Origin: a virus
Reading direction: 5' to 3' (one strand)
IMG/VR virus record: IMGVR_UViG_3300032820_000066
Location: 1-31,601 of that record
Length of the DNA: 31,601 bases
In this document: positions 1-31,601 of the stretch, piece by piece
How the letters are laid out: each line of letters starts with the position of its first letter
Numbering within the stretch: the first letter of the stretch is position 1
The notes under the pieces: generated by a model
Told to the model about the DNA's origin: nothing
The model's input: the letters and a program-made list of their open reading frames with translations, nothing else
The model's database searches: none
Made by a program: the position numbers and the translations under genes

Positions 1-695
1 CACAAATGTAGACGACCGTTCGTATCTCGACCCGGATCGTAGTACCACTGATTTGTTGAGCCCTTGGAATTCTTCTTCGAAAGGAATTGATATTCGTCGT
101 CCGCCATTTTATACATCGGCGTGTCGTTACCGTTGAAATCCCGCCGATGGGCGTCCAGAACGCGCAAGGGGCGTTGAGGCTTACTCGTGTAGTGGTAGAC
201 CCGGTTGTCGATCGCTGCCGCCGCATCGAGCCCTGTGGTTAGCACCACCGTATCCGAGTCCGTGACCGACGCAATCGTTGTCCAGTGAATAGTGTTGTCG
301 TCCATAAGAACGCCGATGTTGTCGCTAGCGGCCATGCCGGTTGTTGAGTCAACTTCAAGCGTAGTGTTGGTGCTGACACCGGCTACCCGCATTTCCGTGA
401 TGCCGGTCGTCGCAGCTTGGACGGCGTTTATTTCGGCCGTCCAATGGTCGCCCGTTGCGCCAAGCGAATAGACTTGTTTGTCGTTCTCCATGAACAACGT
501 CGCTTCTTCCCGACGCCACAAGTTCAGACCTTTGGACATCCACGCCTTAGCCAACAGATTGAGCTTTCGCGCACCGCCGACGACTTGGTCTGCGGTTGGC
601 GACTCAGTAGGATCGATGACACCGATTTTCTCGTACGCTTCTTTGATGATGTCATCGCGCGTCACCGTAAAATTAAAAGATGAGGATGTTGCCAT
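1..695 (-). CDS. Head-tail connector-like virion protein (3' end cut by window edge)
   Basis: The frame is open from ATG at 695 to base 1 (231 codons) and continues beyond the window. The first ~60 residues (DDIIKEAYEKIGVI, then PTADQVVGGARKLNLLAKAW) resemble the helical N-terminus of P22 gp4-type head-tail adaptors, which dock under the portal ring. The rest is beta-rich with repeated VTDSDTVVLTT-like turns. The start overlaps the stop of the upstream zinc-ribbon gene (TAATG), so the two are translationally coupled. Its place downstream of portal, scaffold and capsid genes fits a connector or tail-entry protein. The gp4-like assignment rests on recalled pattern, not a search; it could be another structural protein. 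Confidence 0.6.
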   Translation of the reverse strand, partial: MATSSSFNFTVTRDDIIKEAYEKIGVIDPTESPTADQVVGGARKLNLLAKAWMSKGLNLWRREEATLFMENDKQVYSLGATGDHWTAEINAVQAATTGITEMRVAGVSTNTTLEVDSTTGMAASDNIGVLMDDNTIHWTTIASVTDSDTVVLTTGLDAAAAIDNRVYHYTSKPQRPLRVLDAHRRDFNGNDTPMYKMADDEYQFLSKKNSKGSTNQWYYDPGRDTNGRLHL

Positions 696-1018
696 TAGAG
701 ATCGCTCGCCGTTACATCGCCGGGTGCTAAGAAAGTGGGAATCGCGCTCGCCGTGGGCGCCACGCTGTGTTCAAGAGTAGTAGTATCGACTGAGGTTTCT
801 TCCAGAAACACATCGTCATGATCTGGCCGTGGCTCATCCACCGCCTGTTCATCCTTACGACCTCGAACGTAGTCTTGCGGGTGTCGAATCTCGAAGCACG
901 CCGGGTCGACAACTAGCCCGTTCCACATTTTTTTCTTTCTTTCAGAGTGGAAAGTTAACCCACAAATGTCGCAGACAAAAAGGTGTTGACCTTTTTTGTA
1001 TGTGGTTGCGTGGGCCAA
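695..1018 (-). CDS. Small phage zinc-ribbon protein with one missing cysteine
   Basis: 107 aa with a TTG start immediately after the stop of the upstream gene (TAA at 1019-1021). A purine-rich AAAAAAGG tract lies upstream. TTG is preferred because the next ATG, at residue 31, would remove the first cysteine pair. The motif is VCDICG (C16, C19), a basic stretch, WNGLVVDPACFE, then RHPQDYVRGRKDEQAVDEPRP. As I recall them, phage relatives carry two CxxC pairs; here the second reads D38-x2-C41, so one zinc ligand is replaced by Asp. The C-terminal ~35 residues are acidic and Thr/Ala-rich. The function is unknown; the gene usually sits in the virion block. Confidence 0.65.
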   Translation of the reverse strand: MAHATTYKKGQHLFVCDICGLTFHSERKKKMWNGLVVDPACFEIRHPQDYVRGRKDEQAVDEPRPDHDDVFLEETSVDTTTLEHSVAPTASAIPTFLAPGDVTASDL

Positions 1019-1420
1019 TTACACACTGCCTTTTTTCTTGAAATGAAGCGTCACGTCATACGTGTCGTTCGCGGCCGCAGACCCGACGGTGGTCAGCAAA
1101 ATATCTCCGGAACCGCCAGATCCCGTGTCGTGTACGCCGCCTTGAGCGGTAAAGTCTTGACCATAAGCGCCCGCCAACACAAGACCGGTTACGTCGGAAG
1201 TGTGATCCCACGTTATTTTTACAGCTTCAAATCCTTGAATAAAATGCTCCGTACCCAGCAGCGATAATGAAGCTGGTTCTGTTCCGCTGACGCCGACTAA
1301 AGTCGACTTATCAACTTTGGCGACATTCGTTTCGCCCGTTCCGTCTGAGACATTAGTCAAACGTACGGAAAAATTTCGTGCGCCATTTCTAATTATTTGG
1401 GTCGTGACTGCGTCGGCCAT
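1019..1420 (-). CDS. Conserved small virion structural protein
   Basis: 133 aa starting at ATG 1420, preceded by a GGAAAGAGGA ribosome-binding site. A longer reading frame reaches 1471 but runs through the terminator hairpin at 1439-1466, so the short start is chosen. The protein begins MADAVTTQIIRNGARNF and continues with LTNVSDGTGETNVAKVD, a pattern I recognise from a common family of small phage structural proteins. It is predicted to be almost all beta strand, with GGSGDILLTTVGSAAAND near the C-terminus. It sits between the beta-helix protein and the zinc-ribbon protein. A decoration or head-completion role is plausible but not shown. Confidence 0.6.
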   Translation of the reverse strand: MADAVTTQIIRNGARNFSVRLTNVSDGTGETNVAKVDKSTLVGVSGTEPASLSLLGTEHFIQGFEAVKITWDHTSDVTGLVLAGAYGQDFTAQGGVHDTGSGGSGDILLTTVGSAAANDTYDVTLHFKKKGSV

Positions 1421-1438
1421 GATTCGATCCTCTTTCCG

Positions 1439-1466
1439 AAAAAAAAAAGGGGCGCCGAAGCGCCCC
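1439..1466 (-). terminator. Rho-independent terminator with UUCG loop
   Basis: On the minus strand a 7-bp perfect stem (GGGGCGC/GCGCCCC) closes a TTCG tetraloop and is followed by ten T residues. It lies between the stop of the beta-helix protein gene (1474) and the ribosome-binding site of the next gene, so it should reduce transcription into the distal structural genes. Confidence 0.9.
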
Positions 1467-1473
1467 GTCAAGT

Positions 1474-2427
1474 TTAGCTGTCGATAGCTGGTAAGATGTA
1501 GCCCGACGCCGTATCGGTCGCCACACCGAGATTATCGAACTGTCGCACGCCATCGAGATCGCAAAGGACTTCGCCAGACGTGTCGTGGTGTCCGATCCGG
1601 TTATGCGCCACAACACCTGTGTTGTCGGTTTGGTTACCGTTAGCGATACCCCCTACGTCACCAGTCGCACCCGTATAGAAGACGTTGTGAGTAATCAACA
1701 CGTCCGTCACGGTCTTACCGGCAGTTACTTCGAAGAACGCCAACGTATTCCCGTGGTCGCTCGCGTAGTAATTGCCCTGAACCACAATTCGATCAATGTC
1801 AGCCGCCGTCATTATGAATGAGTTTTGCGCTGCATCGATCGCAGTGCCAACACAGTCGACAACGTGCAAACCATCCGCCGTGTTGTCTGTCGTTGACGAT
1901 GCGTGAATGTAGTCCACGAAGTTCAGATCCGCGGCTTCTTCCGTAAATTCACAACTGTCCACCGTCAGCCAAGCTGCCGTTACGTCAATTGCGTTTGTTA
2001 CGTCCGCAAACGATGCCCGAAACTCTAGGTTCTGCAACGTCACATTCGCCGCCGACACCGTAACTGCTGCGGCTACTGCCGAATCAAGAATAACCACCGG
2101 GCGCAGCGTGCCGTTGCCGAGACCGATGATGGAAACGCCAGCGACATCTACAGCGATCCCGCCGTCGGTCGTAATCGTTTCCGAATGCCCCGGCATGACG
2201 TAGATAACGTCTCCGCGTGACGCGGTACATTTGCCGATTGCATAGTCAATTGTACTGAAAGGTTTGGTGTACGTGCCGGGGTTGCCATTCGCGCCGCCCA
2301 CGCCACCTTTGGCGAGTATGCCCGAATTGTTTACCCAGAACACTTCACCGGAATGCGGGATCTCTACTGGAACACCGCGGATGTTGACGCCTTCACGAAA
2401 GCCGCCAGGGAAAGAACTTCTAGTCAT
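1474..2427 (-). CDS. Beta-helix-type virion structural protein
   Basis: 317 aa; ATG with an AGGAGA ribosome-binding site. The N-terminus (FREGVNIRGVPVEIPHSGEV) leads into a segment with NPGTYTKPFSTIDYAIGKC and GDVIYVMPGHSET, typical of phage proteins with a pectate-lyase-like right-handed parallel beta-helix. Successive rungs follow: VAGVSIIGLGNGTLRP, VTLQNLEF, LTVDSCEF, DRIVVQGNYY, VTDVLITHNVFYTG, TGVVAHNRIG. It follows the major capsid gene and is bounded by terminators on both sides, so it is a separate transcription unit. It may be a head fibre, decoration or adsorption protein. I see no catalytic motif. Confidence 0.65.
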   Translation of the reverse strand: MTRSSFPGGFREGVNIRGVPVEIPHSGEVFWVNNSGILAKGGVGGANGNPGTYTKPFSTIDYAIGKCTASRGDVIYVMPGHSETITTDGGIAVDVAGVSIIGLGNGTLRPVVILDSAVAAAVTVSAANVTLQNLEFRASFADVTNAIDVTAAWLTVDSCEFTEEAADLNFVDYIHASSTTDNTADGLHVVDCVGTAIDAAQNSFIMTAADIDRIVVQGNYYASDHGNTLAFFEVTAGKTVTDVLITHNVFYTGATGDVGGIANGNQTDNTGVVAHNRIGHHDTSGEVLCDLDGVRQFDNLGVATDTASGYILPAIDS

Positions 2428-2480
2428 TGGAAAAATCTCCTGTGAAACGGAAGTTCCGCCTTACGGATACTTCACAGTTC

Positions 2481-2531
2481 AAAAAGAGAGGGCGCTCTGA
2501 AACTCCGGAAACCGGGTTCATAAGCGCCCTC
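2481..2531 (-). terminator. Rho-independent terminator after the major capsid gene
   Basis: Minus strand: an 8-bp stem AGGGCGCT/AGCGCCCT (plus arms 2489-2496 and 2523-2530) with a 26-base loop that can itself fold, followed by CTC and a run of five T. It lies between the capsid stop (2553) and the beta-helix gene start (2427). Confidence 0.75.
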
Positions 2532-2552
2532 AGAACAGACCTAACCTAACGC

Positions 2553-3467
2553 TTACGCGCCCGGTGATCCATAAATGTCACGCCAGTCAGTCCACGACGG
2601 TACGAAACGAAACACCACCGCTGCTTTAGCGTTTTTGGTGTCGAAGTCGTTGTCCTGGTCAAAGACCGGCTGTTTGCGCCACTGCACTTTCATCCCATTC
2701 GGGCACCCAGTTCTGACAAACCAAGCATCCGTATCGGAGAAGTAGTGGTTAACCTTGATGCCATCCGGCAAAGCGTTAGTCGCTTTCAACGCGTTGGTCG
2801 CATTGTTTGCGGAATCGTTTTGAAGAACAGACTTCAAAATACGATTCGCCTCAAACCAATCGTTCGGGTGTACCGCAAGGCACTTCCCCTTCAGAGAGAT
2901 TTTGAGACCGCGGTCGTTGGTCGCCAACATGATTTGGATCAATAGATCCTCCAATGCTGCCTCACTCAGATCCGCCGCTGTGGTCAGATGGTTGCTCGCC
3001 GTTCCACCCGTTGAGAGTGGGTGGTCGGTGGCTATCAGCTCATTGCCGTCGCCGCCGGTATATGACGAATTGAAAGCACGATTGAACACGTTCGCGCAGA
3101 CTGTCTCGATCGTCTGGTTAGTCGAGAAAGCCAAGGCGGTTGAACGGTTCATCGAGACATACTCATAGAGATTGTCGTCGCGCTCTTCCATTGTGACGAT
3201 GTATCCCATCGCGTATGTCACGTTCGTATATCGAGATACGAATCCCTGACCATGCGAGTCGTAGGAAATACCGTCGCCTTGGTTTTTCTTCGGCACCAAA
3301 CCGAACGAGGTCGTTTGAACGTCCTCTTCGTATGCTTTGTCTGAGTCCGCACTTTTGAAAAGATGAACGTACTCTTTGTCGTGTGCATCGTAGGTTAGAC
3401 CCCAATGCGCTCTAACACCCGGCCACAAGGCTTTCGGGTGATTTCCGGTTGTAATAACACCAGCCAT
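2553..3467 (-). CDS. Major capsid protein (Mu gpT-like, HK97 fold)
   Basis: 304 aa; ATG preceded by a strong GGGAGGG ribosome-binding site 6 bases away, fitting a highly expressed protein. The order of motifs matches the gpT-type major head protein family: LWPGVRAHWG near the start, KAYEEDVQTTSFGLVPKK, ISYDSHGQGFVSRYTNV, TMEERDDNLYEYV (spine helix region), then GGDGNELIATDHPLSTGGT and a C-terminal FRFVPSWTDWRDIYG. The length is normal for the family. It is expected to form the icosahedral shell with the scaffold (4611-5372) and decoration protein (3480-4055) encoded just upstream. No cleavage site for a head protease is evident. Confidence 0.88.
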   Translation of the reverse strand: MAGVITTGNHPKALWPGVRAHWGLTYDAHDKEYVHLFKSADSDKAYEEDVQTTSFGLVPKKNQGDGISYDSHGQGFVSRYTNVTYAMGYIVTMEERDDNLYEYVSMNRSTALAFSTNQTIETVCANVFNRAFNSSYTGGDGNELIATDHPLSTGGTASNHLTTAADLSEAALEDLLIQIMLATNDRGLKISLKGKCLAVHPNDWFEANRILKSVLQNDSANNATNALKATNALPDGIKVNHYFSDTDAWFVRTGCPNGMKVQWRKQPVFDQDNDFDTKNAKAAVVFRFVPSWTDWRDIYGSPGA

Positions 3468-3479
3468 GATTAACCCTCC

Positions 3480-4055
3480 CTATGTGCCAGTTGTGGATTT
3501 ATGTTCGTGCTCATTTATCATGACATTGTAGATGCAATTAGCACCTATTTCATTGCCAGGAAGCTGAGCCACCCCTAAAATCCGAAGTTGTGCCGTACCA
3601 GTACCCGTGACGTCTGAGTCAAGTTCCATACCGGATTGGCCCGATGTCGTGTTGCCCGCCGTGTCGGCGACGATTTCCGTGTTATTTCCAATTTCCGCCA
3701 CAAGAACGCCAGCGGCGTCAGTGGTGCTGTCTTCTTGAATTTGGAAAATAGCGTAGGGATCGTCACATACCAGCGCGTAACGCAACGTGGATGCAAGGCG
3801 GTGCATGGTCTCAAGGTTAGTTGCGACCGGCTCGAAAGCCACCACAACGCCTAGAAGATTTCCACCAGCGCTTGCCGCAATGCAGTCAGGTACACCATCC
3901 GTATCGGCCGAGCCACCAGAAACTACAAAATCGCCCACAAAGAGCGCTGTACCATCAGAAGCAGGAACCGAGTACCGGCGGATCTGAGCATTGTAGGCCG
4001 AGCCACTTACGTGTCCGACCAAACGTGCCCCGAAGGGCTTGTCAGGATTTGCCAT
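3480..4055 (-). CDS. Head decoration / capsid stabilisation-like protein
   Basis: 191 aa; ATG with GAGG 8 bases upstream. It begins MANPDKPFGARLVGHVSGSA and continues as a beta-rich protein (FVGDFVVSGGSADTDGVPDC, NLLGVVVAFEP, LRYALVCDDPYAIFQIQED). This is the pattern of phage proteins encoded immediately before the major capsid gene, where they usually decorate or stabilise the head. The 12-base gap to the capsid ribosome-binding region suggests co-translation. There is no signal peptide or membrane segment. The specific role is inferred from position and family resemblance. Confidence 0.65.
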   Translation of the reverse strand: MANPDKPFGARLVGHVSGSAYNAQIRRYSVPASDGTALFVGDFVVSGGSADTDGVPDCIAASAGGNLLGVVVAFEPVATNLETMHRLASTLRYALVCDDPYAIFQIQEDSTTDAAGVLVAEIGNNTEIVADTAGNTTSGQSGMELDSDVTGTGTAQLRILGVAQLPGNEIGANCIYNVMINEHEHKSTTGT

Positions 4056-4067
4056 TGTTTACCTCGT

Positions 4068-4535
4068 TTATCGAGAAATATTAATCGACCCATAGGTTTT
4101 GGACTTGAAATCGCTGTCCGCACCGTCCAGGTCGACAATGCTTTGCTCCGTCTGGTCGACGTAATCAGCTTTTTTCTCCTGATCTTCGTCATACCATTCT
4201 TTTCTGATTTTCATCAGATAGGACATCAACGGAGCCCCATTTTCATTCGTGCCGACTTTTTTAGAAACCTTAGTGCCCTCTTCCGCAGAATCGGAAGTGG
4301 TGTTGTGGTCTCCAATAACCCGATCACCTAGTTCATCGTATGTAGTGAACTCGTATCCACCTTCTTCGGCGTGTGAAACACGGTTGCCCCGATCGTTGAC
4401 CCATCGAAGGACATAACCTTCGATTGACTCCACGGCGAGTTGCGACCGCATCGTGCCGAGCGGTACTCGTTCTTTACGGTTTTGACGTCTCGGTTTGCTG
4501 CTTCTACCTGTCTTACTTTGTGTTGTTTCGTTCAT
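4068..4535 (-). CDS. Conserved phage protein of the head gene cluster
   Basis: 155 aa. A basic Ser/Thr-rich N-terminus (~25 residues) precedes RVPLGTMRSQLAV, then GYVLRWVNDRGNRVSHAEEGGYEF, KVSKKVGTNENGAPLMSYLMKIRKEWYDEDQEKKADYVDQ. The blocks YVLRWVND, A.E.GYEF and MKIRKEWYDEDQ recur in small proteins encoded between scaffold and capsid genes in many podovirus-like phages. The function is unknown; it may be a minor head or assembly protein. The ribosome-binding site is weak (GGATGA, about 9 bases away), and a terminator lies directly upstream, so it probably depends on read-through or its own promoter. Confidence 0.6.
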   Translation of the reverse strand: MNETTQSKTGRSSKPRRQNRKERVPLGTMRSQLAVESIEGYVLRWVNDRGNRVSHAEEGGYEFTTYDELGDRVIGDHNTTSDSAEEGTKVSKKVGTNENGAPLMSYLMKIRKEWYDEDQEKKADYVDQTEQSIVDLDGADSDFKSKTYGSINISR

Positions 4536-4549
4536 AGCTTTATTTCATC

Positions 4550-4580
4550 CAATAAAAAACCACCCGAAGGTGGTTTGTTT
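4550..4580 (-). terminator. Rho-independent terminator after scaffold gene
   Basis: Perfect 8-bp stem AAACCACC/GGTGGTTT with a TTCG loop on the minus strand (plus 4557-4576), followed by TTTATT. The plus-strand side also ends in a short T-rich stretch, so it may work in both directions. Confidence 0.85.
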
Positions 4581-4610
4581 TAAATCAATTCCGCAGGAGT
4601 TACGCTATCG

Positions 4611-5372
4611 CTAATCCCACTCGTATTCGGCTAGATATTGCGCTTCGGTAAAACCTTCGATCCGTTTCTCAAACCGGCGACAAGCCGCCTGAGCTTCGGC
4701 CGGTAAGTCTTCGAAAGATTTTCCGCCAGTTTTCCCACTGCCGGGACCACCAATATCCATATCCCTACGACTACGTTTCGGATTAGTAAAAGCGTCCGGA
4801 AATACTTCTTTAACCCCTTCGGCCATCTTGTCGAGAAATTCTCGACCCTCATACTGCCCTACAAGTTGTTGAGCGTATCCGTCCGCGTACGTTTTAAGGT
4901 GCGCATGTTCGCCATACCAGGAATTTTCTCTAGTCCACTCATCCCACACTTTCTGATCATCCGCGGACATCACCGCCGGGGCTTGCGCCGGTTCTGGGGC
5001 CGGGGCTGACGTTTCCGCCATTTCTTCAATTTTCTCGTCGATTTCAACCATCAATTCGACATCACCATCTTTCGCCGCTTGCTTCTTCTCAGATTTCAAG
5101 CGCGTTATTTCTTCGGCGTGTCGTTTCTTGGTATTTTCAAGGATAGTGTTTTGAAAATCTTGGAACTCTTTTAACGTTGTCTTTTGTTCGGCTAACTCTT
5201 TCCGAAGATCGGCCGCTTCCCGCTCCGCCTTCTCTTTGTTTGCCTTAACAATGGGTAAAAAAGTTTCACCACGGTCTAAAAACACCTCAGCCTCTACCCA
5301 TTTCTCGACCGGGCCTTTCCACTCCGTTTTCGGCACCCACCCTTGTTCTCTTGCTTGTGTTTCAGCATCCAC
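4611..5372 (-). CDS. Head scaffolding protein
   Basis: 253 aa; GTG start with a strong GGAGGTG ribosome-binding site located in the last codons of the GroES gene, which it overlaps by 11 bases. The N-terminus EQGWVPKTEWKGPVEKWVEA and LDRGETFLPIVKANKEKAER is the typical opening of phage scaffold-like proteins. Residues ~45-125 are a long charged coiled coil, then a Pro/Ala-rich linker (APAPEPAQAPA), then helical C-terminal segments. It lies in the canonical place between portal and capsid. It should template capsid assembly and then leave the head. GGPGSGKTGGKS near residue 210 looks like a P-loop but sits in a disordered linker without other ATPase motifs. Confidence 0.8.
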   Translation of the reverse strand: MDAETQAREQGWVPKTEWKGPVEKWVEAEVFLDRGETFLPIVKANKEKAEREAADLRKELAEQKTTLKEFQDFQNTILENTKKRHAEEITRLKSEKKQAAKDGDVELMVEIDEKIEEMAETSAPAPEPAQAPAVMSADDQKVWDEWTRENSWYGEHAHLKTYADGYAQQLVGQYEGREFLDKMAEGVKEVFPDAFTNPKRSRRDMDIGGPGSGKTGGKSFEDLPAEAQAACRRFEKRIEGFTEAQYLAEYEWD

Positions 5373-5688
5373 CGGGCACCTCCCGTATCGCGACGATGTC
5401 TTTATCGTTGGCTAACCGGTACGCGTCGCCGTCTACTGCTTTATCCGGAGCAACATAAATGCCCGCATATTTAGCAAAGAATACGTGGGCGCCCACAAGA
5501 GGTTCAACTTCCCAACCTTCAAAGGCTAGCGGGCCTTTGGCTACCAACACTCCGGTAACCTGCGCATTCTGCTCCATATCAACTACGTCATCAGTGAAAA
5601 CAATTCCACCTTCCGATTCGCTCCGAACCACATCTGGTTTAATAACTACTTTGTACTCAAGCGGGTGTATCCCCGATAAATTCTTCAT
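5362..5688 (-). CDS. Phage-encoded GroES-like co-chaperonin
   Basis: 108 aa, close to the ~97 aa of bacterial GroES. The motif order matches Cpn10: HPLEYKVVIKPDVV (strand 1), a mobile loop ending SEGGIVFTDD (E. coli GroES has AGGIVLT at this place, the segment that binds GroEL), VTGVLVAKG, GAHVFFAKYAG and the C-terminal KDIVAIRE. It probably replaces host GroES on host GroEL to fold the capsid protein, as T4 gp31 does for gp23. It is coupled to its neighbours: its 5' end overlaps the upstream 84-aa gene by 32 bases and its 3' end overlaps the scaffold start. No GroEL gene is in the window. Confidence 0.85.
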   Translation of the reverse strand: MKNLSGIHPLEYKVVIKPDVVRSESEGGIVFTDDVVDMEQNAQVTGVLVAKGPLAFEGWEVEPLVGAHVFFAKYAGIYVAPDKAVDGDAYRLANDKDIVAIREVPGGC

Positions 5689-5911
5689 CGCTTTCTATAT
5701 CCTCGTAGGTTAACTCTGTTATCTCTCTCCATATCTTCGCGCCACCCCACGCTTGCGCTTGATTCAACGCAAACTGGCCGACATCTTCTCCGTCGTACAC
5801 GCCTAACGCCCAATTCTCTTTCATGCCTTCGTAGCGTAGTTGTGCGTACTCGAAAAAACTTTTAGTTGCCGGGAGCGTTCTCCATTCCTGATACTCTTTC
5901 TCGTTCACCAC
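5657..5911 (-). CDS. Small portal-associated conserved protein
   Basis: 84 aa; GTG start (a second GTG follows directly) with GGAG 7 bases upstream, lying inside the end of the portal gene (50-base overlap). The sequence EWRTLPATKSFFEYAQLRYEGMKENWALG, then GQFALNQAQAWGGAKIWREI, is of a type often found just after phage portal genes. It is mostly alpha-helical with an acidic C-terminus (YEDIESDEEF). There are no catalytic motifs. It may act in portal or procapsid assembly, but nothing in the sequence proves that. Confidence 0.65.
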   Translation of the reverse strand: MVNEKEYQEWRTLPATKSFFEYAQLRYEGMKENWALGVYDGEDVGQFALNQAQAWGGAKIWREITELTYEDIESDEEFIGDTPA

Positions 5912-7844
5912 TCAATTTCTCCATCATTGAAACCAACTGCTGGCGCTGATCTTTCATGCCGTTTAGTTGCAGTTTGTATATTTCCATTTGCGGCCCAACC
6001 TCTTCCGCTTCGGCTTGCGCTAATAGCTTCATAGATTCAGCTTCTAGCTTGGTGATCGTGGCCTCGGTTTCCGCGGCCTTGACCACCAAGCCCGCCATGT
6101 CAACCAGGAAATTCGACTTAGCGGTATCCTCTTGCAGTCGAAGTTTGATCATGTCCGGACCCGGTGGCGGTGCTGGTAAGGCGTTCGGCCCGTTCGGATC
6201 TGGAAAAATTTGCTCTATATCCTCAACACGAAGCGCTTCTAAATACCGACGCTCTACCGCGTCGCGGTTGTATCCCGGCACTTGCGCCGATCTCGCAAGT
6301 ACTGCCTCAGCTTGCAACGCTTGCTGTGTGTCCGACACCATTGATGGGTCGGATGCTGGCTTAATTTCAAAAGGGTCTGAATAGTCCGCTTGGAATATTC
6401 GGTTCACGCTATCTTGATAGTAAAATTCAGATTCCGCATCTTGGAAAATCTGGTTCATCCTATATAGCTTTCTAAACTCATCACGCATACACCGGTGTAT
6501 GCGCTTGAAGATGCCCGTAAACACCTTCATGCCTTGCTCTAATACAGCCATTGTGGTTGTCGCTGGCTGGTTCTGACCGGGACTTTGCCCCGCCATCATA
6601 TCGGACACCGAGCTGATACGTTCGGCGTACTCGATCAGCAATCCAAGTAAGCTGAAAAGCACTTGCGAAGGTTCGCGAATTGGTAGCGGAAAGATGTTTT
6701 TCCGAATGTCATCGCCCGACATGTTGGCATTTTTCCACTCGCCCGGTTTGAACCGTGCATTGCCTCGGCGGATTTTGATACCGCGGCCTAAAAAACCGCT
6801 TTGCAGATTAGATAATGTGCCCGAATCAACGAGCTGGTTAAGCGTAGTGTCTATGGCATTGCTCATTGGCCCCATTAAGTGACCGAAACCTAGATCATAG
6901 AAACCGCCATCAGGCGACGGAATGAACCCATATTTCGTAAAATGGTCATTCGGCGTGATTTTTGCAACTTCGTTTTTCGCATTTATCTCTACCTCTTCCT
7001 CTTCGAAGCGTTTAACAATGCGAAGTACCTTGGCGGAAGTGCGATCGACAGTAACGATATATGGTTCGTCGTACCCGTCATCATCCAAGTCCATGTAGCG
7101 GTGCTGTTCCAATAGCTCCCGCGGAATTTTCGTTTCGCTAGGAAGTACGCCCTGCGAAGCGTCTTTTGTTTCTCTCGCAACGTCCGTGTGTTTTTGAGCC
7201 GTGCCTAAATCAATGTCAAGGTAAAACCCCGAACGCTTATGCTCTGTAACTTTGTTGTCTCGTAGATGGTATCGGTGCGTCAAACGCTCCGCTGTTGCTA
7301 GGCTTTTCGTCCAGTAATCAACAACAAAATCGTTAGCCAGGACGTGGACCGAACGGTTGTGCTTCAAATCTGGATCGAAATAAGTTTTCTTAAATGAGCA
7401 TCCGACGATCGGAACCGTAACCAACAACCGATCCATTTCCTCTTCCCACTCTTCATCCTCTTCTAACAGTTGATAGCTCATGTGTTTACGAACGCGGTTA
7501 GCGCGTTCCAATTTTTCTTCCGAATGTTCACCGTGCATTCGGATCTTAACCACGTTAGTGTCCTGTACTAACGCCGGGTACGCGCGAGCTGAGAACTGCA
7601 ACGCTGCAATCGTTATCAAAGGTATTTTAACATTACTCGCTTTCTCCCAAGGCCACGACTTTTCTTCCACAACCTGTAACGCCAAGTTCATTGCGTCGGT
7701 CGTTTTCGTAGTCCATTGCGCGCGCGAGGCAACGTCTTGTTCGAACTCTGCTACAACCGTTTTACCGAGTGAGCGGATCTCGTCGTCCTCCATCACTTCC
7801 GCGATGTTGGTTGTTTCTAAGATTGTTTCAAAGCTAATAGCCAC
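5862..7844 (-). CDS. Portal protein
   Basis: 660 aa; GTG start overlapping the terminase stop by 11 bases. The protein has the layout of podovirus portals: an N-terminal region with KSWPWEKASNVKIPLITIAA, then ARAYPAL, LLVTVPIVGCSFKKTYFDP and VVDYWTKSLATAERLTHR. The core continues NDHFTKYGFIPSPDGGFYD and GHLMGPMSNAIDTTLNQLVDSG. The clip/wing part holds ISSVSDMMAGQSPGQNQPAT and GMKVFTGIFKRIHRCMRDEF. The C-terminal ~110 residues are a charged coiled coil, the barrel or internal extension. It forms the dodecameric vertex through which DNA is packaged by the terminase encoded just upstream. Confidence 0.9.
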   Translation of the reverse strand: MAISFETILETTNIAEVMEDDEIRSLGKTVVAEFEQDVASRAQWTTKTTDAMNLALQVVEEKSWPWEKASNVKIPLITIAALQFSARAYPALVQDTNVVKIRMHGEHSEEKLERANRVRKHMSYQLLEEDEEWEEEMDRLLVTVPIVGCSFKKTYFDPDLKHNRSVHVLANDFVVDYWTKSLATAERLTHRYHLRDNKVTEHKRSGFYLDIDLGTAQKHTDVARETKDASQGVLPSETKIPRELLEQHRYMDLDDDGYDEPYIVTVDRTSAKVLRIVKRFEEEEVEINAKNEVAKITPNDHFTKYGFIPSPDGGFYDLGFGHLMGPMSNAIDTTLNQLVDSGTLSNLQSGFLGRGIKIRRGNARFKPGEWKNANMSGDDIRKNIFPLPIREPSQVLFSLLGLLIEYAERISSVSDMMAGQSPGQNQPATTTMAVLEQGMKVFTGIFKRIHRCMRDEFRKLYRMNQIFQDAESEFYYQDSVNRIFQADYSDPFEIKPASDPSMVSDTQQALQAEAVLARSAQVPGYNRDAVERRYLEALRVEDIEQIFPDPNGPNALPAPPPGPDMIKLRLQEDTAKSNFLVDMAGLVVKAAETEATITKLEAESMKLLAQAEAEEVGPQMEIYKLQLNGMKDQRQQLVSMMEKLSGERERVSGMENAPGN

Positions 7845-9285
7845 AGATCACATTCCTACCCATTTCGGTTTCGCCAAACTCTTCGTAATACGCGTTATCT
7901 TCGTCCAACTCGTCTTGCGGTGTAGCGTCTTGTAAATCGTTCAACCCTAAAAAAATTACACCTAGCGAGTCCACGTCATCGTCGTGGACACCTTTATCGA
8001 AGCGTAGGAACTCATTCTGGCACCCCGCGAACCATTCGGCGTCCATGTCCCACTCAACATTATGCGCTCGCATTTCTTTCTGAAGGGGTCTCGCACGCGT
8101 GCGTTTATCTTGCGACGGTGTTTTCTTTTCAAAGTTGATGAACGAATTAGGCACGCCACGCGCCGCGCGGTCGTGCATTTCCTTACCCACAAAAGGCCCG
8201 ATCGCTTTCTCGATCTTGTCTGACTCGACAAAAAACAGTTCGGGGCTAAATTCTTCTTGGATCTCGAACAACTTGTCCATGATCTCCAAAGAGTCCCACC
8301 GGCCTTTATCTGACCACACTACTTTCTTACGACCGAACGGGTTGACCCCAATGACCTTGAACGCTGTGTTGTCCGCGCGCTGTTTTTTCGAAATCGCAAA
8401 GTCCCCACCCGCGTAGTAAATCAACGGGGTTTGGTCGCCCGGATCTAAGGGGATGAAATCGCTGCGAACAAAGAAGTTCGCGGAGCTGTCAAATGGGTCG
8501 TTCAAATACTCTTGTGAGTACAGTTCAGCCGCACCGTCCTCGACAAATTCTTGTCGAATAAAGCGAAGCCGGGTCTCGCTAAACTTTTCGGGCCACAAAA
8601 TACCCGAGAAATCGTCGAAGGACTTATGCGCTTTGAAAATTAAGTTCTCCCACGTCTTGTTCTTCAACAGTCGGTTGAGAAGCGAGTCTTCGTGCAAGAT
8701 AGTTCCGACAACTCGTATTTTTCCACCGTCTCTAAGAGACTGTTTGCAAGCGGCGAAAAACCACCGCCTAAACTTTTCTCGTCGATCTGAATTTTCGACA
8801 ATCTCATCATTTTCAAGATCGTCGCCGACGATAAGGCCGGGGCGTTTTCCTCGCCATTTTCTACCGCGGAGTTTTTGTTCTGCGCCTTTAGCCAGTATGC
8901 GGAATTGATGTCCATCTACACATTCAACAATAATGTCGGTCACGGCATCCTTAATGAAGCGCTTAAAACGTAGTAATTCTTGCAACGCTTCATTGTCTTT
9001 AATTTCGTTCTTAATGTCACCTAAGAACTCGGCCGCTTGTTCTTCCGTATCCGAGACAATAATGACATAGTCTTGTAGTCGAAAGGCCGCTTCTGCCAAC
9101 ACATATGTATGCGTTATGCTCGTACTTTTTGCGTGGTTACGTGGGGCCGCAATTGCAACTTGCGCGGCGTCGGAACCAGCACTATCCCACATTTTAAGGT
9201 GGAATTGTGGTGTTGGTTTCTTTTGGTCATAGCCCTGAGCAAGAATCGACTCAGAAAACCCAAAAATTTCGCGCCCGGTAAGCAC
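7834..9285 (-). CDS. terL: Terminase large subunit
   Basis: 483 aa; GTG start 3 bases after the stop of the 652-aa gene. The N-terminal ATPase has a Walker A-like APRNHAKST (residues 47-55), YVIIVSDTEEQAAEFL, Walker B LIVGDDLE (151-158) and the coupling motif VVGTILHEDSLL (192-203). The C-terminal RNase H-type nuclease shows GGDFAISKKQRADNTAF (Asp295), LFFVES (Glu354) and HDDDVDSL (Asp435-Asp439). It powers DNA translocation into the prohead through the portal and cuts the concatemer. It is separated from the small subunit by about 5.5 kb of accessory genes. Confidence 0.92.
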   Translation of the reverse strand: MLTGREIFGFSESILAQGYDQKKPTPQFHLKMWDSAGSDAAQVAIAAPRNHAKSTSITHTYVLAEAAFRLQDYVIIVSDTEEQAAEFLGDIKNEIKDNEALQELLRFKRFIKDAVTDIIVECVDGHQFRILAKGAEQKLRGRKWRGKRPGLIVGDDLENDEIVENSDRREKFRRWFFAACKQSLRDGGKIRVVGTILHEDSLLNRLLKNKTWENLIFKAHKSFDDFSGILWPEKFSETRLRFIRQEFVEDGAAELYSQEYLNDPFDSSANFFVRSDFIPLDPGDQTPLIYYAGGDFAISKKQRADNTAFKVIGVNPFGRKKVVWSDKGRWDSLEIMDKLFEIQEEFSPELFFVESDKIEKAIGPFVGKEMHDRAARGVPNSFINFEKKTPSQDKRTRARPLQKEMRAHNVEWDMDAEWFAGCQNEFLRFDKGVHDDDVDSLGVIFLGLNDLQDATPQDELDEDNAYYEEFGETEMGRNVICGY

Positions 9286-9288
9286 CCG

Positions 9289-11247
9289 TTACCCGGCCTG
9301 CGGCACTTGCCCTCGATAGACCGAATACCGGTCGGGTCTACTTCCACCGCCGCGGGTCACCGTCGGTTGGAAGAACGCCTGTGGCGGCGCCACTGCGGAA
9401 CCCCCGCCGCTTGCGCTTGCGCGGAGTAGTGCTAACAAAGCCTCGTCCTCGTTTGACCCGAAATCGGGTTGATCAAACCTGATCGTGAGTCTGCCCCCCT
9501 GACCAGTGCCCTGACCAGTGCCCTGACCAGTGCCCTGACCAGTGCCCTGACCAGTGCCTATGCCCGTGCCCGTGCCCGTGCCCGTGCCTGTGCCTGTGCC
9601 TATGCCCGTGCCCGTGCCTAAACCACCAAAACCACCGCCTATGAGATCGCCTGCTACAAGTGAATTGGCTGTAGTTGTAGCTGGCGACGTATCGCCCGCG
9701 AGGCCGTTCGCGACCGCACCGCTTGGATCTCTGGAATCGACAATAGAAGTCTCCAACGCGGCTATAGCCGCCGCGAGTAAAGACTCCGCAGCCCCACTAA
9801 GCCCCCCACCGGATGCCTCGCTGCCCGTTTCCGTTGCTGCGAATGAATCCTCCGCTCCGCCACCGGACGTCCCCGGAAGCATATCTATCTGGCCGCTCTC
9901 GACTACTCCGCCGGGTTGAATAACATCGCCACTCAACGTTCCTGTTGCTGCTGCGAGTGAATCCTCCGCTCCGCCACCGGGCGTCGACAGAGGCATATCT
10001 ACAAACCCGCTCTCGACTACTCCGCCGGGTTGAATAACATCGCCATTCAACGTTCCCGTTGCTGCGAGTGAATCCTCCGCTCCACCACCGGGCGTCGACA
10101 GAGGCGTATCTACATACCCGCTCTCGGCTGCTTCGTCCTCGGCTGCTTCGTCCTCGGCTGCTTCGTCCTCGGCTGCTTCGTCCGCTACCTCTTCCTCTTC
10201 CTCTTCCTCTACCTCTACCTCTTGGACGGCATCATCAGGGCTTACGGTTAACGCGGTGCGCCCGCCGGGTGTTGTATCAGTACTTATATCAGCATCAAGT
10301 TCGGGAGCCTCCTCATCGGGGCGCGAAGATATGGAAGTATCGTAGTCGAGAGGATTGACACCCGGAGGGAGTACATTTGTAAAATCATATTGAGTCCCGC
10401 TATCGACTGTTCCGCTCTCAACTACTCCACCCTCTTGAACGACGTCACCGCCGCTATCGGTATTCAATAAACTGCCTGTTGTTGCCTTCAGCCCAAGTTT
10501 TACTGAATTAGGTAGTGGCAGTGCGTCAATGGCGGTATTTGCGGCGAACTGCGCTGCTGTGCCCCCAACGAACGATAGCCCGGCGGTCAGTACTCGAAGA
10601 ACTCCTTCAAGGGGGCCAAGGCCACTATCTTGATTTTCCTGAAGGTAGTTTGCTGTGTTTTGAACGAACGTAAATAAATCATTGGCGAGTTTTGGGTTAT
10701 CACTGAACGCTTTATCTATCGCGGCCAACGCGTCCTCTTCTGAGTCGAAAAGGTCAGCGATATTTGATGAGTTAACGATCCGGTTTCCATCACCGAAATA
10801 CTGCCCCCAAAACCCTTGGTTCAGAAGCTCTGTGCCTGGCCCCCTACCACCTGTGATTCGCTTAAGCCCGCCAATCGCAACCGGGTTCGCGTTTCTTCTT
10901 GGCAGTCCGCGAGCAGTTTCAGCCGCAATAACATTGGTTAGCTGATCTCGATTGACCGCCTCTCTTAACTGATTAGATGAATATGTGTTTCCAAAACCGC
11001 GCTCGCCGGTATACACATACGGAGTACCGTCGGCGTTCGTGGCGTAATAATTGGTTCTACCACTTCCTAGCCCAGATGCTCCATGCCCTTCGTAATACGT
11101 CGGGGACTTCGCGTTCGCTTCTTTCAAAGCGTATGCGTACAGGACTTCTTGACGCATGAGCTGCTTGATGTTTTCAGCAGTAACAGTCTCGGAAACACCG
11201 TTGGCGTTTACAAAATTAAACCCATGACGTTTTAGTCTGCTGCCCAC
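9289..11247 (-). CDS. 652-aa low-complexity repeat protein, possibly virion-internal
   Basis: GTG start with GGAGG 10 bases upstream. Residues 1-~270 are ordinary: EVLYAYALKEANAKSPTYYE, NQGFWGQYFGDGNRI, then a hydrophobic segment VLRVLTAGLSFVGGTAAQF. After that it is built of repeats: a Val/Glu run and four EDEAA units (~360-380), three ~37-residue units each carrying a PGGGAED(S/F)-type core and GDVIQPGGVVESG (~380-500), then Gly-Thr dipeptides and five GTGQ units (~575-605). The C-terminus RGGGSRPDRYSVYRGQVPQAG is unique again. The position beside terL in the late block suggests a virion or ejection protein. I do not recognise a family. Confidence 0.7.
   Translation of the reverse strand: MGSRLKRHGFNFVNANGVSETVTAENIKQLMRQEVLYAYALKEANAKSPTYYEGHGASGLGSGRTNYYATNADGTPYVYTGERGFGNTYSSNQLREAVNRDQLTNVIAAETARGLPRRNANPVAIGGLKRITGGRGPGTELLNQGFWGQYFGDGNRIVNSSNIADLFDSEEDALAAIDKAFSDNPKLANDLFTFVQNTANYLQENQDSGLGPLEGVLRVLTAGLSFVGGTAAQFAANTAIDALPLPNSVKLGLKATTGSLLNTDSGGDVVQEGGVVESGTVDSGTQYDFTNVLPPGVNPLDYDTSISSRPDEEAPELDADISTDTTPGGRTALTVSPDDAVQEVEVEEEEEEEVADEAAEDEAAEDEAAEDEAAESGYVDTPLSTPGGGAEDSLAATGTLNGDVIQPGGVVESGFVDMPLSTPGGGAEDSLAAATGTLSGDVIQPGGVVESGQIDMLPGTSGGGAEDSFAATETGSEASGGGLSGAAESLLAAAIAALETSIVDSRDPSGAVANGLAGDTSPATTTANSLVAGDLIGGGFGGLGTGTGIGTGTGTGTGTGTGIGTGQGTGQGTGQGTGQGTGQGGRLTIRFDQPDFGSNEDEALLALLRASASGGGSAVAPPQAFFQPTVTRGGGSRPDRYSVYRGQVPQAG
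9497..9618. repeat. Tandem 12-bp and 6-bp coding repeats
   Basis: Five perfect copies of CCCTGACCAGTG (9497-9556) are followed by about ten CC(C/T)(G/A)TG hexamers to 9618. They encode the GTGQ and GTGTG tracts of the 652-aa protein. Such arrays expand and contract by slippage without changing frame, since 12 and 6 are multiples of three. Confidence 0.9.
9834..10120. repeat. Three 111-114-bp tandem coding repeats
   Basis: Three adjacent units, offset by 114 and then 111 bp when the shared CCGCTCTC is used as marker (9893, 10007, 10118). They differ by a few substitutions and one codon deletion. They encode the 37-38-residue repeats of the 652-aa protein. Confidence 0.85.
10124..10183. repeat. 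Four 15-bp tandem coding repeats
   Basis: Four perfect copies of TCGGCTGCTTCGTCC encode the EDEAA units in the middle of the 652-aa protein. Identity at the third codon positions shows recent amplification. Confidence 0.9.
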
Positions 11248-11282
11248 TATCTCTGTGCCTCCATAATATCCGGCGCAAACAT
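11247..11282 (-). CDS. Possible 11-codon leader peptide before the repeat protein
   Basis: ATG at 11282 has a good ribosome-binding site (GGGGAAGG, 8 bases away) and encodes MFAPDIMEAQR. Its TAG stop overlaps the GTG start of the 652-aa gene (TAGTG). This would couple translation of the large gene to the mini-ORF. Only the sequence arrangement supports it; such short frames also occur by chance. Confidence 0.3.
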   Translation of the reverse strand: MFAPDIMEAQR

Positions 11283-11311
11283 CGTACTACCTTCCCCAGC
11301 CGCCTGCGTTG

Positions 11312-11584
11312 TCAATACCCGCTGTTGCGCCGTCCCGCGCGCCCGCTTTGCGTTCCTCTTTTTCCCATTCTATTGCGCGGCTTTCGAGATTTCACCGCTT
11401 TTCGTTTTCGTGTTGCCGCTCTTTCTCTTTCTAAAACCTTTTGTCTTTTCTGTGCATCTTTCGATAGTGCTAATCCTGCCCCGGCACCGGCAGCTACGCC
11501 CGCAACATCTTGCGTTAGTTTTGTTTTAAGAGCCCTTTTCGCGAACTCAAAACCCGCGCGCCCCACTATTAATGGTATTGCCAC
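11312..11584 (-). CDS. Small basic protein with Gly/Ala-rich hydrophobic core
   Basis: 90 aa starting at GTG 11584, chosen because GGAGGG lies 9 bases upstream within the end of the sulfotransferase-like gene. A TTG at 11602 would add six residues but has no ribosome-binding site. Residues ~25-40 (VAGVAAGAGAGLAL) could form a short hydrophobic helix. The C-terminal half is extremely basic (ERERAATRKRKAVKSRKPRN), consistent with nucleic-acid or membrane-surface binding. I do not recognise a family. Its place in the late block suggests a virion component, possibly ejected with DNA, but that is a guess. Confidence 0.55.
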   Translation of the reverse strand: MAIPLIVGRAGFEFAKRALKTKLTQDVAGVAAGAGAGLALSKDAQKRQKVLERERAATRKRKAVKSRKPRNRMGKRGTQSGRAGRRNSGY

Positions 11585-11588
11585 AACT

Positions 11589-12143
11589 TTAACCCTCCAC
11601 AATTATTCGGATCACTTCACGACCCGCATCAATTAAGCACTTTTGCCAATACTCAAATTCTGGTGCAAACCGGTCCTGCGCCACCTCAATTTCTTCCACG
11701 GACCATTGATGGATCACCTCCCGCGGCCCGTGCGTGTTCGGCAACGGCGCGCCGTCCCACTGCACCATTTGTTGGAATATTGAATCGATGCCGTCTGAAA
11801 AAAAAAACACTTTAGTCACAACATCCTTGTACGGGTTCAACGTTGGAAACAGAGGGTCATTGCGCCACCAGAGCAGATACTCAAGAAACGCCGTGCCATC
11901 GGGCGCGCCCGGCCACGTATTTGCGGACCCTTTAGGCGCCCCAAGCATGTGAAAGTACCAACTCTCCAAATGGTCATATGGATCGCGTATTACGGAATAC
12001 ACCGGGCGATCTAGTGGTATGTCCTCAACTCGATCGTGGTGCGTTTTACTCTTTTCGCCGCCAGCCGTCTGTAGCGCGTTCACTAACGTTCGCGATCCCG
12101 TGCGCGGTGTTTCCACAAACCGAAAGTCGGGAAAAGTAATCAC
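11589..12143 (-). CDS. Sulfotransferase-like protein
   Basis: 184 aa; the GTG start overlaps the stop of the metallopeptidase-like gene (GTGA). Two motifs of PAPS-dependent sulfotransferases are present in the right order: FVETPRTGSRTLVNAL (residues 9-24) matches the 5'-phosphosulfate loop, and VYSVIRDPYDHLESWYF (48-64) matches the 3'-phosphate region, with Arg53 and Ser61 in the usual positions. HHDRVEDIP between them is where catalytic histidines often lie. It is shorter than most family members (200-300 aa). If active it would transfer sulfate from PAPS to a carbohydrate or protein. It sits among virion genes, so a virion or host-surface glycan target is possible. Confidence 0.7.
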   Translation of the reverse strand: MITFPDFRFVETPRTGSRTLVNALQTAGGEKSKTHHDRVEDIPLDRPVYSVIRDPYDHLESWYFHMLGAPKGSANTWPGAPDGTAFLEYLLWWRNDPLFPTLNPYKDVVTKVFFFSDGIDSIFQQMVQWDGAPLPNTHGPREVIHQWSVEEIEVAQDRFAPEFEYWQKCLIDAGREVIRIIVEG

Positions 12144-12445
12144 CGGCCGAATACGGTATGAAGAATAGACTTTTCATTGTCCGCAATAAATGCCGAGAAA
12201 CCTTTGCCAAAGGCGTCCACTACCCGTTCCTCTTTCAATTTGCCATGCGATAAGCCCATCTGGTCCCACATTGCATGGCAAATTTCGTGAATCAAAGATT
12301 CTCGCTTCAATTCCTTCGACATGCCTTTCGCCAGCACTATCCGACCTTCGTGCGGCATACACAACCCGTCTACGTTTAAATTGTTGAGTAAATCCCCATC
12401 AACTTCTTCGACAGTATATGTTCGGCCGATGATTTTCAGTTTCAC
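12140..12445 (-). CDS. HExxH zinc metallopeptidase-like protein
   Basis: 101 aa; GTG start 6 bases after the metallophosphoesterase stop. Residues 51-80 read LIHEICHAMWDQMGLSHGKL then KEERVVDAFG: a classic HEICH zinc site (His53, Glu54, His57) with a downstream Glu (72 or 73) in a helix as possible third ligand. This arrangement resembles minimal gluzincins such as the ImmA/IrrE and phage DUF families. A short beta region (MKLKIIGRTYTVEEV, GRIVLAKGMSK) precedes it. Possible roles are processing of a virion protein or cleavage of a host regulator. The substrate cannot be read from the sequence. Confidence 0.65.
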   Translation of the reverse strand: MKLKIIGRTYTVEEVDGDLLNNLNVDGLCMPHEGRIVLAKGMSKELKRESLIHEICHAMWDQMGLSHGKLKEERVVDAFGKGFSAFIADNEKSILHTVFGR

Positions 12446-12451
12446 CGCGCG

Positions 12452-13426
12452 CTACAACTCAACCGTTTGCCCGTACACCACTGGTTTTTTCAAGGTGCAG
12501 TCCACTAACTGTGGCCGCACGTCCATCGAACCATCTTTATACAGCTCTGTTTCTAAAATCAAAAAGCCCGGATGCCAGTCGCGCGGATTGTTGTCAACAT
12601 ACCGAAATTGCGGCCCCATCGTACCCGCTAAAGTGCCGGTTTCGATGCCGTATCTGATCCCGGTATAGTCGTTATACGGGCGCGTCAGCAGTCGGTGTGT
12701 ATGCCCTGTGATCATCGTCTTGCCACTTTTCACCGCATTGGCGTGCGCCGCGTGAATAGAACTGTGCCACGAATGTTTAATAACAACACGACCGTTAATA
12801 TCGATCGACAGACAGAAATGCCACTTCTTAAAATAGTCTTCGAGCGTTGTGCCCTTGAGCCCTGCCAGCTCTGGCGCGTTACGCGCAATGTTCTTGTCTA
12901 AACGCTCGTCGTGATTGCCCCAGGTAAAAAGCCGCTTCGCTTTTTTGCATCGACGCTCCACCTCTTTAACCCGGGCTTGCGCCTCTTCCAACTCGTCAAC
13001 CAAGGCTAAGCGCTCTTCACCGCGCAACGCGCCGTGCCGGGACACTGAAGGCTGATCCGTCACATCACCATTTAATATCACGTAGTCGAACGTGTGGTCT
13101 TCCAGCGTCTTGAGAAAAATCCGCTCCGCAAAAGACACCTCACCGGGCCATATGTGCCAATCACTGGCTATGATTGCCCGAACTTTCTTCTTATCAATTT
13201 TGTAATGCTCGAACCGCGGCAGCGTTTCAACCCCCTTCGAGCCTCCAAGCGACGGCAATTTGATTCCGAGGGTAAATTCGATCTGTCTTCTTAAATAATT
13301 TGCGCGGCGTAAACTAACCCCCCAACTGTTGGCTACATCTTGCGTTAATAATCCTCGTCTAGCGGCGTCTTCCCAAACTCTAGCAAGGTCTTGACATTCT
13401 TCCGGTGCCCGTTTTGTTAACCCCAA
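12452..13426 (-). CDS. Calcineurin-like metallophosphoesterase with N-terminal HTH
   Basis: 324 aa; TTG start with AGGGA 8 bases upstream. All five metal-binding blocks are visible: SDWH (Asp89, His91), NGDVTD (119-124), WGNHDE (169-174), IKHSWH (216-221) and TGHTH (240-244). The N-terminal ~55 residues (GLLTQDVANSWGVSLRRANYLRR) look like a helix-turn-helix, which could direct the enzyme to DNA. Such proteins hydrolyse phosphodiesters; phage members may trim DNA ends or degrade cyclic nucleotides. A second, shorter metallophosphoesterase is encoded at 30280-30762 in the replication block. The location between the two terminase genes suggests a late function. Confidence 0.8.
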   Translation of the reverse strand: MGLTKRAPEECQDLARVWEDAARRGLLTQDVANSWGVSLRRANYLRRQIEFTLGIKLPSLGGSKGVETLPRFEHYKIDKKKVRAIIASDWHIWPGEVSFAERIFLKTLEDHTFDYVILNGDVTDQPSVSRHGALRGEERLALVDELEEAQARVKEVERRCKKAKRLFTWGNHDERLDKNIARNAPELAGLKGTTLEDYFKKWHFCLSIDINGRVVIKHSWHSSIHAAHANAVKSGKTMITGHTHRLLTRPYNDYTGIRYGIETGTLAGTMGPQFRYVDNNPRDWHPGFLILETELYKDGSMDVRPQLVDCTLKKPVVYGQTVEL

Positions 13427-13487
13427 TATCTGATCCCTTGTTCACGAATATGGTCAGTCCACAAAACGTGAACATCGAAGAACTTTT

Positions 13488-13793
13488 TTAAATGCTGATG
13501 TACCCCCTGCAATGAAGCATCGCCATAGTGTAGGCCACATCACCTTTGACCCCGTGGAGGTCTTCTTTGAGAACAAACTTGTTTGCGTGCAGCGCAAATC
13601 GCTGCGCAGGCTTCGTTAAATGCTGCGAATAAACCTGCATAAACCGTTGTATACCGAGACTCGAAATGGATTGAACCATCAATGACCACCGGTGGCACGC
13701 CATTACATACGTCGGTTTGTGCGCCGGTTCTAGCGTTATAACTCCTGGCGTGCCCCCGAACGTAAGCACGAAAGCCAGAACATAGGACGCCAC
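13488..13793 (-). CDS. Unknown 101-aa protein with hydrophobic N-terminus
   Basis: GTG start 9 bases after the stop of the 47-aa gene. Residues 1-20 (MASYVLAFVLTFGGTPGVIT) could be a weak signal peptide or membrane anchor. The rest contains two Cys (residues ~33 and ~94) and several His, followed by GYISI at the end. I recognise no family. The tight spacing to neighbours argues that it is expressed, but the ribosome-binding site is poor (no clear GGAG), so the start is uncertain. Confidence 0.45.
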   Translation of the reverse strand: MASYVLAFVLTFGGTPGVITLEPAHKPTYVMACHRWSLMVQSISSLGIQRFMQVYSQHLTKPAQRFALHANKFVLKEDLHGVKGDVAYTMAMLHCRGYISI

Positions 13794-13802
13794 CGGGTGC
13801 GG

Positions 13803-13946
13803 CTAACGTTGTGGGCAGTAGAGCCAGCTATACGCCGTTTTTGTTGTAGGTTTTGTAAGCACCGGGGCGCAATTAGCTGTCACGAGCGTAAGTTCTGGGC
13901 GGCGCGGCGGGGGCTTTGCGGGTTTGGGTTTGAGTTTTACGTTCAT
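13803..13946 (-). CDS. 47-aa proline-rich small protein
   Basis: ATG at 13944-13946 overlaps the TGA stop of the upstream 210-aa gene (ATGA), the coupling typical of this phage; a GGGCCAG purine patch lies upstream. The product starts MNVKLKPKPAKPPPRRPELT and ends with TAYSWLYCPQR. The first third is a Lys/Pro-rich, probably extended segment. It fills an otherwise empty gap between two genes. No family is recognised. It is too small for confident domain assignment, and the evidence for it is positional. Confidence 0.5.
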   Translation of the reverse strand: MNVKLKPKPAKPPPRRPELTLVTANCAPVLTKPTTKTAYSWLYCPQR

Positions 13947-14575
13947 GTCTGGCCCTGAATGTATGCCTTCATAGCATCAAGTCGAACCCGCTCGTCCTTG
14001 CTATAGTTTTCGGGTTCCCGTCGCCAATCGTCTCGTTCATCCGGCGTGACATATCCACGAATGACGGCATCAATGTGTGTCTGTTCCATAAATTCCTCGA
14101 ACGATCGCCCTTCTTTCCCCTGGTCTCTCAGCTCGTTATATTTCCGGCGCGCAAAGCGTTTTTGACGCTCAGACCAGTTATCAACGAACTCCTGCCGCAT
14201 CTTCGCGAATCTCGGGTCCACATGTTTTAGCTCGTGCAGCGCATCCCCAGCTAGCGCCTCACTAAGCCATTCGCCTTTAAGCTGTCTATTGCGAACCTGG
14301 ATCGTGTTCTGGCCCGGGTTAGGGTTGAAAAGCTCCCTAGCTGGATAGTATTCGAGTTGACCTTTCGGGTCAGAATTTCCAGTGCCATATAAGACCTCGA
14401 TGCCGTGCAGCGTTGGCGCCAATCGTGGGTACTTAGATTGAGCATTACGTTTTGCGATGTCGAGCCTGCGTTGATCTTCTCTCGGTGGCGCAAACGCTGA
14501 CCGGTATAAGCTGTCTGATCGCGGATCGTGTGATCGGGCAAACGCTGACCGGTATAAGCTGTTTGAAGGATTCAT
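13943..14575 (-). CDS. Protease-like late protein with duplicated N-terminus
   Basis: 210 aa; first gene after the late promoter. Residues 6-13 and 22-29 are the same octapeptide (SLYRSAFA), from a perfect 24-bp direct repeat. The middle contains GEWLSEALAGDALHELKHVDPRF: HELKH (114-118) fits the HExxH zinc pattern and lies in a helix, but I cannot identify a third ligand with certainty. The C-terminal half is helical and highly charged (NWSERQKRFARRKYNELRDQ, TPDERDDWRREPENY). Proteins of this type (YYPARELFNPNPGQ, ..VDPRF..) occur near virion genes in other phages. The function is unknown. The start codon has AAGG only 2 bases away. Confidence 0.55.
   Translation of the reverse strand: MNPSNSLYRSAFARSHDPRSDSLYRSAFAPPREDQRRLDIAKRNAQSKYPRLAPTLHGIEVLYGTGNSDPKGQLEYYPARELFNPNPGQNTIQVRNRQLKGEWLSEALAGDALHELKHVDPRFAKMRQEFVDNWSERQKRFARRKYNELRDQGKEGRSFEEFMEQTHIDAVIRGYVTPDERDDWRREPENYSKDERVRLDAMKAYIQGQT
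14491..14562. repeat. 24-bp direct repeat, 48-bp period
   Basis: Identical copies begin CAAACGCTGACCGG at 14491-14514 and 14539-14562. They encode the duplicated SLYRSAFA at the N-terminus of the 210-aa protein. The full identity suggests a recent duplication. Confidence 0.9.
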
Positions 14576-14720
14576 GGCCTTAGAAAAAAAATATTTCCTT
14601 TAAAATTGTAGAATTTTGTCTTGCTGGGACTTGATTCATGTTGTCACCTGGCGCTTTTGCCCCTCCCCCCCGTAAGTCATTGATTTTACTCAGGTTTTAC
14701 GTGATAACAGCGGATAATTT
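14576..14720. other. Leader of the late operon, no gene seen
   Basis: About 145 bases between the promoter -10 and the first late ORF. It holds a run of eight A, an AT-rich stretch near the start codon, and a C7 tract (14671-14678 region) next to GGCGC/GCC. I see no ORF with a ribosome-binding site, no tRNA and no convincing terminator. Confidence 0.5.
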
Positions 14721-14749
14721 AACATAATAATGGTTATGCGAACTGTCAA
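14721..14749 (-). promoter_or_regulatory. Candidate sigma70 promoter for the virion operon
   Basis: On the minus strand TTGACA (plus 14744-14749) is a perfect -35 box, followed by a 17-base spacer and TATGTT (plus 14721-14726; 4 of 6 to the -10 consensus). It points at the 210-aa gene and all structural genes downstream. It sits in the only sizeable non-coding gap of the late block. Confidence 0.65.
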
Positions 14750-14752
14750 CAA

Positions 14753-14813
14753 TATCAAGCACTTACGGTTGCGTATCTTATCCACAACCCAAAACGGTCG
14801 TAAGTGCTTGATA
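14753..14813. repeat. 15-bp perfect inverted repeat upstream of the late promoter
   Basis: TATCAAGCACTTACG (14753-14767) and its exact complement (14799-14813) are separated by 31 bases. The loop contains a second possible stem, GGTTG/CAACC. It lies directly after the small-terminase stop and ends 4 bases before the -35 box of the late promoter. It could be an activator or repressor site, or a stem that ends the terS transcript; there is no T run to favour a simple terminator. Confidence 0.85.
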
Positions 14814-14822
14814 GTTCGTTGG

Positions 14823-15323
14823 TCAATCCTTGACCAGTTCGCCATCAATCGTGCGTGCTTCAAGCTCGCGACCGATCGCACCGAATTGATCGAGCATTGC
14901 CGCCAGTCGACCATCAAGCGCTGTCGTCGTGATAGACGTAGGCTGATTGCTCGCTATTTGCCGCTTATCAAACATTATCGCCATTAATGTGCCTGCGTCG
15001 CGCGCGGACACTGGAACGCGCTGTACGGTCTTGTCGACGACCTTGTAGTCGCCGTATTCGAGCCGATCTTTGACCTCGCGGAACGATTGTTCGATCACGT
15101 CGTCGATCTGCGCGCGGATCTTGTCAGTTGTTTCATTGCGTAATGATGCTGAAAATTCATCCCACCATTCAGTCTCACGTTTCCAAGCGCTTAGCGTAGT
15201 CTCCGGGATACCTGTAGTTTCCGACACTTTCGACATCACGCCTACAACCAAATACAGCGCTACGGCGTGGCGTTTTTCGCTATCTGTATATGTGGTGTGT
15301 TGTGGCGTGATCGGATTGCGCAT
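14823..15323 (-). CDS. terS: Terminase small subunit-like protein
   Basis: 166 aa; ATG start without a strong ribosome-binding site. Residues ~12-55 form a helix-turn-helix (DSEKRHAVALYLVVGVMSKV, then GIPETTLSAWKRETEWWDE), as in small terminases that bind packaging sites. A helical oligomerisation part follows (IDDVIEQSFREVKDRLEYGD, VPVSARDAGTLMAIMFDKRQ). The SARDA...IMFDKRQ block is frequent in small terminases. It recognises phage DNA and hands it to TerL (7834-9285). It is unusual in being transcribed upstream of the main late promoter and far from terL. Confidence 0.72.
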   Translation of the reverse strand: MRNPITPQHTTYTDSEKRHAVALYLVVGVMSKVSETTGIPETTLSAWKRETEWWDEFSASLRNETTDKIRAQIDDVIEQSFREVKDRLEYGDYKVVDKTVQRVPVSARDAGTLMAIMFDKRQIASNQPTSITTTALDGRLAAMLDQFGAIGRELEARTIDGELVKD

Positions 15324-15340
15324 ATATTTCGATTAAATGC

Positions 15341-15369
15341 TTGTTATTCAAATCCCATTCGTTTATGGT
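15341..15369 (+). promoter_or_regulatory. Candidate sigma70 promoter for the small-gene block
   Basis: TTGTTA (15341-15346), 17-base spacer, TATGGT (15364-15369); each box matches 4 of 6 consensus bases. The predicted start is near 15376. The leader carries GGTGGC-AAA-GCCACC and CCGGG-CGCTAA-CCCGG hairpins (15366-15396). Moderate evidence only. Confidence 0.4.
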
Positions 15370-15420
15370 GGCAAAGCCACCGGGCGCTAACCCGGCCAAT
15401 AACCAAATCGGAGACCACAT

Positions 15421-16140
15421 ATGTCAACAACACTACCGGCCATATTATGGCGAGGTCCGTCTCAATTAGACGGCAAACCGATCATGCTAGTTGCCACACA
15501 CAACAGCCAAAATCCTAAAACTGGCGATATCGTACAAACCTGGATCTTGCGCGATGATATCGCACCGCATCACGCGATCCATACTGGCGACGACGCTAGC
15601 GTGTGCGGATCTTGTCCGCTCCGCGGCGAAATCGTCAACGGCCGTACCACGCACCGCGCATGCTACGTCCAGACTCACAACGCACCGCGCTCCATTTTCG
15701 CCAAGCATACGCGCGGCGGATATGCCGAATTGTCGATCACGCAAGCGCGGGAAGCACTGGCCGGGCGCGTCGTTCGGCTCGGCGCCTACGGCGATCCCGC
15801 CGCGGTACCGATCGCCGTATGGGACCGAATAATGCGCGACACTGTCGCCCATACCGGATATACGCATCAATGGCAGCGTTTTTCCGCGATCGCGCGCTAT
15901 TGCATGGCGTCGGTCGAAAGCGAAACGCAAGCCGCAAAAGCGCACGCGCGCGGTTTCCGGACCTTCCGCGTCGGTCTCGGTCGCACCAAAACCGAGGCAG
16001 TGTGCCCCGCCAGCCATGAAGCAGGCCGTAAACTAAACTGCGCGCAATGCCTAGCGTGTAGTGGTCGCACAGGTCGCCGTACTGCTGACATTGTTATTGC
16101 ACCGCACGGCAACGGCGCCAAATACGTTACAGCCGCGTAG
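15421..16140 (+). CDS. Conserved Cys-rich phage protein, first gene of block B
   Basis: 239 aa; ATG with GGAG 8 bases upstream. The protein has clustered cysteines: CGSCPLR (62-65), CYV (81), CMAS, then CPASHEAGRKLNCAQCLACSG near the C-terminus. This suggests zinc or iron-sulfur binding. Other conserved-looking blocks are GGYAELS, VVRLGAYGDPAAVPIAVWDRI, YTHQWQRF and SVESETQAAKAHARGFRTFRV. It matches a widespread uncharacterised phage family (I believe DUF7227-like, from memory). The function is unknown. It is the only gene of the block not preceded by the repeated hairpin cassette, so it may be the original promoter-proximal gene. Confidence 0.65.
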   Translation: MSTTLPAILWRGPSQLDGKPIMLVATHNSQNPKTGDIVQTWILRDDIAPHHAIHTGDDASVCGSCPLRGEIVNGRTTHRACYVQTHNAPRSIFAKHTRGGYAELSITQAREALAGRVVRLGAYGDPAAVPIAVWDRIMRDTVAHTGYTHQWQRFSAIARYCMASVESETQAAKAHARGFRTFRVGLGRTKTEAVCPASHEAGRKLNCAQCLACSGRTGRRTADIVIAPHGNGAKYVTAA

Positions 16141-16141
16141 G

Positions 16142-16230
16142 GACGCATCCAGGTATAACGCATCCGTGCGGTGCGTTATCCCGGGCAGCGACCCCGACAC
16201 CGAAATCAACCTAAACTGGAGACACTGAAA
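16142..16230 (+). repeat. Intergenic hairpin cassette copy 1
   Basis: Begins GACGCATCCAGG, core stem TAACGCA/TGCGTTA around TCCGTGCGG, then CCCGGGCAGCG and the leader ending CTGGAGACACTGAAA directly before ATG 16231. The outer stem is imperfect in this copy (GACGC against GCGAC). Leader type 1 (CGACACCGAAATCAACC). Confidence 0.92.
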
Positions 16231-16434
16231 ATGGACGACGCAATCTACCGCATCACCAACGTCGAAGATGGAACCGCGGCTTGTGTGTATCTTAACTCTG
16301 ACGGCGCGCGCTTTAACGTTGTGCTTCGCGACACTGACTGTGACGAAACGATACGCACGATCATCGTAGCGGACTACGCAAGAGCGACCGCAATCGCCGA
16401 CAGCGTCGCCGCGTTAGCTAAAGCCGACGACTAG
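16231..16434 (+). CDS. Unknown 67-aa acidic protein
   Basis: ATG 16231, 9 bases after the GGAG of the conserved leader; upstream in-frame ATG/TTG codons lie within the hairpin cassette and are rejected. The sequence has an alpha/beta look: IYRITNVEDGTAACVYLNSD, ARFNVVLRD, TIRTIIVADYARATAIADSV. Two Cys (residues 18 and 37) do not form a motif. The last 20 residues are an Ala/Asp-rich helix. No family is recognised. It is likely a small host-interaction or regulatory protein of the kind phages encode in such blocks. Confidence 0.6.
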   Translation: MDDAIYRITNVEDGTAACVYLNSDGARFNVVLRDTDCDETIRTIIVADYARATAIADSVAALAKADD

Positions 16435-16435
16435 A

Positions 16436-16525
16436 GACGCATCCAGGTATAACGCATCCGTGCGGTGCGTTATCCCGGGCAGCGTCCCGAAACGAAACTT
16501 AAAACCAAAATTGGAGACACTAAAA
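16436..16525 (+). repeat. Intergenic hairpin cassette copy 2
   Basis: Outer stem GACGC/GCGTC, core stem TAACGCA/TGCGTTA, loop TCCGTGCGG; leader type 2 (CGAAACGAAAC) and TTGGAGACACTAAAA before ATG 16526. Confidence 0.92.
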
Positions 16526-16789
16526 ATGAAATTTAAAACGATCACAGAATGGGTCGATCTAAACAACAATAGGGGCAACAAGTTTCTCGAATGCGTAAAC
16601 TTCGACGATTTCGAGGCGGCACGGCGGCTCGCCGAATCGGAATGTCGGTGGGAGTGCACGCTGGAAGCTGTTGTCGTTTGTGCCACATCGAACAAAGTAC
16701 TGTGGTCGAGTACCGGCGATTACATCTCCATCCATCACCCGGGCGCATACTACCAACCGCATCCGGTGGGCGAATCGTATTGCAGTTAG
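16526..16789 (+). CDS. Unknown 87-aa protein
   Basis: ATG 16526 directly after the conserved leader. The sequence begins MKFKTITEWVDLNNNRGNKF and continues with ECVNFDDFEAARRLAESECRW, ECTLEAVVVCATSNKVLW and YISIHHPGAYYQPHP. It has four Cys but no regular spacing. It is probably a small alpha/beta domain. No family is recognised; the cassette-type leader on both sides supports expression. Confidence 0.6.
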   Translation: MKFKTITEWVDLNNNRGNKFLECVNFDDFEAARRLAESECRWECTLEAVVVCATSNKVLWSSTGDYISIHHPGAYYQPHPVGESYCS

Positions 16790-16878
16790 GACGCATCCAG
16801 GTATAACGCATCCGTATCGGTGCGTTATCCCGGGCAGCGTCCCGACACCGAAATCAACCTAAACTGGAGACACTGAAA
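16790..16878 (+). repeat. Intergenic hairpin cassette copy 3
   Basis: GGACGC/GCGTCC outer stem, core stem TAACGCA/TGCGTTA with a one-base-longer loop (TCCGTATCGG), leader type 1, CTGGAGACACTGAAA before ATG 16879. The length change is confined to the loop, as expected for a selected stem. Confidence 0.92.
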
Positions 16879-17148
16879 ATGACAGACAACCTTACTACAC
16901 CATCGATCGAACTGCTGCGACTACTCGCAGAAGATGCGATCAACTGGGGCGGCACTCCCGTCTACGGCCATAACGTGCAAAGCGATCACGAACGAAACGG
17001 CAACCTAACTGATCTCAAGAAAAAAGGACTCCTCGCCACCGATGACGAAATCATGCACGGCGAGCGAATTGTTTGGGTCCACTTTACCGCCACGGGTAGA
17101 AAATTTATCAAGGACACATTCAGTATCGACATAGAAGCAATGAGCTAG
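16879..17148 (+). CDS. Small winged-helix-like protein
   Basis: 89 aa starting at ATG 16879. Residues 8-85 look like a winged helix: SIELLRLLAEDAINWGG (helix 1), NGNLTDLKKKGLLAT (recognition helix region), then a strand pair DDEIMHGERIVWVHFTATGR (wing) and a final helix FIKDTFSIDIEAM. The phrase LxxLKKKGLL...WVxFTxxGR is typical of MarR/wHTH folds. It may bind DNA or only use the fold for protein contacts. No closer family is recognised. Confidence 0.55.
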   Translation: MTDNLTTPSIELLRLLAEDAINWGGTPVYGHNVQSDHERNGNLTDLKKKGLLATDDEIMHGERIVWVHFTATGRKFIKDTFSIDIEAMS

Positions 17149-17149
17149 A

Positions 17150-17241
17150 GACGCGATCAGGTATAGCGCATCCGTGCGGTGCGTTATCCCGGGCATCGTC
17201 CCGAAACGAAACCACAAACTAAACTAGGAGACACTGAAAAA
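17150..17241 (+). repeat. Intergenic hairpin cassette copy 4
   Basis: GACGCGATCAGG start, core stem TAGCGCA/TGCGTTA (one G-U pair), ATCGTC end, leader type 2, TAGGAGACACTGAAAA before ATG 17242. Its flanks match copies 5 and 6 while its core matches copy 7: a mosaic. Confidence 0.92.
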
Positions 17242-17766
17242 ATGGACAACAAAATCATCACTCAAGTGACAATACACCACGCCAACTATAAAGCGCTCAC
17301 GCGCGAAAGCCGCGCGGATATTAGGGACGGCGACATCGGCGCGATACTCGTAAATTGGCCACCGTTCAACCCTGAAACCCGCCGAACCGTCGAGGACATA
17401 CCACTAGATCGCTTTAGTGGATACTACCCGGTCGCGCGATTTGAACTCATCGACGACGCGGCGCCATTCCACCCCACGTTCGAGATCCTGGAATACGCAT
17501 TTTCGCGAACGAATAGCGTCGATCGCGCCTGGACTGATCGTTGGGCGGATAACGTCATTGCCTTTAACGGTCACACTGCGCATCGGTCGACTAGCGTTGG
17601 CGACGTGATCGTGATCGATAACGGGCTACCGCAATCCGGCCGTTTTGCAGTCACGCCGATCGGCTTTAGTGAATTGCCGAGGTTAAGCAGTCTCGACACG
17701 TACATGATCGCCAACTCGCGCAAATCAGGGCAACCCGTGACAATTAAGGGCGTCACCTACGCTTAG
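17242..17766 (+). CDS. YodL-like protein
   Basis: 174 aa from ATG 17242. The N-terminal part contains IHHANYKALTRESRADIRDGD and LVNWPPFNPETRRTVEDIPLDRFSG. The C-terminal part reads EYAFSRTNSVDRAWTDRW, then NGHTAHRSTSVGDVIVID and GRFAVTPIGFSELP. The block HRSxSVGDVIxID followed by an aromatic/Gly-Phe end is characteristic of the YodL domain, often found in antirestriction-type or mobile-element proteins. I rate that resemblance as moderate. The activity is unknown. It is encoded in the hairpin-cassette block with one cassette on each side. Confidence 0.5.
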   Translation: MDNKIITQVTIHHANYKALTRESRADIRDGDIGAILVNWPPFNPETRRTVEDIPLDRFSGYYPVARFELIDDAAPFHPTFEILEYAFSRTNSVDRAWTDRWADNVIAFNGHTAHRSTSVGDVIVIDNGLPQSGRFAVTPIGFSELPRLSSLDTYMIANSRKSGQPVTIKGVTYA

Positions 17767-17857
17767 GACGCAATCAGGTTTAGCGCGTCGGCTTCGGCGC
17801 GCTAAGCCGGGCATCGTCCCGAAACGAAACCACATAACCAAATTGGAGACACTGAAA
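17767..17857 (+). repeat. Intergenic hairpin cassette copy 5
   Basis: GGACG/CGTCC outer stem; the core stem changed to TTAGCGCG/CGCGCTAA with CTTCGG in the loop, so both arms changed together. Leader type 2, TTGGAGACACTGAAA before ATG 17858. Confidence 0.92.
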
Positions 17858-18397
17858 ATGAAATATCCCGACACGAAAATTGAAAGCGCGTGCGCCATCA
17901 AGGACGTCCGCCAGGCGCTGCAACAACCGCACTATGATGCGATACACGATCGACTCGTATCGACCGACGGCAGTATTTTAGCAGCGCTACCTGTAGTGTA
18001 CCCGGGCGCCCCCGGCGTATCCGGCGCCGTGCCGATCGACGCGATAAAGCACGCGCGCAAAACAAAGCTGCGCGGCTTCGATCCCGCGATCGACGCAACC
18101 GATCCGGACGTTGTATCGGTTAGCGGCGCGACCTTCACCCGCCCGCGCGACGTGCAATTCCCGGATTATCAGAAAGTGATCGTAGACAAAGCGGTCGACA
18201 CTCCGGATATTTGCATCGACGCGGCGCTGTTGAAACGGCTCGCCGATGCACTGCACGATCGCAATAGTAAAGATCGCCGAGTCAGTCTGTACCTAGCGCG
18301 AAACACCGACGGCACTGTCGACACGCGCGGACCTATCCGCGTGGAAGCGGCGGACCCGGACCGGCTTGGTCTGATCATGCCGTGTCGCATCGACTAG
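17858..18397 (+). CDS. Divergent sliding-clamp-like protein
   Basis: 179 aa from ATG 17858. The layout resembles phage beta-clamp-like proteins: AIKDVRQALQQPHYDAI, RLVSTDGSILAALPVVY, GAVPIDAIKHARK, then VQFPDYQKVIVD (the FPDY-x-VI block seen in clamp-fold families), ICIDAALLKRLADAL, RVSLYLAR, and a terminal PIRVEAADPDRLGLIMPCRID. E. coli beta clamp ends in a similar MPMRL. At 179 aa it is half the normal clamp length, so an oligomer would be needed to close a ring. If correct it could tether the family A polymerase at 28307-30274. Identification is from pattern memory only. Confidence 0.5.
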   Translation: MKYPDTKIESACAIKDVRQALQQPHYDAIHDRLVSTDGSILAALPVVYPGAPGVSGAVPIDAIKHARKTKLRGFDPAIDATDPDVVSVSGATFTRPRDVQFPDYQKVIVDKAVDTPDICIDAALLKRLADALHDRNSKDRRVSLYLARNTDGTVDTRGPIRVEAADPDRLGLIMPCRID

Positions 18398-18398
18398 C

Positions 18399-18488
18399 GG
18401 ACGCGATCAGGTTTAGCGCGTCGGCTTCGGCGCGCTAAGCCGGGCATCGTCCCGACACCGAAATCAACCTAAACTGGAGACACTGAAA
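18399..18488 (+). repeat. Intergenic hairpin cassette copy 6
   Basis: GGACG/CGTCC outer stem, core stem TTAGCGCG/CGCGCTAA as copy 5, but leader type 1 as copies 1 and 3, CTGGAGACACTGAAA before ATG 18489. Confidence 0.92.
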
Positions 18489-19382
18489 ATGAGCAAAACA
18501 TTCGATCCTAATAACCCGTTCGCCGATCTAGACACCGGCGAGTTCGACGGCGAACTCGCCGTCCCGGATGCACCGATCCGCGCGTTCCCGGACCCGGACA
18601 GCCCGAACGCCCCTAAACCAAAATTTGAAGGTGAGCGGCACGCGTGCGAAAAGTGCGACGGCTCCGGCGTCGTAACCTGGGGTTATCGATACGTACGCAC
18701 TGGCAAGTGCTTTAAATGCAATGGGTCCGGCTTTTTCAAGACGTCGCCCGCCGCACGTCGCGAGGCGCGAATCCGCCGCGCGAACAACAAAGTACGCAAA
18801 GCCGATAAGTGGTTCGCGGCGCATCCTGAGATCACTGCCTGGATGCTTCAGAGCGCGCCCACGTTTGACTTCGCGCAGTCATTGCACGACGCCGTAGTCC
18901 AGTACGGATCGCTCACTGACGGGCAACTCGCCGCAGCTGAGAAGTGTGTAGCGAAGGTCGCGCGGTTCAAAGCCGAACGCGACGCGCCCCGCACCGCGGA
19001 TACCCAGGTCACTTGGGCTGCAACACTGATCGGCGCTTTCGATACCGCGCGCGCTACCGGCCTCAAACGGCTGCGGCTGATCATCGGCGATCTGACGTTC
19101 AGCCCGGCGGCGCCGGGATCGACAAACCCCGGGTGCTTGTACGTTAAAGACGGCGCGCAGTATCTTGGCAAAATCACCCCGGCGGGTGGCTTTTTCAAAG
19201 TACGCGAATGCACGCCGGAACACGTCGCCGAGCTTGAAAGTATCGGCGCCGATCCGCTAGCGGCCGCGCTATTACACGGGCAACAAACCGGGCAGTGTTC
19301 CTGCTGCGGTCGCGAATTGACGAACCCGGACAGCATCGAGCGCGGCATAGGCCCGATCTGCGCCGCGCGATGGGGATGGTAA
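18489..19382 (+). CDS. DnaJ-type zinc finger plus DUF6011 protein
   Basis: 297 aa from ATG 18489. The N-terminal ~45 residues are acidic and Pro-rich. Residues ~53-83 have CEKCDGSGVV, a spacer, and CFKCNGSGFF, the two CxxCxGxG halves of a DnaJ central zinc finger. The middle is helical (ITAWMLQSAPTFDFAQSLHD, LAAAEKCVAKVARFKAERD), followed by a beta part (LRLIIGDLTFSPAAPG, GCLYVKDGAQYLGKI). The C-terminus GQCSCCGRELTNPDSIERGI then GPICAARWGW is a clear DUF6011 zinc-binding motif. Such multi-zinc proteins occur widely in phages and actinobacteria; the function is unknown, probably nucleic-acid or protein binding. Confidence 0.72.
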   Translation: MSKTFDPNNPFADLDTGEFDGELAVPDAPIRAFPDPDSPNAPKPKFEGERHACEKCDGSGVVTWGYRYVRTGKCFKCNGSGFFKTSPAARREARIRRANNKVRKADKWFAAHPEITAWMLQSAPTFDFAQSLHDAVVQYGSLTDGQLAAAEKCVAKVARFKAERDAPRTADTQVTWAATLIGAFDTARATGLKRLRLIIGDLTFSPAAPGSTNPGCLYVKDGAQYLGKITPAGGFFKVRECTPEHVAELESIGADPLAAALLHGQQTGQCSCCGRELTNPDSIERGIGPICAARWGW

Positions 19383-19472
19383 GACGCATCCAGGTATAGC
19401 GCATCCGTGTGGTGCGTTATCCCGGGCAGCGTCCCGAAACGAAAACACAAACTAACCTAGGAGATACCGAAA
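19383..19472 (+). repeat. Intergenic hairpin cassette copy 7
   Basis: GACGC/GCGTC outer stem, core TAGCGCA/TGCGTTA with a G-U pair, loop TCCGTGTGG, leader type 2 ending TAGGAGATACCGAAA before ATG 19473. Confidence 0.92.
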
Positions 19473-19844
19473 ATGTTAAACGGCGAAAATGTAAAATTAT
19501 TTGATGTATTAGTACCATTCGCGGATTTCGAACCCGACATCCCCGCCGCAGATTTAGCACGCTTTGCAAAAGCGACCGACTACGAGGTGTTCGACGTCGA
19601 CGGTGATCAATTCGCGGAAGTCGTCAAAACCGCCGAAACGTCGGCGGATTTTATCGAGAGTTCAAGTCACTGGCGCGAGCGTACACCCCCAAAACACGTA
19701 ACGATCGACGGCTTGCCCGTCGTCGCCTGGGCATCCGTCCAGGTACGGCGCGGCGACACACGACAACCGCTATCGGTCGTCGACTTCGGCAACTGGCGCC
19801 TGTCGGTCGACGTCGATCTGGCAAATTGGTGGGACCAGGACTAG
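19473..19844 (+). CDS. Unknown 123-aa acidic protein
   Basis: ATG 19473 after the GGAGATACCGAAA leader. It is acidic and rich in Asp/Val: LFDVLVPFADFEPDIPAADL, DYEVFDVDGDQFAEVVKT, SSHWRERTPPKHVTIDGLPV, VDFGNWRLSVDVDLANWWDQ. The C-terminal half is beta-rich. No family is recognised. The acidity and small size resemble phage host-takeover or DNA-mimic proteins, but there is no direct evidence. It is followed by the perfect hairpin at 19856-19882 in place of the standard cassette. Confidence 0.6.
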   Translation: MLNGENVKLFDVLVPFADFEPDIPAADLARFAKATDYEVFDVDGDQFAEVVKTAETSADFIESSSHWRERTPPKHVTIDGLPVVAWASVQVRRGDTRQPLSVVDFGNWRLSVDVDLANWWDQD

Positions 19845-19855
19845 CAGCCCAAACC

Positions 19856-19882
19856 CCGGCGCGTAAATTTACAGCGCGCCGG
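19856..19882 (+). terminator. Degenerate block-B hairpin (perfect 8-bp stem)
   Basis: CCGGCGCG (19856-19863) pairs with CGCGCCGG (19875-19882) across an 11-base AT-rich loop. It replaces the cassette hairpin at the equivalent intergenic position. No T run follows, so it may stabilise RNA ends rather than terminate. Confidence 0.6.
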
Positions 19883-19911
19883 ACCTTTAACTAAAATCGG
19901 AGAACACGAAA

Positions 19912-20103
19912 ATGAAAACCAAACGTTCGATGAAGCTCAGGACTTGCAATGAGTGTGAGTCGGAAATAAACAAAGGCGATCAATACGGGCAACGGTCAAA
20001 GCGGATCGGCCAAACGGGGATGGCCTCTTACGACGGTACTGTTCGTAGCTGGGAGCCGTACTACGTGAAGGTAGACGTTTGTGCCGTCTGCGCCGCGCGG
20101 TAA
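19912..20103 (+). CDS. Small zinc-ribbon protein
   Basis: 63 aa; ATG with GGAGAACACGAAA leader. Two CxxC pairs, CNEC (residues 12-15) and CAVC (58-61), frame a beta-rich middle (INKGDQYGQRSKRI, PYYVKVDVCAVC), forming one zinc ribbon. Similar tiny proteins are common in phage early regions and often bind nucleic acid or host proteins. Nothing shows the target. Confidence 0.65.
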   Translation: MKTKRSMKLRTCNECESEINKGDQYGQRSKRIGQTGMASYDGTVRSWEPYYVKVDVCAVCAAR

Positions 20104-20109
20104 AGAAGC

Positions 20110-20140
20110 GCCCCCGGCGTGCGCTAACACGCTCGGGGGC
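20110..20140 (+). terminator. Long GC-rich hairpin
   Basis: GCCCCCGGCGTG pairs with CACGCTCGGGGGC: twelve base pairs with one bulged T and a CGCTAA loop, the same loop as in the hairpin at 15381-15396. The following bases are TGTCGCGG, not a T run, so termination would need another factor. The rest of the 20104-20217 gap holds only a TATACT box and the next leader. Confidence 0.6.
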
Positions 20141-20217
20141 TGTCGCGGCTCACAATCGGAGGAGATGAGCCCCGCGTGATCGAATTATACTCTAAATCAA
20201 TCTAGGAGATCGAAACA

Positions 20218-20439
20218 ATGTCTAAAAACACCCACGGCGGCAGGCGCCCCGGCGCCGGTCGCCCGACGATCGACGGCGTGAAACGCGTGCAGCGTAATAT
20301 CGTCCTGCCGAAAACGTTGGCCGATCGGATCAAGCACGTCGCAAAACAGACTAAGCTGAGTCATTCCGAAGTTGTTGCACAAATGATCGCGCGCGGCTTC
20401 GATCAACTCGATCGCGAAACAGGAAACGTCCCAGGGTAA
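20218..20439 (+). CDS. Ribbon-helix-helix regulator with basic GRRPGAGRP arm
   Basis: 73 aa; ATG with AGGAG 9 bases upstream. Residues 7-16 GGRRPGAGRP are a minor-groove-binding arm seen in many phage RHH proteins. Residues ~25-60 (RNIVLPKTLADRIKHVAKQT, KLSHSEVVAQMIARGFDQL) give the strand-helix-helix of an Arc/MetJ-type fold. It probably binds DNA as a dimer and regulates phage genes. It is the last gene of block B and its stop lies inside the convergent palindrome. Confidence 0.75.
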   Translation: MSKNTHGGRRPGAGRPTIDGVKRVQRNIVLPKTLADRIKHVAKQTKLSHSEVVAQMIARGFDQLDRETGNVPG

Positions 20440-20459
20440 CTAAATACCCGTATTTAGTT
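20438..20459. terminator. Bidirectional terminator-like palindrome between convergent genes
   Basis: AACTAAATAC-CC-GTATTTAGTT: a 10-bp perfect inverted repeat containing the stop codons of both the RHH gene (plus) and the Rz1-like gene (minus). The short T tracts are weak, but the position between converging operons fits a two-way terminator. Confidence 0.65.
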
Positions 20460-20723
20460 ATCTGACGCGCACACAGCCGCATAGGCTTCGTTGTGCGCGA
20501 CGATCTGCTCTTTGTCCGCGCGCGTTAAACCCGAGAGATCCCCGGTAAGATAAATAGGATCGGCGAATGCGCAATCTGCGCTAGTCGTCGTCGTTTCCCG
20601 CTTATCTCGTTGGAAACTATAAAATGTCGAGCCCAAGGCTGCGCCCGTTTGCAGAACTTCTAGGGGGACGCAACCGATCGTCAAGCTGACCGCTATCAAG
20701 CCCACGCACACTGCGCTTAGCAT
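20454..20723 (-). CDS. Rz1-like outer-membrane spanin lipoprotein
   Basis: 89 aa from ATG 20723, nested partly in another frame inside the Rz-like gene. The N-terminus MLSAVCVGLIAVSLTIGC is a lipoprotein signal ending in a lipobox (LTIGC, Cys18). The mature part (VPLEVLQTGAALGSTFYSF, then a Thr-rich stretch and two more Cys) is short and periplasmic. A GTG at 20789 would add a 22-residue basic tail before the signal and is rejected. With Rz it should fuse inner and outer membranes in the last step of lysis of a Gram-negative host. Confidence 0.75.
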   Translation of the reverse strand: MLSAVCVGLIAVSLTIGCVPLEVLQTGAALGSTFYSFQRDKRETTTTSADCAFADPIYLTGDLSGLTRADKEQIVAHNEAYAAVCASDN

Positions 20724-20859
20724 CTTGCGCCGTGCGAACAGCTTTCTGCAACTCGATTTGCACTTTGCGCGCCTCAAGCGCTCGACCACTCAGATACGCC
20801 AACCAACAACTGACCGCCCACGCGCACGCGAAAAACAAAAAAATCCAGAGACCGATCAT
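20617..20859 (-). CDS. Rz-like inner-membrane spanin
   Basis: 80 aa; ATG overlapping the stop of the holin-like gene (ATGA). One N-terminal membrane segment (LWIFLFFACAWAVSCWLAYL, residues ~4-23) is followed by a charged coiled coil (ALEARKVQIELQKAVRTAQD) and a Pro/Arg-rich tail. It overlaps the Rz1-like gene in a different frame over 20617-20723, the standard spanin gene arrangement. It is shorter than lambda Rz (153 aa), but small spanins are common. Confidence 0.72.
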   Translation of the reverse strand: MIGLWIFLFFACAWAVSCWLAYLSGRALEARKVQIELQKAVRTAQDAKRSVRGLDSGQLDDRLRPPRSSANGRSLGLDIL

Positions 20860-21014
20860 TCGGCGCGGTTCGGTACTGCGTACACTAACACCGTGGTGAT
20901 CACGGTTCCGATCGCGGTGATCATCGCGGGACTCATTTCGAACCCTGTGTAGTGCGCGACAACCGTCGCGACACCGCCGACAACAGCCATAATGGCCTTG
21001 TTAAATTCACTCAT
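20856..21014 (-). CDS. Holin-like protein, 52 aa
   Basis: ATG 21014 with GGGGATCG upstream; the stop overlaps the Rz start. The protein begins MSEFNKAIMAVVGGVATVVA and has a second hydrophobic segment (AMITAIGTVITTVLVYAV), giving two membrane helices with a short polar turn and a charged end (PNRAE), the layout of small class II holins. It lies between the amidase and spanin genes, as lysis cassettes usually do. It should make the inner-membrane lesions that release the amidase. Confidence 0.7.
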   Translation of the reverse strand: MSEFNKAIMAVVGGVATVVAHYTGFEMSPAMITAIGTVITTVLVYAVPNRAE

Positions 21015-21141
21015 TTGTTCGATCCCCAATATTTTGCCGCGCCAGCCAACTGCTTGCAGCTATCAAAAATATACCCGCAACCATCAGTGCCGCGGCTGAA
21101 AAAGTCAGAACGCTATCTACCCGTCGCCGCGTCCATTTCAA
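21007..21141 (-). CDS. Small single-span membrane protein of the lysis cassette
   Basis: 44 aa with TTG start overlapping the amidase stop (TTGA); the stop overlaps the holin-like start by 8 bases. A basic N-terminus (KWTRRR) precedes one membrane helix (VLTFSAAALMVAGIFLIAAS) and a polar tail (RQNIGDRTNE). The positive-inside pattern suggests N-in topology. It may be an antiholin or accessory pore protein. The overlap at both ends supports a real gene; the TTG start is less certain. Confidence 0.5.
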   Translation of the reverse strand: MKWTRRRVDSVLTFSAAALMVAGIFLIAASSWLARQNIGDRTNE

Positions 21142-21608
21142 GCAGCGGACAGCGCCGTGCCTAAAAATTCGGCGACATCGAAGCACGGGCACATTTTCAG
21201 CCATTCGTGCGCCTCGATTTTACCATCGCCGTCCAGGTCCGGACTGAAATCCCGGTGTCCCCGGGCTTCCGCTTCCGGCCAGATCAACCACAAAAAATCC
21301 AGCACACCGCGCAGCGAATCAAATTGCTGCGCCGTAAAATTGTCCTCGGGGTCTCCAGCCGTATTCACGCCACCGATCAAACACACCCCGATCGCTACGT
21401 CGTTGAATCCGCGAACGTGCGCTCCCTGCGCGTACAGCGGCCGTCCAGGCTCAACGCGTCCGTTCCGGCGGATGATCAAATGATACCCGATCATCGACCA
21501 GCCACGTCGGCGGTGCATACGATCGATCGCCGCGCGCCCAATATCGCGATCCGGTGGCGTCGCGCTACAGTGGACTGCAAAATATTCTGTTTTTTCGCGG
21601 TCACGCAT
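21138..21608 (-). CDS. Endolysin: T7-lysozyme-like N-acetylmuramoyl-L-alanine amidase with EF-hand insert
   Basis: 156 aa from ATG 21608, which overlaps the upstream stop by 8 bases; T7 lysozyme is 151 aa. Earlier in-frame codons would add 41 unrelated residues. The protein aligns with T7 lysozyme throughout: YFAVHCSATPPDRDIG (zinc His13), GWSMIGYHLIIRRNG (Tyr42), GFNDVAIGVCLIGGV, GHRD (zinc His118) and LKMCPCFDV (Lys138, zinc Cys140). Between the last two ligands is a canonical calcium loop, DLDGDGKIEAHE (124-135), much longer than the T7 spacer. It cuts the amide bond between muramic acid and L-alanine. Confidence 0.9.
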   Translation of the reverse strand: MRDREKTEYFAVHCSATPPDRDIGRAAIDRMHRRRGWSMIGYHLIIRRNGRVEPGRPLYAQGAHVRGFNDVAIGVCLIGGVNTAGDPEDNFTAQQFDSLRGVLDFLWLIWPEAEARGHRDFSPDLDGDGKIEAHEWLKMCPCFDVAEFLGTALSAA

Positions 21609-21795
21609 CGAACACGCGCCGCGCTCCAGCCGTTGCACGTCGTCGCCCGCGCTTGCGTCGCGTACGCGCCACGCTCTTACCTTTTGCGATCGCATCAGAT
21701 AGTTCTTTGTGCGCTTCGCCCTGCATTTCAACCAGCCGTTCCAACGGCCCGGGGTCTGTCGTCGGCACCGAAGGTTTAAAGAATGGAATTTTCAT
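21601..21795 (-). CDS. Unknown 64-aa basic protein in lysis cassette
   Basis: ATG overlaps the previous stop (TAATG) and its own stop overlaps the amidase start by 8 bases. The N-terminal half (FFKPSVPTTDPGPLERLVEM, QGEAHKELSDAIAKGKSV) is helical; the end is strongly basic (ARTRRKRGRRRATAGARR). There is no membrane segment. The function is unknown. Confidence 0.5.
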   Translation of the reverse strand: MKIPFFKPSVPTTDPGPLERLVEMQGEAHKELSDAIAKGKSVARTRRKRGRRRATAGARRVFDA

Positions 21796-21989
21796 TAGCG
21801 GCTTTCGATCGCGTTTTTCAATTCCGTCAGCGCTGTTGTGTTGCGGATGAAAGCATCAAGGATCAACGCATTCAACCGATCTTTCTCTTTCTGCACCGCG
21901 ACGTACCGGCGCCAGATCGCGACAATGCCCAGGACTAACAGAATTCCGACAGGGCCGTCCAGATACTCGACCAGGACATCGATCGACAT
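21795..21989 (-). CDS. Membrane-anchored coiled-coil protein, holin-like
   Basis: 64 aa; ATG with GGGA 8 bases upstream. One N-terminal membrane helix (GPVGILLVLGIVAIW, residues ~12-26) is followed by RRYVAVQKEKDRLNALILDA and NTTALTELKNAIESR, an amphipathic coiled coil. The form recalls BhlA/UviB-type small holins. It is the first gene after the candidate terminator at 22010-22036. It may be the primary holin, or work with the 52-aa protein. Confidence 0.55.
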   Translation of the reverse strand: MSIDVLVEYLDGPVGILLVLGIVAIWRRYVAVQKEKDRLNALILDAFIRNTTALTELKNAIESR

Positions 21990-22009
21990 CGCGCAGATCC
22001 CGTGGTACT

Positions 22010-22036
22010 AAAAAAAAACCGGATGCGAAGATCCGA
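22010..22036 (-). terminator. Rho-independent terminator upstream of the lysis cassette
   Basis: Minus strand: CGGAT-CTTCGC-ATCCG stem-loop (five pairs) followed by G and nine T residues (plus A tract 22010-22018). It lies between the Q-like gene and the first lysis gene. Confidence 0.7.
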
Positions 22037-22189
22037 AGGTATCAGATCAAACCTGGACGTTTTTTCGACGCAACTCTGACCCGTACGCCAGAACCTAGCA
22101 TAATTTGGTCAAAAGATCCGGACAAAAAAAAGATCCGGACACTTTCGCGCGCCGCGGAACCCAGGCTCACAAACCCCCGGGGGTTTATG
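22037..22189. promoter_or_regulatory. Candidate promoter and repeats before the lysis cassette
   Basis: Minus-strand TTGTCC (plus 22120-22125), 17-base spacer, TATGCT (plus 22097-22102): 4 of 6 matches in each box. AAGATCCGGACA occurs twice (22113-22124 and 22130-22141), and AAGATCCG a third time in the terminator stem at 22028. A 16-bp palindrome AAACCCCCGGGGGTTT (22171-22186) follows the Q-like gene. No ORF is evident. Confidence 0.45.
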
Positions 22190-22597
22190 TCAAACGGTCA
22201 CAATGACCAGATCGCGGATCGCTTGGCACTGCCACAGCGCCGCCTGCGCGGCATAAACGCGATCGTGATACCGCGTTCGGCTCAAGTGCAGAGCTTTACA
22301 TCGATCGCGCACAATCAACCGCCGATCGTTCTCGTCGCGGACTAACCCGAACTCGACTAAAACAACCGCGCGTAAATCACTCGGCAGACGATTCACTTCG
22401 GCTTCAATCACAACTGCTTGTTTCGGCCATTCCGGCGGGTAACCGCGATCCGGCGGCTGACCGCCGTAAAGTTTTAAAACATGCTCGATCGTATGCGTCG
22501 GATAGCTGTTTCGCTCCGCGCGGTCCAGCACTACCGGAACCCAGTGCGCGAACATCGCATCGCGCAACAATTCATGTTCAATCGGCCGTCTGCTCAT
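22190..22597 (-). CDS. HTH protein, possible late antiterminator/sigma-like regulator
   Basis: 135 aa from ATG 22597 (GAGGA 9 bases upstream; an upstream GTG would extend it by 25 residues without a ribosome-binding site). The N-terminal half has MSRRPIEHELLRDAMFAHWV and a Pro-rich stretch. The C-terminal half EAEVNRLPSDLRAVVLVEFG, LIVRDRCKALHLSRTRYHDR and VYAAQAALWQ resembles sigma70 region 4 or the HTH of Q/ArpU-type phage late regulators. It sits just upstream of a promoter-like site, a terminator and the lysis genes, as Q does in lambda. The regulatory role is inferred from fold and place. Confidence 0.55.
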   Translation of the reverse strand: MSRRPIEHELLRDAMFAHWVPVVLDRAERNSYPTHTIEHVLKLYGGQPPDRGYPPEWPKQAVVIEAEVNRLPSDLRAVVLVEFGLVRDENDRRLIVRDRCKALHLSRTRYHDRVYAAQAALWQCQAIRDLVIVTV

Positions 22598-22686
22598 TCG
22601 CAATTTCCTCGCATCAAAACACCGAAATAAAAATCCTAAATCAAACCCGGTCGCTGTTGGACCCCCGGACATGGTCTAAAGACACA

Positions 22687-23026
22687 TGTCCCGGGGTGTC
22701 CCAGCTCCCGAACAAGGGTGCGCCCGGGACATTTTGTTAATGTCCCAGCATGTCCCAGGTGTCCCAGCAAAAAATCCAATCATCGAAAAGTTTAATAAAA
22801 TCAAGGTCGTGCAGCTTTTTCAAACCTCGATTAGCGCGCTTTCTAGTCGTGTCCCAGGATGTCCCGGCGGCGTCACATTCCGCCTTGACGTGCGCTAAAA
22901 AAACGTCGCGCGGAACACCCCATTTTAGATCGTTTGTCCCAGCGTGGTCGTTATGAATCAATAACTTGCGTGCTTTTTTAGCCGCTGGGACATGCTGGGA
23001 CATTTTTTCGTCGTTTTCAATGTCCC
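22687..23026. repeat. Twelve scattered TGTCCC(A/G)G motifs
   Basis: TGTCCC occurs at 22687, 22697, 22741, 22751, 22760, 22850, 22860, 22935 and 23021 on the plus strand and as GGGACA at 22726, 22987 and 22997. Nine extend to TGTCCCAG and three to TGTCCCGG. They cross the end of the primase-helicase gene and the gap after it, in several reading frames. By chance about 0.2 would be expected in 340 bp. Confidence 0.9.
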
Positions 23027-24896
23027 AGACAATTTCCCTTAGAAAACCAACGACTTGCAGCTCCCCCGGTGTCAAATGCAGTGATTGCACCGGCCCCGCG
23101 GTCTCTTTCAAAACGCAGCTTGAAAGGTCGTTTTGTTCGCCGTCGAGCGGTACTGTTTGCAGTTCAAAATTCAACAATTCGAGGCCGTCTTCGCCGTCCC
23201 GCAGTTTTTCAATTTTAAGCACTCGATTCGTCAGATCGAGGCGTTTCACAGAAAGTTCACAATCGGTGGCGCCGTGTAAACTGGAATGACCCCGCGAACC
23301 TTTCGAAGCGTCTTTGCCCGAGTGGTGTACAAAAACCGCTAAGCAGTCGAACACTTCGCCGAGCTGCGCCGCCGAATACACCATACTGCCCATGTCCTCC
23401 GGACTGTTTTCGTTTCCGCCCGGCATGGTTCGGTTTAGCGTGTCGATGATGATGACGTCGATACCGCCCAATTCCTCGACTAGTGAGTGTAGATCGAGAA
23501 CGAGAGCGGCAATGTCGCTGTCAGGACCGAGCAGATTCATCGAGCTTTGCACGATTCGAAATTTATTTTGCAGTTCGACCGGCGACAAGTTGTTGTGCGT
23601 CAGGTACGCTTTGGCGCGTAGCTTCAGATCACCTTCGGCAGCGATGTAGACTACAGTGCCCTGGCGCGTTTCGCGGCCATAGAATGGGATACCGCGGGCA
23701 ACGGCCAGTGCAAGATCCAGGACCGCAAACGTTTTCCCACTGCCGGGGGCGCCCCAGACCACGCCGAGACCTCGTTCCGGCCAGACTCCAGCGACGCGCC
23801 AGTTCGGTGTCGGCAAATTGATCAACTCTTCAATCGTGAAAAAATCGAACCGACGTTTGCGCCCGACCGACTCGGCGACGAGTTTGTCCTTGCCTGTCGG
23901 CCCAAGGAAATCGAACACGCTCGAAACATCCGGCGCAATAAATGCCCCCATCCGCTGGCACTCTGACCATAAGAATTCGAAAGCGCGGGAGTGGTCGTCT
24001 TGACGTTTGCGCAGCGCATACTGATAGACGTGCGTATTTTGGAGCGCATAAGATAGCACTTCGCTGTCTGTCAGCCCGTTCGAGTAGAGTGTCGACAGCA
24101 GTGCGGCGACGGCTGCGGAACTGCCGCCGGTGGACTCCTGGTGCCGTTCTGCGGGTTGTCCGGTTGTAACGAATTGAACCAGCTCCGGTTTAAGCAACGT
24201 GTCGACTCGGGCGACCAGGGCGCGCGTGTCTTCGCCCGTTAAAATATCCGGCGCCGCCTTGCCGGTATCCAGCGCTGTTTTGGCGTTTTTGCTCTTGCCG
24301 TAGTTTGCGACGACTTTTTCGAGCGCTTTAGTGTCCGCAGCAAGAACGCGGGTTTGCGATCCAACTCGGTGCCCGGTGACCGTCACAAACCGGCTCGCAT
24401 GACCGCCGTAGACCTCGACCCCTTCCTGAAGATTGCTAATGTCTGTCGCAATTTGGCCGAAGCAAAACGCGCGCAGCCCGTTTCCGGACGGCGACCGTTC
24501 CCAGTAGGTCGGAATGTCTGTTTGAATGTTTTCCGCGGTGGTGTTACACGCGCCTTGATCGTCGAGACATTTATCCAAATCGATCGCAACGACCGGCTCT
24601 GAAAACACGTCGGAGTTGATGTCGTTTAAAACGAAGCCGACGCCGCTCAGCATTTCCGAGTTCGCTACGGCGGCTACTGCTACGTCGAACGACAGCCAGT
24701 TCGCCTCGTCTTTCCAACGTACTTTGATCTGAGGATTGTCGGGACGCCGCGGTTGTTTATCGACCTTGCCCGTGGCCCGGGCGACTGCGGCCCAGACGAG
24801 CCAGCGTCGCTGTTGTTGCAGCGCCCGGGGAATGTTCTCGGGTTTGATTGCCAACCCCCAGGCGGGAGTTACGTGGCCCACCCGTTCTATTCCCAC
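22737..24896 (-). CDS. Primase-helicase (prim-pol-like domain plus RepA/AAA_25 ATPase)
   Basis: 719 aa; GTG start overlapping the repressor-like gene by 10 bases. The N-terminal ~190 residues match bifunctional primase-polymerase domains: WLVWAAV, GVGFVLNDIN, VVAIDLDKC (Asp106, Asp108), SPSGNGLRAFC (135-145), EVYGGHASRFVTVTGHR. Residues ~370-560 are a RecA-like ATPase: GAPGSGKT (382-389), VVYIAAEGD, IDVIIIDTLNR (Asp485), AVFVHHSGKD. The C-terminal ~80 residues look like a winged helix (GTSWDTTRKRANRGLKKLHD). It should lay primers and unwind DNA for the family A polymerase. Its 3' end carries the TGTCCC motif cluster. Confidence 0.82.
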   Translation of the reverse strand: MGIERVGHVTPAWGLAIKPENIPRALQQQRRWLVWAAVARATGKVDKQPRRPDNPQIKVRWKDEANWLSFDVAVAAVANSEMLSGVGFVLNDINSDVFSEPVVAIDLDKCLDDQGACNTTAENIQTDIPTYWERSPSGNGLRAFCFGQIATDISNLQEGVEVYGGHASRFVTVTGHRVGSQTRVLAADTKALEKVVANYGKSKNAKTALDTGKAAPDILTGEDTRALVARVDTLLKPELVQFVTTGQPAERHQESTGGSSAAVAALLSTLYSNGLTDSEVLSYALQNTHVYQYALRKRQDDHSRAFEFLWSECQRMGAFIAPDVSSVFDFLGPTGKDKLVAESVGRKRRFDFFTIEELINLPTPNWRVAGVWPERGLGVVWGAPGSGKTFAVLDLALAVARGIPFYGRETRQGTVVYIAAEGDLKLRAKAYLTHNNLSPVELQNKFRIVQSSMNLLGPDSDIAALVLDLHSLVEELGGIDVIIIDTLNRTMPGGNENSPEDMGSMVYSAAQLGEVFDCLAVFVHHSGKDASKGSRGHSSLHGATDCELSVKRLDLTNRVLKIEKLRDGEDGLELLNFELQTVPLDGEQNDLSSCVLKETAGPVQSLHLTPGELQVVGFLREIVWDIENDEKMSQHVPAAKKARKLLIHNDHAGTNDLKWGVPRDVFLAHVKAECDAAGTSWDTTRKRANRGLKKLHDLDFIKLFDDWIFCWDTWDMLGH

Positions 24897-25090
24897 AATG
24901 GCCGGAAATCTGAAGGCAGTACGCGCCCGCGGGAGTTTCGAGACACCAGCGCGCGTTTTTTCTCAGGCACACCGGCCTGACACCACAAGTACCAGGTGGC
25001 AAGTGAAATGTTCACACTTCTACAAAAATCGGCTGGGCGTCGGGTGCCGAGCGCTTCAATAAGCACTCGTTTATGCGGGTGGTCTTTCAT
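24887..25090 (-). CDS. Cro/YdaS-like small HTH repressor
   Basis: 67 aa; ATG 25090 with a weak GGACG site. LIEALGTRRPADFCRSVNIS, LATWYLWCQAGVPEKKRALV, then RVLPSDFRPLW. The helix-turn-helix with Trp in the recognition helix, and the RVxPxDxRPxx end, are typical of YdaS/Cro-like phage repressors. It is transcribed away from the replication operon, with 175 bases between, where a promoter and six tandem repeats lie. It probably binds these repeats and controls both directions. Confidence 0.7.
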   Translation of the reverse strand: MKDHPHKRVLIEALGTRRPADFCRSVNISLATWYLWCQAGVPEKKRALVSRNSRGRVLPSDFRPLWE

Positions 25091-25151
25091 CGTCCGAGTC
25101 TAGAACTTTCAGAAAACAAAAACAACACAAAACAGAATAATCTAGTTTTTC

Positions 25152-25179
25152 TGGACACGCCGGAAAATCGATCTATACT
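25152..25179 (+). promoter_or_regulatory. Sigma70-type promoter of the replication operon
   Basis: TGGACA (25152-25157; 5 of 6 to consensus), 16-base spacer, TATACT (25174-25179; 5 of 6). The start point would be near 25186, inside the first decamer of the tandem array. The upstream region is AT-rich with A-tracts (25105-25140), a likely UP element. Confidence 0.7.
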
Positions 25180-25184
25180 GAGCG

Positions 25185-25244
25185 CGGTAACAACCGGTAA
25201 CAACCGGTCGCAACCGGTCGCAACCGGTCGCAACCGGTAACAAC
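25185..25244. repeat. Six tandem 10-bp repeats (operator/iteron array)
   Basis: CGGTAACAAC x2, CGGTCGCAAC x3, CGGTAACAAC x1, head to tail with no gaps. The period of 10 bp puts every copy on the same face of the helix. The array starts at the predicted transcription start and ends 21 bases before the first ORF. It is the most likely binding site of the divergent Cro/YdaS-like protein or of a replication initiator. Confidence 0.95.
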
Positions 25245-25265
25245 ACATAACAGGAGACAGAAAAA

Positions 25266-25412
25266 ATGATCATTGACGCACACACGAAAGAACGGCGCGC
25301 GTGGATCAAACGCGGCTGTAAAGATGATGACCCAAGTGAACGCTATGTCGCCCTTGCCGGTGTCGCCGCCTGGGCGATCACAATGGCGATCGTGTATTGG
25401 ACAACTCTTTAA
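25266..25412 (+). CDS. 48-aa membrane protein, first gene of the replication operon
   Basis: ATG 25266 with an excellent AGGAGACAG leader (GGAG 9 bases away), similar to the leader of block B. The protein starts MIIDAHTKERRAWIKRGCKD, a charged cytoplasmic part, and ends with one membrane helix (YVALAGVAAWAITMAIVYW). It is too small for a family call. As the promoter-proximal early gene it may act on the host membrane, for example in superinfection exclusion, but there is no direct evidence. Confidence 0.6.
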   Translation: MIIDAHTKERRAWIKRGCKDDDPSERYVALAGVAAWAITMAIVYWTTL

Positions 25413-25426
25413 ACTCTCGATCAAGC

Positions 25427-25470
25427 AGCAGACTAACCCGGCGCGAACGTGTGTGCCGGGTTTGCTGTGC
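25427..25470 (+). terminator. Strong hairpin after the 48-aa gene
   Basis: AACCCGGC (25435-25442) pairs with GCCGGGTT (25455-25462); flanking AGCA/TGCT extend it. An A-rich rather than T-rich tail follows, so it is more likely an attenuator or mRNA-stability stem than a full terminator. Confidence 0.55.
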
Positions 25471-25504
25471 AAAAAATTAACAAACATTAACGGGGGAGAA
25501 AACT

Positions 25505-25960
25505 TTGGACATCGAACTGATCACAAAAAGTATAGCCGATTTAGTCTATTCAAATTTGAAACTGGCCGACAGCGTTGACCGTCTAGCTCACGCGCTGGAT
25601 CAAGAGATGGATTACCCGGGTCCGGCGGTATCGCAGCCCGTAAAAAAACCAGTCGAACTGCACGCTGTGCCGACGGGTAATTCCGAACCTGAAACCGATA
25701 CTCCAGATCAAATTTATTCCGAGGGCGAAACGGTTGTCGAGGTCAAGAAAACGAAAGCGAAAAAGTCGAAGAAAAAAGCGGCGCCGAAGATCGAGGCTGT
25801 GCCCCCCGTGACGCGTGAAACGATTCGCGCGTTACTTGTCGATGTACCGCGCGAGACGGCTAAAAAACTCGTCACTAAATATGGCGACAATGTGTCTAAA
25901 ATTGACGACGCAAATTTAGCCGATCTACAGGCCGACGTTATGGCGTTTTTATCCAAATGA
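25505..25960 (+). CDS. Lys-rich replication-block protein of unknown function
   Basis: 151 aa; TTG start with a GGGGGAGAA site. Residues 1-35 are helical (ITKSIADLVYSNLKLADSVD), followed by a Pro-rich linker, a strongly basic segment (VKKTKAKKSKKKAAPKIEAV, ~80-100) and a C-terminal helical domain (TRETIRALLVDVPRETAKKL, KIDDANLADLQADVMAF). Proteins of this build commonly precede DUF2800 genes in phages. The basic centre suggests DNA binding. The stop overlaps the next start (ATGA). Confidence 0.6.
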   Translation: MDIELITKSIADLVYSNLKLADSVDRLAHALDQEMDYPGPAVSQPVKKPVELHAVPTGNSEPETDTPDQIYSEGETVVEVKKTKAKKSKKKAAPKIEAVPPVTRETIRALLVDVPRETAKKLVTKYGDNVSKIDDANLADLQADVMAFLSK

Positions 25961-27126
25961 GCAGTGCCGATCACGACAGAATGCTGCGACCGTCCGGCGC
26001 CCACCGATGGATGCAGTGCGCCGCGTCGCCCGGACGCGAAGCGCAAATCGAGGAAAAACCGAGTTCTTACGCGGCGGAGGGCACCGCAGCTCACGCACTC
26101 GGCGAAATGGTGTTAACAAGCGGCGAAGATGCGATCGCTTTTCTGGCGACGGAAATCAACGTCCCGCTGTCAGACGGTACGCTTGCAACCTATGCCGTTA
26201 CGACCGAAATGGCGAGCGCTGTGCAGCGCTATGTCGACGCGGTGAATGATCAACCTGGGCAATTGTTCGTTGAACACTCGTTAGACTTGGCGGGAATTTT
26301 GCCAAACAACGGCACCGGGGATGCGCTGCGGATCGATTGGGACAACAATGTGTGCCGAATAAATGATCTGAAATACGGCCAAGGTGTTCGCGTCATGGCC
26401 GAAAACAACGTGCAGGAAATGTTGTACGGTTTGGGCGCGCTGCAATCATTCGAAACCTTCGGCGACATCGATACGTTCGAGCTTTGGATTCATCAACCGA
26501 GGCTTGACCACGTCGACGTCTGGGAGCTTTCGCGTTTAGAACTGTTGCTTTTTAAAAATAACGTCATCGAGGCCGTCGAGCGCACGCGAGCAGAGTTCCC
26601 CAAGTACACCGCCGGTGATCACTGCCGGTTCTGCCGCGCCCGGGACGACTGCGCGGCGCTGGCCGCGTACTCCGTCGCGACGGTCACTGATCAATTCGAC
26701 GACCTTGCAACTTTCGACATCAACGATCCGAACAAACTCAGTCAAGACCAAGTCAACGAACTGCTGAACCGCATCGGGCCGATGCGCCAGTGGGCAAGCG
26801 CGCTCGAAGAACGCGCGATGCGCGAACTGCAAGACGGGACCGCGGACTTGCCAGATTGGAAAATCGTCGAGGGCCGCAGCAATCGAAAATTTCGCGACGA
26901 CGTGGCCGTTCTCGACATCCTTAAAAAATCACGGATGAGCGCTGACACCTACGCCCCACGCAGTGTGTTGTCGCTGGGCAAGCTCGAAAAGGTGATGGGT
27001 AAAAAATTGTTTCACGAAAAGTTAGGCGAGCAAGTTGTGAAACCGCAAGGCAAACCAACTCTCGCACCCGCGTCCGACAAAAAGCCGTCAATTACGGCAA
27101 CGGACAAATTCAAAGTCATAATGTAG
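25957..27126 (+). CDS. DUF2800 protein, PD-(D/E)XK nuclease (Cas4/RecB-like)
   Basis: 389 aa. The N-terminus RPSGAHRWMQCAASPGREAQ, then SSYAAEGTAAHALGE, is the typical opening of DUF2800. The catalytic core has FVEHSLDLAGI, GTGDALRID and RINDLKYGQGVRV (the D...xLK pattern), then NNVQEMLYGLGAL. A C-terminal Cys cluster CRFCRARDDC, with Cys21 near the start, could hold an iron-sulfur cluster as in Cas4/AddB. These proteins are 5'-3' exonuclease-like and always travel with DUF2815 and a family A polymerase in phage replication modules, as here. Confidence 0.85.
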   Translation: MSSADHDRMLRPSGAHRWMQCAASPGREAQIEEKPSSYAAEGTAAHALGEMVLTSGEDAIAFLATEINVPLSDGTLATYAVTTEMASAVQRYVDAVNDQPGQLFVEHSLDLAGILPNNGTGDALRIDWDNNVCRINDLKYGQGVRVMAENNVQEMLYGLGALQSFETFGDIDTFELWIHQPRLDHVDVWELSRLELLLFKNNVIEAVERTRAEFPKYTAGDHCRFCRARDDCAALAAYSVATVTDQFDDLATFDINDPNKLSQDQVNELLNRIGPMRQWASALEERAMRELQDGTADLPDWKIVEGRSNRKFRDDVAVLDILKKSRMSADTYAPRSVLSLGKLEKVMGKKLFHEKLGEQVVKPQGKPTLAPASDKKPSITATDKFKVIM

Positions 27127-27138
27127 GAGACACAAAAA

Positions 27139-27678
27139 ATGTTGATTCAAAATGTTCGTTTATCGTTCCCGAATTTGTTCCGCGCCGGACAATTCAACGA
27201 AGATGCCACGCCGAAATATTCGGCGATGTTGATCGTGCCGAAAGATCATCCACAGAAGAACGAAATCAATGCGGCGATCATGAACGTCATCGGCGAAAAA
27301 TGGGGCGACAAAAAACCGTCATCCTTAAAAATCTGCGTTCGAGACGGCGACGAGAAAGCCGACAAGGATGGTTTCGGGCCTGACGTTGTGTTTTTCAATG
27401 CGACAAACACGACGCGCCCTACGGTGGTCGACAGGGACCGCACACCGCTCACAGAGTCAGACGGACGGCCGTACGCGGGTTGTTATGTCGACTCGATCGT
27501 TGAGTTCTGGGCGCAGGACAATAAGTACGGCAAGCGCATCAACGCCTCGCTGAGTGGTATTCAGTTCCGCGCCGACGGCGACGCGTTCGGTGGTGGCCGA
27601 CCGGCAGGGGCAAACGCCTTCGAAGACTTGTCGGAAGTCACGGCGGAAGACGAGGACACCGCCGATTTTATGAGCTAG
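27139..27678 (+). CDS. DUF2815 single-stranded DNA-binding protein
   Basis: 179 aa; ATG with the GGAGACAC leader. The protein starts MLIQNVRLSFPNLFRAGQF and has YSAMLIVPKDHPQ, FNATNTTRPTVVDRDRTPL, GCYVDSIVEFWAQDNKYGKR and INASLSGIQFRADGDAFGGG, the conserved blocks of DUF2815, an OB-fold family likened to T7 gp2.5. The acidic tail ending EDEDTADFM would contact polymerase and helicase, as SSB tails do. It follows DUF2800, the usual pair. Confidence 0.85.
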   Translation: MLIQNVRLSFPNLFRAGQFNEDATPKYSAMLIVPKDHPQKNEINAAIMNVIGEKWGDKKPSSLKICVRDGDEKADKDGFGPDVVFFNATNTTRPTVVDRDRTPLTESDGRPYAGCYVDSIVEFWAQDNKYGKRINASLSGIQFRADGDAFGGGRPAGANAFEDLSEVTAEDEDTADFMS

Positions 27679-27693
27679 AGAGAGGGGGAAATT

Positions 27694-27737
27694 GGCCCCG
27701 GCGCTGTTCACAAAGTGCGCCGCCGGGGTCTTCTTTT
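27694..27737 (+). terminator. Rho-independent terminator after the SSB gene
   Basis: CCCCGGCG (27696-27703) pairs with CGCCGGGG (27721-27728) around a 17-base loop that can also pair (GC/GC), followed by TCTTCTTTT. It would raise SSB mRNA relative to the methyltransferase and polymerase genes downstream. Confidence 0.75.
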
Positions 27738-27746
27738 CGATAAAAC

Positions 27747-28307
27747 ATGCCTGTCGTCTTACCCACTAAAAACTACGACCTAATCTACGCCGATCCGCCG
27801 TGGTCGTACCGCGACAAAGCGAACGCCGGTAAGCGCGGTGCTTCACACAAATATTCCGTTATGTCTCTCGAAGACATTTGCGCCCTGCCCGTTGGAGACA
27901 TCGCGTCCGACGACTGCTTGCTTGCACTGTGGTGGGTTCCGCCCATGCCAAGAGAGGCGCTTGACGTAATAGACGCCTGGGGGTTCAAGCTAAAAACAAT
28001 GAAGGGGTTCACATGGCACAAAATTACGAAAACCGGGAAAGATCATTTCGGCATGGGGCATTGGACTCGCGCGAACACGGAAGATTGTTTATTCGCAGCG
28101 CGCGGCAAACCTAAACGAACCAACGCTGGCGTGCGGCAGCTCATCCACGCGCACGTTCGTGATCACTCTCGAAAACCGGAAGAGGCGCGCGACGCTCTGG
28201 TAACACTGCTTGGCGAAAACGTGCGGCGCATCGAGTTGTTCGCCAGACAGCGATCAGTCGGCTGGGATTCCTGGGGCGCCGAAATTGATAAGTTCGCCGC
28301 CACCTGA
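27747..28307 (+). CDS. MT-A70 family N6-adenine methyltransferase
   Basis: 186 aa. YDLIYADPPWSYRDK carries the catalytic DPPW (16-19); HKYSVMSLEDICALPV, LLALWWVPPMPREALDVIDAWGF and GMGHWTRANTEDCLFAARGK follow in the order of the MT-A70 family, and the C-terminal HSRKPEEARDALVTLLGE is the usual end. It transfers methyl from SAM to adenine N6 in DNA, probably to protect phage DNA from restriction. Its stop overlaps the polymerase start (TGATG). The start ATG 27747 lacks a clear ribosome-binding site. Confidence 0.88.
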   Translation: MPVVLPTKNYDLIYADPPWSYRDKANAGKRGASHKYSVMSLEDICALPVGDIASDDCLLALWWVPPMPREALDVIDAWGFKLKTMKGFTWHKITKTGKDHFGMGHWTRANTEDCLFAARGKPKRTNAGVRQLIHAHVRDHSRKPEEARDALVTLLGENVRRIELFARQRSVGWDSWGAEIDKFAAT

Positions 28308-30274
28308 TGCCTCACGTTTATCTCGATCTAGAGACCTACTCAACGCTCAACCTGTTGGACGTGGGCACGTATAAATACGCCTGTTATTGCGAAGTTTTGT
28401 TGTTGTCCTGGTGCGTCGATGACGGCCCGATCTGCACATGGGACGCGACAGCCGACAGCGAAATGCCCGCGGCACTGCGCGAATTGTTTTCAGATCCGAA
28501 AAACCTTTTTGTGTCCCACAACACTAATTTCGAACGCAACGTTCTGCGGTACGCCTTAGACATTGAGATCCCCGCAGAGCGCTGGCACGACACGATGATT
28601 TTAGCGCTGACCTGTGGACTACCCGCGAAGCTCGACACGCTCTGTGTCGCGCTTGGAATGGGCGAGGACGTTGCTAAAATAAAAGACGGCAGGCAGCTCA
28701 TTATCTGGTTTTGCAAGCCCGCCGCGAAAAATCACAAAGCTGACCGGTACACGCGCGAGAACAAGCCCGAAGAATGGGCGTTGTTCATCGCCTATTGCGA
28801 GCGCGACGCAGAGCTTGTGCGCCACCTGTGGCAGACGCTACCGGATTGGACATACAAACACGAACGCGAAAATTGGCTACTCGATCAACGCATTAACGAC
28901 TGTGGAATGCCGATCGACACGGAGTTAGCGGGCGCCGCGCTGGTTGCGATCGAAAAAGCAATGTCGGCCGTGAAGGCAGAATTAGCCGACTTAACGGACG
29001 GCGTAGTGTGCGCGGTGTCCGAGACGAGCAAAATGGCGACGTGGATCAACGACCGCGGTGTTGACTGCTATTCGGTCAACAAAGAGTCGGTCGCGAAGTT
29101 GCTCAAACACGACAACCTTGCGAGCGACGTTCGGCGAGTGCTTGAGATCCGGCAGCAATCCGGAAAGTCTTCCGGCAGGAAGTACCAAGCCGCGCTCAAT
29201 GCCGAGCTTAACGGGCGGCTCTATGGAAGCCTTCAGTTTTACGGCGCGATGCGTACCGGGCGGTGGGCTGGCCGACAGCTCCAGCCGCAGAACATGTACC
29301 GCCCAACGTTCAAAGATTTAGCTACGACCCGCACCAGCATTAAACGGGGCGTCGTCGACATTTGCTATGCCGATGTGATCGAGGCGACAAGCCAGTGTGT
29401 TCGCACAGTGATTGCGGCTCCTGCCGGTAACAAACTGGTGGTCTCGGATCTGGCGAACATCGAAGGTCGGATGTTGGCGTGGCTCGCCGGTGAACAGTGG
29501 AAGCTCGACGCGTTTCGGGCGTACGACGAGGGCACCGGGCCGGACCTGTACAAGTTAGCGTACGCGAACAGCTTCAAGATACCGGTCGAGACGGTGACGA
29601 AAGCTCAAAGGCAAATAGGCAAGGTCGAAGAACTAGCGCTGGGCTTCGGCGGTTCGATCGGAGCGTTCAACACGATGGGCGCCGCGTACGGATTATCGTT
29701 GCCGGAAAAGGACGTGAAAAAGATCATAGACGGCTGGCGAGCCGCGCATCCACAGGTCAAAAATTACTGGCGCAACAGCGAAGTTGCTGCGAAGCTCGCG
29801 TTACAAAAATCGGGCACGGTTTTCGTCTGCGCTAAAACTAAGTGGCTGTCGACCAAACACAACGGCCATCACTGGTTGCTCTGCAAGTTGCCGTCCGGCC
29901 GAAAGCTCTCATATTTCGAGCCGTTCATCGGGCCGGTTGAGCATCCGTGGGGTCCGAGTGAACAAGTCATCTACTACAGCCTCAATATCGCGCGTCAGTG
30001 GGTCCGGACTCCGACTTGGGGCGGGAAGTTGGTCGAAAACATTACACAAGCCTGCGCGCGCGACGTGCTGGCTGAAGGGATATTGAACGCGGAAACCGCG
30101 GGGTATTACCCGGTGTTAACGGTCCACGATGAAATCGTCACCGAGATCCCCTGTGGCTGCTCGAAACTGTCCGAAACACAACTGAGCCGAATACTGTCGA
30201 TCAATCCCCGCTGGTGTGAAGACTTGCCGCTCGCTGCGGCAGGCTATGAATCCACTTTTTATACGAAGGAGTAA
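28307..30274 (+). CDS. polA: DNA polymerase I, family A, with 3'-5' exonuclease; Leu at position 762
   Basis: 655 aa. Exonuclease: YLDLETYS (Asp7, Glu9), SHNTNFERN, and YCERDAEL (Asp167). Polymerase: motif A VVSDLANIEGRMLAW (Asp381), motif B RQIGKVEELALGFGG (Arg435, Lys439, Leu443, Phe447), motif C LTVHDEIV (His607, Asp608). Leu443 is at the place of E. coli Phe762 and Phe447 at Tyr766. There is no 5'-3' nuclease domain, normal for phage. It replicates the genome with the primase-helicase and SSB in the window. All catalytic residues appear intact. Confidence 0.93.
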   Translation: MPHVYLDLETYSTLNLLDVGTYKYACYCEVLLLSWCVDDGPICTWDATADSEMPAALRELFSDPKNLFVSHNTNFERNVLRYALDIEIPAERWHDTMILALTCGLPAKLDTLCVALGMGEDVAKIKDGRQLIIWFCKPAAKNHKADRYTRENKPEEWALFIAYCERDAELVRHLWQTLPDWTYKHERENWLLDQRINDCGMPIDTELAGAALVAIEKAMSAVKAELADLTDGVVCAVSETSKMATWINDRGVDCYSVNKESVAKLLKHDNLASDVRRVLEIRQQSGKSSGRKYQAALNAELNGRLYGSLQFYGAMRTGRWAGRQLQPQNMYRPTFKDLATTRTSIKRGVVDICYADVIEATSQCVRTVIAAPAGNKLVVSDLANIEGRMLAWLAGEQWKLDAFRAYDEGTGPDLYKLAYANSFKIPVETVTKAQRQIGKVEELALGFGGSIGAFNTMGAAYGLSLPEKDVKKIIDGWRAAHPQVKNYWRNSEVAAKLALQKSGTVFVCAKTKWLSTKHNGHHWLLCKLPSGRKLSYFEPFIGPVEHPWGPSEQVIYYSLNIARQWVRTPTWGGKLVENITQACARDVLAEGILNAETAGYYPVLTVHDEIVTEIPCGCSKLSETQLSRILSINPRWCEDLPLAAAGYESTFYTKE

Positions 30275-30279
30275 ACACT

Positions 30280-30762
30280 ATGAGTGAAGTCTATTTCACG
30301 TCTGATTTGCACCTCGGCTACAATTATATGGCGGGGTTACGCAAATACCCATCGTTGGAAGCTCACGACGACGCCATTTTCGCGACGCTTACGCCGCTGA
30401 CAAAAAGCGATGTGCTGTACGTCCTGGGCGACGCAATCCACGACCATTTAAATTTACAGCGTTTCAGCAAACTTCGATGCCGGAAAATACTGGTCGCGGG
30501 CAATCACGATCACTTCGATGCGCTTCACTATTTGAGTGCTTTCGAAAACATTCGCGGTATTGTCAAATATAAAAATTTTTGGTTAACGCACATGCCGATA
30601 CACCCGTTCGAAATGCGCGATTGTTTGGGGAACATTCACGGTCACGTTCGCAGAGACGGGGATACCCAAAAGATCACCGACCCTAGCTACTTCAACGTGA
30701 ACTTTGAGAAACGGAGGCGACCGATTTGTTTGGAAGAAATAAAACAGGGAATGGGGTTGTGA
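30280..30762 (+). CDS. Small calcineurin-like metallophosphoesterase
   Basis: 160 aa; ATG with AAGGAG 9 bases upstream in the end of polA. Metal-binding motifs: SDLHLGY, LGDAIHD, AGNHDHFD, LTHMPIHP, IHGHVRRD. It belongs to the compact phosphoesterase group often found beside phage replication genes. It may hydrolyse a nucleic-acid end or a cyclic nucleotide. It is unrelated in detail to the 324-aa enzyme at 12452-13426, which has an N-terminal HTH. Confidence 0.85.
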   Translation: MSEVYFTSDLHLGYNYMAGLRKYPSLEAHDDAIFATLTPLTKSDVLYVLGDAIHDHLNLQRFSKLRCRKILVAGNHDHFDALHYLSAFENIRGIVKYKNFWLTHMPIHPFEMRDCLGNIHGHVRRDGDTQKITDPSYFNVNFEKRRRPICLEEIKQGMGL

Positions 30763-30986
30763 GCGCGAACGACTACGGCGGAGAATACTATCGAGTTGAA
30801 GAAGCGACCCAGCCGTGGGATTACATTGCCCAGCACAACTTAAATTTTTTCGAGGGGAACGTGGTGAAATACATCACCCGGTGGCGAAAAAAGGGCAACA
30901 TCAGCGATCTTCGTAAACTGCAACACTACGTCGAAAAATTGATTGAAATCGAATTAAATTTGCAAAGCTCGATCAAAAAGCAATAA
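30759..30986 (+). CDS. DUF3310 protein
   Basis: 75 aa from GTG 30759, overlapping the previous stop (GTGA), with AGGGA/GGGG upstream. An ATG at 30726 would extend it 11 residues into the phosphoesterase and is less likely. YYRVEEATQPWDYIAQHNLN, FFEGNVVKYITRWRKKG and DLRKLQHYVEKLIEIE are the complete DUF3310 signature, a helical phage family of nucleotide-metabolism neighbourhoods. The exact role is unknown. Confidence 0.85.
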   Translation: MSANDYGGEYYRVEEATQPWDYIAQHNLNFFEGNVVKYITRWRKKGNISDLRKLQHYVEKLIEIELNLQSSIKKQ

Positions 30987-31023
30987 TGATGACGGGTGTT
31001 TTGTTGATGGGCGTAAGGGTGCT

Positions 31024-31299
31024 ATGCGGGAGACGACGATCGAGCGCTATCTGTGCAAGCGGGTTAAGCAAAATCGCGGTGTGCCTTACAAGTTCACGGC
31101 GCCGGGTCGTCGAAGCGTACCCGATCGGCTTTGTGTTTTTCCGCGCGGCAAATTGTTTTTCGTTGAATGCAAGGCCCCTGGTGAAGAGCCGACCGCTGCA
31201 CAGTGGCGGGAAATTGCCCGCCTGGAGTCAATGGGTTTCCGCGTCTATGTTGTCGATTCGGGTGAACAAATTGACGCTATTCCGAAGTTGAAAAAATGA
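31024..31299 (+). CDS. VRR-NUC nuclease
   Basis: 91 aa; ATG with AAGGG 5 bases upstream. TIERYLCKRVKQNRGVPYKF, APGRRSVPDRLCVFPRGKLF and FVECKAPGEEPTAAQWREIA, then MGFRVYVVDS. Asp34, Glu48, Lys50 and Gln60 match the VRR-NUC active site. Phage stand-alone VRR-NUC enzymes resolve branched DNA. It is followed by and overlaps (ATGA) the SNF2 helicase, the common pair in phages. Confidence 0.9.
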   Translation: MRETTIERYLCKRVKQNRGVPYKFTAPGRRSVPDRLCVFPRGKLFFVECKAPGEEPTAAQWREIARLESMGFRVYVVDSGEQIDAIPKLKK

Positions 31300-31601
31300 A
31301 CGTAACCTTAGCGCCGTATCAAGACCGCGCGCAACGCTTCGCGCTTGAGACAGCGTATTGCGGATTGTGGCTGGAGATGGGGTTGGGCAAGACTGCGGCA
31401 ACGCTGACAACCGTCAAGGCGTTGTTGTGGGCCGGTGACGTGCAAAAGGTACTTGTCGTTGCACCACGCCGGGTCGCACTGAGCGTGTGGCCTGGGGAGA
31501 TCGAGAAGTGGGCGCAATTTCACGAGCTGACTTATCAAGTTCTCATCGGCACGCCGAAGCAGCGCACTGCGCGGCTTAACCTTGAAGCCGATATATACAT
31601 C
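31296..31601 (+). CDS. SNF2-family DNA helicase (5' part, cut by window edge)
   Basis: 102 codons are open from ATG 31296 to the window end. LAPYQDRAQRFALET (Q motif), LWLEMGLGKTAATLT (motif I, Lys32), KVLVVAPRRVALSVWPGEIE (motif Ia) and a truncated region before the DExH box. The rest lies outside. With VRR-NUC it likely handles recombination intermediates or fork restart. Confidence 0.88.
   Translation, partial: MNVTLAPYQDRAQRFALETAYCGLWLEMGLGKTAATLTTVKALLWAGDVQKVLVVAPRRVALSVWPGEIEKWAQFHELTYQVLIGTPKQRTARLNLEADIYI

Follow-up and report, generated by a model that had tools for sequence, protein, structure and literature searches.

Why does a tailed phage place one and the same structured spacer in front of seven consecutive genes that are unrelated to each other? 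The locus that raises this question lies in a 31.6 kb virus record, the whole of which is referred to here as the window, and for which capsid, portal and terminase relatives were found. From position 16141 to 19472, seven copies of a single cassette of about 90 nt occupy consecutive stop-to-ATG gaps between eight plus-strand genes. Each consists of an imperfect hairpin of 51-52 nt that starts 0-2 nt past the stop codon, followed by a G-poor leader of about 38 nt containing GGAG and then the ATG, and all seven fill their gaps exactly, the last base adjoining the start codon. Elsewhere in the window, many neighbouring genes on the same strand overlap or lie a few bases apart. When virus loci were screened roughly for consecutive stop-to-start gaps bearing hairpins, the window ranked first, with nine such gaps in succession as against three for the next best loci. 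A motif of 16 bases taken from the 3' arm of the hairpin recovers six of the seven cassettes, all on the plus strand, with none recovered by the reversed control; copy 1 escapes the motif through an indel.

The copies can be described by two core types of the hairpin, A and B, and two main alleles of the leader, x and y. Upstream of the array, and like all features described here on the plus strand, is a gene at 15421-16140 that matches PHROG 2554, a family whose function is not known (2.4e-74). Cassette 1 (16141-16230, 98.6 bits; core A, leader x) comprises a hairpin at 16142-16192 and a leader with its Shine-Dalgarno (SD) segment at 16193-16230, and precedes an ORF of 67 aa with no family match (16231-16434). 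Cassette 2 (16435-16525, hairpin 16436-16486, 110.8 bits; core A, leader y) precedes an ORF of 87 aa with no significant match (16526-16789), and cassette 3 (16790-16878, hairpin 16790-16841; core A, leader x) an ORF of 89 aa with no match (16879-17148). Cassette 4 (17149-17241, hairpin 17150-17200), which combines a core A carrying a G-U pair with an outer stem like that of copies 5 and 6 and with leader y, stands before an ORF of 174 aa, again with no match (17242-17766). Cassette 5 (17767-17857, hairpin 17767-17818; core B, leader y) leads into an ORF of 179 aa matching PHROG 3007, which is labelled RusA-like (17858-18397, 1.2e-11), and cassette 6 (18398-18488, hairpin 18400-18451; core B, leader x) into the gene for a DUF6011 protein of 297 aa (18489-19382). 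Cassette 7 (19383-19472, hairpin 19383-19433; core A with a G-U pair, leader y, SD GGAGATACC) precedes an ORF of 123 aa with no match (19473-19844). The array proteins have no similarity among themselves, and the RusA-labelled PHROG and DUF6011 are the exceptions to a general lack of family matches. The GACG that opens each hairpin begins at 16142, 16436, 16790, 17150, 17767, 18400 and 19383; a first-pass annotation had located every copy, placing the sixth one base too early.

The neighbouring gaps fold as well. Immediately downstream, the gap at 19845-19911 holds an unrelated hairpin, CCGGCGCGT/GCGCGCCGG, before a similar GGAG leader (folding z-score -3.10; weak covariance-model match at 19859-19911, 17.1 bits), and the gap at 20104-20217 likewise has a hairpin of different sequence followed by a similar SD leader. 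The gap at 15324-15420, ahead of the gene at 15421, also folds, with a hairpin sequence that differs from that of the cassette.

Within the cassette, the hairpin is built from a GACG(C) outer stem, a CAGG/CCGGG middle segment with a constant A-G mismatch, and a ten-pair core. Across the seven copies, the 18 consensus pairs are paired in 99.2% of cells, compared with 24-44% in slid controls. The outer stem, earlier given as GACG(C)/(G)CGTC, is less uniform than that formula implies, as copy 1 reads GCGAC with an A-A mismatch and copies 4-6 hold GACG/CGTC only, not GACGC/GCGTC. The core is the informative part. As the first-pass annotation had correctly noted, TAACGCA/TGCGTTA is replaced by TTAGCGCG/CGCGCTAA in copies 5 and 6, and copies 4 and 7 have a G-U pair. 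Type A and type B differ at three core pairs altered on both arms, for one of which that G-U pair is the intermediate. When three random substitutions were placed on each arm, all ten core pairs survived in 0.16% of trials (P 0.0016), under a simple model devised after the data had been seen. Because no sequence homologue was found, the covariation is drawn from seven paralogous copies in one genome, and consists mostly of one change common to copies 5 and 6.

Compared with shuffled sequences, copies 2, 3, 5, 6 and 7 give folding z-scores of -3.68, -3.91, -3.64, -2.88 and -2.62, whereas values of -1.32 and -0.46 are obtained for copies 1 and 4, where the outer stem is damaged or altered; copy 4, with its weak outer stem, folds no better than its own shuffles. 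The core itself folds in all seven copies, and four of the seven reach a z-score of -2.88 or lower. Strand-specific folding failed as proof of a sense RNA, since in type A the two strands fold about equally well. That the cassette acts as sense-strand RNA is instead suggested by its placement between a stop codon and an SD segment.

The similar pairing of the minus strand in type A is one reason to consider a site acting at the level of DNA. It would be an operator, a promoter read by a polymerase that the phage encodes or modifies, or another dyad bound by a phage protein, and transcription would begin at each copy or close to it. An inverted repeat of this kind could serve a protein dimer, and some DUF6011 relatives repeat sigma-70-like promoter cassettes before their genes. 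Sigma-70 hexamers, however, are absent from every cassette, which leaves the promoter hairpin proposed at first pass unsupported in its sigma-70 form; only about 38 nt separate the end of the hairpin from the ATG, and the G-U intermediates keep RNA pairing but break a dyad. A DNA-level site is on this evidence unlikely. An intrinsic terminator is ruled out, because the T run that had earlier been reported missing is indeed absent after the hairpin of all cassettes, the tails being CCCGAAACG or CCCGACACCG. Coding extension through the gaps was also rejected, as the indels that distinguish the copies have lengths not divisible by three.

The second part of the cassette, the leader, ends in GGAGACACTGAAA or a close variant ahead of the ATG. 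It had been described as fixed, a description replaced here by the two main alleles and by variation in the SD segment, with copy 2 having GGAGACACTAAAA and copy 7 GGAGATACCGAAA; the accompanying claim that length changes fall in the loop has to be widened, since the leader varies in length also. The G fraction of the leaders is 0.12-0.17. Over positions -40 to +5, the predicted unpaired fraction is 0.66-0.78 for cassette leaders as against 0.34-0.62 for the other plus-strand starts tested, predictions that favour openness and are weak evidence. An accessible leader bears on whether the hairpin is a binding site for a phage protein, either a translational operator or an antitermination site, through which the array would be controlled coordinately. 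In favour of such a site, the A-G mismatch and hairpin shape are kept in seven of seven copies. The hairpin does not include the SD, however, which is predicted to be largely open, and no candidate binder was identified, making this role very unlikely.

Hairpin and leader have not travelled together. The cores of copies 5 and 6 are identical, as are those of copies 1 and 2, whereas identical leaders are found in copies 1, 3 and 6, and dozens of site pairs between hairpin and leader fail the four-gamete test. The alleles of the two parts thus assort freely, from which it follows that the copies exchange with each other, by recombination or conversion. Because the array proteins are mutually unrelated, the cassette alone has multiplied, and duplication of a gene-plus-cassette unit is ruled out. 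The same observations, namely the four-gamete violations, a copy 6 that joins the core of copy 5 to the leader of copies 1 and 3, and the mutually unrelated array genes, could be read to mean that the cassette is mainly a recombination device, a short shared tract for the gain, loss and reordering of small genes in which the expression signals are passengers. A mere homology tract, however, would not predict pair-preserving substitutions, and no close relative turned up in which gene gain or loss could be seen; we regard a primarily recombinational role as highly improbable.

A more specific form of recombination is that of the integron. The attC site is defined by a conserved AAC/GTT core within RYYYAAC/GTTRRRY, and the array resembles a series of such sites in that an imperfect inverted repeat comes after each of its small ORFs of unknown function. 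The AAC/GTT core is not kept, being AAC in copies 1-3 and AGC in copies 4-7, in contradiction to standard integrase substrates, and the shared leader with its SD goes with the gene that follows. An integron-like origin for the cassettes is for these reasons scarcely credible, and attC sites are excluded.

Searches for known elements gave a consistent picture. On the cassettes, Rfam returned no family at the gathering cut-off and none at E 10, and single-family searches for hammerhead II, twister-P1, twister-sister, hatchet and HDV-F-prausnitzii gave no match. A blastn search of the cassette against GenBank phages and plasmids was also without a match, and a covariance model (R1) run over relatives sharing the DNA polymerase, capsid, portal or DUF6011 protein found nothing significant. 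Exact-pattern scans, which are blind to diverged homologues, gave 8 matches for the 3' arm, 38 for the SD leader and 9 for the 5' arm in IMG/VR, all of which on reading resembled chance, and 36 single matches for the 3' arm in 85k genomes, the number that chance predicts. The initial statement that no described element has this sequence therefore holds within the collections scanned, that is Rfam, phages, plasmids, IMG/VR patterns, the 85k genomes and the relatives covered by the covariance model.

Related phages offer a clue of a different kind. A de novo search of relatives for repeated elements ahead of starts led to a 55 kb virus record (G040), whose capsid is 59% identical to that of this phage, and in which five successive intergenic gaps hold GGCGAAAC, a stem, GTC, a second stem and CTGANGATGCC. 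Four of the five are type II hammerheads according to Rfam, at 43.6-49.7 bits; the fifth, at 34.1 bits, falls under the cut-off of 37. Hammerhead ribozymes also precede the DUF6011 gene in other phages, in the gap that cassette 6 occupies here. A motif screen flagged 9 of 80 DUF6011 loci, of which five (L318, L325, L329, L344 and L345) proved on reading to carry a hammerhead or hammerhead-like core directly before the DUF6011 gene. Those of L325, L344 and L345 exceed the Rfam cut-off, that of L329 falls below it at 24.7 bits, and that of L318 is recognised solely from its core motif and its fold. Because L325 resembles L344, the two may not be independent. Among 50 unrelated or loosely related viral records no hammerhead was found at E 0.01, nor did any control genome give a match; the comparison of 3/50 with 0/50 is not significant alone, and it is the shared position that carries weight. 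In other DUF6011 relatives, the gap before the gene instead contains sigma-70-like promoter leaders, again as repeats. Since relatives use either hammerheads or sigma-70-like leaders at this spot, the common theme is independent expression, achieved by differing means.

Could the cassette itself be a ribozyme? A type II hammerhead (RF02276) is ruled out, as the CUGANGA/GAAA core with an NUH triplet is not present; the CTGANGA core is absent from 15301-20500, and the best RF02276 matches, at about 11 bits, lie elsewhere in the window. The position would suit an undescribed self-cleaving RNA whose seven tandem copies cut the operon into single-gene messages, in place of the hammerheads of relatives; it is the position of type II hammerheads before the DUF6011 gene and, in tandem, in the capsid relative. 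There is also the precedent of searching near ribozyme-associated genes, by which new ribozyme classes were earlier discovered (PMC6154101). Against this, the cassettes match none of the five ribozyme families searched individually, in addition to lacking the hammerhead core and any Rfam family at E 10, and a single long hairpin with no evident pseudoknot is unlike known small ribozymes, so that self-cleavage by the cassette seems distinctly improbable.

One of the closest known phage systems is the early region of T7, where the hairpins R0.5, R1, R1.1 and R1.3 are RNase III sites. Its intergenic regions, like the cassettes, present stop codon, hairpin, leader and SD in that order within one polycistronic message and fold similarly, and several T7 hairpins share AAGGTC..GGCCTT. 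A T7-type RNase III site is an irregular, double-stranded intergenic hairpin of about two helical turns, and the cassette provides this with 18 consensus pairs plus mismatches in 51-52 nt. The T7 sequences are unrelated, do not form a fixed 90-nt unit with a leader in common, and in some gaps are accompanied by promoters. Tandem hammerheads between phage or prophage genes, which cut polycistronic RNA in vitro (PMC3088659), are likewise repeated, structured, intercistronic RNAs, found in the same gap in relatives of this phage, but the cassette has no hammerhead core and no RF02276 score. The T4-type PeSL cassettes and the HGTV-1 motif are repeated intergenic stem-loops beside small ORFs that are thought to drive shuffling (as cited in PMC3950731 and PMC4503421). 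PeSL elements comprise early promoters and terminator-like loops, neither of which is seen on the cassettes: the stem-loop is present and the sigma-70 site absent, although a phage-specific promoter may be there. In cluster K mycobacteriophages, the conserved SAS/ESAS element adjoins start codons and about half of the copies have an upstream inverted repeat, for which the authors themselves found little support as a hairpin in mRNA (PMC3203893). The cassette changes, by contrast, are compensated, the sequences are unrelated, and where SAS/ESAS places GGGATAGGAGCCC before start codons the cassette leader has its own ending. Relative to these closest described start-proximal repeats, PeSL, HGTV-1 and SAS/ESAS, the cassette is distinguished by compensated pairing and a full-length shared leader, with no recognisable promoter. 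The cassette parallels T7 RNase III sites, tandem hammerheads and T4 PeSL in function, with homology shown to none, and is a member of no single family.

The reading that we favour, and to which we give an even chance, is that the cassette is an intercistronic RNA module in which a processing or protection hairpin is joined to a standard ribosome-binding leader, giving separately stable and separately translated messages. Since self-cutting RNAs occupy the corresponding place in related phages, the spacer probably serves to split or insulate a single long message so that its genes are expressed separately. Processing or stabilising stems had been among the options first proposed, and this option is the best supported, reinforced by the hammerheads at the same position in relatives. 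One long plus-strand transcript would span the array, and its hairpins might be targets for a host nuclease, for example RNase III, or would at minimum block exonucleases and ribosome run-on. The open, G-poor leader with its SD would then give the next gene its own ribosome entry, and each accessory gene would end up on a separately stable, separately translated message. Counting against processing are the covariation drawn from paralogous copies of a single genome, the weak outer stem of copy 4, the comparable folding of the minus strand in type A, and the promoter repeats that some DUF6011 relatives carry in the same gap.

For the biology of these phages, the array is a clear and highly repeated case of one modular phage RNA unit that would give many small genes of unknown function uniform, independent expression, and it provides sequence evidence for the exchange of parts between the sites of such a unit. 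Type II hammerheads in the same gap of relatives suggest that phages may use interchangeable RNA parts for intercistronic separation. The cassette hairpin, together with other gaps that precede DUF6011 genes, is thus a place to seek new processing elements or ribozymes.

Type II hammerhead ribozymes occur in tandem in IMGVR_UViG_3300010366_000015, a capsid relative of the window phage, where five of them (locus L296, minus strand, contig positions 15934-18850) separate successive small genes; four score above the Rfam cut-off of 37 bits (RF02276), and the remaining one reaches 34.1 bits. A type II hammerhead or hammerhead-like core also occupies the gap directly 5' of the DUF6011 gene in the viral loci L325, L344, L345, L329 and L318, the cores of the last two falling below the Rfam cut-off or lacking a score above it.

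Elsewhere in L329, two nearly identical strong hairpins (GGCTGGGCC..GGGCTCAGCC), at 8254 and 9319, lie upstream of genes, each accompanied by a CCCACTGTTTAAAC leader; these are apparently not hammerheads, and represent a further hairpin-leader cassette. Leaders of another kind recur upstream of several genes in loci L069, L074 and L083, consisting of TTGAC...ATCAGCAACGGAGAC, which reads as a sigma-70-like promoter plus SD, and some of them also carry a GGGGCTTCGGCCC hairpin. Similarly promoter-like is the CTTTCCGCTTGACATAAAATC element of L381, three copies of which precede genes, at 3878, 5315 and 7039.

The window itself holds other repeats. Several short tandem repeats at 9497-10223, within the gene at 9289-11247, encode G/T-rich as well as acidic stretches of low complexity, and a 10-bp repeat (CGGTAACAAC/CGGTCGCAAC) stands in tandem at 25185-25244, immediately 5' of a small gene, as a possible operator or iteron.
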